From Pelobacter seleniigenes DSM 18267 (GTDB taxonomy: Bacteria > Desulfobacterota > Desulfuromonadia > Desulfuromonadales > Geopsychrobacteraceae): 64,000 bases of DNA. Positions 1-64,000 of the stretch are shown here, one piece after another; positions within the stretch are counted from its first letter, which is position 1; each line of letters opens with the position of its first letter. The position numbers were made by a program, and so were the translations under genes. The notes below the pieces were generated by a model. That model made no database searches, was not told the origin of the DNA, and worked only from the letters and a program-made list of their open reading frames with translations. The stretch covers positions 310,001 to 374,000 of the forward strand of contig NZ_JOMG01000004.1 in assembly GCF_000711225.1 (NCBI RefSeq), given 5' to 3'.

Positions 1-578
<578 letters not shown>

Positions 579-582
579 GTCC

Positions 583-2142
583 ATGGCTGATATTCATCGT
601 GAAAAGATCCTGATTCTGGACTTTGGTTCCCAGTATACCCAGCTGATTGCCCGCCGGGTTCGTGAATGTCACGTTTACTGTGAACTGCATCCTTTTGATA
701 TGAGCCTGGACGAGATCAAGGCCTTCGGCGCCCAGGGGATTATCCTCTCCGGGGGGCCGAAATCGGTCTATGAAGAGGGCGCCCCGGCGATAACCGAGGA
801 GCTGTTCGAACTCGGGATTCCGATCCTTGGCATCTGCTACGGGATGCAGCTGATCTGCCGGCACTTCGGTGGTGAGGTGGTCCCGGCCGGCAAGCGCGAG
901 TACGGTCACGCGGAACTGGCTGTCAAGGGAGTGCCCGGGCCGTTGTTCGAAGGTTTTTTTGTCGACGGGAAAAGTTCGGTGTGGATGAGTCACGGCGATC
1001 ATGTCGCCACTATTCCGGATAACTTCGAGGTTGTTGCCGAGACGGGCAACGCCCCGGTCTGCGCCATTCAGAACGTGGCCCGCAAGCTCTATGGGGTGCA
1101 ATTCCACCCGGAAGTCAATCACACCCCGCAGGGAGCGCAGCTGGTCAACACCTTTGTACGCAAGATCTGCGGCTGTGCCGGACAGTGGACCCCCGGGAAA
1201 ATCATCGAGGACGCCGTGGCCCGCATCCGCGAACAGGTCGGGTCCGATCAGGTTATTCTCGGCCTGTCGGGGGGCGTCGATTCTTCGGTTGCTGCAGCTT
1301 TGATTCATCGTGCCATCGGTGATCAGCTGCACTGTGTCTTTGTCGATAACGGTCTGTTGCGGCTGGACGAAGGGGACCAGGTCATGGCGACCTTTGCCGG
1401 CAACCTGGGGGTCAAGGTGACCCGGGTTAATGCGCAGCAACGTTTTTATTCAGCTTTGACAGGGGTTGCCGATCCGGAGCAGAAGCGGAAGATCATCGGC
1501 AACCTGTTCGTTGATATCTTCGAGGAAGAGTCGAACAATATCACCGACGCTACCTGGCTGGCCCAGGGGACCATCTATCCGGATGTTATCGAATCCGCCG
1601 GCGCCAAAACGGGTAAGGCCCACAACATCAAAAGCCACCACAATGTCGGCGGCCTGCCCGATTACATGAAGTTGAAACTGCTGGAACCGTTGCGGGAACT
1701 GTTCAAGGACGAAGTCAGAACCGTCGGTGAAGAGCTCGGTCTGCCAAAACAGATGGTCTGGCGCCATCCCTTCCCGGGTCCCGGCCTCGGGGTGCGGGTG
1801 TTGGGGGAAGTCAAGGAAGAGTACTGCGACATCCTGCGGCAGGCCGATGCCATCTATATCGACGAGCTGTACCGCAGCGGTCATTACCACAAGATCAGCC
1901 AGGCCTTTGCGGTGTTCCTGCCGGTCAAATCAGTGGGGGTCATGGGCGACGGCCGGACTTACGAATATGTCATTGCCCTGCGCGCGGTCGAGACCAAAGA
2001 CTTCATGACCGCGGGCTGGTATCCCATGCCCTATGCGGATCTGGCGCGGATCAGCAACCGCATCATCAACGAGGTCAAAGGGGTTAACCGGGTGACCTAT
2101 GATATCTCCAGCAAGCCGCCGGCAACCATCGAGTGGGAATAA
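583..2142 (+). CDS. guaA: GMP synthase (glutamine-hydrolysing)
   Basis: Converts XMP to GMP using ATP and glutamine. 519 residues, normal length. Residues 1-200 are a class I glutamine amidotransferase with the nucleophile Cys85 in GICYGMQ and the downstream HPE (His/Glu of the triad). The ATP-pyrophosphatase domain carries the PP-loop SGGVDSS near residue 229, followed by the C-terminal dimerisation domain ending in KPPATIEWE. It starts at ATG 4 bases after the guaB stop and is followed by a strong terminator, so it is the last gene of the guaBA operon. No anomalies seen. Confidence 0.98.
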
Positions 2143-2221
2143 CCGGTTGGTGAAACGGTTTTACCTGAAACCTTAGGGAAGGCTCTTGGTCGAGCGTTCC
2201 CCTGGCTGCGGCGATGGCTAT

Positions 2222-2263
2222 ACAAAAGGCCGACTGAAGGAAACCCTTCAGTCGGCCTTTTGT
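2222..2263. terminator. Bidirectional terminator between guaA and the chemoreceptor gene
   Basis: Perfect 19-bp inverted repeat (2222-2240 and 2245-2263) with a 4-base AAAC loop; the arm ends give an A-run before and a T-run after the stem, so it can end transcripts from both convergent genes. Confidence 0.9.
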
Positions 2264-2304
2264 TTTGGCGAGTATCTTTGTTGCCTTTGTGCGCTGTCTG
2301 CCGG

Positions 2305-4095
2305 TCAACTCTGCAGGACATGGGGGGAAAAGCCGAGCCGGATCGCGCCCCAGTGGCGGCCCTGAATATGGATCGGCATGGACAGGTCACTGAGGACCTC
2401 CCCGGTGTCGCGCATATAAGTCTGGAGCAGGAAGTTTTCCTTGCTGCGGGCGCTGCGCAGCCCGGTGGTGTCGTTAAAAATTCTTTTTTCCCGGCTGTAA
2501 TGGATGTCCTGCTCGGGGTCTCCGGTCAGGGGCTTGGAAAACACGCTGTTGTGGGTCGGCCCATAGCCGTTGGCGTCGACGCAGATGGCAAAAATACCTT
2601 CCGGAAGCCGACTGAGAGTCCGGTCATAGAGTGGCTGCAATTGCCTGGCGAATTCCTGATCGTATGCGGTGCGATACTTGGGAGGGTGGGTGCCAGGAAT
2701 CGCCTGATAGGCCGTATCGAAAACATGACAGCCCCGGGTCGCGAGATTGTCGATCTGCTCGGTTGCTCCGGTCTGAAAATCGCGAGCCAATTGGAGAATC
2801 TGCTCGAAAGCTCCCTCACCGGTGATAAAACGGGCCACCAGCTGTTGCATCGATTCGCTGGTGTCCTGCAGGTCGATCGCGATCTGTTTTGAGGCTTCCG
2901 TCTGTTCCCTGACGGTCTGACTGAGGTCGCAGATGGACGAGACTTTTTCGTGGGTCTGCTGGTTGGCGGCGGAAATTTCCTCGACCGAGGCGGTGATATG
3001 CGACAGCCGGCCGTAATTTTCATCAAACTCTTTGATCAGGTTCTGATAGTTATTGCTGGTCATGCTGGACACTTCCATGGTCCGCTCGGCGGCGCGGTTG
3101 ATGTCGCTTGCTTCTCCTAACGCACTGTCGATACTGGCGAGGATGTCGTTGATCTGCCCGGCAATTTGCTCGCTGGCTTTATTGGCCTGCTCGGCCAGTT
3201 TTTTAACTTCTGTGGCGACCACGGAGAAACCTTTGCCGGCCTGACCGGCGCGGGCGGCTTCGACTGCTGCATTCAGCGACAACAACCCGGTCTGGAAAGA
3301 AATCCCCTGGATAATCGAGATGATTTTGCCGATGTCCCGTGATTTGTCCCCCATGGACTGGATGGTCTGATCGTGACGTTTGATCTGGGTCAGCATGTCT
3401 TGCATATTTTGATTGACCGACTGCAGTTCACCCAACGCGTCACGGGCGGAATTGAGACTTTCCGAAGTGGATGAGGCCACTTGCTGAGCGTGGTCCGAAA
3501 TTGTTCCGAGGGTCTGGGTTGCTTCCTGGCTGTTGGCGAAGACGACTTGTGACAACTCTCCCTGGCTGGTGGCCTGGCCGCTGACATTTTGCACCTGATG
3601 GACAACCGTGGTTGCGCCGACCGCAACATTGATGCCCAGGTTGCGAAGGTGGTGAACGGTCTGTCTGAGCTGGTCGAGAAATTGATTGTAGTTGGTGGCC
3701 AGATCGCGGAATTCATCGTACGTATTGATTTCAAGGCGGTTGCCAAGATTGATTTCTCCGGTGTTCATGGCCTGGAGCTGAGCGTTGAGATCGCGGACCG
3801 GCCTGACCACCAGGTAGCGTAGAAAGAGCAGGGTGCCAATCATGGCCAGGATGGACAGAATCAACAAAATCAATGCTTGCAGGATGGTTCGCTCGGCAAT
3901 GGCTGAGACGTTGGCAACGGTTTGCGATGATGCCGAGAGGAGTATGGCCTGGATCTGGCGGATATTGAAATAAACGGAAATAAAGAGAATTAGCTGGAGG
4001 ACAAACAGGAAGCTGACATTGCCGATCAGTTTACGCGTAAGTGACTGGAAAAAATTTTTCTCCAGAGTGACATAAATGCTGCGAAAAATCTGCAT
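2305..4095 (-). CDS. Methyl-accepting chemotaxis protein with C-terminal sensor-like extension
   Basis: Membrane chemoreceptor of about 596 residues. Membrane segments near residues 24-44 and 69-90 enclose only about 25 periplasmic residues; a HAMP domain follows (about 90-145), then the MA signalling coiled coil with the conserved hairpin around [17 protein letters not shown]. After the signalling domain there is an unusual extra domain (about 470-590) containing [15 protein letters not shown] and [10 protein letters not shown], a pattern found at the C-terminus of a subset of MCPs and likely the true cytoplasmic sensor (inference). Start: the ATG at 4095 has AAGGAT about 8 bases upstream; an ATG at 4122 is in frame but has no ribosome site. 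No che genes nearby. Confidence 0.92.
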
Positions 4096-4231
4096 GAAGG
4101 TTATCCTTATGAGTGACAACATTAACAGGGGATTTTTCTATAACGGTGTTCTTTAGTAAAAATTAATAATAGTTATTTTCTAACGAATGTCAATCACAAA
4201 TCTGGATGTGGTCCGCTGCCGATTTGTTTGG

Positions 4232-4267
4232 TGCGGAAAGGTTTTTGCAGAAAATAACCTTTCCGCA
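4232..4267 (+). promoter_or_regulatory. Inverted repeat in the nosL leader
   Basis: Perfect 12-bp arms (4232-4243 TGCGGAAAGGTT and 4256-4267) separated by 12 bases, ending 45 bases before the NosL start. No T-run follows, so it is not a simple terminator. It could be a repressor/activator operator or an RNA hairpin in the leader; its function is not known from sequence. Confidence 0.5.
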
Positions 4268-4312
4268 TGGTCAGATGGGTTATGCCAATTCTTATTCTGC
4301 CGGGAGAAATTC

Positions 4313-4819
4313 ATGAAAAAGGTCGCCATGTTGTCATTGCTCTCATGTTTGCTGCTGGTTTTTGTCGGCCACGCGGAAACCCTGCCCGATCAGCATCAGC
4401 ATCCTTCCTGCAGTTATTGTGGAATGGATCGGGTCAAGTTTGCTCAGAGCAGAATGTTGGTTGAATATGCAGACGGCTCGGCGGTTGGAACTTGCAGTAT
4501 CCACTGTATGGCCGTCGAGTTTGCCAATGCCATTGATAAAATGCCGGCTCGGCTGCTGGTGGCCGATTACAACTCCCGGCAGTTGATTGATGCGCAAAAT
4601 GCGGTCTGGGTGATCGGCGGGGATCAGCGCGGAGTGATGACCGCCCGACCCAAATGGGCTTTTGCCGAACAGCCTGCGGCGGAGGACTTTATCGCCGCCC
4701 ATGGCGGCTCTCTGGCGACCTTTGAGCAGGCGATGACGTTCAGCTATGAAGATATGTACGCAGACACCATCCGCATCCGGAAAATGCGGGCGATGAAAAA
4801 ACATCAACACATGAATTGA
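4313..4819 (+). CDS. NosL-like copper-binding accessory protein
   Basis: 168-residue exported protein with a signal peptide (hydrophobic residues about 6-18, likely cleavage after VGHA). The mature part has CSYCGM (Cys33, Cys36), then CSIHCM (Cys61, Cys65), the Cys/Met-rich pattern of the NosL family, periplasmic Cu(I)-binding proteins best known for helping assemble nitrous oxide reductase. A His-rich DQHQHP precedes the motif. It starts at ATG 4313 with GGGAGA 6 bases upstream; an upstream in-frame start at 4187 would run through the leader hairpin. No nosZ, nosD, nosF or nosY is present; instead it heads an FtsX-type ABC cluster ending at 8093, suggesting metal handling for a different system (inference). 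Confidence 0.85.
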   Translation: MKKVAMLSLLSCLLLVFVGHAETLPDQHQHPSCSYCGMDRVKFAQSRMLVEYADGSAVGTCSIHCMAVEFANAIDKMPARLLVADYNSRQLIDAQNAVWVIGGDQRGVMTARPKWAFAEQPAAEDFIAAHGGSLATFEQAMTFSYEDMYADTIRIRKMRAMKKHQHMN

Positions 4820-4850
4820 GCAAAATCGAGGGCGGGGCAGGTTTTCTCTG

Positions 4851-5171
4851 ATGATACGCAGCTTCTGTTACTTCAGCTTCATGATTCTGTTGTCCGCCCT
4901 GCTGATTGGCCTGTTGGGTTATGGGGACCGCGTTGTCGGGGTTCCTTCCGGGTCGCGACAGCAGCGGGAGGCTGTGGTCCGGGTGCTCGGGTTGACGGAT
5001 CTGGCGCTCTGCAGTGAAGCGCGCTATACGCGCAACCCGACCCAGGCCGATCTGTTCTCCGCCTTTCAGGATTACCCCGGAGCCTTTGAGCATTTCCCGA
5101 CCGGGGCGATCATTTTACCGGATCCGGTCGGCTTTACCAGCCGAGTCCTGTTCCGGCAAGCCAAGCCCTGA
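4851..5171 (+). CDS. Small membrane-anchored protein of the NosL-ABC cluster
   Basis: 106 residues; one N-terminal hydrophobic segment (about 5-24) that is a signal anchor, followed by a soluble, presumably periplasmic part. I do not recognise the family. It lies 31 bases after nosL and 71 bases before the ABC permease on the same strand, so it is probably co-transcribed with them. The soluble part has a single Cys (in LALCSEARY) and a hydrophobic IILPDPVGF segment. A substrate-binding or adaptor role next to the permease is a guess. Confidence 0.7.
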   Translation: MIRSFCYFSFMILLSALLIGLLGYGDRVVGVPSGSRQQREAVVRVLGLTDLALCSEARYTRNPTQADLFSAFQDYPGAFEHFPTGAIILPDPVGFTSRVLFRQAKP

Positions 5172-5242
5172 GCCGCTGTTGATCGTCAGTCTGCAGTGAC
5201 CCCGGACGATCATTTCCTTCATCATAGCGGAGACCTGAAGCG

Positions 5243-6400
5243 ATGCGTCGCCAGCTGAAAATCCTCGAATACACCCTGTCCAGCCTGTGGCGCCGGAAGT
5301 TCAAGAACCTCTCCCTGATTGCGGTCTATTCCCTGACCATTGCCGCGCTGGGCTCGGTCCTGCTCCTCACCCATGCCCTTAAGCAGGAAGCCGCAACCAG
5401 CCTGTCCGCGGCTCCCGAACTGGTGGTGCAGCGGGTTGCCGGCGGCCGGCATGAGCTGATTCCGGTCAGCTATGCCGCAACCATCGCCGCCCTGCCGGGG
5501 GTGACCAAAGTGACTCCTCGGGTCTGGGGATATTTCTATGATTCCCTCATCAAAGCTAATCTGACCCTCCTCGGCATTGGCGAAGAATCAGGCCGGCTCG
5601 AGTTGCTGGATGGTCGCTTGCCGAGCACGGAGCAGGAATGTGCCATCGGTGACGGGGTCCGGCAGGCCTTCGGACCGGGGCTGAATGATCTCCTGGTGCT
5701 GGAAGATAGCGGTAGCCGCCGCGTTGAATACCGGATAGTCGGGGTGTTTGCCAGCGCTTCCAACCTGCTGACCAACGACTTGGTGGTCTTGACCGAACCC
5801 GCGATCCGGAAATTCTTCCTGATCGCACCCGACATGGCCACCGATCTCGCTGTGGCGGTTCCCAATCCACGGGAGATAAAAACCCTGGCCAAAAAGATCA
5901 AATACCATCTGCCCGACACCCGGCCGATCAGTCGTGCGGAAATCCTGCATACCTATGATTCCCTGTTCAACTGGCGCAGCGGTATGCTGCTGGCCGTGGC
6001 TGCGGCTGCGCTGTTGGCGTTCTGCATTCTGGCCTGGGACAAGGCCACCGGGATCAGCGTGGAGGAAAAACAGGAAATCGGCATTCTGAAAGCCCTGGGC
6101 TGGGAAACGGCGGATGTGCTGACCAGTAAATTCTGGGAAGGGCTGGTGATCTCCCTGACGGCCTTTGTCATCGGCCTGCTGGCGGCCTGGATTCATGTTT
6201 TTCTTTTCAAGGCGCCGGCTTTAACCCCGCTGCTGAAAGGCTGGTCAGTGCTGTTTCCGGACTTTCAGCTCAATCCGAGCGTTGATCTCTACCAGGTGTG
6301 TGTCCTGGCGTTTCTGACGATTATCCCGTATCTGGCCTGTACCATGGTGCCGGCCTGGAAAACCGCGGACAGCGATCCGGAACAGGTGATGAGGAACTGA
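5243..6400 (+). CDS. ABC transporter permease, FtsX/MacB type
   Basis: 385 residues: one membrane segment near residues 24-44, a large periplasmic MacB-PCD-like domain (about 45-255), then three C-terminal membrane segments (about 255-275, 300-325, 350-372). This one-plus-three layout is typical of the MacB/LolCE/FtsX superfamily, which generally performs mechanotransmission or extracts substrates from the outer face of the inner membrane rather than importing them. Contains VEEKQEIGILKALGWE, the conserved coupling helix next to TM2. The stop overlaps the ATPase start by one base, so the two are translationally coupled. Confidence 0.9.
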   Translation: MRRQLKILEYTLSSLWRRKFKNLSLIAVYSLTIAALGSVLLLTHALKQEAATSLSAAPELVVQRVAGGRHELIPVSYAATIAALPGVTKVTPRVWGYFYDSLIKANLTLLGIGEESGRLELLDGRLPSTEQECAIGDGVRQAFGPGLNDLLVLEDSGSRRVEYRIVGVFASASNLLTNDLVVLTEPAIRKFFLIAPDMATDLAVAVPNPREIKTLAKKIKYHLPDTRPISRAEILHTYDSLFNWRSGMLLAVAAAALLAFCILAWDKATGISVEEKQEIGILKALGWETADVLTSKFWEGLVISLTAFVIGLLAAWIHVFLFKAPALTPLLKGWSVLFPDFQLNPSVDLYQVCVLAFLTIIPYLACTMVPAWKTADSDPEQVMRN

Positions 6401-7089
6401 TGGCTTTGCTGCAAATCACGGATCTGAACAAGATTTATCATCGCCGCCGGCCCGACGAAATGACCGCCTTGGCCGACATTTCGCTGACGATAGAGCCCGG
6501 TGAGGCGGTGGCTCTGACCGGGCCGAGCGGTTCGGGCAAAACGACTTTGCTCAGCCTGCTCGGATGCATGGCGCGGCCGACCTCCGGGGATATTTTTCTC
6601 CATGAGCGCAATATCGCCCGCCTGCCCGAGCGGTTTCTGGCCAGGATCCGGCGGGAGTCGTTCGGTTTTGTTTTCCAGCACTACCAGCTGCTGCGCGATG
6701 TCAATGTCCTGGAAAACGTAATGCTGCCCCTGTACCCGACCGAGCGCTCCTTTCGGGAGATGAAAGCTGCGGCCGGTGCGGTGCTGGAGCGCTTCGGGAT
6801 GCTCTCCATGGCCGGGAAGAAAGTGAAACAGCTCTCCGGAGGCGAGCAGCAGCGGGTCGCCATCGCCCGGGCGCTGATCGCGCAGCCGGAGGTGATCATT
6901 GCGGATGAGCCCACCGCTCACCTCGATGGCGACCTGGCTCGGGAGCTGCTGCGGATTTTCCAGGATCTGCACAGCGAAGGGACAACGCTGATCATGGCCA
7001 CCCATGACCCGTTGCTGGCCCAGGCCGCCTTTGTGCAGCATCGTATCCGTTTGCGTTTCGGGCGGATTGAAGAGGATCTCCTGCTGTGA
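6400..7089 (+). CDS. ABC transporter ATP-binding protein, LolD/MacB-like
   Basis: 229-residue nucleotide-binding subunit. Walker A GPSGSGKTT at 41-49, Q-loop FQHYQLL, signature LSGGEQQR near 146, Walker B VIIADEPT near 165, switch His in MATHD. It belongs to the LolD/FtsE/MacB ATPase group that pairs with FtsX-type permeases. ATG 6400 overlaps the permease stop (TGATG), and its own stop overlaps the next gene (GTGA), giving a tightly coupled permease-ATPase-membrane protein unit. Confidence 0.95.
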   Translation: MALLQITDLNKIYHRRRPDEMTALADISLTIEPGEAVALTGPSGSGKTTLLSLLGCMARPTSGDIFLHERNIARLPERFLARIRRESFGFVFQHYQLLRDVNVLENVMLPLYPTERSFREMKAAAGAVLERFGMLSMAGKKVKQLSGGEQQRVAIARALIAQPEVIIADEPTAHLDGDLARELLRIFQDLHSEGTTLIMATHDPLLAQAAFVQHRIRLRFGRIEEDLLL

Positions 7090-8093
7090 TTCTGCACCCC
7101 GGCATTCTGGCTCTCCTGGGGGGCTCGCTGGTGACTCTGCTGATCATGGTCGGCGCCAGCTGGCAAGCGGTGCGGATCTTACTGTTCTGGGATATCACCA
7201 GCAGTTCGGAAGAACAATTGCGCCTGGAGCGCAGAACCTGGCTGATTTCAACGCTGGTGAATTACGCACTGGGATTTCAGGTTTTTTCGGCGGTTCTGTT
7301 CGTGTTTACCGCCGACGATATCCATCGGCTGTTTGTCGGGGCCATGTGCGCCACAGGGTCCCTCAACGCCAACCTGGTCGGCTGGCTGGTCTTGTTGCTG
7401 AAGGGTTTTTTGCTGTTTGCCGCAGGGCTTTGGGTGTTGCTCAATCATCTCGATCAGAGTACCGAAGATTGCCCTCTGGTTCGCCCCAAGTATGCTGCGC
7501 TGCTGGTGCTGACCCCGCTGGTCGGGCTCGATTTGTATCTGCAGTGGCGCTACTTTTCCGGTTTGCAGCCGGCCGTGATCACGTCTTGCTGCGGTTCCCT
7601 GTTCAGTGACCAGGGGGAGTCGGTAGCCGCCGATCTGATTGCGCTGCCAGTGGGGCAGGCCATGACCCTGTTTGCCCTGGCCGTCGGCGGCTATCTGCTG
7701 TTGCTGGGCGCTTGCCTGCGCTTCCCATTCGGCATCCTGCGGCAGCTGTTGTTTGCGGCGGCGGTGCTGATGTTTTTTATCTCTCTTGGCGCAGTTATCT
7801 CTTTCATCTCTCTGTATATCTACCAAATGCCGACCCACCATTGCCCCTTCGACATGCTGCAAGGGCATTACGGCTATATCGGTTATCCCCTCTATGGCGG
7901 GCTATACCTGGCGACACTTTACGGAATGCTGCCGGGGATCTGCCAGCCGCTGCGCAAATATCCGAGCCTGCGGCGCGAGATCAACCGCCGCGAGCGCCAT
8001 TGGCTGCTGACCGCAGCGCTGGGGATGCTGGTGTTCCTGGTGTTTTCCTGCTGGCAGATGGTCTTCGGTTCCTTGCGCCTGTTCGGTTATTAG
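7086..8093 (+). CDS. Polytopic membrane protein of the NosL-ABC cluster
   Basis: 335 residues with about eight predicted membrane helices (roughly 7-29, 53-75, 95-117, 136-153, 190-212, 218-245, 264-285, 308-330). I do not recognise a named family. Polar, possibly metal-binding motifs occur between helices: MCATGS, ITSCCGS and MPTHHCPFDM. It starts at GTG 7086, overlapping the ATPase stop by 4 bases, which implies coupled translation and a shared complex with the ABC pair and NosL-like protein. A role as a third membrane subunit, for example in copper or redox-cofactor handling, is inference only. Confidence 0.8.
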   Translation: MILHPGILALLGGSLVTLLIMVGASWQAVRILLFWDITSSSEEQLRLERRTWLISTLVNYALGFQVFSAVLFVFTADDIHRLFVGAMCATGSLNANLVGWLVLLLKGFLLFAAGLWVLLNHLDQSTEDCPLVRPKYAALLVLTPLVGLDLYLQWRYFSGLQPAVITSCCGSLFSDQGESVAADLIALPVGQAMTLFALAVGGYLLLLGACLRFPFGILRQLLFAAAVLMFFISLGAVISFISLYIYQMPTHHCPFDMLQGHYGYIGYPLYGGLYLATLYGMLPGICQPLRKYPSLRREINRRERHWLLTAALGMLVFLVFSCWQMVFGSLRLFGY

Positions 8094-8159
8094 ACGGTTT
8101 TTGTACAACAGCCTGCCGAGCCCTTGGCGGGTGAGCAAGATGAATGACTATTTTCCGAC

Positions 8160-8546
8160 TTATTGATTCTGCTTGCTGAGCTTTTCGGCAAGCGCGGCAA
8201 AGGGGGAGTGGACCAGCGTTTCCACGCGGCTGTTGTTTGTTTCCAGCTCTTCTCGATCTGCCTGGATGCCGCGGGTGTGTTCATGGTCATGACAGTAGAG
8301 ACAGAGCAACTCCCAGTTGCTGCCGTCGGGCGGGTTGTTGTCATGATTATGGTCTTTATGGTGAACGGTCAGCTCACGCACTTTTTTACCCTCGAATTCC
8401 CGGCTGCAACGGGCGCAGACCCAGGGGAAAAGCTTCAGCGCCTGTTCACGGTATCCGGACTGGCGCTGTTTTTCTTCGGCTAAAAGAGTATTGAACAGGT
8501 GATCGCCGGCGGCGGGACTGAGCGGTTTCTTTTTGTCGTGACTCAT
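8160..8546 (-). CDS. yajD: YajD-like HNH family protein
   Basis: 128 residues. Contains two CxxC pairs (VCARCSREF and LLCLYCHDHEH) around the HNH core HHKDHNHD ... NPPDGSNWELLC, the signature of the short YajD group of HNH domains (E. coli YajD is 115 residues). The His/Asn/His and zinc-binding Cys are all present, so nuclease activity is plausible, but the cellular role of the family is not established. GAGGAAG lies 7 bases before ATG 8546. Stands alone, convergent with the ABC cluster. Confidence 0.85.
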   Translation of the reverse strand: MSHDKKKPLSPAAGDHLFNTLLAEEKQRQSGYREQALKLFPWVCARCSREFEGKKVRELTVHHKDHNHDNNPPDGSNWELLCLYCHDHEHTRGIQADREELETNNSRVETLVHSPFAALAEKLSKQNQ

Positions 8547-8932
8547 GCCGATCTTCCTCTGCGGGTTCGTTGGTTAGACTGCTGTATGGCAACTATTATA
8601 GCGTTATGCCGCTTGAAATCCAGCCTGAAGAGCTTAATGCAGCACGGGACCGCCCATTCCTCATCAAACCCTAAACTGTCGCACATATGAATCTCACACA
8701 AAAACGATTAGTTAGTTTTCATCCGGAAACGGCCCTTTTCCGCTGTGGCGGTGTCAATCTGCGGGTTTTCTTGTGCGGCGTAAAGGACTACGCCTCCGCG
8801 CAACCCCTTGATGTCCTTGCCACAACGAAAAATTACTCGTTTCCAATCTGAAAACTTAATAATTGTCATCCAGAGTTTCCGGATGACAATTAGTTTGCGC
8901 AAATTCAAATCTTTCTAAAAAAGGAGCTTAAC
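8547..8932. other. Intergenic region between yajD-like gene and lipoprotein gene
   Basis: 386 bases with no convincing gene. It holds the divergent promoter regions and, at 8860-8892, an inverted repeat described separately. A 66-codon open frame on the minus strand (8708-8908) has no ribosome site and unusual composition and is not called. Confidence 0.6.
8860..8892. promoter_or_regulatory. Inverted repeat upstream of the lipoprotein gene
   Basis: 12-bp arms (8860-8871 TAATTGTCATCC and 8881-8892) around a 9-base spacer, 41 bases before the lipoprotein start. No T-run follows, so an operator or a leader hairpin is more likely than a terminator. Confidence 0.5.
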
Positions 8933-9475
8933 ATGCGTAACTTGTGGTCTGTTGTGTTGGTCTTGGGGTTGTTCTTGGGCGGTTGTGCCGGAGTCTCCGG
9001 ATCTGCTGCTACGGATACCCCGCAGCAGGTCGTGGCTGAAGACGGTCAGTTCTATGTCTATGCCTACGCCGGTCGGCATTATGTTGTCGGCAGTCAGGAA
9101 AGCGCCAAAAAATTTACCAAGAATAAAGTGGTGCCCTATACCAAAACCATTCTTGGCGCTGGCCCCCACGGCGAAACCGTGGTTTTTGAAGTTAACAAAA
9201 AGGACCCGGCTGATACCGAACGCTTGATCGAAACTTATCAGAAGACCCCATTCCTGGTTGCGGAAAAAGGGGATAATTATTCAGTCTTCAAGTACAACAG
9301 CCGTATTTACGTTATCGGCAACGCCAAAATCCGTGCTGCCTTTGAAAAACATCCCCATTTGCCTTACACCAAAACATTACTGGGCGCAGGACCCGGTGGA
9401 GAAACAGTGATTTTTGAAGTGGATAAGAAACACCCTGAGAATACCGAAAAACTTGTGAAAATGTACCGGGGCTGA
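8933..9475 (+). CDS. Lipoprotein with two copies of an uncharacterised domain
   Basis: 180 residues. Lipobox LGGC puts the lipidated Cys at residue 18. The mature protein is two tandem copies of a roughly 70-residue domain (about 40-103 and 112-178); shared landmarks are YVVGS / YVIGN, VPYTKTILGAGP / LPYTKTLLGAGP, GETVVFEV / GETVIFEV, and a NKKDPADTE / DKKHPENTE C-terminal helix. I do not recognise the domain. AAAGGAGC lies 9 bases before the ATG. A single-gene unit: a palindrome upstream and a strong terminator downstream. Envelope location follows from the lipobox; the function is unknown. Confidence 0.85.
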   Translation: MRNLWSVVLVLGLFLGGCAGVSGSAATDTPQQVVAEDGQFYVYAYAGRHYVVGSQESAKKFTKNKVVPYTKTILGAGPHGETVVFEVNKKDPADTERLIETYQKTPFLVAEKGDNYSVFKYNSRIYVIGNAKIRAAFEKHPHLPYTKTLLGAGPGGETVIFEVDKKHPENTEKLVKMYRG

Positions 9476-9515
9476 AATCTTCATCCGGAAATAAGCCGGA
9501 CTGTTTAAAAAAAAC

Positions 9516-9550
9516 AAGAGCCCGCTCCCGGGTCAGGGGGCGGGCTCTTT
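9516..9550. terminator. Terminator between lipoprotein and acyl-CoA dehydrogenase genes
   Basis: 12-bp GC-rich stem (9518-9529 with 9536-9547, one G-U pair), flanked by A-run and T-run; serves the two convergent genes. Confidence 0.85.
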
Positions 9551-9582
9551 GTGTGAACGACTTTGCAAAGAACCGAGACGGT

Positions 9583-11103
9583 TCAGGACTGGTAGCAGTT
9601 CAGCCAGGAGCTGTTTTCTTCGTAACCTTCATAGAAATTGTGCAGGTTGGAAAAATTGAAACTGCTGAACAGGGCGGTCAACTCCTGCTCAATATGGCTC
9701 AAAGAACTTTGGATCAGCTCTTTGTTAAAGGGGGTCTGCCCCAGTCTGATGACCTGGTCCATGGCGACGATCCGACTGACGACTTTGCCCAACTCGGTCA
9801 ATTTACGCTGCGGAAGGTGGGTACGGACCGAAAAATCGAGAAGCTGCCTGAGGCGGTCGGCCGCCAGGACGGTCAACTCCATTCCTGACAACAGGGTCAG
9901 CAGATTGGCGTTTTTGGCGCGCTGCAACTGCTTCTGGATGGCTTCGCCGATCTGGATATACAGGATGTCGTTGGAGCCTTCAAAGATCTGAAAGGGGCGG
10001 CTGTCCACAATCGCCCGGCCGGCAATGTGATTGAGTCGGTAGCCCTTGGCGCCAACCAGTTGCAGCAGCGATTGGGCGGTTGACTGCATCAGGTCGGTCA
10101 AATAGGTTTTGACGGCGTTGGCTTCCAGTCCGTGGGGTGCCATATCGTTCTCAATACTGACTTTGTGGCTACTGTTCAGGCACATGGCGGAACACACGGT
10201 GAATGCCGACTGGAGGCGAGCCAGACGCTGTTGCACCTGATCGTAGGTGAACAGACTGCGGCCTCCGACCACCCGGTCCCGACAGTGGGCCACGGCCTCA
10301 TCGAGCATGCGCTGAATAAACCCCATCCCCATGCCGGGGAACTGCATACGGCTGCGATGCAGCAGGTCGAGCATCATTTTAATCCCGCTGCTGTGCGGTT
10401 CAAGCTTCTGGACAACCGGAATTTTGACATCAACTTTATTGCGTCCGTAAGGGAGCATGTAGATGCCGAGGTTCTGATAAACTTCCTCCACCACAATGTG
10501 CTGATCCCGGGCGGCGACATCACAGATAAAAAAATCGATGTCGCGCATCAATTCGCCGCTTTCATTCTGCTGTCTGGCCGTTAGCAACCAGAAGTCAGCC
10601 CATCCGGTCAGTCCAGCCCAGTGCTTGGTGCCCTTCAGATGGTAGCGGTCACCGTGGCGGGTGTAACAGCTCTGCATGCGCAGGGCGTCGCTGCCATGCC
10701 CCGGTTCGGTGATCATCAGCCCGCCCATTTTGCGCTCGGCCAGGAATTTCTTCAGCAGTGGCAACTTGGCTTCATCCTGCGCGTACTTGATGACCGGCTG
10801 CAGAAACAGGGCCCAGTTGATGCCGAACCCCAGGGAGAGTGGCAACGATTCATAACTTGCCGCTGCGGTCAGTGCCAGCCCTTCGTGGCTGACTCCACCG
10901 CGCCCGCCGTAGCGTTGCGGGACATAGGTTGCCAGCGGATTGCCGGCCATGATTTCGCGCAGCACAAAAGGGGGCAGACCTCGCTGGGCGCTGATTTCGT
11001 TCAGATCGGTGCGGACATGAAACAGCTGCCGGAGTTTTTCTTTGAACTCTGCCAGAAACTGCGGAAAAGGCTTGTTTTCTACAGACGTGGAAGAATCAGG
11101 CAT
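9583..11103 (-). CDS. Acyl-CoA dehydrogenase family protein
   Basis: 506-residue flavoprotein of the acyl-CoA dehydrogenase fold. Seen in order: helical N-terminal domain, middle beta domain with MITEPGHGSD (flavin/substrate contact) and GTKHWAGLTGWADF, and C-terminal helical domain with FEGSNDI, which aligns with the catalytic-Glu loop of the family. About 120 residues longer than typical short/medium-chain enzymes, with an extra C-terminal helical tail. Substrate cannot be told. The start at 11103 has AAGGAG 7 bases upstream; an in-frame ATG at 11130 has none. No etfAB or other beta-oxidation genes adjoin it. Confidence 0.88.
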   Translation of the reverse strand: MPDSSTSVENKPFPQFLAEFKEKLRQLFHVRTDLNEISAQRGLPPFVLREIMAGNPLATYVPQRYGGRGGVSHEGLALTAAASYESLPLSLGFGINWALFLQPVIKYAQDEAKLPLLKKFLAERKMGGLMITEPGHGSDALRMQSCYTRHGDRYHLKGTKHWAGLTGWADFWLLTARQQNESGELMRDIDFFICDVAARDQHIVVEEVYQNLGIYMLPYGRNKVDVKIPVVQKLEPHSSGIKMMLDLLHRSRMQFPGMGMGFIQRMLDEAVAHCRDRVVGGRSLFTYDQVQQRLARLQSAFTVCSAMCLNSSHKVSIENDMAPHGLEANAVKTYLTDLMQSTAQSLLQLVGAKGYRLNHIAGRAIVDSRPFQIFEGSNDILYIQIGEAIQKQLQRAKNANLLTLLSGMELTVLAADRLRQLLDFSVRTHLPQRKLTELGKVVSRIVAMDQVIRLGQTPFNKELIQSSLSHIEQELTALFSSFNFSNLHNFYEGYEENSSWLNCYQS

Positions 11104-11444
11104 GACAGGACTCCTTGGTAATACCTTCACAGATCAACCGATCGGTCATGATTGAATACAATAGTTCATGTCTACCCGTACGTAAGACAAAAAGGCCCCG
11201 ATGGGGAATCGGGGCCTTTTTGAATTATTGATAGTTGTTTGTGAATGTTAAAGACTTGATACTCTTTACTCCGCTAAACAAACGACTCAGATTGTTGTTG
11301 CTGCGGTGGCTCAGAAACGTTCATGTTTCCCTCCCTTGCAAGCATTTGTATAAATACTATCACCTCTGCTGTTGGCAAGACAAGGCCGGGGCGATTTTTT
11401 TTCGGCGCCGGTCAACGGGGGGCAGAACCCTTGAGCACATGTCC
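11104..11444. other. Intergenic region between ilvC and acyl-CoA dehydrogenase gene
   Basis: 341 bases without a convincing gene. Contains the 11189-11221 terminator and presumably the acyl-CoA dehydrogenase promoter; nothing else recognised. Confidence 0.6.
11189..11221. terminator. Terminator downstream of ilvC
   Basis: 14-bp arms AAAAAGGCCCCGAT and its complement around a GGGGA loop with A/T flanks; about 220 bases past the ilvC stop, on the same transcript path toward the acyl-CoA dehydrogenase gene. Confidence 0.85.
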
Positions 11445-12917
11445 TCAGGCAATCGCTTTCATGCCTTGCATGGATGCCCGCAGAACCTCGCCGACCTCTT
11501 CGACCAGGTGGTTGCGGATTTCGGCATTCACCTGCACCAGGGTCTGGTTGTCGACTCCGGCATCGGCCTCGCTCAGCCCCTTGCCGATGACTTCGGTGTC
11601 AACGGTTGCCATGAAATCCTGCAGTAGCGGCAGGCAGGCGTGGTTGAACAGGTAGCAGCCGTATTCGGCGGTGTCCGAAATTACCCGGTTCATTTCGTAG
11701 AGTTTTTTCCGGGCGATGGTGTTGGCGATAAGGGGCGTTTCATGGAGTGATTCATAATAGGCCGATTCGGGCTCGATGCCTGCTTCCACCATGACCTCAA
11801 AAGCCAATTCGACCCCGGCTTTGACCATGGCGACCATGAGGATCCCTTTGTCGAAATACTCTTGCTCACTGATCTCGCCGGCGGCCTCGGTCTGTTCAAA
11901 AGCGCTTTTTGAGGTCTCTTCGCGCCAGGTCAGCAGTTTGACGTCGTCGTTGGCCCAGTCTTCCATCATGGTTTTGGAAAACTCGCCGGAGAGAATGTCG
12001 TCCATATGTTTTTCATAGAGCGGCCGCATGATCTCTTTCAGTTCCAGGGACAGTTCCTGGGCGCGGAGTTTGGCCGGGTTGGAGAGCCGGTCCATCATGT
12101 TGGTGATCCCGCCGTGCTTGAGCGCTTCAGTCACGGTTTCCCAGCCCTGTTGCACCAGTTTGGCGGCCCAGGGAGCATCGATGCCTGCACCAACCATTTT
12201 GTCGAAACAGAGCAGGGAGCCGACCTGAAGCATCCCGCAAAGGATGGTTTGTTCGCCCATCAAGTCCGATTTGACTTCGGCGATGAAGGAAGATTCCAGC
12301 ACCCCGGCCCGGTCTCCGCCCTGTGCCGAGCAGAGTGCCTTGGCGATTTCCAGGCCGTCGCCGTTGGGATCGTTTTCACCGTGGACCGCGATCAGGGTCG
12401 GGACCCCGAAACCGCGCTTGTATTCTTCGCGCACCTCAGTGCCCGGGCATTTCGGGGCAACCATGATGACGGTCAGGTCTTTGCGGATCTGGGTGCCTTC
12501 CTCGACAATATTGAAGCCATGGGCGTAGGAAAAGGTCGCGCCCTGTTTCATCAACGGCACCACGGTTTTGACCACATCGCTATGTTGCTTGTCCGGGGCC
12601 AGGTTCATGACGATATCGGCGGTCGGCAGCATTTCTTCATAGGTACCGACTTTGAAGCCGTTTTCGGTAGCATTGATGTAGGACTGGCGTTTTTGCTCGA
12701 TAGCTTCCTTGCGCAGGGTGTAGGAGACATCCAGGCCGCTGTCGCGCATGTTCAGCCCTTGATTCAGCCCTTGGGCACCGCAGCCGACAATGACAATTTT
12801 TTTTCCTTTGGCATATTCGCAGCCTGCGGAAAATTCTTCTGCTTCCATAAAGCGGCAGGTTGCCAGCTCTTGCAGTTGACGACGAAAGGGGAGGGAATTG
12901 AAATAATTTTGACCCAT
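11445..12917 (-). CDS. ilvC: Ketol-acid reductoisomerase, class II (long form)
   Basis: Isomerises and reduces acetolactate / acetohydroxybutyrate with NADPH in valine and isoleucine synthesis. 490 residues, matching the long class II enzyme of enterobacteria rather than the roughly 330-residue class I form. NADPH loop [17 protein letters not shown] with downstream [13 protein letters not shown]; metal/substrate residues in [16 protein letters not shown] and [18 protein letters not shown]; duplicated C-terminal knotted domain is present. ATG 12917 has AAGGAGC 8 bases upstream; the frame is open to 13187 but runs through the ilvY regulatory region. Divergent to ilvY. It is missing from its expected place after ilvN at 58.2 kb, and looks acquired from outside the lineage (inference). 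Confidence 0.97.
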
Positions 12918-13076
12918 CTGTTTGCTCCTTGAACCTGTCTGAAGTTTAATATCTTGAATAAGCGAGTAGAAAAATGTTTTAGGAACTCTACCCTGAAATC
13001 TATGTTGCGTAAATTGATTTATTGTGTAGATTGTATTGCGTTTGTAGGAATATAAAGTTCTCCAACAGAGGCGGAA
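12918..13076. promoter_or_regulatory. ilvC-ilvY divergent control region
   Basis: 159 bases shared by two divergent genes. Direct repeats TTGCGT at 13005-13010 and 13036-13041 lie 31 bases apart, about three helical turns, within an AT-rich block; they are candidate IlvY sites by analogy with the tandem IlvY operators of the enteric ilvYC region. Exact operators and promoters were not proven. Confidence 0.5.
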
Positions 13077-13967
13077 ATGGATATTCGTGAACTTGAAATC
13101 TTTATCGCTGCTGCAGAGCAGCTCCATTTCGGCCGTGCCAGTCAGGTCTGCAACCTCAGCCCCTCGGCCCTGACCCGCACGGTGCAACGCTTGGAAGAGC
13201 AGTTGGGGCAGACCCTCTTCTTGCGCGATAACCGAACCGTGCAGCTGTCGGCAAGCGGCAAACGTTTTTATGCCTATGCCCGCCAGGCAGTGCAGGATTA
13301 CACTGATTTTCAGGCTTCTCTGAACGGTTCCCAGCCGGTTTCAGGAGCCTTGTCGCTGTATGCTTCGATTACTGCCGTGTACAGTGTCCTGCCCGACCTG
13401 CTCGAATCTTTTCGCAAAACCTACCCCGAAGTCCATCTCGATTTAAAGACCGGCGCGGCTGAAAAAGCAGTGGCTCAGGTTGAAGCGGGGGAGATCGATA
13501 TTGCCGTAGCCGCACTCCCGGACCGGCGTAGCGCCGGAATCGTCTTCCTGCCGATCATGACCACTGCGCTGGTTTTTATCGCCACCCGGGCCCAGGCGGA
13601 AGAACTGCAACGGCATCGGCAGGGGAGCTTCAATCTGCAGCAGCTGCCGCTGGTGCTGCCGGAATCCGGGCTGTCACGCCGCCGGTTGGAACAATGGCTG
13701 AAAAAAAATCGCGTGACTCCAAATATCAGCGCCGAAGTCTCCGGCAATGAAGCCATCATTCCCATGGTGCATCTTGGCGGGGGGATCGGGATTGTGCCAC
13801 GCCTGGTGCTTGAGCGCAGCCCGTTTCGTGAAGAGGTTGTGGTCCTGGAACAGGCGCCTGAACTGGATCCTTATGTGGTCGGACTCTGTTCCAGCAAACG
13901 GAATCTGCAAAAACCAGCAGTCCAGGCCTTCTGGGGGCTGGCCGAGCTAAACTCTGCGCCAGCTTGA
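13077..13967 (+). CDS. ilvY: LysR-type regulator IlvY
   Basis: 296 residues, the usual length. N-terminal winged helix-turn-helix ([20 protein letters not shown] ... [17 protein letters not shown]) and a C-terminal LysR effector-binding domain. In enterobacteria IlvY senses acetolactate/acetohydroxybutyrate and activates ilvC; the divergent placement next to a class II ilvC supports the same job here. The ribosome site before ATG 13077 is modest (AGAGGCGG). The assignment as IlvY, rather than another LysR protein, rests on sequence similarity as remembered and on context. Confidence 0.9.
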
Positions 13968-13986
13968 GCGACCCACGCCGGGGTCG

Positions 13987-14214
13987 TTAAAGCTGCTTGG
14001 CGGTGAGCATGGCCAGGATTTGGGAATCTGCAGGGAACTCTCCGGTGGCTCGTTTGGAATAGATCAGTGCGCGATCCACAACAATTTCAAACACGCCGCC
14101 GCTGGATTCAATCAATTCAACGTCGACGGCAAACTGCTGGGCGATCTTGGCCGCCAGACTGGCGGCGCGCGCACGATATCCTCAGCGATTGCAGTATTCG
14201 ATGCTGATGTCCAT
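13987..14214 (-). CDS. SelW/Rdx-family selenoprotein with in-frame UGA
   Basis: 75-residue small redox protein of the SelT/SelW/SelH (Rdx) thioredoxin-like group. The frame starts at ATG 14214 with GAGGAGC about 8 bases upstream, reads MDISIEYCNR, meets TGA at 14182-14184, and then continues openly for 64 codons to TAA at 13987-13989. The TGA falls exactly at the second position of the family CxxU redox motif (YCNRU, then GYRARAASLA), and the downstream part (SGGVFEIVVDRALIYSKRA) matches the family's conserved beta-strand region and GVFEI signature. The stop lies 12 bases after the preceding exonuclease stop, so the two are probably an operon. Read conventionally it would end at 10 codons, so gene finders miss it. 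SECIS-like hairpin described separately. Confidence 0.85.
14150..14166 (-). promoter_or_regulatory. Candidate bacterial SECIS hairpin
   Basis: On the minus strand, 15 bases after the UGA, a perfect 6-bp GC stem GCCGCC / GGCGGC encloses AGTCT (the closing A-T also pairs, leaving a GTC loop). Bacterial SECIS elements sit in the coding region with their apical loop roughly 16-37 bases after UGA; this fits. Direct SelB recognition of this loop is inferred. Confidence 0.6.
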
Positions 14215-14225
14215 TCTTCAGCTCC

Positions 14226-14930
14226 TCAGCCGAACAGGCTGCCGGTTTTGCCAACGGGATCAAGGCGGGTTTCCCGAGCTGTTTTTTCCAGGAATGCAGG
14301 AACCTCGTCCTTGTTCATCCGGGCTATTTTTTTCATCAGGTCAAAAGGCACCTCGGCCAGTTGATAAGTAGCCTTAAGGTCGGCGACGATGCTGTTCCAC
14401 AGCTCGGCGGTCATCTCCGCATCGGCCAGGGCGCGGTGAAAACTGCCTTTGTTTTGGATCTGCTTGTAGCGCACCAGGGTTTCCAGCTTGTAGTTGATGA
14501 CATCAGGATAAACCCGGCGTGCGATCTGCAACGTGCAGCCGAAATTGAAGGGGCGGCTTTTCCCGAGCAGGCTGAATTCCGCTTCCAGAAATTTCTGGTC
14601 AAAGGATGCGTTGTGGGCGACCAGGGGATAACTGCTGATAAAGCGGGCAAAATTCTCCATCACCAACTCCGCGGGCGGAGCCTCGACCAGCATGGTATTG
14701 GAAATACCGGTGATGGTTTCAATCTCCCTGGTGATCAGGAAGCCCGGATTGATAAGGCTTTGAAACCGGTCCAGAACCGTTCCGTCACCGAGTTTGACGG
14801 CGCCGATTTCAATGGCGCGATCACCACGATCCGGGTACATGCCGGTGGTCTCAAAGTCGAGAACAATGATTGTTTCGTTATGGTCGAAGAGGTTCAAAAT
14901 AGCAAATCCTGATTTTATGGATGAATTCAT
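14226..14930 (-). CDS. DnaQ-like 3'-5' exonuclease (DEDDh)
   Basis: 234 residues of the DEDDh exonuclease superfamily. Exo I VLDFETTG (Asp, Glu), Exo II VAHNASFDQKF (Asp), Exo III HRALADA (His, Asp) are all present, so it should be active. A short C-terminal extension (about 175-234) is not a known domain to me. It resembles stand-alone epsilon/PolC-like exonucleases rather than the polymerase III epsilon fusion types. ATG 14930 has AGGA only 3-4 bases upstream; a TTG 11 codons in (14897) with AGGA 8 bases upstream is an alternative start. Followed by the selenoprotein gene in an operon. Confidence 0.85.
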   Translation of the reverse strand: MNSSIKSGFAILNLFDHNETIIVLDFETTGMYPDRGDRAIEIGAVKLGDGTVLDRFQSLINPGFLITREIETITGISNTMLVEAPPAELVMENFARFISSYPLVAHNASFDQKFLEAEFSLLGKSRPFNFGCTLQIARRVYPDVINYKLETLVRYKQIQNKGSFHRALADAEMTAELWNSIVADLKATYQLAEVPFDLMKKIARMNKDEVPAFLEKTARETRLDPVGKTGSLFG

Positions 14931-15102
14931 TATCCTGACTGAGTATGATGCAGGATATTCCCGTGTGAAACCTGATTGGTTATGATTCTCCCTGAGAAGC
15001 TCTGTTCTGTCAATGTGCAGGCTGTTTTTTTGGTCTTTTTATCCATACTGCGAAATTTCGCAGATGCCAACTTTCGCTTCCTTTTGCCGTTGAGGTAAAC
15101 CA

Positions 15103-16113
15103 GTGCCGGGTCGCAAAAACAAACCGGGGCGCGCGCCCAAAAAATACAGCCAGGCGGCCCGCCTGCATGACCTGATCCGAATTCTCGAGGCGCGCTACGG
15201 GGCCACCGTCGAGGAACTGGTGGAAGAGTGCCAGGTCACCAGGCGGACTATCTACCGCGATTTGCAGGCGGTCGTCGAAGCGGGTTATCCTCTGGTGACC
15301 GAGCGGCAGGCGGATGGGCGGGTGCTCTATCAATTTATTTCCGGGTTCAGCAAAATTCCGCCGATTACCTTCTCTCTGGAAGAGCTGATGACCCTGTATT
15401 TCTGCCGTGGACAGCTCGAATTTTTGCAGGGAACTCCTTTTCAGGATGATCTCGAAGCGATTTTCGCTAAGATCCGCTCCAGCCTGCCGCCCCGCAGCGT
15501 CGCTCATCTGGAGCGGATTGCCGAAGTTTCGGCACCGCGTTTTCGCGGCTTTAAGGATTATTCCGACAAGCATGATCTGCTCATAAATCTGCGCCAGGCT
15601 TTATTGCGGCAGCAACGTTGCGAAATTGTCTATCAGCCGGCAAAGCGTGACAGCACCCGTTACCTGATCGACCCGTATACCATGTTGTTTTTCAATAACG
15701 GACTCTATATCGGCGGTTTTGCCCACAATCGAAATGCCCTGCGCCTGTTTGCCGTGGATCGCATCGAAAGCCTGGCCGTGCTGGACGAGCGCTTTGAGGT
15801 TCCGGCGGATTACCGGGCTGAGCAGTTGACCGGCTCGGCCTTCGGGCTGATCAATGAAGGGGATTCGTTTCCGCTGGAGCTCTATTTCTCCAAAGAGATC
15901 GCTCATCTTATCGGGGAACGGATCTGGCATCCGGAACAGCAGCTGGAAGTCCACGACGACGGTGGGATCGGCCTGCGTTTCAGTGCGAGCGGCGAAAAAG
16001 AAATCCTTGCCTGGGTCTATTCTTTTCTCCCCCATGTGCGTGTCATCGCTCCTGAATCATTACGCCAGAAATTTTTAGCGGGGTTGCGGGCGGGCCTGGA
16101 ATTGAGCGGATAG
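15103..16113 (+). CDS. WYL-domain transcriptional regulator
   Basis: 336 residues. N-terminal helix-turn-helix of the DeoR/HTH_11 kind (about 20-75: RLHDLIRILEARYG ... VTRRTIYRDLQAV), then a WYL domain (about 160-240: YLIDPYTMLFFNNGLYIGGF) and a WCX C-terminal region. WYL domains are thought to bind nucleic acid or nucleotide ligands and control stress and defence loci in many bacteria. It starts at GTG 15103 behind GAGGT. Divergent from the exonuclease gene, with an inverted repeat right behind it (16119-16137). Targets unknown. Confidence 0.9.
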   Translation: MPGRKNKPGRAPKKYSQAARLHDLIRILEARYGATVEELVEECQVTRRTIYRDLQAVVEAGYPLVTERQADGRVLYQFISGFSKIPPITFSLEELMTLYFCRGQLEFLQGTPFQDDLEAIFAKIRSSLPPRSVAHLERIAEVSAPRFRGFKDYSDKHDLLINLRQALLRQQRCEIVYQPAKRDSTRYLIDPYTMLFFNNGLYIGGFAHNRNALRLFAVDRIESLAVLDERFEVPADYRAEQLTGSAFGLINEGDSFPLELYFSKEIAHLIGERIWHPEQQLEVHDDGGIGLRFSASGEKEILAWVYSFLPHVRVIAPESLRQKFLAGLRAGLELSG

Positions 16114-16118
16114 AGTTG

Positions 16119-16137
16119 TGTGACATATTCTGTCACA
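16119..16137. promoter_or_regulatory. Inverted repeat between WYL gene and small gene
   Basis: TGTGACA-N5-TGTCACA, perfect 7-bp arms, 6 bases after the WYL stop and 46 before the next start. Looks like a dimeric regulator's operator; the arm spacing does not fit CRP. Confidence 0.45.
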
Positions 16138-16182
16138 GCGACATTCTATGATCATCTCAACCTAAACAGACAGGAGGTTGTC

Positions 16183-16560
16183 ATGATCTGGTTGTCAGCA
16201 TTAAACGGAGTAGAGGGTTACAGTAGTTACTTCGATGTTCGTGAACTGGATATCCGCTGCCGCAATCGCACCTGCAGTGGCTTGGTCAGTGGGATTGTCG
16301 GGGTAGGATCCCTGGAGTTCTGGGGCGACGTCAGGGTTGGTAAAGAGGATTCCGTCCAACTCCTGCAGATCTACAACGACGATGGCATGATTGAAACGAT
16401 TCCGGACGGGGTGGACCAACAGCTGTTGCAACATGAACTTCTGGCAGAGGTCAAGTCTCTGCTGCAAGGTTTTGAAAATGCTGAATTTACTCCGGTTCCA
16501 CGAAGATGGCATCCCGGAGTTGCTGAAAAAACGCAAAAAGATTGTTGTCTCGCGGCCTGA
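16183..16560 (+). CDS. Small conserved-looking protein, unknown
   Basis: 125 residues, not recognised. No signal peptide or membrane segment. Cys in RCRNRTC and a KDCCLAA tail; a few charged helices toward the C-terminus. The start at ATG 16183 is fixed by AGGAGG 6 bases upstream; an upstream GTG in frame is inside the inverted repeat. It sits between the WYL regulator and maf with 42 bases to maf, suggesting co-transcription with maf. Could be a regulatory target of the WYL protein (inference). Confidence 0.75.
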   Translation: MIWLSALNGVEGYSSYFDVRELDIRCRNRTCSGLVSGIVGVGSLEFWGDVRVGKEDSVQLLQIYNDDGMIETIPDGVDQQLLQHELLAEVKSLLQGFENAEFTPVPRRWHPGVAEKTQKDCCLAA

Positions 16561-16602
16561 CCTTCGGTCTGATATCCGGGAAAGGGTCGCTGAAGGAAAC
16601 AG

Positions 16603-17187
16603 ATGAGAACGATTGTCCTGGCTTCAACCAGCCCTTACCGAAAAGAACTGCTGGCCCAACTGCAAATCCCTTTTACCTGTGCCGCTCCGGATTATACCGA
16701 AATCCTCGACGATAGCGTGGCTCCGGCACTGCTGGTCAGACATCTGGCGCTGGGAAAAGCGCAAAGTCTGCGGGAGCGGTTTCCCGATGCGTTGATTATC
16801 GGTTCGGACCAGATTTTTGTCGATCAGCGTGGCCGCCCCGTCGGCAAGCCAGGCTCGTTTCATAATGCTTTTCAGCAGCTCAAGCAGATGGTCGGTCGGA
16901 CCCATTGTTTCTATACGGGCCTGGCCCTTGTCGATAGCAGGAACGACGCCATTCAAACCGATTATGCGACCTTTTCCGTCAGCATGAGGGCTTTGAGTGA
17001 CGAGCAGATCAAGGCTTATCTGCGCCGCGAGGAGCCCTTTGACTGTGCCGGATCGTTTAAAATAGAAGGTCTTGGGATTGCCCTCATGGAAAAAATGGCC
17101 GGGCATGATTACAATGCACTGATCGGCTTGCCACTCATCAAGCTAGTGATGATGCTGGAGAATTCCGGAGTCGATGTCTTATCCTGA
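16603..17187 (+). CDS. maf: Maf family nucleotide pyrophosphatase
   Basis: 194 residues. N-terminal VLASTSPYRKELLAQ is the Maf hallmark; SDQIFVDQRG and GKPGSF form the metal/substrate pocket. Maf proteins hydrolyse non-canonical or methylated nucleoside triphosphates (dTTP/UTP or m7GTP). The SDQI signature places it nearer the YceF (m7GTP) branch than YhdE, but that assignment is provisional. Cytosolic. Confidence 0.88.
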   Translation: MRTIVLASTSPYRKELLAQLQIPFTCAAPDYTEILDDSVAPALLVRHLALGKAQSLRERFPDALIIGSDQIFVDQRGRPVGKPGSFHNAFQQLKQMVGRTHCFYTGLALVDSRNDAIQTDYATFSVSMRALSDEQIKAYLRREEPFDCAGSFKIEGLGIALMEKMAGHDYNALIGLPLIKLVMMLENSGVDVLS

Positions 17188-17228
17188 CTGGGATGGTCAG
17201 AATAATGAGAAGTCTCTTATCTTTTGTG

Positions 17229-17257
17229 TTGATTTTTTTTTGTGGTAGCGTTATTGT
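17229..17257 (+). promoter_or_regulatory. Sigma70-type promoter before the riboswitches
   Basis: TTGATT (17229-17234), 17-base spacer, TATTGT (17252-17257). Would start the transcript near 17264, just before aptamer 1. Confidence 0.5.
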
Positions 17258-17284
17258 CCTGTTACACAGTTTCGATAAAAAAAA

Positions 17285-17375
17285 ATATTTACCGAAAGGG
17301 CAAAGCCGGAGCAATCCGGTGACGCAAAGCCAACGGGTCCTTCAGAGTAAGGATGGCCGGGTTGCCGAAGAAAAT
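17285..17375 (+). ncRNA. GEMM-I (cyclic dinucleotide) riboswitch, copy 1
   Basis: Contains the class hallmarks: AAGGGCAAAGCC, the P2 stem CCGGA-GCAA-TCCGG with a GNRA loop, GACGCAAAGCC, a P3 stem around GGGTCCTT / AAGGATGGCC, and GGGTTGCCGA closing P1 (ATTT/AAAAT). The base aligned with G20 of the V. cholerae Vc2 aptamer is G, favouring c-di-GMP over cGAMP, but this lineage also uses cGAMP variants. Followed by its own terminator. Confidence 0.9.
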
Positions 17376-17400
17376 GCAGCTTTTAAGCTTTTATAGCTAG

Positions 17401-17441
17401 AAAAATGCTCATTTCGGCAGCGGAATGGGTATTTTTTTTGG
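17401..17441 (+). terminator. Expression platform terminator of riboswitch 1
   Basis: AAATGCTCATTT pairs with GAATGGGTATTT (with G-U pairs) around a CGGCAGCG loop, then T8. The loop side TTCGGCA is complementary to TGCCGAA in the P1 strand of aptamer 1. Confidence 0.75.
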
Positions 17442-17507
17442 GGAGGCAAGCGGTTGCCTCCGTTGAAAAACACCCAGCTCGTCAATTGTTGACGTGCTGA
17501 ACATGAC

Positions 17508-17606
17508 AGACAGATGTCTCCGAAAAGGCAAAACCGGAGTAATCCGGCGACGCAAAGCCACGGGTCCTTCAGAGTAAGGATGGCCGGGTTGCCGAAGAGA
17601 ATGCAG
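17508..17606 (+). ncRNA. GEMM-I (cyclic dinucleotide) riboswitch, copy 2
   Basis: A near-identical second aptamer: AAAAGGCAAAACC, CCGGA-GTAA-TCCGG, GACGCAAAGCC, GGGTCCTT / AAGGATGGCC, GGGTTGCCGA; P1 here is TCTC/GAGA. Position 20 (Vc2 numbering) is G by my alignment. Two aptamers in series can make the response steeper or act as a two-input gate. Confidence 0.9.
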
Positions 17607-17633
17607 TGCATTTTTTCCAGCTCCCCCGTCTAT

Positions 17634-17676
17634 AAAATGCGCTCATCTCCGGCAACGAGGTGAGCGCATTTTTTGT
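17634..17676 (+). terminator. Expression platform terminator of riboswitch 2
   Basis: AAATGCGCTCATC pairs with GGTGAGCGCATTT around TCCGGCAACGA-type loop, then a T-run. The loop GGCAAC is complementary to GTTGCC in the P1 strand of aptamer 2. Confidence 0.85.
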
Positions 17677-17712
17677 TTGACTGCTTTCTTCAGGGCATCG
17701 GGGGAATACTAA

Positions 17713-20700
17713 ATGAAAAGTCAATTCTGCAGAATGTCGGCTTGTGCCGGGCTATTGGTGCTTCTTTTTGCAACCACCGCTTTGGCCAAATCGGTCACCC
17801 TCTCCTGGGATCCCAGCCCCAGCAATATCACCGGTTATAAGATCTATTACGATACCCAGTCGGCCGAGACCCCGTTTGTCGGGATCGACGCTATCGAAGG
17901 AGATTCTCCGATCGATGTGGGGAATGTCCTGACCTATACGGTGACCGGTCTCTATGATGATGAAGACTATTATTTTGCGGTCACGGCTTATGATGGTTCC
18001 GGCAATGAAAGTACCTACTCGAATGTCGTGGTCAGTGCCGCGGTCGGAACCCAACCCCAGAACACGGCCCCGGTCCTGAACAGCATCGGCAGCAAAACCG
18101 TTGCCGAGGGGAGTCCCTTGGCGTTCACCGTCAGCGCCAGCGATGTTGACGGCGACAGTCTGAGCTACAGCGTCAGTGGATTACCGGTAGGGGCGAACTT
18201 TAACAGTTCGACCCGGGCCTTCAGTTGGACGCCGGGCTTTGGAGCGGCTGGAGACTATGCGGTCACCTTTACCGTGAATGACGGCAGTGCCACAGACAGC
18301 GAAACGGTGACAATCACCGTCAACAATGTCAACCAGGCTCCGGTCCTGAACAGCATCGGCGGCAAGATGGTCGCCGAGGGCAGTTTGCTGACATTCAAGG
18401 TCAGCGCCAGTGATGCCGACGGTGACAGTTTAAGCTACAGTGCCAGCGGGTTGCCCGTCGGGGCCAGCTTCAACAGTTCGACTCAAACTTTCAGCTGGAC
18501 ACCAGATTATACGGCCGCTGGAAGCTATGCGGTGACCTTCGCCGTGGCTGACGGACAGATCGTTGACAGTGAAACCGTAACCATCGTGGTTAATAACGTT
18601 AATCAGGCGCCGGTTCTCGGCAGCATCGGCAGCAAGATCGTTGCTGAAGGCAGCTTGCTGGCATTCTCAATCAGCGCCAGCGATGCTGATGGTGACAGCT
18701 TGAGCTACACTGCCAGCGGGCTGCCGAGCGGGGCGAGCTTCAACAGTTCGACCCGGACCTTCAGTTGGACCCCGAATTACACTTCCGCCGGCAGTTATAC
18801 GGTGATCTTTGGCGTAAACGATGGCAGTGCGACGGACAACGAGACGGTGACAATCACCGTCAGCAATGTCAACCAGGCTCCGGTCCTGAACAGCATCGGC
18901 ACCAAAACAGTTGCTGAGGGAAGTTCTTTGGCGTTCACCGTCAGTGCCAGCGATGTTGACGGCGACAGTCTGAGCTACAGCGCCAGTGGGCTGCCGGCCG
19001 GGGCGAGCTTCAACAGTTCGACCCGCACCTTCAGTTGGACGCCGGAATTTGCTGAAACGGAAAATACCCGTATCTTTGCCGTAGTTTTTGCGGCCAGTGA
19101 TGGCCGGGCTGAGGACAGTGAGCTGGTGACCATCAACGTCACCAACGTCAACCGGGCACCGGTGCTCAGCGGTATCGGCAGTCAAAACCTGGCCGCCAAC
19201 AGCGCTTTCAGCCTGACCATCAGTGGTAGTGATCCCGATAATAATGCGTTGACTTACAGTGCCGCCAACCTGCCGGCCGGGGCGACCTTTAACGCTAGCC
19301 TGAAAACTTTTAACTGGACCCCGAGTACTGCCCAGATCGGTAGTTATGCGATCACTTTCAGTGTCACTGACGGCAGCCTGAAGGACTCTGAAACAGTGAC
19401 TATGGTGGTTTCTGATAACAACTCTGCACCGGTGATCAGCGGTCAGCCCGCCAGCACCATCATGGCGACCTATCTCTACTCGTTTACGCCACTGGCCAGT
19501 GATGCCGATGGTGACAAACTGACCTTCTCCATTACCGGGAAACCGTCCTGGGCTAGTTTCGACACTTCCAGTGGGCGGCTCTACGGTAGCCCGTCCGAAA
19601 CCCAGACCGGAACTTACAGCGGCATTGTCATCGCCGTTTCGGATGGTGCCAAGAGTGCAGTTTTGCCGGCGTTCTCCATCGCCGTCAGTGCCTATGTACC
19701 TGTCGATACTGATCATGATGGTGTGCCGGACAGCATTGATGCGTTCCCCAATGACAGCAGCGAATGGCAGGATACGGACGGCGACCGGATCGGCAACGTC
19801 GCTGACCCCGATGATGATAATGACGGGGTTGCCGATATTTACGACGGGGCACCGCTGGACGCTTCTTCTTCCGCCTGGCATATCCTGGCACAGGCCGAAG
19901 CCGGAGGCTACATCAGTCCCGAGGGGGAAACCTATCTGGCTTACGGCGAATCCCAATCCTATCAGTTGACTCCCATGGCGGGTTATTACGTCAAAGACCT
20001 GCTGGTCAACGGTCGGTCGGTCGGAGCGGTCAGTACCTATGCCATTGACGGAATAGCGGAGCATTATGAGCTGAACGCTGTGTTTGAAGCCATCCCGACC
20101 GGGCTCAGCCTGAATCCCGTTGCTGAGGGGCTGGCCGGGATCGACCGCGTTGATGGTGGCGACGACAGCCATAACTATGTTGACGGCAAGCCGAAGCTGG
20201 CCCTTGACTACCGTTTCCATGTCACGTTGCGTGAGGCTTCGGTCACCGCAGACCAGCGGGTCGTTTATCTGGTCCTGGACAGCTATAAATACCGGATGAA
20301 CCTCAGCAGCGGAGCCCTGGTCAACGGTGCCGAATACGCCCTTGTCTCCAGGCTCGGCCCAGCCTATGCACACAGCTTTTATTTCATTGTCGAAGATAGC
20401 GCCGGCCACCTACTGGGTCGCTATCCCACCAGCGGCAGTCTGGAAGGCCCGGTCGTCGAACTGTTGGACGGGCGGAACCTGGTTGCTGTTGCGGCCGATA
20501 TCGACGCCAGAGCCTTGGATTCAGCCACTGCGTTCGGCAATAAGCAGGTGCAGGGCTGGTTGCCGGATGCAGGTCCGAAGGGGCAGTTCAAACTTGCTGA
20601 TTCCATCGGCGCCATTCGCAGCGGCAACGGCTACGTTATCAAGCGTGCCGACAGCGGCACTTTGCCGGATTTGAGCGGCTATGGCCAAATCACTGATGAG

Positions 20701-21009
20701 ATGATAGCCGTGCCGGTATTGCCGGGTTGGAATCTGATCGGCAACCCGTACGGCGGCGCTGTGGCCCTGGCTGATATCGATGTCCAGGTTGGGAGCGGGA
20801 TCCCGGTGCCTTGGCTCAATGCCGTAGCCGAGAATATCGTCGTCGACGGTATCTATTCCTATCTGGGCGAAGACTGGGGTGGCACTAATGAGTTTGCCAG
20901 CGCCGCTTCGGCAGTCCCGGCACAATTGATCCCCTGGATCGGCTACTGGGTCTATGTCAATCCTTCCGATGATGCAGTCACCCTGCTGATTCCGAAGCCG
21001 TTACAGTAG
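17713..21009 (+). CDS. Large secreted protein: FnIII, six Ig/cadherin-like repeats, calcium-type repeats
   Basis: 1098 residues. Signal peptide 1-25 (LLVLLFATTALA); a fibronectin type III domain (about 26-112); six repeats of 90-93 residues starting at 118, each beginning APVLxSIG and carrying VAEGS, SASDxDGDSLSYS, GLPxGAxFNSST and FSWTP (He_PIG/putative Ig type; copies 5 and 6 diverged); thrombospondin-3-like acidic repeats DTDHDGVPDSIDAFP and DPDDDNDGVADIYD (about 660-710), probable calcium sites; a roughly 75-residue beta domain (to about 795) and a C-terminal beta-rich region of unknown type. No LPXTG or transmembrane anchor. The tandem GEMM riboswitches upstream imply cyclic-dinucleotide control, fitting an adhesin or matrix role (inference). 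RBS is weak: GGGGAATACTAAATG. Confidence 0.9.
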   Translation: MKSQFCRMSACAGLLVLLFATTALAKSVTLSWDPSPSNITGYKIYYDTQSAETPFVGIDAIEGDSPIDVGNVLTYTVTGLYDDEDYYFAVTAYDGSGNESTYSNVVVSAAVGTQPQNTAPVLNSIGSKTVAEGSPLAFTVSASDVDGDSLSYSVSGLPVGANFNSSTRAFSWTPGFGAAGDYAVTFTVNDGSATDSETVTITVNNVNQAPVLNSIGGKMVAEGSLLTFKVSASDADGDSLSYSASGLPVGASFNSSTQTFSWTPDYTAAGSYAVTFAVADGQIVDSETVTIVVNNVNQAPVLGSIGSKIVAEGSLLAFSISASDADGDSLSYTASGLPSGASFNSSTRTFSWTPNYTSAGSYTVIFGVNDGSATDNETVTITVSNVNQAPVLNSIGTKTVAEGSSLAFTVSASDVDGDSLSYSASGLPAGASFNSSTRTFSWTPEFAETENTRIFAVVFAASDGRAEDSELVTINVTNVNRAPVLSGIGSQNLAANSAFSLTISGSDPDNNALTYSAANLPAGATFNASLKTFNWTPSTAQIGSYAITFSVTDGSLKDSETVTMVVSDNNSAPVISGQPASTIMATYLYSFTPLASDADGDKLTFSITGKPSWASFDTSSGRLYGSPSETQTGTYSGIVIAVSDGAKSAVLPAFSIAVSAYVPVDTDHDGVPDSIDAFPNDSSEWQDTDGDRIGNVADPDDDNDGVADIYDGAPLDASSSAWHILAQAEAGGYISPEGETYLAYGESQSYQLTPMAGYYVKDLLVNGRSVGAVSTYAIDGIAEHYELNAVFEAIPTGLSLNPVAEGLAGIDRVDGGDDSHNYVDGKPKLALDYRFHVTLREASVTADQRVVYLVLDSYKYRMNLSSGALVNGAEYALVSRLGPAYAHSFYFIVEDSAGHLLGRYPTSGSLEGPVVELLDGRNLVAVAADIDARALDSATAFGNKQVQGWLPDAGPKGQFKLADSIGAIRSGNGYVIKRADSGTLPDLSGYGQITDEMIAVPVLPGWNLIGNPYGGAVALADIDVQVGSGIPVPWLNAVAENIVVDGIYSYLGEDWGGTNEFASAASAVPAQLIPWIGYWVYVNPSDDAVTLLIPKPLQ
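18071..19429 (+). repeat. Tandem coding repeats in the secreted protein gene
   Basis: Starts of copies at about 18071, 18341, 18611, 18881, 19160 and 19430: period 270 bases, with one 279-base copy (the fourth). Copies 1, 2 and 4 keep near-identical DNA (for example CCGGTCCTGAACAGCATCGG). Recent duplication or gene conversion is likely. Confidence 0.85.
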
Positions 21010-21025
21010 TCTGAGGAGACAGATC

Positions 21026-22285
21026 ATGATCTTGATTCACTCAAAAAGAACGATTCACTGTTTTCTTCTCGGCCTGTTACTATTGCTGGCCGCCGGTTGC
21101 AATAACGGCGGCGGCGGTGACAGTGGCGGCAGCAGTGGCATCCCTACAACAGATAATTCGACGGACACTCCGCCCGTATCGGGAGCATCTCTGAGCGGTC
21201 AGGTCGCCGATGGCTATCTGATCAAGGCACAGGTATTTCTGGATCGCAACGCCAACCGGATTCATGATAACGGCGAGCCAATGAGCTATACAGCTGAGAA
21301 CGGCAGCTATGTACTCGCCGTTGAAGCCGGGGAGGGCGACCTGTATCCGGTTGTTGCCCGGGCTGAAGCCGGGGTGACCATTGATGCGGATAATGGCCTT
21401 TATCTCGAAGAGAGTTATGTCCTGGAATCGCCTCCGGGGCACTGGGTATTTGTTTCGCCCCTGACGACCTTGGTGAAATTGGAGCTGGATAAAAATCCGC
21501 TGATCAGTTTGCAGCAGGCTGTTTTGAGGGTTCGCAGCCAGGTGGGCATTGCCGATGAGGTGTCTCTTTTTGAAAATTACCTGACCAGCGCTCCGGGCAA
21601 TGCGGTTCTGGCCGAGGAACTGGGACGAACCCATCGTGCAGCCCGGGCGATAGCCGGGTTGATGGGGCAGCTGCGCAGTCTGGTCGTTGAAAATCTGGGC
21701 CGGGAATTGAGTGCAACTGAAGAGGAAGCCGTTGCCTACCTGCTTAGCGATCGCATCCTCAGTCGCTCCGCCATGATTGAAGCAGCACTCAATCACGAAC
21801 GCAACTATGGTGACGATCTGGATGTTGAGGGTTTGGTCAGTTCAATCCTGGCGATCATTGAAAATGAACCTATGGATGGGGAGGTGTTGGCGGACTATGC
21901 TGAGCGTATTGATCAGGGACTGGATAACTGGGATATGACCCCGCCGCAAATCCTCAGCAGTTCCCCAGCCCAAAGCTCGGTTGCATCAATCGCCACAACC
22001 ATCACGGTTGCGTTTGACGAAGGGCTTGATGAGGCGGTCATTGAGCATGGCGGCCTTGCACTGACCGGACCGAACGGCGTTGTGGCCGGGTCTCTTGTTT
22101 ATGATGCCGCCGGAAAGAAGCTCTCTTTCACTCCTGACCAATATCTGCTGCCCCATACCGACTACCAGGTGATTCTCAAAGCAGATCTGGCTGATGCCGT
22201 CGGCAACCGCTTGGGAGAAGAGAAATCCTGGAGTTTTGCCACCATCTTTGATCAGACCCCGCCCGCGCTCCCGGAATTTTTCTAA
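21026..22285 (+). CDS. Lipoprotein with carboxypeptidase-like and C-terminal Big_5-type domains
   Basis: 419 residues. Lipobox LAAGC puts the lipidated Cys at 25, followed by a Gly/Ser linker. Then a beta domain (about 55-120: SGQVADGYLIKAQVFLDRN ... GEPMSY) like a cleaved-adhesin/SdrD-B type fold, a helical region (130-310), and a C-terminal Ig-like domain (about 318-415: PPQILSSSP ... TITVAFDEGLDE ... SFTPDQYLLPHTDYQVIL) of the Big_5 kind. It starts 16 bases after the secreted protein stop (RBS GAGGAGA), so they share the riboswitch transcript. Likely surface-anchored partner of the large protein (inference). Confidence 0.85.
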   Translation: MILIHSKRTIHCFLLGLLLLLAAGCNNGGGGDSGGSSGIPTTDNSTDTPPVSGASLSGQVADGYLIKAQVFLDRNANRIHDNGEPMSYTAENGSYVLAVEAGEGDLYPVVARAEAGVTIDADNGLYLEESYVLESPPGHWVFVSPLTTLVKLELDKNPLISLQQAVLRVRSQVGIADEVSLFENYLTSAPGNAVLAEELGRTHRAARAIAGLMGQLRSLVVENLGRELSATEEEAVAYLLSDRILSRSAMIEAALNHERNYGDDLDVEGLVSSILAIIENEPMDGEVLADYAERIDQGLDNWDMTPPQILSSSPAQSSVASIATTITVAFDEGLDEAVIEHGGLALTGPNGVVAGSLVYDAAGKKLSFTPDQYLLPHTDYQVILKADLADAVGNRLGEEKSWSFATIFDQTPPALPEFF

Positions 22286-22307
22286 CCGACAACGCAGCAA
22301 ATGGACC

Positions 22308-22338
22308 AACCGGCCGGGAAAATCACCGGCCGGTTTTT
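22308..22338 (+). terminator. Terminator of the riboswitch-controlled unit
   Basis: AACCGGCCGG (22308-22317) pairs with CCGGCCGGTT around GAAAATCA, then T6. Confidence 0.9.
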
Positions 22339-22344
22339 TATTGC

Positions 22345-23649
22345 TCAGTCGCTTTGGGCTTGAATCAGTCTGCGTTTGATGCGCCTGGTGACAAACCAGG
22401 TGCCGAGCAGGACCAGCGGAATAAACGCGGCCAGGAGGGCACTTTTGTCAATTCCCCAGGTTTTTAGCGGCAGGCCGTTGAGCAGATAGCTGAGCAGCCC
22501 AACCGCATAATAGCTAATCGCGGCGATGGATAATCCTTCCACTGTTTCCTGTAGCCGAAACTGGAGTCTGCTGCGCCGGTTCATGGCTGTCAGCTGGGAA
22601 CGGTTCTGTTCCTGAATAATAAGGTTGACCCGGGTTCTCATCAGGTCGCTGGCCCGTTCAATTCGTTTAGACAGGTCGTCCATCCAGAGTTGGACCGCTT
22701 CGCAGGTCCGCATGGCTGGATTGAGCCGGCGATTGATGAACTCGCCAATGGATAAAAAGCCTTCCAGGGGCTCCTCTTTCAGGCCCTCCAGCCGGTCCTT
22801 GACCAGTTGATAATAAGCCCGGCTGCCGGAAAAGCGACGGTTGGTTTCGGTCCGATAGGCTTCCAGCCGAGCCTGAACTCCGGTCAATATCTCAAGATGT
22901 TCGCGTTCGCTCCGGTCGGTATCAAGATCGGTGACCACAGTTAGAATATCCGCCAGCTTACGATCCATTTCCAGCAATTCCGGGCCGATCTTTTTGGCCA
23001 TGGGCAATGAAATCAAGGCCAGCAAACGATAGGTTTCCAGGTCGGTCAGGCGACGATTGAGCTGACCAAGTTCTGCCAAACTCAGACCGTTGTGGCGGAT
23101 GATGAAGCGACCGTGGCCATCACCATGCAGGCGAAAGGCCGAGAAGACCTGCGCTTTTTTTCCGTAGGCGTTGCTGGCCATGACCTGCTGCCCTTCAAAA
23201 TAACGGCTCAGCGCCTGCGGCTCATAACTGAGCTGGCCGGTGTCGATGACGATGTGAAAAGCGGTGATCATCTGGCCTGGCAACTGACTGATCCAGTCGG
23301 CGGGGAGCAGTTTGATGGCGGTGAAATTGAAAGGTTCCTCTTCTGCCAGCGGCTGCATAATGGTCAGGGAGTAAAATTCGGCATGCAGCTCCCAGTGGAC
23401 GGTGAAGTTGCCGAAATCTTCGTGAAAGGTGACGCTGTCCTGGGCAGGGATGTTGATCCCGTAACGGTGGCAGAGGTTGCAGAGCAGCTGATAGGATTGC
23501 TGCAGTTCTTCATTGTTGTTGCAGCAGGCCGCCAGGTGAGTGATCTGCTGGGGGCTGCCGAGGGCATAAAACGGACGAATGTGCAATTCGTTGTACAGGG
23601 CATCCCGGAGGGGATGGAAGTTGTATTCTGTCGGGCTGGTCGCGGGCAT
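22345..23649 (-). CDS. DUF3422 family membrane-anchored protein
   Basis: 434 residues. Soluble, largely helical N-terminal part (FHPLRDALYNELHIRPF, the DUF3422 signature) and two C-terminal membrane segments (about 360-382 and 393-415). Matches the uncharacterised membrane-anchored protein family COG4949/DUF3422; function unknown. Start: ATG 23649 has AAGGAA 8 bases upstream; the frame is open to 23760, into guaC territory, but without a ribosome site. Downstream of guaC on the same strand by 76 bases; separate units are possible. Confidence 0.85.
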   Translation of the reverse strand: MPATSPTEYNFHPLRDALYNELHIRPFYALGSPQQITHLAACCNNNEELQQSYQLLCNLCHRYGINIPAQDSVTFHEDFGNFTVHWELHAEFYSLTIMQPLAEEEPFNFTAIKLLPADWISQLPGQMITAFHIVIDTGQLSYEPQALSRYFEGQQVMASNAYGKKAQVFSAFRLHGDGHGRFIIRHNGLSLAELGQLNRRLTDLETYRLLALISLPMAKKIGPELLEMDRKLADILTVVTDLDTDRSEREHLEILTGVQARLEAYRTETNRRFSGSRAYYQLVKDRLEGLKEEPLEGFLSIGEFINRRLNPAMRTCEAVQLWMDDLSKRIERASDLMRTRVNLIIQEQNRSQLTAMNRRSRLQFRLQETVEGLSIAAISYYAVGLLSYLLNGLPLKTWGIDKSALLAAFIPLVLLGTWFVTRRIKRRLIQAQSD

Positions 23650-23725
23650 TCCTGAGTTCCTTACCTGGCAGTGGTTGGTACGGCTTGCGCCGAGGCAAGC
23701 AATGTCTTTACAGTAACATTTTCGG

Positions 23726-24763
23726 TCAGGAAAAGGTTCTGTTCTCTTGTTCCTGGACACGGATAAAGGTGGTGCGTTTAGTCAGCTCCTTAAGGGCGGC
23801 GGCACCGACATAGGTACAGGTAGAACGGACCCCGCCGAGAATGTCCTTGACCGTCTCTGCTACCGGTCCCCGATACGGGACCTCAACGGTTTTCCCTTCG
23901 GAGGCGCGATACTCGGCAACCCCTCCGGCATGCTTGCCCATGGCGGTTGTCGAGCTCATGCCGTAAAAAAGCTTGTACTGCTGCCCGTCACGCTGAATCA
24001 ACTGCCCGCCGCTTTCATCATGTCCGGCCAGCATGCCGCCCAGCATGACGAAATCCGCGCCGCCGCCGAAGGCTTTGGAGACATCGCCGGCACAGACGCA
24101 ACCGCCGTCGGAAATGATCCGTCCGCCCAGTCCGTGGGCGGCATCGGCACATTCGATAACCGCGGACAGCTGGGGATAACCGACGCCGGTTTTGACCCGG
24201 GTGGTACAGACCGAGCCGGGACCGATGCCGACCTTGACAATATCCGCGCCGGAGAGCAGCAGTTCCTCAACCATTTCCCCGGTCACCACATTGCCGGCCA
24301 CGATGGTTTTGTCCGGGAAACTGTCCCTGCACTGTTTGACAAAGTCGACGAAGGCTTCCGCGTAACCGTTCGCGACATCGATACAGATGAACTCGATCAG
24401 GGGGTGGGCGGCGATGATCTGCTCAAGCAGTTTGAAATCGCTTTCCGCTGTGCCGGTGCTGGCCATAATGTGGTTGAAGATGGTTTTTTCTTTATCCTTG
24501 AGGAACTCATTCCACTGTTGCACACTGTAGTGTTTGTGGACGGCAGTCAGTAGGCCGAATTGCGCCAGGACTTCAGCTAGTTCAAAGGTGCCGACGGTAT
24601 CCATGTTGGCGGCAATGACCGGGACCCCGGTCCAACTGCGGCGACTGTGCAGGAAGGTGAAGGTTCTTTCCAGTTTGACTTGAGCGCGGCTTTTCAAAGT
24701 CGAACGCTTGGGGCGAATGAGGACATCCTTGAAGCCCAGCTTCAGGTCGGTTTCGATACGCAT
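23726..24763 (-). CDS. guaC: GMP reductase
   Basis: 345 residues; deaminates GMP to IMP with NADPH, opposing GuaB/GuaA, and thus salvages guanine nucleotides. Contains the (beta/alpha)8 signature [22 protein letters not shown] with the catalytic Cys, the phosphate loop [11 protein letters not shown], and [13 protein letters not shown]. Compact, lacking the CBS insertion of Gua[12 protein letters not shown] and the [14 protein letters not shown]-terminus are GuaC-type. AAGGAC lies 9 bases before ATG 24763. Confidence 0.95.
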
Positions 24764-25071
24764 AGTTATTTAGTCCTTTTCTGGCAGTGTCAGCTAAAAC
24801 AGCTGCGCTGGTAAAACCGTCTGCCGCTGTCCGGCGAAGATCCTTCCGGCAACGGTGAGAGGGTGTTTTTCTAAACTGTAACTGATTTTCCAACACTGCG
24901 CAGCACAGTCCTTTCTTGACCGTCAATCTGCGCGGATGATAAGCTCAGCTCAAGTTTGGGTGCCGCTTCAGTCAGCAGGGAAACAGGTTCTCCCAACGGC
25001 ACAAGAAGAACTTTCATCCGGCTCTTCCCGCCACTCATTTTTACTAAACTCTTCTGGAAATACAAGTATAT
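24764..25071. other. guaC-dnaE divergent intergenic region
   Basis: 308 bases without a gene. Possible dnaE promoter TTGACC (24916-24921), 16 bases, GATAAG (24938-24943). No riboswitch or clear operator seen; the guaC promoter lies on the other strand. Confidence 0.5.
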
Positions 25072-28000
25072 ATGGAACACTCCAATTTTGTTCACCTGCA
25101 TCTGCACAGCCAATACAGCCTGCTTGACGGGGCGATCAAACTGAATGAACTGATCAATCGCGCCAAGGAATTCAAAATGCCGGCCGTGGCCATGACCGAC
25201 CATGGCAACATGTTCGGCGCTGCAGAGTTTTACAGCAAAGCGATGGCCGCCGGCATCAAGCCGATCCTCGGTTGCGAGGTCTATGTGGCCCCGGGGTCCA
25301 GGTTTACCAAAGGGAACGCCAGGGGATCGTCGGAAGCCTCCTATCACCTGGTGCTGCTGTGCATGAACCTGGCCGGTTACAAGAATATCTGTCGGTTGAT
25401 TTCCGCCGCCTACCGTGAGGGCTTCTATTACAAGCCGCGGATCGACTGGGAACTGCTGGCCGAGCATAATGAAGGATTGATGGCCCTGACGGCCTGTCTG
25501 GGCGGGGAACTGCCGACCCTGATCAATCTGAACCAGCCGGAAGAAGCTCTCAACCGGGCTCGGGAGATGGCGCAGATCTTCGACAACGAGCGACTTTATA
25601 TCGAGCTGCAGGAGAATTACCTGCCGGAGCAGGCCAAAGCCAACGCCGGATTGATCCAGATCGCCAACGAACTGGACCTGCCCCTGGTGGCGACCAACGA
25701 TTGTCATTATCTGAAAAAGGAAGACGCTTTTGCCCATGAGGTGCTGCTCTGTATCCAGACCGGCAAAACCATGGATGACCCAAATCGGATGCGTTTTCCT
25801 AATGACGAGTTCTATCTCAAGTCTTCCGAAGAGATGGCCGCGCTGTTTCCCAACCAACCCGAAGCCATTGCCAATACCATTCGAATTGCCGAGCGTTGCA
25901 ATCTGGAGCTCGATTTCAAGACCTATCATTTTCCTCAATATGAAAAACCGCAGGATCAGACTCTTGACGAGGTCCTGGCGGATAAAAGCCGTACCGGCCT
26001 GGTCGAACGCCTTGCCGAGATCCGTAAGCTACGTGAATTGACGGATGAAGATGTCAAAATTTATGAGGCCCGTCTCGAGGAGGAGTTGACCTGTATCAAG
26101 CAGATGGGTTTCCCCGGTTATTTCCTGATCGTGGCCGATTTCATCAACTGGGGCAAGGATCACAACATCCCGGTCGGCCCGGGGCGTGGATCGGCGGCCG
26201 GCAGCCTGGTCGCCTTTGCCATCCGTATCACCGATATCGATCCGATCCCCTATAACCTGCTGTTCGAACGCTTTCTCAACCCCGAGCGGATCTCGATGCC
26301 TGATATCGACGTCGACTTCTGCATCTACGGCCGAGAGAAAGTCATCGAGTACGTGCGGGCCAAGTACGGGGCGGAAAATGTCGCCCAGATCATCACCTTC
26401 GGCACCATGCTGGCCAAAGGTGTGCTGCGTGACGTCGGTCGGGCCTTGAATATTCCTTACGGCGAAGTGGACAAAATCGCCAAGCTGGTTCCCAATGTCC
26501 TCGGCATTACCCTGAAGGATGCCATCGAGCAGGAACCGCAGCTTAAAAACCTCATCGAAAAGGATCCCAAGGTCAAGGAGCTGGTCAAAATTGCCCTGGC
26601 CCTGGAAGGGTTGACCCGCCACGCTTCGACTCATGCCGCCGGGGTGGTGGTGACGCCGAAACCGCTGCCGGAATACCTGCCCCTCTATGTTGATCCTAAA
26701 TCCGGTGGTCAGGTGACGCAGTATCCGATGAGTTATGTGGAAAAGATCGGCTTGGTTAAGTTCGATTTCCTCGGTCTGAAAACCCTGACCGTTATCGAGA
26801 ACGCGGTGCGCCTGATCCGGGCCGGCAAGGACCCGGCGTTCGACCTCAAGCTGGTGCGCGATGACGACCGGAAAACTTACGAGCTGCTCTCCCATGGGGA
26901 AACCACCGGGGTCTTCCAGCTCGAATCGAGCGGCATGAAAGAGTATCTGGTCAAATTGAAGCCGAGCTGTTTCGAGGATCTCATCGCTATGGTCGCCCTG
27001 TATCGGCCGGGCCCCCTCGGGTCAGGGATGGTCGACTCTTTTATCAAGCGTAAGCACGGGGTGGAAAAGTTCAAATACGATTTTCCCCAGCTGGAGCCGA
27101 TTCTGAAAGATACCTACGGTGTCATCGTCTATCAGGAACAGGTCATGCTGATTGCCCAGACCCTGGCCAGGTACAGCCTGGGCGGAGCGGATCTGTTGCG
27201 CCGGGCAATGGGGAAGAAAAAGCCGGAAGAGATGGCCAAACAGAAGCAGATTTTCATGGCCGGGGCCAAAGAAAATCAGCTTGATCTGAAAAAGGCGGAG
27301 GCGGTCTTCGACCTGATGGAGAAGTTTGCGGCTTACGGCTTCAACAAGTCCCACTCTGCAGCCTACGCCCTGGTAGCTTATCATACCGCCTACCTCAAAG
27401 CCCATTATCCGGTTGAGTTCATGGCGGCGCTGCTCACCGAGGACATGGAGAATACCGACAAGGTTATTAAGAATATCAGCGAAGTTCGAGCTATGGGCAT
27501 TGAAGTGCAGCCGCCGGATATCAATGCCTCCGACCGCTCCTTCACCGTTTCTGACGAAGCGATTCGTTTTGGCCTCGGCGCGGTGAAAGGGGTTGGCGCT
27601 TCGGCCCTGGAGTCGATCCTGCATGTGCGCAAGGAAGAGCCGTTTGCCTCGTTGCAGGACTTCTGTGAACGGGTTGACCTGCGCAAGGTGAATAAAAAGG
27701 TCGGCGAAGCATTGATCAAATGCGGCGCCTTCGATTCCCTGGGCGGGAAACGGGCCCAGTACCTGGCCGGCCTTGAAGAGTCAATGGAGATCGGTCAGCG
27801 GCTGCAGAAAGAACAGCAATCCGGGCAGGATTCTCTGTTTGGCAGTGAGGAGATACTCTCGGTCGGCGGGCACGGCTACGGAGTACTGCCGGACATTGCC
27901 GAATGGGATGAAAAAACCCTGTTGAGCTATGAAAAAGATGCTCTCGGGTTTTACGTCAGCGGGCACCCGTTGGCCCGTCACAGCGACGCCATCAAACGCT

Positions 28001-28542
28001 TCGCTACCTGTGAAGCCGCTGCCTTGCATGAGCGGACTGACAAGGAGAAGGTCCGGGTTTGCGGGATTGTCTCCGGAATCAAGGAACTGATCACCAAAAA
28101 AGGTGATCGCATGGCGTTTGTCTCCCTGGAGGATCTGAGCGGTTCCGTTGAAGTGGTGGTCTTCCCGGAAGTCTATGCTGCGGGTATGGAACTGCTCAAA
28201 GGGGAAGATCCGCTTTTGATCACCGGTGAACTGGATGTCGGGGAAGAGGCCTGCAAGGTGCTGGCAACGGAAGTTGCGCTGCTGAGCGAGGTGAAAAAAA
28301 CGCTGGCCAGAACGGTGCATATCCGATTGACGACCCCGGGTCTTGGTGATATGCACATGCGTCAGTTGAAATCCATTGTCCAGAAATATCGCGGCGACTG
28401 TGAAGTGCGCTTGCACATTGTCATCCCGAATCGCAGCGAAACGGTCATCAAACTGCCTGAACAGCTGAAAATGGCAGCATCCGATGAAGCGATGGCTGAT
28501 GCGGAAGCTCTGTTCGGGTATAATGTGATGAATTTTGAATAA
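25072..28542 (+). CDS. dnaE: DNA polymerase III alpha subunit
   Basis: 1156-residue replicative polymerase. PHP domain at the N-terminus (VHLHLHSQYSLLDG, TDHGNMFGA; residues 1-200); palm with the catalytic PDIDVDFC (Asp411, Asp413; a third Asp415) and NKSHSAAYA; DnaE-type helix-hairpin-helix (around 820-860), OB fold near 980-1060 and a C-terminal tau-binding region. Normal dnaE length; not the PolC type. ATG 25072 starts 308 bases from guaC, with no strong SD visible. Confidence 0.98.
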   Translation: MEHSNFVHLHLHSQYSLLDGAIKLNELINRAKEFKMPAVAMTDHGNMFGAAEFYSKAMAAGIKPILGCEVYVAPGSRFTKGNARGSSEASYHLVLLCMNLAGYKNICRLISAAYREGFYYKPRIDWELLAEHNEGLMALTACLGGELPTLINLNQPEEALNRAREMAQIFDNERLYIELQENYLPEQAKANAGLIQIANELDLPLVATNDCHYLKKEDAFAHEVLLCIQTGKTMDDPNRMRFPNDEFYLKSSEEMAALFPNQPEAIANTIRIAERCNLELDFKTYHFPQYEKPQDQTLDEVLADKSRTGLVERLAEIRKLRELTDEDVKIYEARLEEELTCIKQMGFPGYFLIVADFINWGKDHNIPVGPGRGSAAGSLVAFAIRITDIDPIPYNLLFERFLNPERISMPDIDVDFCIYGREKVIEYVRAKYGAENVAQIITFGTMLAKGVLRDVGRALNIPYGEVDKIAKLVPNVLGITLKDAIEQEPQLKNLIEKDPKVKELVKIALALEGLTRHASTHAAGVVVTPKPLPEYLPLYVDPKSGGQVTQYPMSYVEKIGLVKFDFLGLKTLTVIENAVRLIRAGKDPAFDLKLVRDDDRKTYELLSHGETTGVFQLESSGMKEYLVKLKPSCFEDLIAMVALYRPGPLGSGMVDSFIKRKHGVEKFKYDFPQLEPILKDTYGVIVYQEQVMLIAQTLARYSLGGADLLRRAMGKKKPEEMAKQKQIFMAGAKENQLDLKKAEAVFDLMEKFAAYGFNKSHSAAYALVAYHTAYLKAHYPVEFMAALLTEDMENTDKVIKNISEVRAMGIEVQPPDINASDRSFTVSDEAIRFGLGAVKGVGASALESILHVRKEEPFASLQDFCERVDLRKVNKKVGEALIKCGAFDSLGGKRAQYLAGLEESMEIGQRLQKEQQSGQDSLFGSEEILSVGGHGYGVLPDIAEWDEKTLLSYEKDALGFYVSGHPLARHSDAIKRFATCEAAALHERTDKEKVRVCGIVSGIKELITKKGDRMAFVSLEDLSGSVEVVVFPEVYAAGMELLKGEDPLLITGELDVGEEACKVLATEVALLSEVKKTLARTVHIRLTTPGLGDMHMRQLKSIVQKYRGDCEVRLHIVIPNRSETVIKLPEQLKMAASDEAMADAEALFGYNVMNFE

Positions 28543-28579
28543 ATTCGCATGGAAACCGATTGGTTCCAGGGACTTATAC

Positions 28580-28606
28580 TTGACCTGCCGGCTCGGAAGC
28601 TATACT
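28580..28606 (+). promoter_or_regulatory. Candidate accA promoter
   Basis: TTGACC (28580-28585), 15-base spacer, TATACT (28601-28606), 70 bases before accA. The spacer is one to two bases short. Confidence 0.4.
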
Positions 28607-28675
28607 GTGTTGCACTTCCGGAAACTCAGGATAAAGACCATGCACCGGCAACGTTAACGGGCAGGGAGGAATGCA

Positions 28676-29638
28676 ATGAACCACTACCTCGATTTTGAAA
28701 AACCGATCGCCGAACTTGAAACAAAAATCGGCGAATTACGGGAATATTCCACTGATAATGTCGATTTTTCCAGCGAAATAAGTAAGTTGGAGAAAAAAGC
28801 CGACAAGCTGAAGAAAGAGATTTTTTCCAATCTGACGCGTTGGCAGCGGACCCAGTTGGCCAGGCATGCCAATCGTCCCTACAGCCTTGATTATATCGAC
28901 CGCATTTTCACCGACTGGTTTGAAGTCCACGGTGACCGGAATTTCCGGGATGATCCCGCGTTGGTTTGCGGGTTTGCGCGAATTGAGGGTAAGCCCTGTT
29001 GCGTCATTGGACATCAAAAGGGGCGCAATACCAAAGAAAAGGTGATGCGCAATTTTGCCATGCCCAACCCGGAAGGGTATCGCAAGGCCTTACGGGTTAT
29101 GCAGATGGCTGATCAGTTCGGCCTGCCGATCTTCACATTTGTCGATACCCCCGGAGCATTCCCAGGTATCGGTGCCGAAGAGCGTGGCCAAGCTGAAGCG
29201 ATTGCGCGCAATCTGCGTGAAATGGCCATGCTGAAAGTCCCGGTCATCGTCACTGTGACCGGGGAAGGTGGGTCCGGCGGTGCTCTGGCCATCGCGGTCG
29301 GTAACCGTGTGCTGATGATGCAATATTCAGTTTATGCGGTTATTTCGCCGGAAGGCTGTGCGGCTATTCTCTGGGGAGATGGCAGCAAGGGTGCCCAAGC
29401 CGCTGAAGCCCTCAAATTGACGGCCCAGGATGTTGACAGTCTCAAGACGGTTATCGATGATGTTGTTCCGGAACCCCTCGGCGGGGCTCACCAGGATCAT
29501 GATCAAGCCGCCGAGATCCTCAAAGAGTACCTTTTGAAGCATCTGACCGAGCTTGAAGAGTATTCACCCGAAGGCTTGGTCGAGCAACGCTACCAGCGGT
29601 TCCGGGCTATGACCGAGGTCGAGGAACCGAAGAAATAA
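28676..29638 (+). CDS. accA: Acetyl-CoA carboxylase carboxyltransferase subunit alpha
   Basis: 320 residues, standard length. With AccD transfers the carboxyl group from biotin (on AccB) to acetyl-CoA, giving malonyl-CoA for fatty acid synthesis. Coiled N-terminal part ([19 protein letters not shown]), then the crotonase-like fold with [15 protein letters not shown] and [12 protein letters not shown] forming the oxyanion hole and biotin/CoA site. RBS GGGAGGA before ATG 28676. Five bases before rlpA; probably co-transcribed. Confidence 0.97.
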
Positions 29639-29643
29639 GTTTT

Positions 29644-30408
29644 ATGAAGCAGTTGCTCGGCGTGTGGAAATTATTTTTATTCCTGTCCTTGGCGATAATG
29701 CTCTCCAGTTGCGGCGGGGGGCACACCAGCAGAGTGATCGATTCGCCTGCCACCAGAGAGCTGCCCGGTTGGCAGAAGCCCTATGAGGTTGACGGTCAGC
29801 GTTATCAACCGCTGAGCAGTCACCAGGGCTTCCAGGAGCGCGGGGTTGCCAGTTGGTATGGGTCCAAATTCCACGGCCGGAAAACCAGTAACGGTGAAAC
29901 TTATGACATGTATGGTCTGAGTGCCGCCCACAAAACCCTTCCCATGGGTGTTTATGTCAAGGTCACCCATCTGAAAACCGGAAAACAGATTATTGTCCGG
30001 GTCAACGATCGAGGGCCTTTTGTGGCCGGTCGGATCATCGATTTATCTTATGGCGCTGCCAAACAACTGGGGATTGTCGAAACAGGAACCGCTCCGGTCC
30101 AGGTTGAGGCTCTAGGTTATCGCCAGGTGGTGCAGGGGAAAACCAGTTATGTGGCCCCGGCCAGTTACGATGCCGGGAGTTTCGCCATCCAGATTGGGGC
30201 TTTTGCCAATGCTGATAACGCCTATAAACTGGCATCCCAAATGCAGGCAAAATATGGCAAAGCCGTGGTTGCGACAGCGCTTGTCAATGAGCGAAAATTG
30301 TATCGGGTCCGGGTCGGTGATTACAAATCTCTGCACCATGCGGAGTTGGCCGTCGCAGATTTTGTCGGTCGCGGATTTACCGGAAGTTTTGTGGTTGCCT
30401 TTAATTGA
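29644..30408 (+). CDS. rlpA: RlpA-type septal lytic transglycosylase with SPOR domain
   Basis: 254-residue outer-membrane lipoprotein (lipobox LSSC, Cys23). The double-psi beta barrel (about 65-150) has ASWYGSKFHGRKTSNGE and RVNDRGPFV, the conserved RlpA active-site Asp/His; a C-terminal SPOR domain (about 180-254) begins FAIQIGAF and binds denuded glycan at the septum. In other bacteria RlpA cuts denuded peptidoglycan during daughter-cell separation. Follows accA by 5 bases. Confidence 0.93.
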   Translation: MKQLLGVWKLFLFLSLAIMLSSCGGGHTSRVIDSPATRELPGWQKPYEVDGQRYQPLSSHQGFQERGVASWYGSKFHGRKTSNGETYDMYGLSAAHKTLPMGVYVKVTHLKTGKQIIVRVNDRGPFVAGRIIDLSYGAAKQLGIVETGTAPVQVEALGYRQVVQGKTSYVAPASYDAGSFAIQIGAFANADNAYKLASQMQAKYGKAVVATALVNERKLYRVRVGDYKSLHHAELAVADFVGRGFTGSFVVAFN

Positions 30409-30721
30409 ACCTTGTTTGATTTTTTAACAAAGAATTTCTGAAAAAATTACATCTTTTCGATGTTGAATGATTAAAGTATTGAATTTGTTGGTGAAAATAT
30501 TTTTCAAAATATCATTAGTTGTGCATCTAATTACTTGCTTTTAAATCGGGTCCGTGATAGCGTTGCTTCTGCTTAAAGCCCAGTTTGTGTTGACTTTTTA
30601 CTGCCAGACAGAGAAGACCCGCACAGACCAAGTTGGGCTGAGCGGTTTTTTTTAGCATGCAGATAAAACGCTGCATCACGTAAACATCCCCACAAGGGGA
30701 CCCAAGCAAGGAGAAAGCAAG
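30409..30721 (+). promoter_or_regulatory. Long AT-rich leader of the cold-shock gene
   Basis: 313 bases, more AT-rich than its neighbours, with no gene. Arms AGCCCAGTTT (about 30577-30586) and AAGTTGGGCT (30630-30639) can pair (8 of 10), and are followed by T8 at 30646-30653, resembling an attenuator in the middle of the leader. Long structured leaders are typical of cold-shock mRNAs. Confidence 0.45.
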
Positions 30722-30922
30722 ATGGCAGAAGGTACAGTCAAGTGGTTTAACGATTCAAAAGGTTTCGGTTTCATTGAGCAGGATAATGGTCCTGACGTTT
30801 TCGTGCATTTTTCAGCAATCAGCGGAGACGGCTTCAAATCTCTGGCGGAAGGCATGCGGGTCAGCTTTGACGTTGTTGAAGGTCAAAAAGGACCTCAAGC
30901 CAGCAACGTTTGTAAGCTCTAA
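30722..30922 (+). CDS. Cold-shock domain protein, CspA family
   Basis: 66 residues, a single cold-shock OB fold. RNP1 KGFGFIEQ and RNP2 VFVHFSAI are intact, so it should bind single-stranded RNA/DNA as a chaperone. RBS AAGGAGA before ATG 30722. Monocistronic between a long leader and a terminator. Confidence 0.95.
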
Positions 30923-30945
30923 AAATATAAAGAGCATAAAATTTC

Positions 30946-30977
30946 AAGGCCTCGCAGTTTTCTGCGGGGCCTTTTTT
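30946..30977 (+). terminator. Terminator of the cold-shock gene
   Basis: AAGGCCTCGCAG pairs with CTGCGGGGCCTT around a TTTT-type loop, followed by a T-run. Confidence 0.9.
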
Positions 30978-31134
30978 GGTTTTTCTTCTCGTCTTCCCAT
31001 ATCCGCTACTCAGCAGTTTTTTCCCAGTCGCCATCGCCGGGTCATGTCCGCTCCTGTTTGCTTTAGTCCTGAGGGCATTTTCACATTTGTTTCCAAATAA
31101 CGTATAATGCTGACAACGACCGAAAAGGACCGGC

Positions 31135-32076
31135 ATGGAACTTTACCAGCGCAAACAACTTCTTGAAATTGTTGACAGTCTTTCCCGTGACTATCTCCAG
31201 GGCAAATATCGGGCGATTCGTACGGCCCTGATCTGTTTATTGGCCGGCGGACACCTGTTAATCGAGGACCTGCCAGGGCTCGGCAAGACCAGCCTGGCTT
31301 TGGCGCTGGCCGGGACTCTGGACCTTGATTTCGGACGCATTCAATGCACCAGCGATCTGGTTCCTTCGGATATCACCGGGCTGTCCATCTTCGATCAAAA
31401 AAAGAACCATTTCCGTTTTGTCCGTGGCCCGATTTTCAATAATCTCCTGTTGGTTGATGAAATCAACCGAACCACCCCGAAAACCCAAAGCGCCATGCTT
31501 GAAGCGATGGAGGAGGCCCGGGTGACGGTGGAAGGGGAGACCTACCTTCTGCCCGATCCGTTTATGGTCATAGCGACCCAGAACCCGCTTGATCAGGTCG
31601 GCACCTTTCCGCTCCCCGAGGCCCAGCTTGACCGTTTCCTGCTCAAGACCGACATCGGCTACCCTCCAGCGGCACTGGAAAGGGAGATTATCCGGAACGG
31701 CAGTGCCCGGGATGCATTGACCACCATTCAGCCGCTGCTACAACCAGACAAGATCAGACAGACCCGGCAGTTTATCAGGGATGAGATCAAACTTCATAAT
31801 CGGGTGGTGGATTACATTTATCAGCTGCTCGATGCCAGTCGTAACGAGCCGCGCATCCTCTCTGGAATTTCCACCAGAGGTGGGTTGAGCCTGGCCGCGG
31901 CGGCAAAGGTCGTCGCCTATCTCGAAGGCAGGGATTTTGTGATCCCGGAAGATGTTCAGCAAGTGGCCCCGGCGGTGGCAAGCCACCGGATCCTGCTGAA
32001 CCCTGAATTTCAAATGCTGCGGAAAGAGGAGGTCCTCAAATCTTTGCTAGAAAAAGTCGCCGTTCCTATCGCCTGA
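31135..32076 (+). CDS. MoxR family AAA+ ATPase
   Basis: 313 residues. Walker A-like GLGKTSLA (EDLPGLGKT), Walker B LLVDEINR, sensor 1 and ATQNPLDQVGTFPLPEAQLDRF, the MoxR hallmark. MoxR proteins act as chaperones for maturation of VWA or DUF58/transglutaminase partners. AAGGA lies 7 bases before ATG 31135. First gene of a three-gene unit with DUF58 and TgpA-like genes; its 3' end overlaps the DUF58 start. Confidence 0.92.
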   Translation: MELYQRKQLLEIVDSLSRDYLQGKYRAIRTALICLLAGGHLLIEDLPGLGKTSLALALAGTLDLDFGRIQCTSDLVPSDITGLSIFDQKKNHFRFVRGPIFNNLLLVDEINRTTPKTQSAMLEAMEEARVTVEGETYLLPDPFMVIATQNPLDQVGTFPLPEAQLDRFLLKTDIGYPPAALEREIIRNGSARDALTTIQPLLQPDKIRQTRQFIRDEIKLHNRVVDYIYQLLDASRNEPRILSGISTRGGLSLAAAAKVVAYLEGRDFVIPEDVQQVAPAVASHRILLNPEFQMLRKEEVLKSLLEKVAVPIA

Positions 32077-32948
32077 CTCTGACCCTCGCCGGTGGATTGT
32101 ATATCCTGTTGACCCTGCTGCTCGGGTTCGCTGCAGTGAATACCGGTAACAACCTGCTTTATCTGTTGGTATCGGCATTGCTGGGTTTTATGGCTGTTTC
32201 AGGGCTGCTGGGGCAGCAAAACCTGCAACATGTTATGGTTTCATGTTTGCCGGGGCAGGAATTGTATGCTGGAATTCAGGGCTCTGCGACGGTTAAAGTG
32301 TTCAATCGGCACCGGTTCTGGCCGGTTTTTCTGATCAGGGTCGAGATTGCCGGGCATTCATTTCTAGCGCCGATTATTCCCGCCGGCCAGGGGGTGAGCG
32401 GACATATCCCTTTGACCATGGCTCGGCGTGGTTATCAGCCGTTGCCCGAACTACGCCTTAAGTCCTGCTTTCCGGTAAATTTTTTTGTTCGCTCCCGGCA
32501 ATGGAGCGACGAACAGCAATTGCTGGTGTTCCCCACCCCGAGCACCACAACCCAGTCGTTGACCGAGGCTGCGAATCCAGCAGCCCGGGTCCAGGAATCC
32601 ACGGCAAGAGGCTCCGAAGGCGATATCCACAGCATCGGTGACTACGTCCCCGGTGATCCTCTGAAAACAATCCACTGGAAATTGTCAGCCCGGCAGCAGA
32701 ACCTGAAAATCAAACAGCTCAATCGTCCTCTTTCAGAAAGTGTTGTTATTGATCTTGCCGAGTTGCCGGGGGAGGTGGAAGCGCGGTTGAGTCAGGGAAG
32801 TTATTTGATTAATCATCACTATCGTCAAGGACGGGCCGTCGGCTTGCGGTTGGCGGACCGTTGCTGGGTGCCGGCCCTGGGTGACAGTCATAGGTACCGG
32901 TTATTGAAAGCGCTGGCTTTGTATGATCCGTCTCGCCAAAATTCTTGA
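32040..32948 (+). CDS. DUF58 family protein, probable AUC start
   Basis: About 302 residues. Two N-terminal membrane segments (about 19-35 and 40-55: AGGLYILLTLLLGFAAVN, NLLYLLVSALLG), then a beta-rich part and the DUF58 core with GDPLKTIHWKLSARQQ. The family normally begins with a short basic RxRYRLTxAG segment before TM1; that stretch (RKSRRSYRLTLTLAG) is in frame here but only starts upstream of TTG 32097, between stop 32004 and 32097 no ATG/GTG exists. ATC 32040 lies 6 bases after a perfect AGGAGGT, so it is the best start. If TTG 32097 is used the basic segment is lost. Overlaps moxR by 37 bases and tgpA by 26. Confidence 0.82.
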   Translation: MFARKSRRSYRLTLTLAGGLYILLTLLLGFAAVNTGNNLLYLLVSALLGFMAVSGLLGQQNLQHVMVSCLPGQELYAGIQGSATVKVFNRHRFWPVFLIRVEIAGHSFLAPIIPAGQGVSGHIPLTMARRGYQPLPELRLKSCFPVNFFVRSRQWSDEQQLLVFPTPSTTTQSLTEAANPAARVQESTARGSEGDIHSIGDYVPGDPLKTIHWKLSARQQNLKIKQLNRPLSESVVIDLAELPGEVEARLSQGSYLINHHYRQGRAVGLRLADRCWVPALGDSHRYRLLKALALYDPSRQNS

Positions 32949-34830
32949 CTACCTGCTCTATGTCGGAGTCTTGGCGGCGCTCATTCCCGCGGCTCCATTT
33001 CTGCATTGGTGGGTGCTGGCCGTTCTGGGGAGTGGCTTTTTGTGGGCTGTCTCGCCGCTGCCCGTTGCGGGGCGATTGCCGCGGCTGGGCGTCGCCGGTC
33101 TGGTGCTCTGCCTGATCGGGATTCTGATCCCGCGCATGTCCAGAACTGAGATTGTTTTGCCGTTGGTGGAGATCCTCTGTCTGCTGTTGGCCGAACGGCT
33201 GATCGGCCCGAAATCTCCCCGTCATATTCTGCAGATTTTTTTACTCGCCCTGGTTGTGTTGGGGGCGTCCTCACTGTTGACCCTGAATATGGTCTATCTT
33301 GGCTGTCTGGTGACCCTGGTCACCAGCCTGACCATGGGATTGATCGTCCTGAGTTTTGTCGCGGCGGACAGCCGACTCAGCTTCAGCCGAAATGAATTCA
33401 GGCTCCTGGGAAAGGTGTTACTGATGCTGCCCGCCGGTTCCTTGCTCCTGATGGGGTTGCTGTTCTTCATTTTGCCGCGGACCCAGTTGCCACTATGGAA
33501 TTTTCTCAATCCGCCAGCGCGTTCGACCATTGGTATGACCGACCGGATCCGGCCGGGGTCGGTTGCGGAGCTGGTTGGAAATAACCAGGTTGCTTTTCGG
33601 GCTGAAACCGAGCGTTTGCCGGTGGATAAGCTGTATTGGCGCGGGGTGGTGCTGAATCGTATCGCCGGGGCCTCCTGGCTGCGGACCGAACGGATTCCGC
33701 CGGAGGGTTATGTGTCGGGGAACGGGCCGCAGCAGCAGGTTGCCATGCAGCTGGAAGCCCAGGCGGATCGTTATCTGGTCAGCCTGGATCATAGCGCTGA
33801 TCTCAATGGCTTGCGTTATGAACAGACTGCGGATGGGATCTTCCTGCGCCGGGGGCGGGACCGACGCCAGCAGGGGTACCTGATGAATTGGGCTGCGGAC
33901 AGTCGCCGCCAGCTCCGAGGGAGTATGGAATTTTACCTGGCCCGACCTGACACCGTATCCTCGCGGCTCGCCGAGGTCGCAGCCGGGATCCGTGCCCTTC
34001 CGGCTGGTTTTGCGCAGAAGGTGCAGGCCTTGGAAGATTTTTTCCGGGCACAGCAGCTCAGCTATTCAGCCCAGAACATCGCTTTGACAGAGCAGCCGGT
34101 TGATTATTTCCTGTTTGAATCCAAGCGGGGCTACTGTGAGTATTTCGCCTCCTCCTTTGCCACCTTGCTGCGCTTGGCCGGGATTCCCAGCCGCTTGGTT
34201 GGCGGCTATTTGGGCGGGGACTACAACGAGTTGGGCGGATATTATCTGGTGACGGAAAATCGGGCCCATGTCTGGGTGGAGGCCCTGGATGAACAGGGTG
34301 TCTGGCAGCGCCTGGATCCCAGCCGACTGGCGGTCAATGCCGAGCAATCCTTTGCCCGGCAGCGTGGCCAGGGGCTGTCGAACTGGCAGATTTTTACCGA
34401 CACCCTGGCGCTGCTCTGGACCAGAAGTGTGCTGAACTATGATCTGCAGGGGCAGCTGGCCTTGCTCAAAGCAGCTGTCGGCAAGGTTCAAAACGCTGGG
34501 ACCGCTCAGTCCGAGCCAACTGCTTCGCAAGCGCCGTTCCTGGTCGGTTTGTCGTTGTTTCTGGTGCTGTCCTTAGCTGGTGGCTGGTTCCTGCGCCGCT
34601 TCAGTGTAGTGATTCTGGTGCGGGATTTTCGTCGCAAAGTTGCCCATCAGCAGGGACTTTCTGAATTAACTCCGTCGATCGGGTTGTATCAGGCTGCCGG
34701 GCAATTGAAGGATCCGTTGAGTGATGAATTTGCCGGTATTTTGGGGCGCAGTCTGTATACCGATCAACCTCTGACCTGGCAGCAGCGCTGGCGGCTGCGG
34801 CGGATCATTAAACTGATTAAATGGCTCTGA
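32923..34830 (+). CDS. TgpA-like membrane transglutaminase
   Basis: 635 residues. Several N-terminal membrane helices (about 8-30, 40-62, 95-125, 160-185; DUF3488), then a periplasmic transglutaminase-like domain with the catalytic Cys in GYCEYFASSF, His in NRAHVWVEAL and Asp in RLDPSR, a TM near 535-555 and a C-terminal tail (DUF4129-like). Pseudomonas TgpA is an essential periplasmic transglutaminase. ATG 32923 lies inside the end of the DUF58 gene, so translation is coupled. With MoxR and DUF58 it likely forms one maturation unit (inference). Confidence 0.9.
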   Translation: MIRLAKILDYLLYVGVLAALIPAAPFLHWWVLAVLGSGFLWAVSPLPVAGRLPRLGVAGLVLCLIGILIPRMSRTEIVLPLVEILCLLLAERLIGPKSPRHILQIFLLALVVLGASSLLTLNMVYLGCLVTLVTSLTMGLIVLSFVAADSRLSFSRNEFRLLGKVLLMLPAGSLLLMGLLFFILPRTQLPLWNFLNPPARSTIGMTDRIRPGSVAELVGNNQVAFRAETERLPVDKLYWRGVVLNRIAGASWLRTERIPPEGYVSGNGPQQQVAMQLEAQADRYLVSLDHSADLNGLRYEQTADGIFLRRGRDRRQQGYLMNWAADSRRQLRGSMEFYLARPDTVSSRLAEVAAGIRALPAGFAQKVQALEDFFRAQQLSYSAQNIALTEQPVDYFLFESKRGYCEYFASSFATLLRLAGIPSRLVGGYLGGDYNELGGYYLVTENRAHVWVEALDEQGVWQRLDPSRLAVNAEQSFARQRGQGLSNWQIFTDTLALLWTRSVLNYDLQGQLALLKAAVGKVQNAGTAQSEPTASQAPFLVGLSLFLVLSLAGGWFLRRFSVVILVRDFRRKVAHQQGLSELTPSIGLYQAAGQLKDPLSDEFAGILGRSLYTDQPLTWQQRWRLRRIIKLIKWL

Positions 34831-34922
34831 CTTCGTATTGCTGTTGCATTGTTACTATCCCTTGAGGATAATAACCACTTGAAACTTATTGTTATCCGTC
34901 ATTGTTTGAAAGGAATCGACTT

Positions 34923-35144
34923 ATGCCGTATGTTGAAGTGAATATCACCAAGGGGGCGAGTAAGGAACAGAAAGCCGAGCTTGTCGACGGTATCACCGAA
35001 TTGCTGGTGAAAGTCCTTAACAAGAATCCCGCCTCGACTCATGTCATCATCAAGGAGTTTGAAACCGACAGCTGGGGGATTTCCGGACGGTCGGTCAAAA
35101 AGTTGCGGGCTGAAGGAAAAACCAATAATATTTCCAAAAGTTGA
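34923..35144 (+). CDS. 4-Oxalocrotonate tautomerase family protein
   Basis: 73 residues. After Met removal begins PYVEVNITKGA; Pro1 is the catalytic base of the family, which tautomerises enol/keto acids. Arg/Lys in KGASKEQKAE and GISGRSVKK is consistent with substrate binding. The start at 34923 is fixed by AAAGGAA and by the need for Pro next to Met; an in-frame ATG at 34902 is without a ribosome site. Substrate unknown. Followed after 18 bases by the zinc-ribbon gene. Confidence 0.9.
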   Translation: MPYVEVNITKGASKEQKAELVDGITELLVKVLNKNPASTHVIIKEFETDSWGISGRSVKKLRAEGKTNNISKS

Positions 35145-35162
35145 GTAAAAGGAATTTTGCTT

Positions 35163-35384
35163 ATGTCCAACCCCGGCGAGTTCCTGCAGGCTTGTGCCGA
35201 CGGTAAGATCTGGGTCTATTGCCCGGTCTGCGAGGATGCGAAAAATATCAACGATGTTGAAAATATCGATTGCATCGGTCACCAATCCTATTGGGGGGAT
35301 GAACCCTGGTGGCATGACATCCGGGTATTTAAGTGTCCGGAGTGCGAAACCGTGCAGCAATCGAAAATCGAATACCAGCCCTGA
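35163..35384 (+). CDS. Small zinc-ribbon-like protein
   Basis: 73 residues with CPVC near residue 19 and CPEC near 57, spaced like a zinc ribbon. No membrane segment. Not recognised as a named family. AAAGGAA 8 bases before ATG 35163. Probably in one transcript with the tautomerase; a weak terminator follows. Confidence 0.8.
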   Translation: MSNPGEFLQACADGKIWVYCPVCEDAKNINDVENIDCIGHQSYWGDEPWWHDIRVFKCPECETVQQSKIEYQP

Positions 35385-35405
35385 ATCTGCTTTCCGGGTT
35401 GCCAG

Positions 35406-35432
35406 AAGGGAGCCGTCTGCGCTCCTTTTTTT
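35406..35432 (+). terminator. Terminator after the zinc-ribbon gene
   Basis: GGAGC (35409-35413) pairs with GCTCC (35421-35425), extended by weak pairs, then T7. Confidence 0.7.
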
Positions 35433-35450
35433 GTTGGGCTGAGAGTGGTC

Positions 35451-36545
35451 GTGAAAAACCCTTTCCCATTTCGACACATTGAACCGATATTTTTTGCCGG
35501 TTTGCTGGATGACCCGATCCTGCTGGTCCGCATCCGGCCTTCAGGGCGCCTGCTCATGTTCGATTGTGGTCAGGTGCATCATCTCGCCAAGCGAAATTTT
35601 ACCCATCTGGACGCAATCTTCATCAGCCATGGTCATATGGATCACTGGATGGGCATCGACAGCGTCATCCGCCATCTGATTGCCGCAAACCGCACCCTTG
35701 ACCTGTTCGGTCCCATTGGACTCGCTGATAAAATGGCTCACAAGCTGGCCGGCTATGACTGGAATCTGGTTGAAGATTATTGGTGTAGTTTCAGGGTCCA
35801 CGAGATCTCGCCGGCGCAGATCACGACCTATCTGTTCTCCGGTCCTGCCGGTTTCGAGCGCAGTCCGCTGGAGACCAGGACTCACGACAGCAGCCCCATT
35901 TACGAGACAACCCACTGCCGGGTCTATGCCGATTCCTGTAGCCACGGTATCGAGAGTCTCATCTACCGGCTTGATGAACGACCGTCCTTCAGAATCGATG
36001 CAGCCCGCCTCAAAGAATTAGGGTTGCGCCCTGGTTCCTGGCTTGGCGAACTCAAGGAGTATTTCTTCACCCGCCGGCCAGGGAATATCCGCTTGACGGT
36101 GCCCCTCGACAACGGCGTCGAAAAGCAGATCCATGAAATCGGCCAGTTGGATGAGCTGCTCAAGCAGATCGTGTCGCCGCAAACCGTGTCCTCTCTGGGC
36201 TATATCAGCGATATCGGCTTTCACGCAGAAAATATCAGGACCATTGCCGGGTTCATGGTCGGAGTCGAGTTACTGTTCTGCGAATGTACCTATTTAAGCG
36301 AAGACAAAGAAAAGGCCAGGGTTGCCGACCATCTTTGCAGCGAGGATGTCAATCAATTGCTCAGGATGCTGCGGCCCGCCTGGTTTGTGCCGATGCATTT
36401 ATCCAAAACCTATCGAAGACGGACCGACCTGCTGTTTCGGCAGCAGGTCCCCCAGCCGCCGACGCGGCTTGTTGTCATGCCGCCATTCATGACTCCGCGG
36501 CCGCTGCGGGCTGATGAGGTTGTCTGGAGCGAAATTAGCGAATGA
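35451..36545 (+). CDS. Metallo-beta-lactamase fold hydrolase, RNase Z-like
   Basis: 364 residues. HGHMDH (in ISHGHMDHW) is the zinc-binding motif; further His/Asp in YADSCSHGIES and CECTYL...DHLCSEDV match RNase Z-like/ElaC-group folds, but it is longer and lacks the usual extended arm; it may act on nucleic acids or small molecules. Starts at GTG 35451 or 35445; no strong ribosome site is seen for either, because both sit behind the terminator. Ends 130 bases before mgsA. Confidence 0.82.
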   Translation: MKNPFPFRHIEPIFFAGLLDDPILLVRIRPSGRLLMFDCGQVHHLAKRNFTHLDAIFISHGHMDHWMGIDSVIRHLIAANRTLDLFGPIGLADKMAHKLAGYDWNLVEDYWCSFRVHEISPAQITTYLFSGPAGFERSPLETRTHDSSPIYETTHCRVYADSCSHGIESLIYRLDERPSFRIDAARLKELGLRPGSWLGELKEYFFTRRPGNIRLTVPLDNGVEKQIHEIGQLDELLKQIVSPQTVSSLGYISDIGFHAENIRTIAGFMVGVELLFCECTYLSEDKEKARVADHLCSEDVNQLLRMLRPAWFVPMHLSKTYRRRTDLLFRQQVPQPPTRLVVMPPFMTPRPLRADEVVWSEISE

Positions 36546-36674
36546 CATTGTGAGTAAAAAAATATATTTTTCATCTCTTTTTAACCTTGGAATGACAGCT
36601 TGATATGGCTGTAACGGGAATGCGGGCGGCACTGTTGCTGTTTGCTCCTGTTTGCTAACGAAAAAAGGAACTGG

Positions 36675-37157
36675 ATGACTATGGAAAAGACCAAGCGGAT
36701 CGCCCTTGTGGCCCATGATAATAGAAAAAAGGACCTGATCGAATGGGTCGAGTGGAATTTTGCCGCTCTTAAACAGCATCAGCTGGTTTCGACCGGGACC
36801 ACGGGCCGACTGGTCGAAGAGGCGATGAAAGACAAACTGACGGAAAAAGATGCCGATGCCTTTCACATCGTCAAATTGAAGTCGGGCCCGCTCGGAGGGG
36901 ATCAGCAGTTAGGGGCGATGATCTGCGATGGTGAGATCGATATGGTTATCTTCCTCTGGGACCCCATGCAGCCGCAGCCCCACGATGTTGATGTCAAAGC
37001 CCTGTTAAGAATTTCGGCTTTATACAACATTCCGACGGCCTGCAACCGCTCCACCGCAGATTTCCTTATTTCATCGCCACTGCTCCATGAAGCGTACACG
37101 CCGACGGTCAAAGATTATTCGAGTTATATCACCCGCACGGTCCCCGGGGACCGCTGA
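36675..37157 (+). CDS. mgsA: Methylglyoxal synthase
   Basis: 160 residues; converts dihydroxyacetone phosphate to methylglyoxal plus phosphate, a bypass of lower glycolysis. IALVAHDNRKKDLI (His and Lys for phosphate), STGTTG, SGPLGGDQQ (catalytic Asp), FLWDPMQPQPHDVDVKAL are intact. ATG 36675 has AAAGGAA 5-6 bases upstream; ATG 36681 is also possible. Convergent with tgt, leaving 7 bases between their ends. Confidence 0.95.
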   Translation: MTMEKTKRIALVAHDNRKKDLIEWVEWNFAALKQHQLVSTGTTGRLVEEAMKDKLTEKDADAFHIVKLKSGPLGGDQQLGAMICDGEIDMVIFLWDPMQPQPHDVDVKALLRISALYNIPTACNRSTADFLISSPLLHEAYTPTVKDYSSYITRTVPGDR

Positions 37158-37164
37158 CCGGGAG

Positions 37165-38292
<1,128 letters not shown>

Positions 38293-38445
38293 TTATATCT
38301 TTAAGTGACAAGCAATTTCTGAACGGTTAGACTGGCGCGTGCGGTGGCCATCCCGGCAAGGCGCGGTGGTCTTTTTGCAACGGTCACACCGTTGGCTCAG
38401 GTTGTAGCAAAAACTTGAGCCGGGCGCAATTAAATCGGAGTCAGC

Positions 38446-39399
38446 ATGGGATATCTCCCGCCATTTCCTGCGCAATTGGAGCGTGTTGAATACATCAAGC
38501 TCTTTTTTTTCCTCGAATTCAAGGATTCTTTCGACCTGCCTCCTTCAGGTGCTCTGCAATTGCGGCGAGAGCTATCGCGCGCTCTCGTAAAAATGCAGGG
38601 ACAGGCTGATGCGTCCGCACTGGCCCGGCTCTCCGCATTGTTACAACCGCCGCTCCCGGCCGACCCATTGCTGAGAAAACAGGTCCAGAAACCATCGCCC
38701 GCGCTGGTCCTTGCCCCTGACTGTACTGTTGCCGGTCCCATTGAGGCGGGGCGGACAATGGTGCTGCCGGTTCTCCTGCTGGGCTCTGGAATTCATGCCC
38801 TGCAACCGTTCATTGAGCTTATCAGGGAATTAGGCACGCTGGGCTTTTATTGCAACCGCGGCCGCTTCAAACTGGTCCGGCTTGAGGCTGAACAGGCCGC
38901 CGGATCAACCGTCCCGCTCCCTTTCGACAGCATTGACCAGGCACCCCTGGCCCCGCCCATCTGTGATCTGGGCTGGTGGCTGGAACGGCAGGTGCAAACC
39001 GGAGTTCCGCTACGGATTGATCTGAGCAGCCCGTTACGGCTGCTGCGTCAGGGGAAGCCTCTGTTCAAGGCCAGCTTCGGGGAGATATTCCCCTTTATTC
39101 TGCGCCGGGTGACCGGAATGCTCGCCAGTCATGCCGGGGTTGATAATATCTGTTCCCCGACGACGTTGATTGCGGCTGCCGGCCAGGTCAAAGAGCTTGA
39201 GAACAGCCTGCGCTGGTTTGATTTGCGCAGCTTGCAACGGGACCGGGGAGAGCAGAAGCTGGGGGGATTGATGGGGCATCTGCTCCTCGAGGGGGATGCC
39301 CTCTCCGAATTGCTGTGGGTGCTGCAGATTGGCAGTCTGTTGAATCTGGGGAAGGGGGCATCCTTCGGTCATGGTCAGTATGGCCTTTGTGTTTCTTGA
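38446..39399 (+). CDS. cas6: Cas6-like RAMP endoribonuclease, orphan
   Basis: 317 residues. The C-terminal end holds the glycine-rich loop GKGASFGHGQYG after LEGDALSELLWVLQIGSLL, the signature of the Cas6 C-terminal RAMP domain (Cas6 cleaves CRISPR precursor RNA). N-terminal RAMP half is less clear but has a Gly/Pro-rich beta pattern (GIHALQPFIELIRELGTLGF). Catalytic His is not securely placed. No CRISPR array and no other cas gene occur in the 64 kb. GGAGT lies before ATG 38446. Orphan Cas6 genes in this lineage are thought to be widespread; function outside CRISPR unknown (inference). Confidence 0.7.
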   Translation: MGYLPPFPAQLERVEYIKLFFFLEFKDSFDLPPSGALQLRRELSRALVKMQGQADASALARLSALLQPPLPADPLLRKQVQKPSPALVLAPDCTVAGPIEAGRTMVLPVLLLGSGIHALQPFIELIRELGTLGFYCNRGRFKLVRLEAEQAAGSTVPLPFDSIDQAPLAPPICDLGWWLERQVQTGVPLRIDLSSPLRLLRQGKPLFKASFGEIFPFILRRVTGMLASHAGVDNICSPTTLIAAAGQVKELENSLRWFDLRSLQRDRGEQKLGGLMGHLLLEGDALSELLWVLQIGSLLNLGKGASFGHGQYGLCVS

Positions 39400-39477
39400 A
39401 CAGAGGCTTGTCGCAGGTTATCATAATATCTGGGTGCTTCTTCTACTGGTGTTGTTTTCTGTGCTGCGGAGGTGAAA

Positions 39478-39873
39478 ATGTTCGGATTTCTGATTCTGTT
39501 ACTGGTTCTTGGTGGTGGATTTTACTTCTACCAACGACTGAAAGCGCTTGAAGCCGAGATCAGGGCGGAACAGGCTACCGCGACGCCATCACCATCGCAC
39601 AGCGATGATGCGTCCCCCAAAGCTGAACCAGCCCGCCCGGCAGGGCAGGTGCATCCTTTGGTTGTTGAACGCGCCGAGCAGACACCTGCGTCTGCGGAAG
39701 AGATTGTGCTGGCCGCGGTTCGAAAAAATCCCGGACTCAGGCAGACCGACCTGTACGGACAGGTGGCCACTTTGGGAAATCGGCAATTGCAGGTGTTGTT
39801 AAAAGAGATGGCTGAGCAGGGGCGTTTGCAGCGAAAAAAACAGGGCAGCAGCTATTTGCTGTTTCCGGAATAA
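39478..39873 (+). CDS. Membrane-anchored winged-helix-like protein
   Basis: 131 residues. One membrane segment (about 3-18), a Glu/Ala/Pro-rich linker (to about 75), and a C-terminal part (about 78-131: AEEIVLAAVRKNPGLRQTDLYGQVATLGNR ... LQRKKQGSSYLLF) that looks like a winged helix with its wing. Function unknown; may be a membrane-tethered regulator (inference). ATG 39478 is preceded by GGAGG; GTG 39472 overlaps that site. Confidence 0.75.
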   Translation: MFGFLILLLVLGGGFYFYQRLKALEAEIRAEQATATPSPSHSDDASPKAEPARPAGQVHPLVVERAEQTPASAEEIVLAAVRKNPGLRQTDLYGQVATLGNRQLQVLLKEMAEQGRLQRKKQGSSYLLFPE

Positions 39874-39885
39874 AGACCAAACAAA

Positions 39886-39913
39886 AAGGGCGGAAATTGC
39901 TTTCCGCCCTTGC
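39886..39913 (-). terminator. Terminator of eno (minus strand)
   Basis: Perfect 11-bp arms AAGGGCGGAAA / TTTCCGCCCTT around TTGC; read on the minus strand it ends in a T-run, so it serves eno and perhaps also the upstream gene. Confidence 0.85.
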
Positions 39914-39936
39914 TTCGTATCTATTCAGGCTGCTTA

Positions 39937-41226
<1,290 letters not shown>

Positions 41227-41356
41227 TTACTCCCTTGTGTTCTCTGGTGCAAAAAGTTAATGTCCCGGAATAGTTCCGGGACGGGTTGTGCAGAATTGCA
41301 GGGTTACTTATATCATAAGAAAAGCGAAATGAAAGTCAATTTTGTGTGGCAATGGC

Positions 41357-42424
41357 ATGAACGACCAGAATAAGCAACCAGAAATCAGCATAGTTGTTCC
41401 AATTGTCAACGAGATCGAAGAACTGTTCGGTTTCCTTGAAAATCTGGCTACACAAAAGGATATTCACTTCCAACTGCTGGTGGTCGATGGCGGGTCGACG
41501 GATGGCAGTGTCGAATACCTCCAGCAGCAGCGGGTGATTCCGGATCTGCTGCTGATCCAGGGACTGGTCGGTCGCGGGCGGCAGTTGAACCAGGGAGCCC
41601 GGGCGGCTACAGGTGCCCATCTGTTGTTTCTGCATGTCGACAGCCGCTTTGCCGATCCTTTGGCGCTGAGAAAAAGCCTGCTTTATCTGCAGCGAACCGG
41701 CAGTTCTCGGGTTGCGGGGCATTTTGCCCTCAGTTTCCGTCGTGCCACCGGTGATCGGTCACTCGGCTACTATTTTTACGAATGGAAAGCACGGACCGGT
41801 CGATCGGAAACCATTCATGGCGATCAGGGGTTTCTGCTTTCCCGGCAGCTGTTTAACGGTCTGGGCGGGTTTCGTGAAGACCTTCCGGTCATGGAGGATA
41901 CCGATCTGGCGGAGCGGCTACGGCAAGACGCTCAGTGGCAGTTGCTGCCGGCGGTGATCAGGACATCCGCGCGCCGTTTTGAGATGGAAGGCTTGTGGCA
42001 GCGGCAACTGCTCGGAGCTTTGCTGATGTGTTTTCGCAGCATCGGCTGGAGCGAATTTTTTGCGCAGGCACCTGGTATCTATCGGCAGCAGAGCATGTCC
42101 TCTCAGCTCCGGCTGTGCCCATTTTTCAGTTTGGTCCTGGATTTGCTGAATGATTTGCCGCGCCGGGAGCGATGGCGGATCTGGTTGGCCAGTGGCGGCT
42201 ATGTGCGGGATCACGCCTGGCAAATATTTTTGTTTTTGGATGTGTGGCGAGCGTTCCGACAGGATTGCCCGGTGGGGGGCGGAGCCTTGCGGCAGCTGGC
42301 ATTTTGGGAGCCGGTTTTTGATTTTTTGACCGCAAATTCCATTGGTCGATTTGCCGCGGCATTGATGTTGCGTGGTTGGTTTGCCGGTTGTTATCACTGG
42401 CTGCAACAGCGGGAAAATCGATAA
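41357..42424 (+). CDS. Glycosyltransferase family 2 protein
   Basis: 355 residues. GT-A fold: ISIVVPIVNE, VVDGGSTDGS (nucleotide binding), HVDSRF (DxD-like) and HGDQGFLLSRQ, with GHFALSFRR near the acceptor side. Similar to the TIGR04283-type glycosyltransferases, several of which accompany arsenosugar/rSAM genes, but none is nearby. Lacks clear membrane helices, except a hydrophobic C-terminal part. ATG 41357 is chosen by family start; no good ribosome site is visible. Confidence 0.85.
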   Translation: MNDQNKQPEISIVVPIVNEIEELFGFLENLATQKDIHFQLLVVDGGSTDGSVEYLQQQRVIPDLLLIQGLVGRGRQLNQGARAATGAHLLFLHVDSRFADPLALRKSLLYLQRTGSSRVAGHFALSFRRATGDRSLGYYFYEWKARTGRSETIHGDQGFLLSRQLFNGLGGFREDLPVMEDTDLAERLRQDAQWQLLPAVIRTSARRFEMEGLWQRQLLGALLMCFRSIGWSEFFAQAPGIYRQQSMSSQLRLCPFFSLVLDLLNDLPRRERWRIWLASGGYVRDHAWQIFLFLDVWRAFRQDCPVGGGALRQLAFWEPVFDFLTANSIGRFAAALMLRGWFAGCYHWLQQRENR

Positions 42425-42607
42425 ACAGACCTGTCTTCCTGTTGCCGAGGCGGCACTGGCAGGATTTTCCCATCAATATTCAGTTAGTCGTTGTTCGCTC
42501 TGGGCCCTGCTTCTGGTGAGTCACCAACTTGTTTCCGGCGCTCGATTTATGGTACATGAATCAGGCGAACCTACACTACAGTCAATTAAATAAGGAGATA
42601 AATAATC

Positions 42608-44047
<1,440 letters not shown>

Positions 44048-44074
44048 GAATATGGACTGCTGTTGATGTCTGTA

Positions 44075-44107
44075 GAGCCCCGTGTGGTTGACCATGCGGG
44101 GTTTTTT
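44075..44107. terminator. Terminator between ahcY and lptG
   Basis: CCCCGTGTGG pairs with CCATGCGGGG (8 of 10 plus G-U) around TTGA, then T6. Serves the convergent ends. Confidence 0.8.
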
Positions 44108-44137
44108 ATGATTCGGAGACAGGTTGCGTGGGAAGCG

Positions 44138-45220
44138 TTATTGCTTGACGTTGAGCAGCAGCCAGATCCCGAATAATAAAAAGATGACGTTTGCGGCCCA
44201 GGCGGCGACCAGTGGCGGAATCGCCCCCGCATAGCCAAAGGCGGTGACCAGGGACTGCAGGATGAAATAGCAGACCCCGGTGCCAAGGCTGATCCCTATC
44301 CCCAAGGCGATATTGCTTTTGCGGCCACGCTGAAGGGCAAACGGGATGCCGAGAAATCCCATAATCAGGCAGGTGAACGGTTTTGTCAGGCGGTTATGCA
44401 TATCAACCCGCTGGCGTGTCGCATCATAACCTTCCCGCTCCAGCTTATGGGCGATGGAGCGCAACTTTACAAAGTTCTGCTCGCTGTTGGGGTTTTCCCG
44501 CTCAAGAAAATCCACCGGGCTGCGTCCCAGTGGCAAAGCCAACTGCTCCGGGGGCGAGGTCTGGAGCAGGTCGCCACTGGTTGCTGCAAAATTTCTGTCG
44601 ACCGCCTGATCAGCCAACCAGCGTCCCTGCTCATATTCAACCTTTGGCGCATCGATCCGGCGAACCAGTTTGTGGTCTTTGGAAAAGAAAAAGACTGTCA
44701 CCCCTTCGAGCCGCTTGTTGTGCGGGTGAGCAACCTTGATATTGATGATCCTGTCGCCGTGGCGGTACCAGATTTCGTTACGGGTCAGCTCGGTCTTCTG
44801 CTTCCCTTTCAGTTTGACTTCCAGCAAGTCGTTCAGCTGTTGGGTATTCCAGGGGACGACCATCTCATTGAGGACGAGCACGAGGAGAGACAAGCCCAGA
44901 ATCAGGGTCATCAGGGGTTGAACGATATGCCAGATGCTGATCCCGCAGGCGCGCATGGCCGTGGTTTCATTGGTTCGGCCCAGGCCGCCGAGGGTCAGCA
45001 CCATGGCGGTGAGAATGGCCAAGGGCAAAATCTGTACTAAAATAAACGGAATGCTGTTGCCAAGGTAGGACAGATAATCGCCCAGGGTCGCCTGATGGTC
45101 GATGAAATCATTGACCTTTTCAAAAAAATCGATGAGCAGGTAAATGCCGATAAAAGAGGCCGTGCATAACACTAAGATGCGGATGAAGTGACTGAGCAAA
45201 AAGCGATCGATAATTTTCAT
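44138..45220 (-). CDS. lptG: LPS export ABC transporter permease LptG
   Basis: 360 residues of the YjgP/YjgQ family: six membrane helices around a large periplasmic beta-jellyroll (about 130-265). With LptF and the ATPase LptB it extracts lipopolysaccharide from the inner membrane. The start overlaps the lptF stop (ATGA), so they are coupled. Named lptG rather than lptF by its order behind the other copy and its shorter length (inference). Confidence 0.88.
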   Translation of the reverse strand: MKIIDRFLLSHFIRILVLCTASFIGIYLLIDFFEKVNDFIDHQATLGDYLSYLGNSIPFILVQILPLAILTAMVLTLGGLGRTNETTAMRACGISIWHIVQPLMTLILGLSLLVLVLNEMVVPWNTQQLNDLLEVKLKGKQKTELTRNEIWYRHGDRIINIKVAHPHNKRLEGVTVFFFSKDHKLVRRIDAPKVEYEQGRWLADQAVDRNFAATSGDLLQTSPPEQLALPLGRSPVDFLERENPNSEQNFVKLRSIAHKLEREGYDATRQRVDMHNRLTKPFTCLIMGFLGIPFALQRGRKSNIALGIGISLGTGVCYFILQSLVTAFGYAGAIPPLVAAWAANVIFLLFGIWLLLNVKQ

Positions 45221-46404
45221 TGGCCTGCTCCGCTGCGCTTGAAGAGCCTCAGCAATTTATGCAGGAGCAAAAGCGGACTGGCAAAAAGCTGCAATGGCCT
45301 CTCAATCGCAGTGCGGTGCAGAAAGTAGAGTCCACCGACGAAGAAGCAGATGTTCGGCAACCAGAGGATCAGCGCTGCCGGAAGAACCCCTTTCTCTGCG
45401 ATGGTACCGGCAAAACTGAGCAAAATGTAATAAACCAGAAATACGATCAGGGCCAGGGAAAAACCTGCTCCTTTGCCGGAACGCTGCGACTGCAGGCCTA
45501 AAGGAATCCCCACCAGAACCAGTACCAGGGGCGCAAAAGCGATGACCACCCGCTGGTGTTTTTCGACCTCCAGGCGGAGTCGGGTTTTTGGGTCTTGAGT
45601 GCTATTCAGGGTCGAGGACAGTTCACCCCAGGACAGTTCGCCGCGAGATCGCCGGCGTTCCTGGTCATTCAACTGGCCGGCGACGTCCAGGTTGATATCA
45701 TAATTTGAAAAGCGGACGATTTGGTAGGTGGTATGCTGAGAATCACGGGGCTCGCGATGAATGGTGCCATCGGTCAGCCGTAAAGTCATGGCCATTTTTG
45801 CGGGGTTGCTGATCAGCCGACCCTGGCGGGCGATAATCGTGGCCGGGACTTCCCCTTCACGTTCATCGGAAATGAAAATATCCTGCATGATACCATTCTT
45901 TTCATCCATCCCATGGGTAAACAGGACGATGCCGTCAAAAGCATCGTTAAAAACCCCGGGAGTGATGGCCAGCCCAGCTGATCCGGAAGCGATCTGGAAC
46001 AGCATGCCCTTAAACGCGGTCTTGCTGGCCGGCTCAATGTAGAGGGTCATCAGCCCGGTCAGCAGGGAAAAGAGCACCGCTAGCGCGACTACCGGCTTAA
46101 CCAGGTTGTAAAGACTGACTCCGGACGCTTTCAGCGCGATGAACTCGCTGTCGGCCGAGAGCCGTCCGAAAGCAAGCAGGATCGCCAGCAGAAAGGATAG
46201 CGGAACGGTAATGCTTAAAAAAGTCGGCAGCAAAAATCCGAACAGCTTGACGATCTGGGTCAGGGGGACCCCTTTGTTGATGACCAGTTCGGTCAGGCGG
46301 GGGATCCGGCCCATCAGCAGCACAAAACTGAAAATCAACAGGCTTAACAGCGCTGGCGCCGAAATTTCTCGGAGTATATATCGATGAATTCGCATGGTTG
46401 ACAT
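45217..46404 (-). CDS. lptF: LPS export ABC transporter permease LptF
   Basis: 395 residues, the same family: N-terminal helices (FSFVLLMGRI ... KLFGFLLPTFLSITVPLSFLLAILLAFGRLSADSE), a jellyroll domain and three C-terminal helices. MSTMRIHRYILREI gives two ATG choices at 46404 and 46395; neither has a strong SD. Together with LptG it builds the LPS-extraction complex; lptB is not in the window. Confidence 0.88.
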   Translation of the reverse strand: MSTMRIHRYILREISAPALLSLLIFSFVLLMGRIPRLTELVINKGVPLTQIVKLFGFLLPTFLSITVPLSFLLAILLAFGRLSADSEFIALKASGVSLYNLVKPVVALAVLFSLLTGLMTLYIEPASKTAFKGMLFQIASGSAGLAITPGVFNDAFDGIVLFTHGMDEKNGIMQDIFISDEREGEVPATIIARQGRLISNPAKMAMTLRLTDGTIHREPRDSQHTTYQIVRFSNYDINLDVAGQLNDQERRRSRGELSWGELSSTLNSTQDPKTRLRLEVEKHQRVVIAFAPLVLVLVGIPLGLQSQRSGKGAGFSLALIVFLVYYILLSFAGTIAEKGVLPAALILWLPNICFFVGGLYFLHRTAIERPLQLFASPLLLLHKLLRLFKRSGAGQ

Positions 46405-46733
46405 AAGGGCGCATACTAATACAGAGGATCTGCGCTGTAAACAAACTATGCGACTCCCCGGAACAGATAAAGTGAGCGCCGCTTTTTGCTGGCTGCAAAG
46501 AGACGGACAAGAGGAGGGGGTGGCGACGGTTTGCGGAGCCCGGAAGAAGGGCCTGCCGAGCGGTTTTGATAAGCAGTTTTTCGCTTGCCTGCGGCAGTTA
46601 GAAATGGTATAGATCCGCAGTTAACCCATTTCACACGCTTCGGGATTTGCGCAGGATGGTTCCCGGCTGAGCCGGGTCCTGCCGAAACAGAACGAGGCGG
46701 AGGAATCAAACCAGACAACAGGAGATGTACAAA
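46405..46733 (+). promoter_or_regulatory. lptF-rpsB divergent region and rpsB leader
   Basis: 329 bases with no gene. Near the rpsB end, 46651-46682 folds as a hairpin: outer arms GCAGGA / TCCTGC, inner arms CCCGGC / GCCGGG around TGA, with a one-sided TGGTT bulge. Such bulged hairpins before rpsB are candidates for S2 autogenous control, but no match to a named leader family was checked. Confidence 0.5.
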
Positions 46734-47537
46734 ATGGCCCAGATTACCATGAAACAAATGCTCGAAGCCGGTGTTCACTTCGGACACCAGACCAAACGCT
46801 GGAATCCCAAAATGAAGCCCTATATCTTTGGCGCTCGGAACGGGATTTACATCGTTGACCTGCAGAAAACGGTCCGTTATTTCAAGACGGCTTACCAGTT
46901 CATCCAGGATACCGTTGCCAGCGGCGAAAAGGTTCTTTTTGTTGGCACCAAAAAACAGGCCCAGGATGCCATTCGGGAAGAGTCCCTGCGGGCAGATCAG
47001 TACTTTGTCAACAATCGTTGGCTGGGCGGGATGCTGACCAACTTTACCACGATCAAAGCCAGCATCGATCGGCTGAAAAAAATCGAAGCCATGGTCGCCG
47101 ACGGCACCATCGATCAATACACCAAAAAAGAGGCTCTGCAGCTTGAGCGCGAACGTGAGAAGCTGGAGAAAAACCTTGGCGGGATCAAGAATATGGGAAA
47201 ACTGCCGGGTGCAGTGTTCATTATCGATCCCAAAAAAGAGGCCATTGCCGTCCAGGAAGCCAATAAGCTGGGTATCCCGGTTGTCGCTGTTGTCGATACC
47301 AACTGTGACCCGGACAATATCGATTACGTGATCCCCGGCAATGATGATGCCATCCGGGCTATTCGCCTGTTTGCCGCCAAAATTTCCGAGGCATGTATGG
47401 AAGGGGCCCAGCAGCGCAAGGATGCCAAGCAGACCGAGGCCGAAGGCCGCGATGAAAAAATCGAAGAGCCGGCAATTGCGGCAGCGGTTGTGGCCGAAGC
47501 TCCGGTTGCTGAGGAAGTCAAAGCTGAAGAAGACTGA
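46734..47537 (+). CDS. rpsB: Small ribosomal subunit protein uS2
   Basis: 267 residues. [22 protein letters not shown] is the S2 signature. The last 40 residues form an alanine/glutamate-rich tail longer than in E. coli (241 residues). ATG 46734 has AGGAGA; an upstream in-frame ATG at 46725 lies inside that site. First of the translation cluster rpsB-tsf-pyrH-frr. Confidence 0.98.
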
Positions 47538-47580
47538 TTTTTTGACGCCTGAAATGGTACACTGGATTTAAAAAGGCCTG

Positions 47581-47639
47581 CGGCCGGGCTTTTGGTCCGG
47601 CCGTTGGTTTAATATCAATAAATCGCGGACCGCGGTCCG
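47581..47639 (+). promoter_or_regulatory. Hairpin and palindrome between rpsB and tsf
   Basis: CGGCCGG (47581-47587) pairs with CCGGCCG (47597-47603), with a weak T-run after it: a possible attenuator. Then 47626-47639 is a perfect 14-bp palindrome CGGACCGCGGTCCG 27 bases before the tsf GTG. Function unknown. Confidence 0.4.
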
Positions 47640-47666
47640 TAGCATACAGATTATGGAGGAAATATC

Positions 47667-48575
47667 GTGAGTATAACTGCAGCAATGGTCTCCGAGTTGC
47701 GTAAGAAAACCGGAGCGGGGATGATGGATTGTAAGAAAGCATTGACTGAAACCGCCGGGAATATGGACGAGGCTGTCGATTTCCTGCGTAAAAAAGGCCT
47801 CTCCGCCGCCGCGAAAAAATCCGGTCGCGTGGCTGCCGAAGGTGCGGTCGCCGCAATTGCTGACGGAGCCGTCGGGGCGATTGTCGAAGTTAACGCTGAA
47901 ACTGATTTTGTCGCCAAAAACGATGCCTTCCAATCCTTTGTCGCCAATGTCAGTGAGGTCATCCTGGCCAACGAAGTTGCTGATGTTGAAGCTCTGAAGG
48001 CCCTTCCTTACCCGGGCACCGAGCGTAATGTCGGGGATGAACTGACCCATCAGATTGCCACCATCGGCGAAAATATGAGCCTGCGCCGCCTGGCTCGCGT
48101 GGATGCCGGAGCCGGCGTTGTTGCCGCCTATGTCCATGGGGCCGGGAAAATCGGTGTTCTGGTTGAATTCAAGACTGATTCCGCTGATGACAAGCTGGCT
48201 GAACTTGGCAAACAGATTGCCATGCATGTCGCCGCGGCCGCTCCGCAGTACCTCGATCGGAACGCTGTTCCGGCGGAGGTTGTTGAAAAAGAAAAGGAAA
48301 TTATGCGGGTTAAGGCACTGGAAAGCGGTAAGCCGGAAAATATCGTCGATAAAATCATTCTTGGCCAGATCAACAAGTTTTACGGTGAAGTCTGCCTGCT
48401 TGAGCAAGCTTTTGTGATCGATCCCGATCAGAAGGTCGGTAAGATTGTCGAAGCACTGGGGAAAGAACTCGGCACCACGATTACCCTGAACAGCTTTGTG
48501 CGGTTCCAGCTGGGTGAGGGGATCGAGAAAAGAGAAGATGATTTTGCGGCTGAAGTTGCTGCTTTAAGCAAGTAA
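47667..48575 (+). CDS. tsf: Translation elongation factor Ts
   Basis: 302 residues; guanine nucleotide exchange factor for EF-Tu. MVSELRKKTGAGMMDCKKAL (N-terminal domain) and TDFVAKNDAFQSF (the TDFV core that contacts EF-Tu) are intact. Starts at GTG 47667 with GGAGGA. Follows rpsB and its hairpin region. Confidence 0.98.
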   Translation: MSITAAMVSELRKKTGAGMMDCKKALTETAGNMDEAVDFLRKKGLSAAAKKSGRVAAEGAVAAIADGAVGAIVEVNAETDFVAKNDAFQSFVANVSEVILANEVADVEALKALPYPGTERNVGDELTHQIATIGENMSLRRLARVDAGAGVVAAYVHGAGKIGVLVEFKTDSADDKLAELGKQIAMHVAAAAPQYLDRNAVPAEVVEKEKEIMRVKALESGKPENIVDKIILGQINKFYGEVCLLEQAFVIDPDQKVGKIVEALGKELGTTITLNSFVRFQLGEGIEKREDDFAAEVAALSK

Positions 48576-48600
48576 GTAACCTTTCCCGGAAGGAGCTTTT

Positions 48601-49332
48601 GTGGCAACGGTCAAATATCGAAGAATATTGTTGAAGCTCAGCGGCGAGGCTCTCGCCGGTGAGCAGGGCTACGGCATTGATCCGCAGGTTATTACCGGAA
48701 TCGCCACGGAAATCAAAGAAGTGGTTGCGCTCGGGGTCGAGGTTGCATTGGTCATCGGGGGGGGCAATATCTTCAGAGGGCTCGCCGCGTCGTCAAAAGG
48801 GATGGATCGGGCCAGCGCCGATTACATGGGGATGCTGGCCACCGTGATGAACAGCTTGGCGATGCAGGACGCGCTGGAAAAACAAGGGGTGAATACCCGG
48901 GTCCAGTCGGCTATCGAGATGCAGCAGATTGCCGAACCTTATATCCGTCGTCGAGCCGTCCGCCATCTTGAAAAAGGACGGGTGGTTATTTTCAGTGCCG
49001 GCACCGGAAATCCGTATTTCACGACAGATACCGCTGCCAGCTTGCGGGCCATGGAGATCAACGCCGAGGTTATCCTTAAAGCAACCAAGGTTGACGGGGT
49101 TTATTCATCCGATCCTAAGAAAAACAGTGATGCCGTCAAATTGCCGGTCCTGACGTACCTTGAGGTCTTGCAGCAAGGGCTGCAGGTTATGGATGCGACG
49201 GCAACTTCACTCTGTATGGACAATAATCTGCCGATGATTATTTTCGACATGACCAGCCGAGACAATATTAAAAAAGTCGTTTTGGGAGAAAAGATCGGAA
49301 CGATTGTCAAGGGAGGCGACGAAAATGGTTGA
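48601..49332 (+). CDS. pyrH: UMP kinase
   Basis: 243 residues, amino-acid kinase fold. [41 protein letters not shown] and [19 protein letters not shown] are the PyrH set. Phosphorylates UMP to UDP; bacterial enzymes are allosterically controlled by UTP/GTP. GTG 48601, GGAAGGAG upstream. Overlaps frr by 8 bases. Confidence 0.98.
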
Positions 49333-49882
49333 TGAAGTTCTTAACGAGACCCGTTTCGCCATGGATAAGGCGGTTAAATCCCTGAAACGGGATATGACCA
49401 AGGTACGTACCGGGCGAGCCAGTGTTTCTTTGCTTGATGATGTCAGGGTCGAGTATTACGGCGTGCCGACCCCACTCAGCCAAGTGGCGACGCTATCGGC
49501 ACCTGAACCGCGTCTGATCACGGTCCAGCCTTGGGAAAAGAACCTGATCCCGGAAATCGAAAAGGCTCTTTTTAAGGCAGATCTGGGGCTGACCCCTTCT
49601 TCGGATGGGCAGTTGATTCGCCTCCCCGTTCCGGCGCTGACTGAAGAGCGGCGGCGGGAAATGGTGAAAATCATTAAGCGGATGGCCGAGGAAGCTAAAA
49701 TCTCGGTGCGTAATGCACGACGGGATGCCAACGATAACCTTAAGATGCTCGAAAAGGAAAAAGAAATCACGGAAGATGATTTGAAACGCAGCGAAAAGGA
49801 CGTGCAACAACTGACTGACCAATTCGTTGAACTCATCGACTCCGTGGTCCAGAAAAAAGAGCAGGAGGTTATGGAGGTCTGA
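49325..49882 (+). CDS. frr: Ribosome recycling factor
   Basis: 185 residues, canonical length. Coiled-coil domain I with [21 protein letters not shown] and VQPWEK, and the C-terminal [23 protein letters not shown]. Releases ribosomes with EF-G after termination. ATG 49325 lies within the end of pyrH, behind GGGAGG. Confidence 0.98.
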
Positions 49883-49910
49883 CGGTTGTTTGCCTATGAA
49901 GGAGTGATCA

Positions 49911-50075
49911 ATGGCTCTTAAAATTAATGAAGAGTGCATCGGTTGTGGTACCTGCGTGGATAGCTGCCCGATTGGGGCGATCGTTGAAGCGGGAGAGCTT
50001 TATTCCATAACTGACGAATGTACTGAATGTCGGGCTTGTGTTGACAGCTGCCCGGTGAATGCTGTCATTGATTGA
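49911..50075 (+). CDS. Small ferredoxin, two 4Fe-4S clusters
   Basis: 54 residues, too short for most gene callers. Two ferredoxin motifs CIGCGTCVDSCP and CTECRACVDSCP, each with the fourth Cys in the partner half, give two 4Fe-4S clusters of the clostridial/2[4Fe-4S] type. GAAGGAG lies 7 bases before ATG 49911, 28 bases after frr. A strong terminator follows, so it is the end of the rpsB transcript. Its partner enzyme is not in the window. Confidence 0.92.
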   Translation: MALKINEECIGCGTCVDSCPIGAIVEAGELYSITDECTECRACVDSCPVNAVID

Positions 50076-50097
50076 CAGATTGGTAAAATCGCATAGC

Positions 50098-50126
50098 AAG
50101 GGCGTTGAAAAACGCCCTTTTTTTAT
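50098..50126 (+). terminator. Terminator after ferredoxin gene
   Basis: AAGGGCGTT pairs with AACGCCCTT around a GAAA loop, followed by T7. Confidence 0.92.
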
Positions 50127-50303
50127 TTGCTCAGCGCGCTGGCGGAAAAACAAAGATTTCCAGCTGTTTTGCTGAATTTAGAGGGGGGCTTGGGTTGACG
50201 GATCGAACCCTGTGCCGGTATTCGCCTTGCCGAAGCATGAGAAAGCGTGCTATTTTTCCCAGCCGGGAATGTTCCTGGTTCTCTGAACGGTGTAATTAAT
50301 ATA

Positions 50304-51050
50304 ATGTCGGATTGTATAGAATTGATGCATACAGCGCCTCTAAGACACCTTGCTGTTATCATGGATGGTAACGGACGCTGGGCTAAACAACGAGGCCTGC
50401 CCAGGATAGCAGGGCATCGGCAAGGGGTGGAAGCGGTTACGGTCATTGTCGACGCCTGTTTGTTGCAGGGGATTGATGTTTTAAGTCTGTATGCTTTTAG
50501 CTCGGAAAACTGGGGGCGGCCCCAGGATGAAGTCGATGCGTTAATGGAGTTACTGCTGCAGTTCCTGGCATTGCAGCAAAACAAGATGCTTGCCAAGGGC
50601 ATCAGTCTGCGGGTTATCGGCGATACCAGTCGGATGTCCCCATCACTCCAAACGGCTTTGAAAGAAGCCGAGGCCAAGACGGCCGGTGGCAAACGGATGA
50701 CCTTGGTGCTGGCATTATCTTACGGCGGCAGGGATGAAATTCTGCGCGCGGTCAAAAAGGCTTCGCGACAGGTTTGTCAGGGGGAACTTGATCCGGATAA
50801 ACTGGATTGCTGCACGTTTTCCGGTTTTCTCGACACGGCCGATATTCCGGATCCTGACCTGTTGATCCGTACCAGCGGCGAGATGAGGATCAGCAACTTC
50901 CTGCTTTGGCAGCTCGCCTATGCGGAACTCTATTTCACTGATGTGCTTTGGCCCGATTTCGGAGCGGATGACCTGCAGCATGCACTGGACGACTATCGCC
51001 AGCGCAAACGTCGCTTCGGGTTGACCGACGAACAGCTTCACGAACCTTGA
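50304..51050 (+). CDS. uppS: Undecaprenyl diphosphate synthase
   Basis: 248 residues; cis-prenyltransferase making the C55 lipid carrier for cell-wall and LPS precursors. MDGNGRWAKQRG (catalytic Asp), SSENWGRPQDEV, and DLLIRTSGEMRISNF are intact. ATG 50304 is the most likely start; its ribosome site is poor. First of uppS-cdsA-dxr-rseP-tsaB. Confidence 0.96.
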   Translation: MSDCIELMHTAPLRHLAVIMDGNGRWAKQRGLPRIAGHRQGVEAVTVIVDACLLQGIDVLSLYAFSSENWGRPQDEVDALMELLLQFLALQQNKMLAKGISLRVIGDTSRMSPSLQTALKEAEAKTAGGKRMTLVLALSYGGRDEILRAVKKASRQVCQGELDPDKLDCCTFSGFLDTADIPDPDLLIRTSGEMRISNFLLWQLAYAELYFTDVLWPDFGADDLQHALDDYRQRKRRFGLTDEQLHEP

Positions 51051-51062
51051 AATTATGGGAGA

Positions 51063-51869
51063 TTGACGATTAAACAGCGCATTCTGACAGCTCTTGTGCT
51101 TCTGCCTCTGCTGATCCTCCTGTTAGGTTTTGCCAGTCCCATGGTTTTCAGCGTTTTTCTGACCTTGGTCCTGTTTGTTAGTTTGTTGGAATATAACAAA
51201 ATGGGATTGGCCGGGGAACATGGCCTCGAACAATGGCTCAGTGCTGCGGCTGGAGCTGCGGTTGTGCCGGTATTGGCCTTGAACCAGCCGGAGTTGCTGG
51301 TGCCGTTGTACACCGGCCTGTATCTGGTTCTGGCGTTGCTGTTCCTGTTTCGTCTGCCACCCATTGAAGAGACTCACCACCGCTTGGGCTGGCTCGTCTC
51401 CGGGACGGTTTACCTGCCATTGCTGATCGGTCATCTGGTGCCGCTACACCAGCTTGCTTATGGGAAACAATGGATCTTCTTGCTGCTTATCGCAGTGATG
51501 GCCTGTGATTCGATGGCTTATTTCATTGGTCGGAAGTTCGGTAAGCGCAAACTTTACCCGGCTGTAAGTCCAAATAAGAGCATTGAAGGAGCATACGGCG
51601 GGATTCTGGGCGCAGTCCTGGGGGTTTTGTTTGCAAAATTGTTTTTCCTGCAGGCCATCGGCTGGTTCGGCGTTCTCGGGATCGGCGTCGCCCTGGGCGT
51701 TTTCGGCCAACTGGGCGACCTCTTCGAATCTCTTCTCAAGCGGGCCTGCAGGGTCAAGGATTCCGGTACCATGATTCCGGGACACGGTGGACTGCTGGAC
51801 CGCCTGGACAGTTTATTGTTTGTTTTTCCCCTCGTTTACTATATTGCCAAATATGGTTACGGAGGCTAG
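51063..51869 (+). CDS. cdsA: Phosphatidate cytidylyltransferase
   Basis: 268 residues (TTG start) with eight membrane helices; makes CDP-diacylglycerol. The family signature is in KRKLYPAVSPNKSIEGAYGG and near the C-terminus DLFESLLKRACRVKDSG ... PGHGGLLDRLDS (Asp/Lys metal site). The start is uncertain: TTG 51063 lies directly behind GGGAG (51057-51061), while ATT 51069, two codons later, gives the family-typical N-terminus MKQRILTALVLLP with a 7-base spacing. No ATG is near. Confidence 0.9.
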   Translation: MTIKQRILTALVLLPLLILLLGFASPMVFSVFLTLVLFVSLLEYNKMGLAGEHGLEQWLSAAAGAAVVPVLALNQPELLVPLYTGLYLVLALLFLFRLPPIEETHHRLGWLVSGTVYLPLLIGHLVPLHQLAYGKQWIFLLLIAVMACDSMAYFIGRKFGKRKLYPAVSPNKSIEGAYGGILGAVLGVLFAKLFFLQAIGWFGVLGIGVALGVFGQLGDLFESLLKRACRVKDSGTMIPGHGGLLDRLDSLLFVFPLVYYIAKYGYGG

Positions 51870-51879
51870 GGGCGTACGT

Positions 51880-53040
51880 TTGAAGAACATATCGTTGCTC
51901 GGATCCACCGGCTCTATCGGAGTCAGTACCCTCGAAATTATCAAGTCCTTTCCCCACCATTATCGGGTGGTCGCCTTGGCGGCCGGCAAAAATGTCGATC
52001 TGTTGCTGCAGCAGATCGAGGTCTTTCAACCTGAAGTTGTCGCCGTTGTTGCTGAAGAAGACGCGGATTATTTAGCCTCCAAACTACATGACCATGGGAT
52101 TGAGGTCGGGTTTGGCGTGGCCGGGATGATTCGCTGTGCAACTCTGGCTGCTGCGGACATGGTGGTTGCGGCGATTGTCGGCGCGGCTGGACTGGAGCCC
52201 ACTTTAGCCGCAATTCAGGCAGGTAAAGATGTTGCTCTGGCCAATAAGGAAACCCTGGTCATGGCCGGCGGGCTGATCATGGCCGAAGTCCGGCGCCAGG
52301 GGATTAAGCTGATCCCTGTCGACAGCGAACATTCGGCTATCTTTCAGTCGCTGAGCGGACAGCGTCACACTGATGTCCGACGCTTGATCCTGACCGCCTC
52401 CGGAGGTCCGTTCCGCGATTTGGAACGGGAGAAGTTTGGTGAAATTACCCCGAGCAGCGCTTTGGCCCATCCAAATTGGGCGATGGGGCGGAAAATATCC
52501 ATCGATTCGGCTACAATGATGAATAAGGGGCTGGAGGTCATCGAGGCGCATTGGCTGTTCGGAATTCCTGCAGAGCAGATTGCCGTGCATATTCATCCGG
52601 AAAGTATCGTCCATTCCCTGGTTGAGTATCACGATGGTGCTTTGCTGGCTCAATTGGGAATTCCCGATATGAAGACCCCGATCGCTTATGCCCTGTCCTG
52701 GCCTGAGCGGCTGCCTCTGGAACAGCCCCCCCTTGACCTGTGTGCCATGAGCCGCTTAACATTTTCCCATCCGGATCGGGAGCGGTTTCCCTGCCTGAGG
52801 CTGGCCTATGAAGCTTTGGCCGAAGGAGGAACCCTGCCAGCGGTTATGAATGCCGCCAATGAGATTGCGGTCGAGGCTTTTCTTGCCAACCGCCTTGATT
52901 TTGTCGGCATCCCGGTGCTGATTGAACAGGTTATGAAGCGTCATCAGATTCAGGCGGCTTCCTCGGTCGACAGTGTGCTGCAGGCCGATGACTGGAGTCG
53001 TAACGAAGCTAAACGAATGTTAAGTGGAGGACAGGCATGA
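51880..53040 (+). CDS. dxr: 1-Deoxy-D-xylulose 5-phosphate reductoisomerase
   Basis: 386 residues. Commits DXP to the MEP isoprenoid pathway. NADPH motif KNISLLGSTGSIGVSTLEII, metal site PVDSEHSAIFQ and GRKISIDSATMMNKGLEVIEAH are intact. TTG 51880 gives the family-typical M(K)NISLLG start, with AGGGG 7 bases upstream; ATG 51853 would overlap cdsA. Overlaps rseP by 4 bases (ATGA). Confidence 0.95.
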   Translation: MKNISLLGSTGSIGVSTLEIIKSFPHHYRVVALAAGKNVDLLLQQIEVFQPEVVAVVAEEDADYLASKLHDHGIEVGFGVAGMIRCATLAAADMVVAAIVGAAGLEPTLAAIQAGKDVALANKETLVMAGGLIMAEVRRQGIKLIPVDSEHSAIFQSLSGQRHTDVRRLILTASGGPFRDLEREKFGEITPSSALAHPNWAMGRKISIDSATMMNKGLEVIEAHWLFGIPAEQIAVHIHPESIVHSLVEYHDGALLAQLGIPDMKTPIAYALSWPERLPLEQPPLDLCAMSRLTFSHPDRERFPCLRLAYEALAEGGTLPAVMNAANEIAVEAFLANRLDFVGIPVLIEQVMKRHQIQAASSVDSVLQADDWSRNEAKRMLSGGQA

Positions 53041-54356
53041 CCACCGTTATTGCCGGAATCCTGATGCTAGGGGTGCTGGTTTTTGTTCATGAACTCGGAC
53101 ACTTTGTCGTTGCCAAACTGTGCGGAGTTAAAGTCCTGAAGTTTTCTCTGGGCTTCGGGCCCAGATTGGTGTCCCGGAAAAAGGGGGAGACGGAGTATCA
53201 AATCTGTATTATTCCGTTGGGCGGCTATGTGCAGATGCTTGGCGAAGGGGGCGGCGAGCAGGGTGAGGATGCCGAACTGACGCCAGCTGAGGCGGCCCGT
53301 TCCTTTGCCCATAAACCGGTTTCGAAGCGGTTGGCGATTGTTCTTGCCGGTCCGGCGATGAACTTGCTGCTGCCGCTGTTGATTCTGCCGGTGAGCTTTA
53401 TGGTCGGGGTTCAGGTTCCCAGCTATTTTGATCAGCCCGCCTGTATCGGTTATGTTGTCCCGGATTCTAATGCTGCCACCGCCGGTTTTGTCGGCGGCGA
53501 TTGTGTGGTGGGTCTGAATGGGCAGGCGATCCACAGCTGGAATGAAGCGAACAAGGCGTTTGTGAGCCAAGCCGGTGATTCTTTGCATTTCCGCATCGAG
53601 CGTAACGGCCAGACCCGGACCATTGAAATTCCCGCTGAAAATGACAGCCTGGAGGGAATGCAGGCGCTCGGGCTATTGCCGACTCAGGAAGCGCGGGTCG
53701 GAGCCATGGCTGCGGATATGCCTGCGGCACAGGCCGGGTTGCAGCGTGGTGACCTGATTCTGGCGATTGACGGACATAAGGTTTTTTCCTGGTACGATTT
53801 AAGAGGGATTATTCAGCAGGTCGGCAAGCAAAAGGTTCCGGTTTTGCTGGAGCGTGGAGGAAAACAGAGTGTTGTCGAGGTGACTCCGCAACAGCGGGCA
53901 GGGGAGGGGGAATACCTGCTCGGCATCGCTCCGTTGCAAAGTTTCCAATTGAAGCATTTCGGGTTTGCTGCCTCTATCAAAGAGGGGGCCAAGCGCACCT
54001 GGGAACTGATTGACCTGACAGTGGTTTTTGTGCAGAAGCTTTTCACCGGGAATGTCTCCGCCAAGAACATCGGCGGCCCGATCACCGTGGTTCAGATTGC
54101 CGGACAGGCTGCGCAGACCGACCTCGCGTCAATTCTGTCGGTGTTGGCTTTTATTTCCATTCAGCTCGGAATTCTTAACCTGTTGCCGATTCCGATTCTG
54201 GACGGCGGACATATCCTTTTTTACAGTATTGAGCTGATTTTACGTAGGCCTGTCTCCATCAGAGCACGCGAGATGGCGCAACAGGTCGGAATGGCCATGC
54301 TGCTGATGTTGATGGTCTTGGCATTTTATAATGACATTGTACGGCTTTGGGGATGA
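53037..54356 (+). CDS. rseP: Site-2 protease RseP
   Basis: 439 residues. Zinc motif HELGH near residue 18 and the C-terminal NLLPIPILDGG (Asp ligand); two PDZ domains between them (about 115-290: GGDCVVGLNGQAIHSW; GLQRGDLILAIDGHKVFSW). Intramembrane protease that cuts anti-sigma factors such as RseA and signal-peptide remnants. Overlaps dxr and tsaB, each by an ATGA junction. Confidence 0.95.
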   Translation: MTTVIAGILMLGVLVFVHELGHFVVAKLCGVKVLKFSLGFGPRLVSRKKGETEYQICIIPLGGYVQMLGEGGGEQGEDAELTPAEAARSFAHKPVSKRLAIVLAGPAMNLLLPLLILPVSFMVGVQVPSYFDQPACIGYVVPDSNAATAGFVGGDCVVGLNGQAIHSWNEANKAFVSQAGDSLHFRIERNGQTRTIEIPAENDSLEGMQALGLLPTQEARVGAMAADMPAAQAGLQRGDLILAIDGHKVFSWYDLRGIIQQVGKQKVPVLLERGGKQSVVEVTPQQRAGEGEYLLGIAPLQSFQLKHFGFAASIKEGAKRTWELIDLTVVFVQKLFTGNVSAKNIGGPITVVQIAGQAAQTDLASILSVLAFISIQLGILNLLPIPILDGGHILFYSIELILRRPVSIRAREMAQQVGMAMLLMLMVLAFYNDIVRLWG

Positions 54357-55075
54357 ATAAAGATTTTTCACACACCAGAATCCTGGCTTTGGACACGGCT
54401 TCATTGACGGGCAGCGTGGCTTTGTGCCAGGGCGAAACCCTGGTCGCAGAATCCTTACTGAATGTACGCAGCACCCATAGTGAAAAACTGCTTGGGCAAA
54501 TTGATTTGCTGCTGGGCGAAGCCGGTTGGGATCTTGCTGACCTCGATCTGCTCGCTGCAGTAACCGGACCCGGGTCCTTTACCGGGTTGCGTATCGGTTT
54601 GGCAACCCTCAAAGGGTTGGGGCAGGTTCTCGATAAATCGGTTGTTCCGGTTTCGGCATTGCAGGTCGCTGCGTTGGGTGCTCCTTTGGCCACAGTCCCG
54701 GTCTGTGCTTTTTTGGATGCCCGCAAAAAAGAAGTTTACACCCAGCTGTTCGATACCCTGACCGGCTCGCCGATTGCCATCGACCAGCCACGGGTCCTCC
54801 CGCCGCGCGTCCTGCTGGAAAAATTGCCGGGGCGGGTTGTTCTGGTCGGTGACGGGGTTTCCCTGTACCACGATCTGATTATTGATTGTCTGGGGGAAAG
54901 AGCGGTGCTGCCACCTGCTCCCGCTCATCAGCGGCATGCTTTTCAAGCGGCCTGGTTGGCCCTCCAGGCCTTCAAAGACGGCGCCGTAGGCAGTGCTGCC
55001 GAATTGCAGCCGACCTATATCCGTCCTTCCGATGCCGAATTAAACCTTCCCGCTAAGCCAGCTTCGGTTGTTTAA
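54353..55075 (+). CDS. tsaB: tRNA threonylcarbamoyladenosine protein TsaB
   Basis: 240 residues, ASKHA fold. RILALDTASLTGSVAL, STHSEKLLGQID, TGPGSFTGLRIG and the KKEVY segment mark TsaB, the scaffold that binds TsaD for t6A37 modification; TsaB itself is inactive. tsaD and tsaE are not in the window. Starts at ATG 54353 inside the rseP stop (ATGA). Confidence 0.95.
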   Translation: MNKDFSHTRILALDTASLTGSVALCQGETLVAESLLNVRSTHSEKLLGQIDLLLGEAGWDLADLDLLAAVTGPGSFTGLRIGLATLKGLGQVLDKSVVPVSALQVAALGAPLATVPVCAFLDARKKEVYTQLFDTLTGSPIAIDQPRVLPPRVLLEKLPGRVVLVGDGVSLYHDLIIDCLGERAVLPPAPAHQRHAFQAAWLALQAFKDGAVGSAAELQPTYIRPSDAELNLPAKPASVV

Positions 55076-55402
55076 TCTCCGTCGCCGGTCATGGAGAAGA
55101 GGGGGCAGCGGCCGGCACAATCGTGTTCCGTTTCTGGTTAGTAGTTGACAATCTTGAAGCGATTTGGTTATTTTGAGATAGCGATAACAAAGATGGTTTC
55201 GACTTAAGTTCTCTGGTCCGAACCACGGGGTTTCTGCTTTGGAGGCCTGCCTTTTTGCAACGTCATTGGGATTGAAAATTTGCACTCGGGGACGTAGCCG
55301 TATACGCCGCACCGGCAAACGGAAAGATCGTGAGACATTGTAAAAATCGGAGGGCTTTGAACAGGGACAGGTTTTAACCCAGCTACATGCGCGGAGGTGC
55401 CA
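55076..55402 (+). other. Leader region before the DUF465 gene
   Basis: 327 bases with no convincing gene. It holds GC-rich palindromic bits such as CGTATACG and short repeats like ACCGGCAAACGG that suggest structured RNA, but I could not assign a known riboswitch. A minus-strand frame (55204-55461) crossing it is not convincing. Could be a promoter plus a structured leader. Confidence 0.4.
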
Positions 55403-55621
55403 ATGGACATTGACCAAAACCTTTTGCAAGATCTTATCGAGAACAACCCCCGTTTCCGCATGCTTTACGAAGAACACGTCATCTTTGAAAAACAACTCAC
55501 CGAATATGAAAAAAAAGCGTTTTTAACCCCTCAAGAAGAGCTTGAAAAAAATAAAGTCAAGAAAATGAAACTGGTTGGCAAAGACGAAATGGAAAAGATT
55601 GTCCAGTCCGTGACCGTCTGA
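55403..55621 (+). CDS. DUF465 (YdcH-like) small protein
   Basis: 72 residues, a single predicted coiled-coil helical hairpin: NPRFRMLYEEHVIFEKQLTEYE and TPQEELEKNKVKKMKLVGKDEMEKI fit the DUF465 signature. Function unknown. ATG 55403 has GGAGG (55393-55397); the GTG at 55397 overlaps that site. Isolated by a long leader and a 20-bp hairpin downstream. Confidence 0.85.
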   Translation: MDIDQNLLQDLIENNPRFRMLYEEHVIFEKQLTEYEKKAFLTPQEELEKNKVKKMKLVGKDEMEKIVQSVTV

Positions 55622-55649
55622 TTCCGTATCCCAGTTGTTGGGTGTTTTG

Positions 55650-55693
55650 ATACAGCAAAGGGTTTAAGCATCGGCTTAAACCCTTTGCTGTAT
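55650..55693 (+). terminator. Very long perfect hairpin downstream of the DUF465 gene
   Basis: 20-bp perfect arms (55650-55669 and 55674-55693) with the 4-base loop ATCG. There is only a short T-run (TATTTG) after it. It may terminate or protect the 3' end of the DUF465 transcript; it is stronger than the terminators elsewhere in the window. Confidence 0.65.
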
Positions 55694-55932
55694 TTGAACC
55701 CCTGAGGACGGTGGAAAAGTATGAGTTCTTCGTTCCCGGGTGGCAGTGTTTGTACGTTATGTACATCATTTCCCCTTGACAACTGTGTCCCGGTCATGAA
55801 AAGTCTTCTGTTCCCGGGATATCAACGGCAAGACGATGGGGTTTTGGCCTGCCTGATCGGCAACTCGCGGAGAACGGGCGGGAGTAAGAGCTTTATTCGA
55901 GATCATAGTACGAGGTTTTTCAGGAGGCACAG

Positions 55933-57630
55933 ATGGAGCTGACCGGGTCACAGATTTTACTTGAATGTTTGAAGCTGGAAGGAATCGATACCGTTTTCGG
56001 TTACCCCGGTGGCGCTGTCATCAATATTTACGATGATCTGTATGACTCCACAATCCGGCATATTTTGACCCGCCATGAACAGGCGGCGGTACATGCCGCA
56101 GACGGTTATGCACGCTGTACGGGCAAGGTTGGCGTTGTGATCGCCACCAGCGGGCCCGGGGCGACCAATACGGTGACCGGGATTGCCACTGCCTATATGG
56201 ATTCGGTGCCCATGGTAATTATTACCGGGCAGGTGCCGACGCCGCTGATCGGCAATGACGCTTTTCAGGAAGCCGACATCTGCGGCATGACCAGAACCTG
56301 TACCAAGCACAATTTCCTGATCAAGGATATCCGTGATCTGGCCCGCACCATCAAAGAGGCTTTTTATATTGCCCGAACGGGTCGTCCCGGGCCGGTATTG
56401 ATCGATTTCCCAAAAGACATTCAGGTCACCAAATACAAATTTTCCTATCCCGACCGGGTGAGTCTGCGTGGCTACAAGCCGACCTATAACGGGAACTTCC
56501 GGCAGATCGAGAAAGCGGCCAAGCTCATTCTGTCGGCCCGTAAACCGCTGCTCTATATTGGCGGTGGAATCAACCTTTCGGCCGCCAACGATGAGCTGCT
56601 CAAACTGGTCGAACAGACCAGGATTCCGGTGGCAACGACCTTGATGGCCATGTCGGCGTTTCCTCAGGGCCATCCGTCGGCTCTCGGTATGCTGGGAATG
56701 CATGGGACCTTCTATGCCAATATGTCGGTTGCCGAATGTGATCTGCTGATTGCCGTAGGCGCCAGGTTTGATGATCGCGTCACCGGCCGCATCGACTGTT
56801 TTGCCGAAAAAGCCAAAATTATCCATGTCGATATCGACCCGACCTCGATCCACAAGAATGTTGCGGTCGATCTGCCTATAGTCGGCGATCTGAAGGATGT
56901 TCTGGGAAAACTTTCCGGCAGTCTGAATCATAAGCAGGAATTGCTGGAAGATATGATCGAGGCGAGCAAGCCCTGGCGGGAGCAGATTGCCGGCTGGAAA
57001 GAGCGGCACCCGATGGAGTATCAGGGTTCCGATTCCATCATCAAGCCGCAGTTTGTCATCGAAAAAATCAGGGAGTTGACTGCGGACGATGCCATCATTG
57101 CCACCGAAGTTGGTCAGCACCAGATGTGGACAGCTCAGTTTTTTCAATTCAGCAGACCGCGCACCTTCCTGACCTCCGGTGGTCTCGGCACCATGGGCTT
57201 CGGGTTGCCGGCGGCTCTTGGCGCCCAAGTCGCTTTTCCCGACCGGCAGGTCATCGATATCTCGGGAGACGGTTCGTTTCAGATGAATTCCCAGGAACTG
57301 GCGTCGTTGGTGCAACATCAACTGCCGGTGAAAATTGCCATCTTGAATAACAATTATCTGGGCATGGTTCGGCAGTGGCAGCAGATGTTTTTTAATGAAC
57401 GTTACAGCCAGACCCCCATGGAACTGCCCATCGATTTTGTCAAATTGGCTGAGGCATACGGTGCGACCGGGCTTGAGGCAAGTCGACCGGAAGAGGTGGC
57501 GCCGACCATTAAAAAGGCCCTCGCCACCGCCGGGCCGGTACTGATGAATTTCAAGGTTGCTCGTGACGAAAATGTCCTGCCCATGGTACCTGCGGGTAAG
57601 GCAATCCATGAAATGGTTCTGGCTTCCTAA
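55933..57630 (+). CDS. ilvB: Acetolactate synthase large subunit
   Basis: 565 residues; thiamin-diphosphate enzyme condensing pyruvate to acetolactate or acetohydroxybutyrate. Catalytic Glu in [29 protein letters not shown], and the ThDP/Mg motif [11 protein letters not shown] ... [12 protein letters not shown] near residue 445. FAD-type central domain present. AGGAGG before ATG 55933. Followed by ilvN after 51 bases. Confidence 0.98.
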
Positions 57631-57681
57631 AAAACTTGTTTTGAATTGCACGGTCGGAATGCGGCCGGGAGGATAACACTG

Positions 57682-58173
57682 ATGAAACATACGATTTCAG
57701 TTCTGGTGGAAAATGAGTTCGGTGTGTTGTCACGGATTTCGAGCTTGTTTTCCGGGCGTGGCTTTAATATAGAAAGTCTGTCAGTTGCACCGACCCTGGA
57801 TCCTGACACATCGCGTATGACCATCGTGACCCATGGTGATGACAGGATCATAGAACAGATCACCAAGCAGTTGAATAAGCTGATTTCAACGATTAAAGTG
57901 GTCAATTTTACCGGGGCCGATTTTATCGAGCGGGAGCTGGCCCTGATCAAGGTGGCGACCGAAGCGGAAACGCGGGCCGAGGCATTGCGCATCGTCGATA
58001 TCTTTCGTGCAAAAGTCATTGACGTAACGCCTCGATCCTATACCATTGAAATTACCGGCTCGCCGAAAAAAATCGATGGTATACTGGAGCTGCTCAGGCC
58101 GATGGGGATCAAGGAAGTTGTCCGTTCCGGGCCCGTGGTTATCGGTCGTGGAGCCAAGGGTGTGGCGGGCTGA
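57682..58173 (+). CDS. ilvN: Acetolactate synthase small subunit
   Basis: 163 residues, the longer type: ACT domain (about 3-75: HTISVLVENEFGVLSRISSLFSGRGF) for valine feedback and a C-terminal ALS_ss domain. Regulates IlvB. ATG 57682 has GGGAGGA; the in-frame start at 57646 has none. The next gene, psd, follows after 29 bases, so the usual ilvC is absent here. Confidence 0.97.
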   Translation: MKHTISVLVENEFGVLSRISSLFSGRGFNIESLSVAPTLDPDTSRMTIVTHGDDRIIEQITKQLNKLISTIKVVNFTGADFIERELALIKVATEAETRAEALRIVDIFRAKVIDVTPRSYTIEITGSPKKIDGILELLRPMGIKEVVRSGPVVIGRGAKGVAG

Positions 58174-58202
58174 ATTTCACTTTTCAAAAAGGTTGTTATC
58201 AT

Positions 58203-58847
58203 ATGCAAAACCAAAATCAGCCGATCGCGCGTGAAGGCTATCCCTTTATTGCCCTGTTCGGTTTCATTACCCTGATTTTTGCCTTGCTGGGGTGGACGTT
58301 CCTGACCCTGTTGCTGCTGGCGCTGACCCTGTTTGTGGTCTATTTTTTCCGAAATCCGGAACGGGTGGTGCCGAGCGGAGAGAAGATTGTCGTTGCTCCG
58401 GCCGACGGCAAGGTTATTTTTGTCGGCGAGGTTGATGAAGAGCGCTACTTCAAGGAGCGAGTCATCAAGGTCAGTATTTTCATGTCGGTGTTCAATGTGC
58501 ATGTCAATCGCGTACCCTTTCCGGGGAAAGTGGTCGATATGTATTATCAAAAGGGTGATTTCATCAATGCCTCCTATGACAAGGCGAGTGATCACAATGA
58601 GCAGGCTGGGATTCTGTTGGAAGCCAACAACGGTCAGCGCTTGCTGTTTGTACAAATTGCCGGACTGGTTGCCCGCCGGATCGTGACCTATCCGGTTATC
58701 GGCGATCTTTTGCAACGTGGCGCTCGTTACGGTCTGATCCGATTCGGGTCGCGGGTCGATATCTATTTTCCTCAACATAGTGATGTGACCGTTACTTTGG
58801 GTGAACGGACCGTCGCCGGTGAGACAATTTTAGGGACTTTACCTTGA
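58203..58847 (+). CDS. psd: Phosphatidylserine decarboxylase, short form
   Basis: 214 residues. Self-cleaving proenzyme making phosphatidylethanolamine. Processing site IRFGSRVD (Gly-Ser, near 180) forms the pyruvoyl group. PADGKVIFVGEV and FMSVFNVHVNRVP are the conserved catalytic histidine segments. An N-terminal hydrophobic hairpin (about 15-45) anchors it in the membrane. TTGA overlap with pssA. Confidence 0.95.
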   Translation: MQNQNQPIAREGYPFIALFGFITLIFALLGWTFLTLLLLALTLFVVYFFRNPERVVPSGEKIVVAPADGKVIFVGEVDEERYFKERVIKVSIFMSVFNVHVNRVPFPGKVVDMYYQKGDFINASYDKASDHNEQAGILLEANNGQRLLFVQIAGLVARRIVTYPVIGDLLQRGARYGLIRFGSRVDIYFPQHSDVTVTLGERTVAGETILGTLP

Positions 58848-59617
58848 GCGAAGACGATACTTTACGGAGTGAAAAGCGCGAAAACTTGCGCAAGGGTGTG
58901 TATCTGCTGCCCAACCTGATTACCGCCGGGGGGATTTTTGCCGGTTTCTACGTTATCATTGCCTCCACCAGTGGGAATTATCAGCGTGCGGCTTGGTTTA
59001 TCATGTTGGCCGCCATTTTTGACGGGCTCGATGGTAAAGTGGCTCGCCTGACCGGTACGGCCAGCAAATTCGGGGTCGAACTGGACTCTCTGGCGGATGT
59101 CATCTCCTTCGGGGTGGCTCCCGGGGTTTTGCTGTATGAATGGGCGCTGCGGCCGTTCGGCAAACTCGGCTGGCTGGCCGCGTTTCTGTACGTGATCTGC
59201 GGAGCGTTGCGGCTGGCGCGTTTCAATGTCCAGGTTTCCACGGTTGAGTCGCGGCGTTTTATCGGTCTGCCCATCCCGGCCGCAGCCTGCATTGTCGCGA
59301 CCTGTGTGCTGCTGTTTTATGAGCTGGGAGGAACCGGCACCATTAAAATGGTTTCCATGGTTGTGTTGGTCTTTCTATTGGCGTTTTTAATGGTCAGCAA
59401 CATCAAGTACCTGTCACTTAAAGACCCGGAGCTGTTCAAGCGTCAGCCCTTTATGATGCTGGTGCTGGCGATTATCCTGCTGATAGTGATTGTGGCCAAA
59501 CCTGAAGTGATGCTGTTCCTCATCGGCATGGCTTATATGGTGTCCGGTCCCCTGATGCACTACTTCGGACGACGCAAGGGGGCGGTCAAAGAGGCCGTGG
59601 TGCCGTCCGACGATTGA
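58844..59617 (+). CDS. pssA: CDP-diacylglycerol-serine O-phosphatidyltransferase
   Basis: 257 residues with several membrane helices. CDP-alcohol phosphatidyltransferase motif DGLDGKVARLTGTASKFG ... ELDSLADVISFG (the DGxxAR...GxxxDxxxD pattern) near residues 60-90. Makes phosphatidylserine for Psd. TTG 58844 overlaps the psd stop by 4 bases. Uses CDP-DAG from CdsA at 51-52 kb. Confidence 0.95.
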   Translation: MSEDDTLRSEKRENLRKGVYLLPNLITAGGIFAGFYVIIASTSGNYQRAAWFIMLAAIFDGLDGKVARLTGTASKFGVELDSLADVISFGVAPGVLLYEWALRPFGKLGWLAAFLYVICGALRLARFNVQVSTVESRRFIGLPIPAAACIVATCVLLFYELGGTGTIKMVSMVVLVFLLAFLMVSNIKYLSLKDPELFKRQPFMMLVLAIILLIVIVAKPEVMLFLIGMAYMVSGPLMHYFGRRKGAVKEAVVPSDD

Positions 59618-59677
59618 TCTTTGCTGGCCTGGACCACGAAAGTCCTTGGCCGCGGCGCTGCTGGAAAAGAAATTAGC

Positions 59678-59706
59678 TTGACTTGGACGTCTGTTTCAGG
59701 TTGAAT
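59678..59706 (+). promoter_or_regulatory. Candidate promoter of the leuACD unit
   Basis: TTGACT (59678-59683), 17-base spacer, TTGAAT (59701-59706); would start transcription near 59713, just before the T-box. Confidence 0.5.
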
Positions 59707-59724
59707 CAGCGTTCAAGATAAAAA

Positions 59725-59982
59725 GCGATGAAAAGGAGTAGTAGGCTGTTGATCCGTCTAAGAGAGCCGGTGGTTGCTGCAAACCGGTACGGAGAACGCT
59801 GAACTCGCCTTGGAGCTGCTGGAGTGAAGCCGGTGGTTGTGGTTAGCTACAGTCGTGAGCCTGCGTAAAGGGATAAAGAAGGTTTGTCGCACCACTGGTG
59901 TTGATGAACGAACCAGGGTGGTACCGCGAAGCTGAAGCTCTCGCCCCTGTATTTTTCATACAGGAGCGGGAGCTTTTTTTAT
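59725..59982 (+). ncRNA. T-box riboswitch, leucine specific
   Basis: Has the invariant T-box AGGGTGGTACCGCG (59915-59928), the stem I AGAGAG near 59761 with a GCTG apical loop, and a likely specifier CTC (Leu) at 59804-59806 in GAACTCG. TGGU in the T-box pairs with tRNA ACCA, fitting the discriminator A of tRNA-Leu. The terminator (59935-59982) has arms AGCTCTCGCCCCTGTAT against ATACAGGAGCGGGAGCT, 15 of 17 paired, then T7. Uncharged tRNA-Leu should stabilise the antiterminator and turn on leuA. Confidence 0.93.
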
Positions 59983-60119
59983 TTTTGCAACCGAAAGGGG
60001 GTGGTTCTGACGTGGAATCTGACCTGAGTGACCTGCTGACGCATACGCAAACGACACAGACAATCAAACTGAACTGCCCCGGAACAGTGTGACCGGGGAA
60101 CCAGAACAAGGAGCCCGAA

Positions 60120-61658
60120 ATGAAACAGGACAATATCATTATTTTTGACACCACCTTACGTGACGGTGAACAATCCCCCGGCGCCAGTATGAATATCGAA
60201 GAAAAGCTGCGGATTGCCACTCAGCTGGAACGTCTTAACGTCGACGTTATGGAAGCTGGCTTTCCCATCGCTTCGGAAGGTGACTTTGAGGCCGTTAAAA
60301 AGATCGCCCAGACGGTTAAAAACTGTCAGGTGGCCGGTTTGTCCCGGGCCAGCAATATGGATATCGATCGGGCTTGGGAAGCTTTGAAATACGCCGGCGA
60401 ACGCGGGCGGATCCATACCTTCATCGCGACCAGCGATATCCATATGAAATACAAACTGAAGATGAGTGAGCAGGAGGTCCTCGACGCGGCGGTGGCCGCA
60501 GTCAAGCGGGCCAAAAGCTACACCCCGAATGTCGAATTTTCACCGGAAGACGCGACCCGCACCAGGTTGCCGTTTCTCGCTCAGGTCGTTCAGGCCGCTA
60601 TCGAGGCTGGCGCCACGACAGTGAATATCCCGGATACGGTCGGTTATACCATTCCCACCGAATATGCCGAAATCATCCGTTACCTGAAAGCGAATGTCAG
60701 TAATATCGACCAGGCGATCATTTCCGTTCATTGCCATAACGACCTCGGGCTTGCCGTCGCCAATTCACTGGCCGCGGTTCAGGCTGGTGCCCGGCAGGTT
60801 GAGTGTACCATCAACGGGATCGGCGAGCGGGCCGGCAACTGTTCCCTTGAGGAAGTGGTGATGACCTTGCGGACTCGGCAGGATATCCTGCCTTATGCGA
60901 CCAGGGCGGTTACGGAACAGATCACTCCGGCCAGCAAGCTGCTTTCAACCATTACTGGTCTGTTGATTCAGCCGAACAAGGCGATTGTCGGTGCCAACGC
61001 CTTTGCTCACGAAGCCGGCATCCATCAGCATGGGGTGTTGATGGATAAATCCACTTACGAAATCATGACTCCCGAGTCGGTCGGCCTGAACCAGAACAAG
61101 TTGGTTCTCGGTAAGCATTCCGGGCGGCATGCCTTCATCGACCGTCTCAAACATCTCGGTTATGATCTCTCCCGGGAAGAGGTGGATAAAGCATTTACCC
61201 GCTTCAAAGCGTTGGCAGACATGAAGAAAGAGATCTTCGATGAGGATCTCGATGCCATTATCGCCGATGAAGTGCTGCGGGTTCCGGAAACTTACAAGTT
61301 GCAGCAGATGAACGTCAGTTCCGGTTCTTTTGCCGCACCGACCGCGACGGTATCCATGGAGATCGAAGGGAAAAATAAAAAGACCGCGGTCATTGGCGAT
61401 GGTCCGGTGGACGCAACCTTTAAAGCGATTAAGAAATTGACCAAAAGCAAGGCGCCGTTGCTGAACTTTTCGGTCGGGGCCATTACCGGCGGCACGGATG
61501 CCCAGGGCGAGTGTACCGTTCGCCTGCAATCCGAAGACGGTCGGGAAGTCCTTGGACAGGGGGCCCACCCGGATATCATCGTGGCCAGCGCCAAGGCCTA
61601 TATCAATGCTTTGAATAAAATTGCCGGCAATCAGAAACGGATCAAGGCCGACCTTTGA
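60120..61658 (+). CDS. leuA: 2-Isopropylmalate synthase
   Basis: 512 residues; condenses 2-ketoisovalerate with acetyl-CoA, the first step of leucine synthesis. TIM barrel with FDTTLRDGEQSPG, VHCHNDLGLAVANSL (metal His), and the C-terminal LeuA allosteric dimer domain (about 390-512) for leucine feedback. AAGGAGC before ATG 60120. First of leuACD. Confidence 0.97.
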   Translation: MKQDNIIIFDTTLRDGEQSPGASMNIEEKLRIATQLERLNVDVMEAGFPIASEGDFEAVKKIAQTVKNCQVAGLSRASNMDIDRAWEALKYAGERGRIHTFIATSDIHMKYKLKMSEQEVLDAAVAAVKRAKSYTPNVEFSPEDATRTRLPFLAQVVQAAIEAGATTVNIPDTVGYTIPTEYAEIIRYLKANVSNIDQAIISVHCHNDLGLAVANSLAAVQAGARQVECTINGIGERAGNCSLEEVVMTLRTRQDILPYATRAVTEQITPASKLLSTITGLLIQPNKAIVGANAFAHEAGIHQHGVLMDKSTYEIMTPESVGLNQNKLVLGKHSGRHAFIDRLKHLGYDLSREEVDKAFTRFKALADMKKEIFDEDLDAIIADEVLRVPETYKLQQMNVSSGSFAAPTATVSMEIEGKNKKTAVIGDGPVDATFKAIKKLTKSKAPLLNFSVGAITGGTDAQGECTVRLQSEDGREVLGQGAHPDIIVASAKAYINALNKIAGNQKRIKADL

Positions 61659-61692
61659 ACCGTTGCTTTTATGACAATCAACAGGAGCGTAC

Positions 61693-62976
61693 ATGGGCAA
61701 GACATTAGCAGAGAAGATATTTGACAGTCATTTACGGGATGAACCATTCCCCGGAACCCAGGTGCTCGACCTGGACCGGGTGCTTTGTCATGAAATTACC
61801 ACCCCGGTCGCCATTGCGGACCTGGTCTGGCGTGGCAAGGACAGGGTTTTTGATAAAAACAAGCTGAAGGTGGTGATTGATCATGTGACCCCTTCCAAGG
61901 ATTCCAAAACCGCGACCCAGGCCAAAATTCTGCGTGACTGGGCCCGGCGGCACGAGATCCCGGACTTTTTCGACGTTGGTCGCAATGGCGTCTGTCATGC
62001 GATTTTCCCTGAAAAGGGGTATATCCGTCCTGGGTTCACAGTGATCATGGGGGACAGCCACACCTGTACGCACGGTGCCTTCGGCGCCTTTGCCGCCGGG
62101 GTTGGTACCACCGACCTTGAGGTCGGGATCCTCAAGGGGGTCTGTGCGTTCCGCAAACCGGCCACCATCCGGGTCAACCTGGACGGGAAATTGCCGGTCG
62201 GGGTCTATTCCAAGGACGTGATTCTGTATGTCATCGGACAACTCGGGGTCAACGGAGCCACCGATCACGTCATCGAATTTCGTGGTCCGGTCGTTGAAGC
62301 AATGAGCATGGAAGCGCGGATGACTCTTTGCAATATGGCGATCGAGGCCGGCGGAACCTCCGGTGTTTGTATGCCTGATATGGTGACCGTCGATTACCTT
62401 TGGGAATTTATTCAGGATGAGTTTGCGGATAAGGCCGCAGCCCTGGCCGAGTACCGGCAGTGGGTATCCGATGATGATGCCGTGTATGCCAAAACTCTGG
62501 ATATCGATGTCTCGGCGCTGGAGCCCCAGGTGACCTTCGACTACAAGCCTGATTGTGTCAAACCGGTCAAGGAATTGGCCGGGGCCGTGGTTGACCAGAT
62601 TTATATCGGCACCTGTACCAACGGTCGTATCGAGGACCTGCGCCAAGCGGCAGAGGTTCTTAAAGGACGGAAAATTGCCGATTCGGTGCGGGCGATTGTG
62701 TCGCCGGCAACACCGAAGATTTTTAACGATGCCCTGGCCGAAGGGCTCATTCAGATCTTTATGGATGCCGGTTTCTGTGTGACCAATCCGACTTGCGGAG
62801 CCTGTCTTGGAATGAGTAACGGCGTTCTTGCCGAAGGTGAGGTCTGTGCCTCGACCAGCAACAGAAATTTTAACGGACGCATGGGCAAAGGCGGTATGGT
62901 TCATTTGATGAGTCCGGCCACGGCAGCGGCTACGGCTGTGGCCGGTGTCATTACCGATGCCCGCACCCTTGCCTAG
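61693..62976 (+). CDS. leuC: 3-Isopropylmalate dehydratase large subunit
   Basis: 427 residues, shorter than the 470-residue enterobacterial type. Aconitase family; 4Fe-4S Cys in GTCTNGR, and CxxC in TNPTCGACLGMSNG; substrate residues in GDSHTCTHGAFG. Works with LeuD. AGGAGC before ATG 61693. Similar to the HacA/short LeuC branch. Confidence 0.96.
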   Translation: MGKTLAEKIFDSHLRDEPFPGTQVLDLDRVLCHEITTPVAIADLVWRGKDRVFDKNKLKVVIDHVTPSKDSKTATQAKILRDWARRHEIPDFFDVGRNGVCHAIFPEKGYIRPGFTVIMGDSHTCTHGAFGAFAAGVGTTDLEVGILKGVCAFRKPATIRVNLDGKLPVGVYSKDVILYVIGQLGVNGATDHVIEFRGPVVEAMSMEARMTLCNMAIEAGGTSGVCMPDMVTVDYLWEFIQDEFADKAAALAEYRQWVSDDDAVYAKTLDIDVSALEPQVTFDYKPDCVKPVKELAGAVVDQIYIGTCTNGRIEDLRQAAEVLKGRKIADSVRAIVSPATPKIFNDALAEGLIQIFMDAGFCVTNPTCGACLGMSNGVLAEGEVCASTSNRNFNGRMGKGGMVHLMSPATAAATAVAGVITDARTLA

Positions 62977-62992
62977 AATCAGGAGCAGATGA

Positions 62993-63523
62993 ATGCAGAA
63001 GAGCTTTGGGGGGGCGGCCATTTTTCTCGACCGCTCCGATATCAATACCGATGAGATCATCCCGGCGAAGTATCTGACCGAGGTGACCAAGGAAGCCCTG
63101 AAACCTTATATTCTTGAAGACCTGACACTGGATGGATTCGATCCGAAAGGTGCAGCTCTACAGAACGCGACGGTTATTGTGACCCGTGAGAATTTCGGTT
63201 GCGGTTCGTCACGCGAACATGCTCCCTGGGTTTTCGAGGTTAACGACGTGCATACCATTATCGCGGAAAGTTATGCCCGGATTTTCAGGCAGAACATGTT
63301 TAACTGTGGGATGTTGGCCATTGAACTGCCAAAGGCAAATGTCGATGAACTGATGGAATTGCGTCGCGGTGGACCGGTCAGCATCCGCGTTGATCTGGAC
63401 CAACAACGGGTTATCGCTGAAGGTGGCTCCGGGGAAAAAGAATTTTCTTTTGAGATCAGTCCCTTTGACAAGGCCCTGGTCAATGCCGGCGGGTGGGTTG
63501 AATTTGCGGATGCCCGCTATTAA
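62993..63523 (+). CDS. leuD: 3-Isopropylmalate dehydratase small subunit
   Basis: 176 residues. Swivelling domain with INTDEIIPAKYL and ENFGCGSSREHAPWV, the LeuD signature. AGGAGC before ATG 62993 and 16 bases after leuC. No leuB follows in the window; a strong terminator does. Confidence 0.96.
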   Translation: MQKSFGGAAIFLDRSDINTDEIIPAKYLTEVTKEALKPYILEDLTLDGFDPKGAALQNATVIVTRENFGCGSSREHAPWVFEVNDVHTIIAESYARIFRQNMFNCGMLAIELPKANVDELMELRRGGPVSIRVDLDQQRVIAEGGSGEKEFSFEISPFDKALVNAGGWVEFADARY

Positions 63524-63541
63524 TGAGGTTGTTCAGGTGAA

Positions 63542-63587
63542 CTCCACAAAAAAACCGACGTTTCAAACCGTCGGTTTTTTTGTGGAG
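63542..63587. terminator. Terminator between leuD and the DsbC-like gene
   Basis: Perfect 19-bp arms (63542-63560 and 63569-63587) including A7/T7 tracts, loop TTTCAAAC; works for both converging genes. Confidence 0.92.
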
Positions 63588-63612
63588 CCCTTTATGGTCA
63601 GCGGCCGGGCGG

Positions 63613-64000
63613 TTACTTGTCGGCCGGGGTGTTTTCTTTGATCAATGTCATCAGATCCGCCAGGGAGTGGTAGCCGGGAAAGATCAAGCCGTTCGGCATA
63701 ATCAGGGACGGCGTGCCGCGGATCCCCAATTTTTGAGCCAGGGCCAGGTTTTTGTCTCCGGCATCGGTGTCACAATCCGGTTTGGGGAGGGCTTTTCCGG
63801 CAAAGGCCATTTCCAGCTGGTCAATTGATTTGTTGCAGATAATGGTCTTGGTTATTTCTTTGGAACTCTGCTTGAAGGGGACCAGTTTCAATTTGAAGGC
63901 CAGTTCCGGGTGTTCCTTAACCGCTTCCAGCAGCACCTGGTGCAGCTGGCTGCAGTACGGACAATGGGGATCGGTAAAGACCAGGATCGGATGCTTCGCG
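63613..64000 (-). CDS. DsbC-like thiol-disulfide protein, 5' end outside window
   Basis: The frame is open from the window edge (base 64000 downward) to the stop at 63613. Visible part has the thioredoxin-fold CPYC motif (FTDPHCPYC) and, about 80 residues on, GIRGTPSLIMPNG, the cis-Pro loop. This matches the DsbC/DsbG family of periplasmic disulphide isomerases, whose N-terminal signal peptide and dimerisation domain would lie beyond the window. Truncated by the edge, not a pseudogene. Confidence 0.88.
   Translation of the reverse strand, partial: AKHPILVFTDPHCPYCSQLHQVLLEAVKEHPELAFKLKLVPFKQSSKEITKTIICNKSIDQLEMAFAGKALPKPDCDTDAGDKNLALAQKLGIRGTPSLIMPNGLIFPGYHSLADLMTLIKENTPADK

Follow-up and report, generated by a model that had tools for sequence, protein, structure and literature searches.

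The window analysed here comprises 64,000 nucleotides, and on its minus strand, from 14214 to 13987, direct reading and in-frame translation revealed an open reading frame of 75 residues that ends in a TAA stop codon (included in these positions). The translated product, MDISIEYCNRUGYRARAASLAAKIAQQFAVDVELIESSGGVFEIVVDRALIYSKRATGEFPADSQILAMLTAKQL, is that of a selW-like gene with a putative selenocysteine (Sec) at residue 11, where the only in-frame TGA of the frame (14184-14182) is located within the CNRU motif. A likely ribosome-binding site, GAGGAG (14227-14222, minus strand), lies 7 bases 5' of the ATG and overlaps the stop codon of the upstream exonuclease gene, the ATG itself being positioned 11 bases past this stop codon. 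The upstream gene (14226-14930, minus strand) encodes a DEDD-type 3'-5' exonuclease (Pfam RNase_T, E 1.9e-29), and an ilvY-like LysR regulator gene (13077-13967, plus strand; NF008722, 361 bits, cut-off 246) is the convergent downstream neighbour. Both assignments are also supported by synteny: the order exonuclease, selW, ilvY, ilvC is kept in close relatives (e.g. L023, L024, L025, L026, L077, L080 and L083). This order was not found in more distant relatives, where selW stands elsewhere. We interpret this arrangement as local gene order, in which selW is probably co-transcribed with the exonuclease gene, and not as a functional link.

The original prediction had placed at this locus a SelW/Rdx selenoprotein hidden by an in-frame UGA, and its coordinates, strand, length of 75 amino acids, single TGA and YCNRU, GVFEI and SKR residues all proved correct on direct reading; the ribosome site and the spacing to the exonuclease gene likewise fit one intact protein, as had been proposed. 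The additional claim that standard gene calling is blind here held for simple callers, the plain list of open reading frames containing no minus-strand frame of at least 60 amino acids at the selW locus, but not for curated models, which name the read-through protein.

Elsewhere in the window, ten further frames with a CxxU-type in-frame TGA were found, none of which resembled a redox protein when inspected by eye. Two tandem aptamers of the c-di-GMP-I riboswitch class are located on the plus strand at 17289-17369 and 17518-17597 (RF01051, 65.8 bits; RF03167, 64.3 bits), about 345 and 115 bases 5' of a gene for a repeat-rich, secreted-type protein of 1098 amino acids (17713-21009). The GGC subtype of the c-di-GMP-I riboswitch may respond to another cyclic dinucleotide. 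A T-box leader (59719-59951, plus strand, 123 bits) precedes a leuA-like gene (60120-61658) and a leuC-like gene, and represents ordinary leucine-type T-box regulation.

A family search with the read-through protein carrying U at residue 11 confirmed the proposed family assignment, with matches to Pfam Rdx (PF10262; E 4.2e-19, 69 bits, cut-off 22.6, residues 3-68) and to NCBIfam TIGR02174 (SelT/SelW/SelH; 53.7 bits, cut-off 34.2). Its score with the SelTWH_Campy equivalog model NF041051 was 81.0 bits, below the curated cut-off of 88, so that by this model the protein is related but not an equivalog member. Because of the strength of the Rdx match, and because relatives keep both the frame and the TGA, the open reading frame lies far beyond chance. 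The AlphaFold model, for which 24 relatives were used as input, reached a pLDDT of 95.9 and places the CxxU motif, C8-N-R-U11, at the end of the first beta strand (residues 3-8); the positions of C8 and U11 are both invariant in alignment A1. When the predicted model was compared with the PDB using Foldseek, the top matches were all SelW-related (best E 5.4e-08), in the order 2FA8, 2OBK, 2OKA, 2OJL, 2P0G and 3DEX, followed by MIEN1 and mouse SelW. These six Cys-type bacterial structures have related sequences and the same fold as the model (TM 0.78-0.91), although their chains are longer, with 103-108 residues compared to 75 here. Mouse SelW (2NPB) shares the Rdx fold and the SelW family but is more distant (TM 0.63, 25% identity). 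The predicted fold is thus thioredoxin-like, as in SelW structures.

The TGA is widely conserved. Among 53 relatives from named genomes, which belong to Desulfuromonadales, Planctomycetota, Acidobacteriota, Verrucomicrobia, Acetobacteraceae, Actinobacteria and others, 52 carry TGA at the codon for residue 11 and a single one, from Arhodomonas (L068), carries Cys. Judging by its relatives, the window most probably comes from a host of the Desulfuromonadales group. A match was detected in 75 of the 136 genomes of the window's order, with an in-frame TGA in every match with E<=1e-15. In a phylum-wide sample, an Rdx match was present in 61 of 394 genomes, at 62 places, 57 with and 5 without an in-frame TGA. 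Homologues that diverge or shift frame behind the TGA, which the original prediction had named as evidence against itself, were not what we encountered: close homologues keep the frame, the TGA and the downstream sequence, and from the UGA to the gene end no frame break was seen in the closest relatives. In one genome (G418:C134:8334-9113), a Sec-form Rdx gene (L142) is followed about 360 bases downstream by an Rdx gene without in-frame TGA (L140), possibly representing a Sec/Cys tandem pair.

Lack of selA, selB, selC and selD was the main observation expected to contradict a selenoprotein, and all four are present in the genome. Profile searches of the genome identified selA (592 bits), selB (352 bits) and selD (370 bits), each above its cut-off and located side by side on one strand of a single contig (C1:135539-139838, L075). 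The selD gene is itself a selenoprotein gene, with an in-frame TGA in its SSGUAAKIG motif. The tRNA-Sec scored 70 bits (gathering threshold 47), and its anticodon was assigned as UCA by ARAGORN. Within the order, selB exceeded the cut-off in 115 of 136 genomes, and since many of these carry no SelW match, possession of sel genes is by itself no predictor of selW.

A bacterial SECIS hairpin, at a spacing of 22 nt from the UGA, is predicted on the minus strand at 14150-14166, with a 7-bp stem and the apical loop GUC at 14157-14159. Stem, loop and spacing satisfy published rules for bacterial SECIS elements (PMC13188914), and the minimum free energy of the region is -23.3 kcal/mol over 56 nt. The hairpin energy of the window sequence is not distinctive in comparison to dinucleotide shuffles (z -1.7 to +0.6), and the case for the hairpin therefore rests on comparison. 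Across 26 sequences, the hairpin positions pair in 92.9% of cells, compared with 26-54% at slid control positions; five of the seven pairs have changed on both sides, and the covariation score was reached by none of 500 shuffles. The hairpin loops of five SelW relatives (L037, L045, L049, L052 and L057) lack the usual GU and read GGGCT or GCGGC, which may mark lineage-specific SelB recognition.

We weighed these observations against other explanations of the locus. A Cys-type Rdx gene might have become a pseudogene here through mutation of a TGC or TGT codon to the stop TGA, and the TGA is indeed only one base away from a Cys codon. However, the same TGA is fixed across many phyla, followed by conserved sequence without frame breaks, and the genome encodes Sec machinery; on these grounds we rejected a pseudogene, to which we assign a negligible probability. 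The UGA could also be read by a near-cognate tRNA, e.g. as Trp or Cys, or be reassigned, and the inserted residue cannot be told from sequence alone. Against this, neighbouring genes, among them the exonuclease gene, use UGA as a regular stop codon; tRNA-Sec(UCA), SelA, SelB and SelD are available for Sec decoding, and the SECIS-type hairpin is conserved. Near-cognate read-through and code reassignment were thus rejected based on conservation, the normal stop function of UGA and the Sec machinery, and are extremely improbable.

A further possibility concerns the hairpin only, which might be no SECIS element but a mere palindromic coding of the AASLA residues: GCN-GCN-AGT-CTG-GCN-GCN is nearly self-complementary through coding alone. 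Because the coding of AASLAA already provides part of the palindrome, we examined the synonymous choice at two third-position pairs in 65 distinct sequences. These pairs hold in a fraction of 0.923 of the cells, whereas permuting the codons of the same residue within columns gave a mean of 0.756 and a maximum of 0.808, figures which are not probabilities, as the sequences are related. When codons were instead sampled from other parts of the gene, the third-position pairs held in 40% of cells, at most 52%. Moreover, the Ser at the hairpin is encoded by AGT in 48 of 49 Ser-bearing rows, compared to 29 of 299 pooled Ser codons downstream, and the Sec form L142 retains the stem in spite of other residues (ASRVEA). 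The Cys forms examined, which show ETLA, AAWL, EDLA or AAWM where the window protein has AASLA, are without the AGT loop. The covariation of the hairpin between phyla thus goes further than the protein sequence can account for, and we regard palindromic coding as very unlikely.

Taken together, the machinery, the conserved TGA, the covarying SECIS-type hairpin and the fold match uphold the selenocysteine reading, and the gene almost certainly encodes a SelW-like selenoprotein of the Rdx family, in which UGA-11 would be read as Sec by means of SelB and the downstream hairpin; Sec insertion at this codon is inferred, with strong support from the sequence. SelB carrying Sec-tRNA(Sec) would bind the mRNA hairpin just downstream of the UGA and insert Sec at codon 11, resulting in a small protein of thioredoxin fold with C8-x-x-U11 as its putative redox pair. 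Judging from the family, C8 and U11 probably cycle between a selenenylsulfide and the reduced form in thiol redox exchange.

SelW-like selenoproteins of bacteria were described in 2005 as the most abundant selenoprotein family of the Sargasso Sea, in a study that called the function of SelW unclear, considered the CxxU motif suggestive of a redox role and placed eukaryotic SECIS elements in the 3' UTR (PMC1088965). Reports for Geobacter sulfurreducens and Desulfotalea psychrophila followed in 2006 (PMC1794560), and in 2008 SelW-like proteins were the most numerous selenoprotein family of the GOS data, with 427 sequences (PMC2398784). The gene described here shares with those of G. sulfurreducens and D. 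psychrophila the CxxU motif, the Sec form, the SECIS element 3' of the UGA and a Sec-decoding host of the Deltaproteobacteria type (PMC1794560); it differs from them as a new sequence in another genome only, no different feature having been found.

The gene thus joins a well-known and widespread bacterial selenoprotein family and comes as little surprise. As bacterial SelW-like proteins are already known, the finding opens no new biology beyond the annotation and the SECIS signal: it corrects a gene overlooked by simple ORF callers, and the clear cross-phylum covariation of the SelW SECIS element could serve in a covariance model for annotation. Since the Cys forms have other residues at the place of the hairpin, AASLA looks dictated by the RNA, and this segment, which is conserved more strongly than any other behind the Sec, might be kept mainly because its codons make the SECIS loop and stem. 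We consider the chances of this evenly balanced; the comparison comprises five Cys sequences and confounds a released constraint with shared descent of the Cys branch. If true, an RNA signal would dictate protein sequence in this family, and Cys lineages would be free to carry residues such as AAWM or ETLA.

Follow-up and report, generated by a model that had tools for sequence, protein, structure and literature searches.

Two c-di-GMP-I riboswitches in series, with a predicted OFF sign, ahead of a conserved surface-protein operon in Desulfuromonadales

The systems closest to the locus described here are other riboswitches of the GEMM-I (c-di-GMP-I) family. According to the passages of PMC9262584 that deal with switching, the aptamer and the terminator of Cd1, an OFF-switch, coexist and compete with an antiterminator, whereas in the ON-switch pilM they are mutually exclusive. 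As to the ligand, an in-line probing comparison in the relevant section of PMC9481103 associates G at the position-20 contact with c-di-GMP and A with cGAMP. The survey part of the same paper counts 347 doublets and 12 triplets of c-di-GMP-I, making this the commonest same-class tandem, while tandem GEMM-Ib units in G. sulfurreducens have also been published already (PMC6456294, in its passages on that organism), and control of genes for FN3-domain proteins by GEMM in Geobacter and Geobacteraceae has been in print since 2010 (PMC2996986, in the passages on such genes).

The window, i.e. the whole stretch of 64,000 nucleotides that was analysed, comes from a genome of 5.09 Mb in 6 contigs, and contains two complete GEMM-I aptamers, each with a terminator, before the gene of an exported repeat protein. 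This confirms what had been noticed in a preliminary description of the same DNA. The features on which the argument turns are the following.

17229–17257, plus strand: candidate sigma-70-like promoter, TTGATT-17-TATTGT, agreeing with the consensus at 8 of 12 positions and lying about 31 bases upstream of unit 1
17289–17369, plus strand: unit 1 c-di-GMP-I (GEMM-I) aptamer, matching RF01051 at 65.8 bits (E 1.2e-10 over the 64-kb window)
17361–17370, plus strand: GUUGCCGAAG, strand A of the unit 1 switch; can pair without a break over 10 bp with 17412–17421, G-U pairs being counted, a length reached by 0 of 1000 shuffles
17402–17439, plus strand: unit 1 terminator and U tract; stem 17402–17435, -16.3 kcal/mol, with an apex that includes the A-complementary 17412–17421
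17442–17461, plus strand: extra linker hairpin (GGAGGCAA/TTGCCTCC), read from the sequence
17475–17499, plus strand: second extra linker hairpin or palindrome (CAGCtCGTCAA/TTGACGtGCTG), read from the sequence
17518–17597, plus strand: unit 2 c-di-GMP-I (GEMM-I) aptamer, matching RF01051 at 70.4 bits when the own genome is searched (C4:327517-327596)
17588–17614, plus strand: switching strand A of unit 2 with its extension; GUUGCCG at 17588–17594 complements 17650–17656, a 7-bp apex helix reached by 36 of 1000 shuffles
17634–17674, plus strand: unit 2 terminator and U tract; stem 17634–17672, -24.1 kcal/mol, a 16-bp inverted repeat
17713–21009, plus strand: gene 1, exported protein of 1098 aa with an FN3 domain and six He_PIG/cadherin-like repeats (PF05345 8.3e-84, PF00041 2.5e-10, and translation)
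21026–22285, plus strand: gene 2, lipoprotein-like, 419 aa, with a Big_5 domain (PF13205 4.5e-17), 16 bases past gene 1

The check that had been proposed for the aptamers, a search with the GEMM-I covariance model, puts both units (65.8 and 70.4 bits) above the RF01051 gathering score of 35 bits, and hence within the family, and each is followed by its own stem (-16.3 and -24.1 kcal/mol, respectively). It is this covariance score that constitutes the evidence for the aptamers: folded alone with nearest-neighbour energies they are not unusually stable (shuffle z of -0.97 for unit 1 and -2.07 for unit 2), such modest values being expected because an aptamer of this kind is held by tertiary contacts and by its ligand. 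Aligned with each other, the units are identical at 75 of 81 bases, with an additional A in unit 1, where P3 joins (GCCAACGGG), that none of the other listed units has. The secreted repeat protein downstream is likewise borne out, Pfam finding FN3 and He_PIG/cadherin-like repeats, although “giant”, as it had been called, overstates a length of 1098 aa. In cmscan the best model for unit 2 is RF03167, at 64.3 bits. Its assignment to the c-di-GMP-I-GGC variant was nevertheless rejected, as both units read GACGCAA, the model consensus being GACGCGAA, and the marker base is A, not G; the label is in any case uninformative, since GGC is also the best-scoring model for several A20 copies of this genome.

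Positions 20, 47 and 92, the ligand contacts in Vc2 numbering, were placed through the Rfam alignment. Both units carry G20, A47 and C92, together with G21-C46 and C22-G45, and c-di-GMP is therefore the expected ligand of both on the strength of these residues. The preliminary description had also given base 20 as G in both units, which the alignment upholds, and had added the caution that the family in this lineage includes cGAMP sensors; this was reasonable for the lineage, the genome having A20 copies, but carries less weight for the window itself, where both units have the c-di-GMP residues. That one or both of them should sense cGAMP instead is very unlikely. Three to six of the other GEMM-I copies in the genome are A20, and cGAMP signalling is used in the lineage; on the other hand, the A20 of the GEMM-Ib type is replaced by G in both window units, in the G20 plus G21-C46 arrangement, and it is G that goes with c-di-GMP and A with cGAMP in the relevant section of PMC9481103. 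The genome as a whole has 11 matches to RF01051, 10 of them over the cut-off: L001–L003 and L005 are G20 copies, L004, L006 and L007 are A20 copies, and in L008, L009 and L010 A20 is combined with an exchanged pair, C21-G46, two of these three also standing in tandem at a distance of 140 bases.

Some further RNA elements of this genome may be mentioned here. A second tandem GEMM-I pair (L054, C2:717484-717700) is A20 with C21-G46, its units lying 140 bases apart with terminators formed from the aptamer 3' strand (ON-type). Two other A20 copies (L057 and L058) have an ordinary P1b and separate terminators with an A:T complement, and might possibly be OFF-switches responding to cGAMP, which would give them the reverse sign of the Geobacter members known so far. 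Yet another (L060, C2:626758-626833), with A20, U22 and A45, precedes a protein with CxxCH heme-type motifs, and no terminator was called for it. Within the window there is also a T-box leader at 59719–59951 (123.3 bits), upstream of a 512-aa ORF at 60120–61658.

In both units of the pair the terminator begins 33–37 bases past the last base of the aptamer and does not overlap it. A consensus terminator scanner lists the second terminator and not the first; the dinucleotide-shuffle z of the platform stretches is -3.56 for unit 1 and -4.40 for unit 2. The 3' strand of the aptamer (A, typically GUUGCCGAAG) complements the 5' arm and apex of the terminator (T, typically CUUCGGCAAC). In unit 2 the apex helix alone is not convincing; the extension GUGCAUUUU at 17606–17614, as read from the sequence, pairs in addition with AAAAUGCGC at 17634–17642, in the 5' arm of the terminator, and the A:T duplex of this unit comes to -27.6 kcal/mol. 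Both hallmarks of an OFF-switch of the Cd1 kind, namely a separate terminator and an antiterminator using the aptamer 3' strand, are thus present, more strongly in unit 1 than in unit 2.

The same complementarity was surveyed at 12 tandem and 4 single loci of the same gene family, 28 units in all. An A:T helix of at least 7 contiguous pairs is found in 25 of the 28 and is lacking in 3, all 10 pairs being present in 17, and for 21 units no more than 10 of 1000 shuffles reach the observed length. Changes matched on both sides occur in unit 2 of L067 (GUUACCGAAG in A, CUUCGGUAAC in T) and in L017 (GUUGUCGAAG in A, CUUCGAC in T); others are one-sided and lead to G-U. Own A:T pairs are modestly better than swapped ones (-22.0 as against -20.0 kcal/mol), a difference reached by 0 of 20000 permutations with relatedness uncontrolled, and many own pairs are not ranked first in this comparison. 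The set used for A:T folding and energies was made up without the units of L049 and L059 and those with no terminator call (L054, L060).

Because the topology of the pair is that of Cd1 and not that of pilM, the pair is predicted to be OFF, and the most probable reading of the locus is that two c-di-GMP-I riboswitches stand in series in one 5' leader, through which c-di-GMP turns the operon off. Without c-di-GMP, A would pair with T, so that the terminator is blocked and RNA polymerase reads into the FN3/Ig-repeat and lipoprotein genes; once the aptamer has bound c-di-GMP, it would keep A and T would pair with the 3' arm of the terminator (H), so that transcription stops. The sign is the least certain step in this, as it would follow by analogy from the published topology of Cd1 (in the passages of PMC9262584 on that switch).

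How terminator topology goes with aptamer type was tallied by script over the related units, in counts that are incomplete since the search pattern missed some units. As a positive control, A20 units of the CU/GG type (from the Geobacter side and from the own genome) form their terminator from the aptamer 3' strand in 12 of 14 cases, one of the remainder being unclassified and one called separate. Among G20 units of the GC/GC type the terminator is separate in 36 of 42 and overlapping in 6 of 42; when the sequences of these last were read, a separate terminator of the usual sort was seen farther downstream in L019, L039, L048 and L050, while the call for L049 and L124 was left undecided. At the loci with FN3 genes, aptamer and terminator are separate in every unit. 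Six of seven A20 units of the GC/GC type, including L004 and L007 of the own genome, also have separate terminators. A clean rule equating A20 with ON and G20 with OFF was therefore rejected: only the CU/GG type goes with overlap, and base 20 alone does not control the topology.

An ON sign, in which the same two c-di-GMP-I units would favour read-through with ligand bound and the surface protein would go up at high c-di-GMP, is unlikely. In its favour, c-di-GMP often raises the level of surface proteins, and another point is the minimum-energy fold of unit 2 without ligand, which buries A in the aptamer and could block the antiterminator in the ligand-free state; the cGAMP members of the family in Geobacter are ON as well (PMC6456294, PMC9262584, in the passages on those members). 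However, the known ON members use the aptamer 3' strand in the terminator, while the terminators in the window lie 33–37 bases on and are compatible with the aptamer, and closing the aptamer raises the unit 1 terminator in a folding model.

This model, although crude, bears differently on the two units. For the half-transcribed terminator without ligand, the gain of A:T pairing over separate folding ranges from 2.8 to 10.7 kcal/mol over 30 units, and is 9.7 kcal/mol in unit 1 and 2.9 kcal/mol in unit 2. At full length the terminator fraction of unit 1 is 0.03 without ligand (A:T being kept) and 1.00 with the aptamer closed, so that for this unit the model lends the predicted OFF behaviour strong support. 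In unit 2 the corresponding fractions are 0.95 and 0.97; with the aptamer and P1 closed, T:H pairing sets in earlier by a few bases (3' end between 17660 and 17664), and much A:T pairing remains. Since the static terminator of unit 2 wins with or without ligand, any effect of the ligand there would have to be kinetic: the folding support for OFF is weak in this unit, for which the prediction draws on anatomy and homology.

That such tandems are rare, as had been claimed, does not hold. Apart from the 347 doublets counted in the survey part of PMC9481103, a search of 41 genomes (own included) gave at least 14 further pairs, 221–282 bases apart, in 12 related genomes. Of these, 13 pairs were fetched for gene context, and the gene of an exported FN3/Ig-repeat protein follows 9 of the 13 (L041–L047, L050 and L053), with the lipoprotein gene next in 8 of the 9; in L041 the sequence ends within the first gene. 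The lipoprotein is a conserved partner, with 41–50% identity in 8 relatives. A scan starting from lipoprotein alignments, confined to matches with full-length homology (thus leaving out L079 onward, except L096 and L100), gave 20 relatives that were checked against Rfam: c-di-GMP-I units are present in all 13 loci with at least 5.3 kb upstream (9 tandem, 4 single), L075 has one unit, at a contig edge, and L068, L069, L073, L074, L077 and L078, each with less than 2.4 kb upstream, gave no riboswitch match. As 7 of these 9 tandem loci lie on contigs that, judged by their length, are already among the fetched pairs, the number of distinct tandem loci with the same kind of target gene is at least 12, window included. 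The locus is present in Desulfuromonadales assemblies, e.g. of Desulfuromusa and Pelovirga. A literature search found no description of the window's tandem locus or its sign, which is weak evidence of absence, the founding cGAMP papers lying outside its scope; nor did it find a paper combining Desulfuromonas, c-di-GMP and riboswitch.

Over 9 loci including the window, mean identity is 0.72 among first units and 0.74 among second units, as against 0.65 between first and second units across loci; the separation is absent in L041, L042 and L044 (0.72, 0.79 and 0.77). The two units therefore form separate lineages in most loci, implying a duplication that is old there and has been homogenised or renewed in some. 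It is very unlikely that unit 1 is only a remnant, or a late copy that does nothing by itself. A single unit does suffice at 4 of the 13 loci with enough upstream sequence, but first units are closer to each other across loci than to second units, and unit 1 has kept both its terminator and its A:T complement.

Around and between the units, a few other sequences deserve comment. The candidate promoter at 17229–17257 scores below the threshold of a consensus scanner; a TTGA-type -35 with 17-nt spacing is found in a similar place in several relatives. The two extra hairpins (17442–17461 and 17475–17499) fill the linker of the window from the first terminator to the second aptamer, and the idea that this linker is a mobile or repeated element was dropped, as it occurs only once in the genome. 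At 8 of the 12 tandem loci (L043, L045, L046, L047, L050, L053, L067 and L070) an extended -10-like motif (TGGTAAAAT, TGCTATAAT or similar) lies just past the first terminator in a near-constant place, shuffles leading one to expect 3.1 loci with a match anywhere in the linker; it is absent from the linkers of the window and of L041, L042 and L044. An internal promoter is one possibility, and RNA started there would meet unit 2 only.

If both units are indeed OFF, polymerase would have to pass both in order to reach the operon, and since it must escape each in turn, repression would be tighter and steeper, and would begin at lower c-di-GMP, than with a single unit. Whether the units instead differ in affinity, so as to give two thresholds and not one steep switch, is a possibility that may be entertained, though it is on the doubtful side. 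Unit 1 has the extra A at its P3 junction, a weaker terminator (-16.3 as against -24.1 kcal/mol) and a larger A:T gain without ligand, and the two units are distinct lineages across loci; the bases of the binding core, however, are identical in both. As to function, the preliminary description had seen a fit with cyclic-dinucleotide control of attachment, which an OFF topology would turn round: the protein would be lowered as c-di-GMP rises, and the predicted sign thus reverses the first interpretation, the surface operon being made at low c-di-GMP. A wider scheme is offered tentatively, as rather less than an even bet: in the same Desulfuromonadales cell, c-di-GMP copies with separate terminators would be OFF and classical GEMM-Ib cGAMP copies with aptamer-overlapping terminators ON, the ancient tandem acting as a digital repressor of a conserved outer-surface operon, with coats swapped according to the prevailing dinucleotide. 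With ON-type cGAMP copies in the same genome to set against the pair, this two-signal model is directly testable, and a conserved natural tandem of c-di-GMP-I with many orthologues should be useful for testing why two copies are kept.

Set beside known systems, the locus has the make-up of a pseudo-cooperative tandem, with two aptamers of the same class, and a platform for each, in one leader. The tandem c-di-GMP-I riboswitches in the survey part of PMC9481103 (including the B. thuringiensis triplet cited there) likewise combine independent aptamers of a single class, each followed by a terminator, ahead of one gene; unlike them, the window pair is conserved across a family together with one gene pair, and its predicted sign is OFF. 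Cd1 of C. difficile, as treated in the passages of PMC9262584, resembles it in having a P:A aptamer, an A:T antiterminator and a T:H terminator, of which aptamer and terminator can coexist, but is a single unit and stands before flagellar genes. The pilM/GEMM-Ib riboswitches of Geobacter share the aptamer fold, the lineage and sometimes (omcAHG) the tandem arrangement, but in the relevant parts of PMC9262584 and PMC6456294 they respond to cGAMP, have A20, include the aptamer 3' strand in the terminator and are ON. The GEMM riboswitches of G. bemidjiensis, in the passages of PMC2996986, also precede genes for FN3-domain surface-type proteins, tandem units and sign being absent from those passages, whereas the window has a tandem that is predicted to be OFF. 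The present analysis adds to this that the pair is conserved among orthologous loci and is predicted to be OFF; the kind of system is otherwise ordinary.
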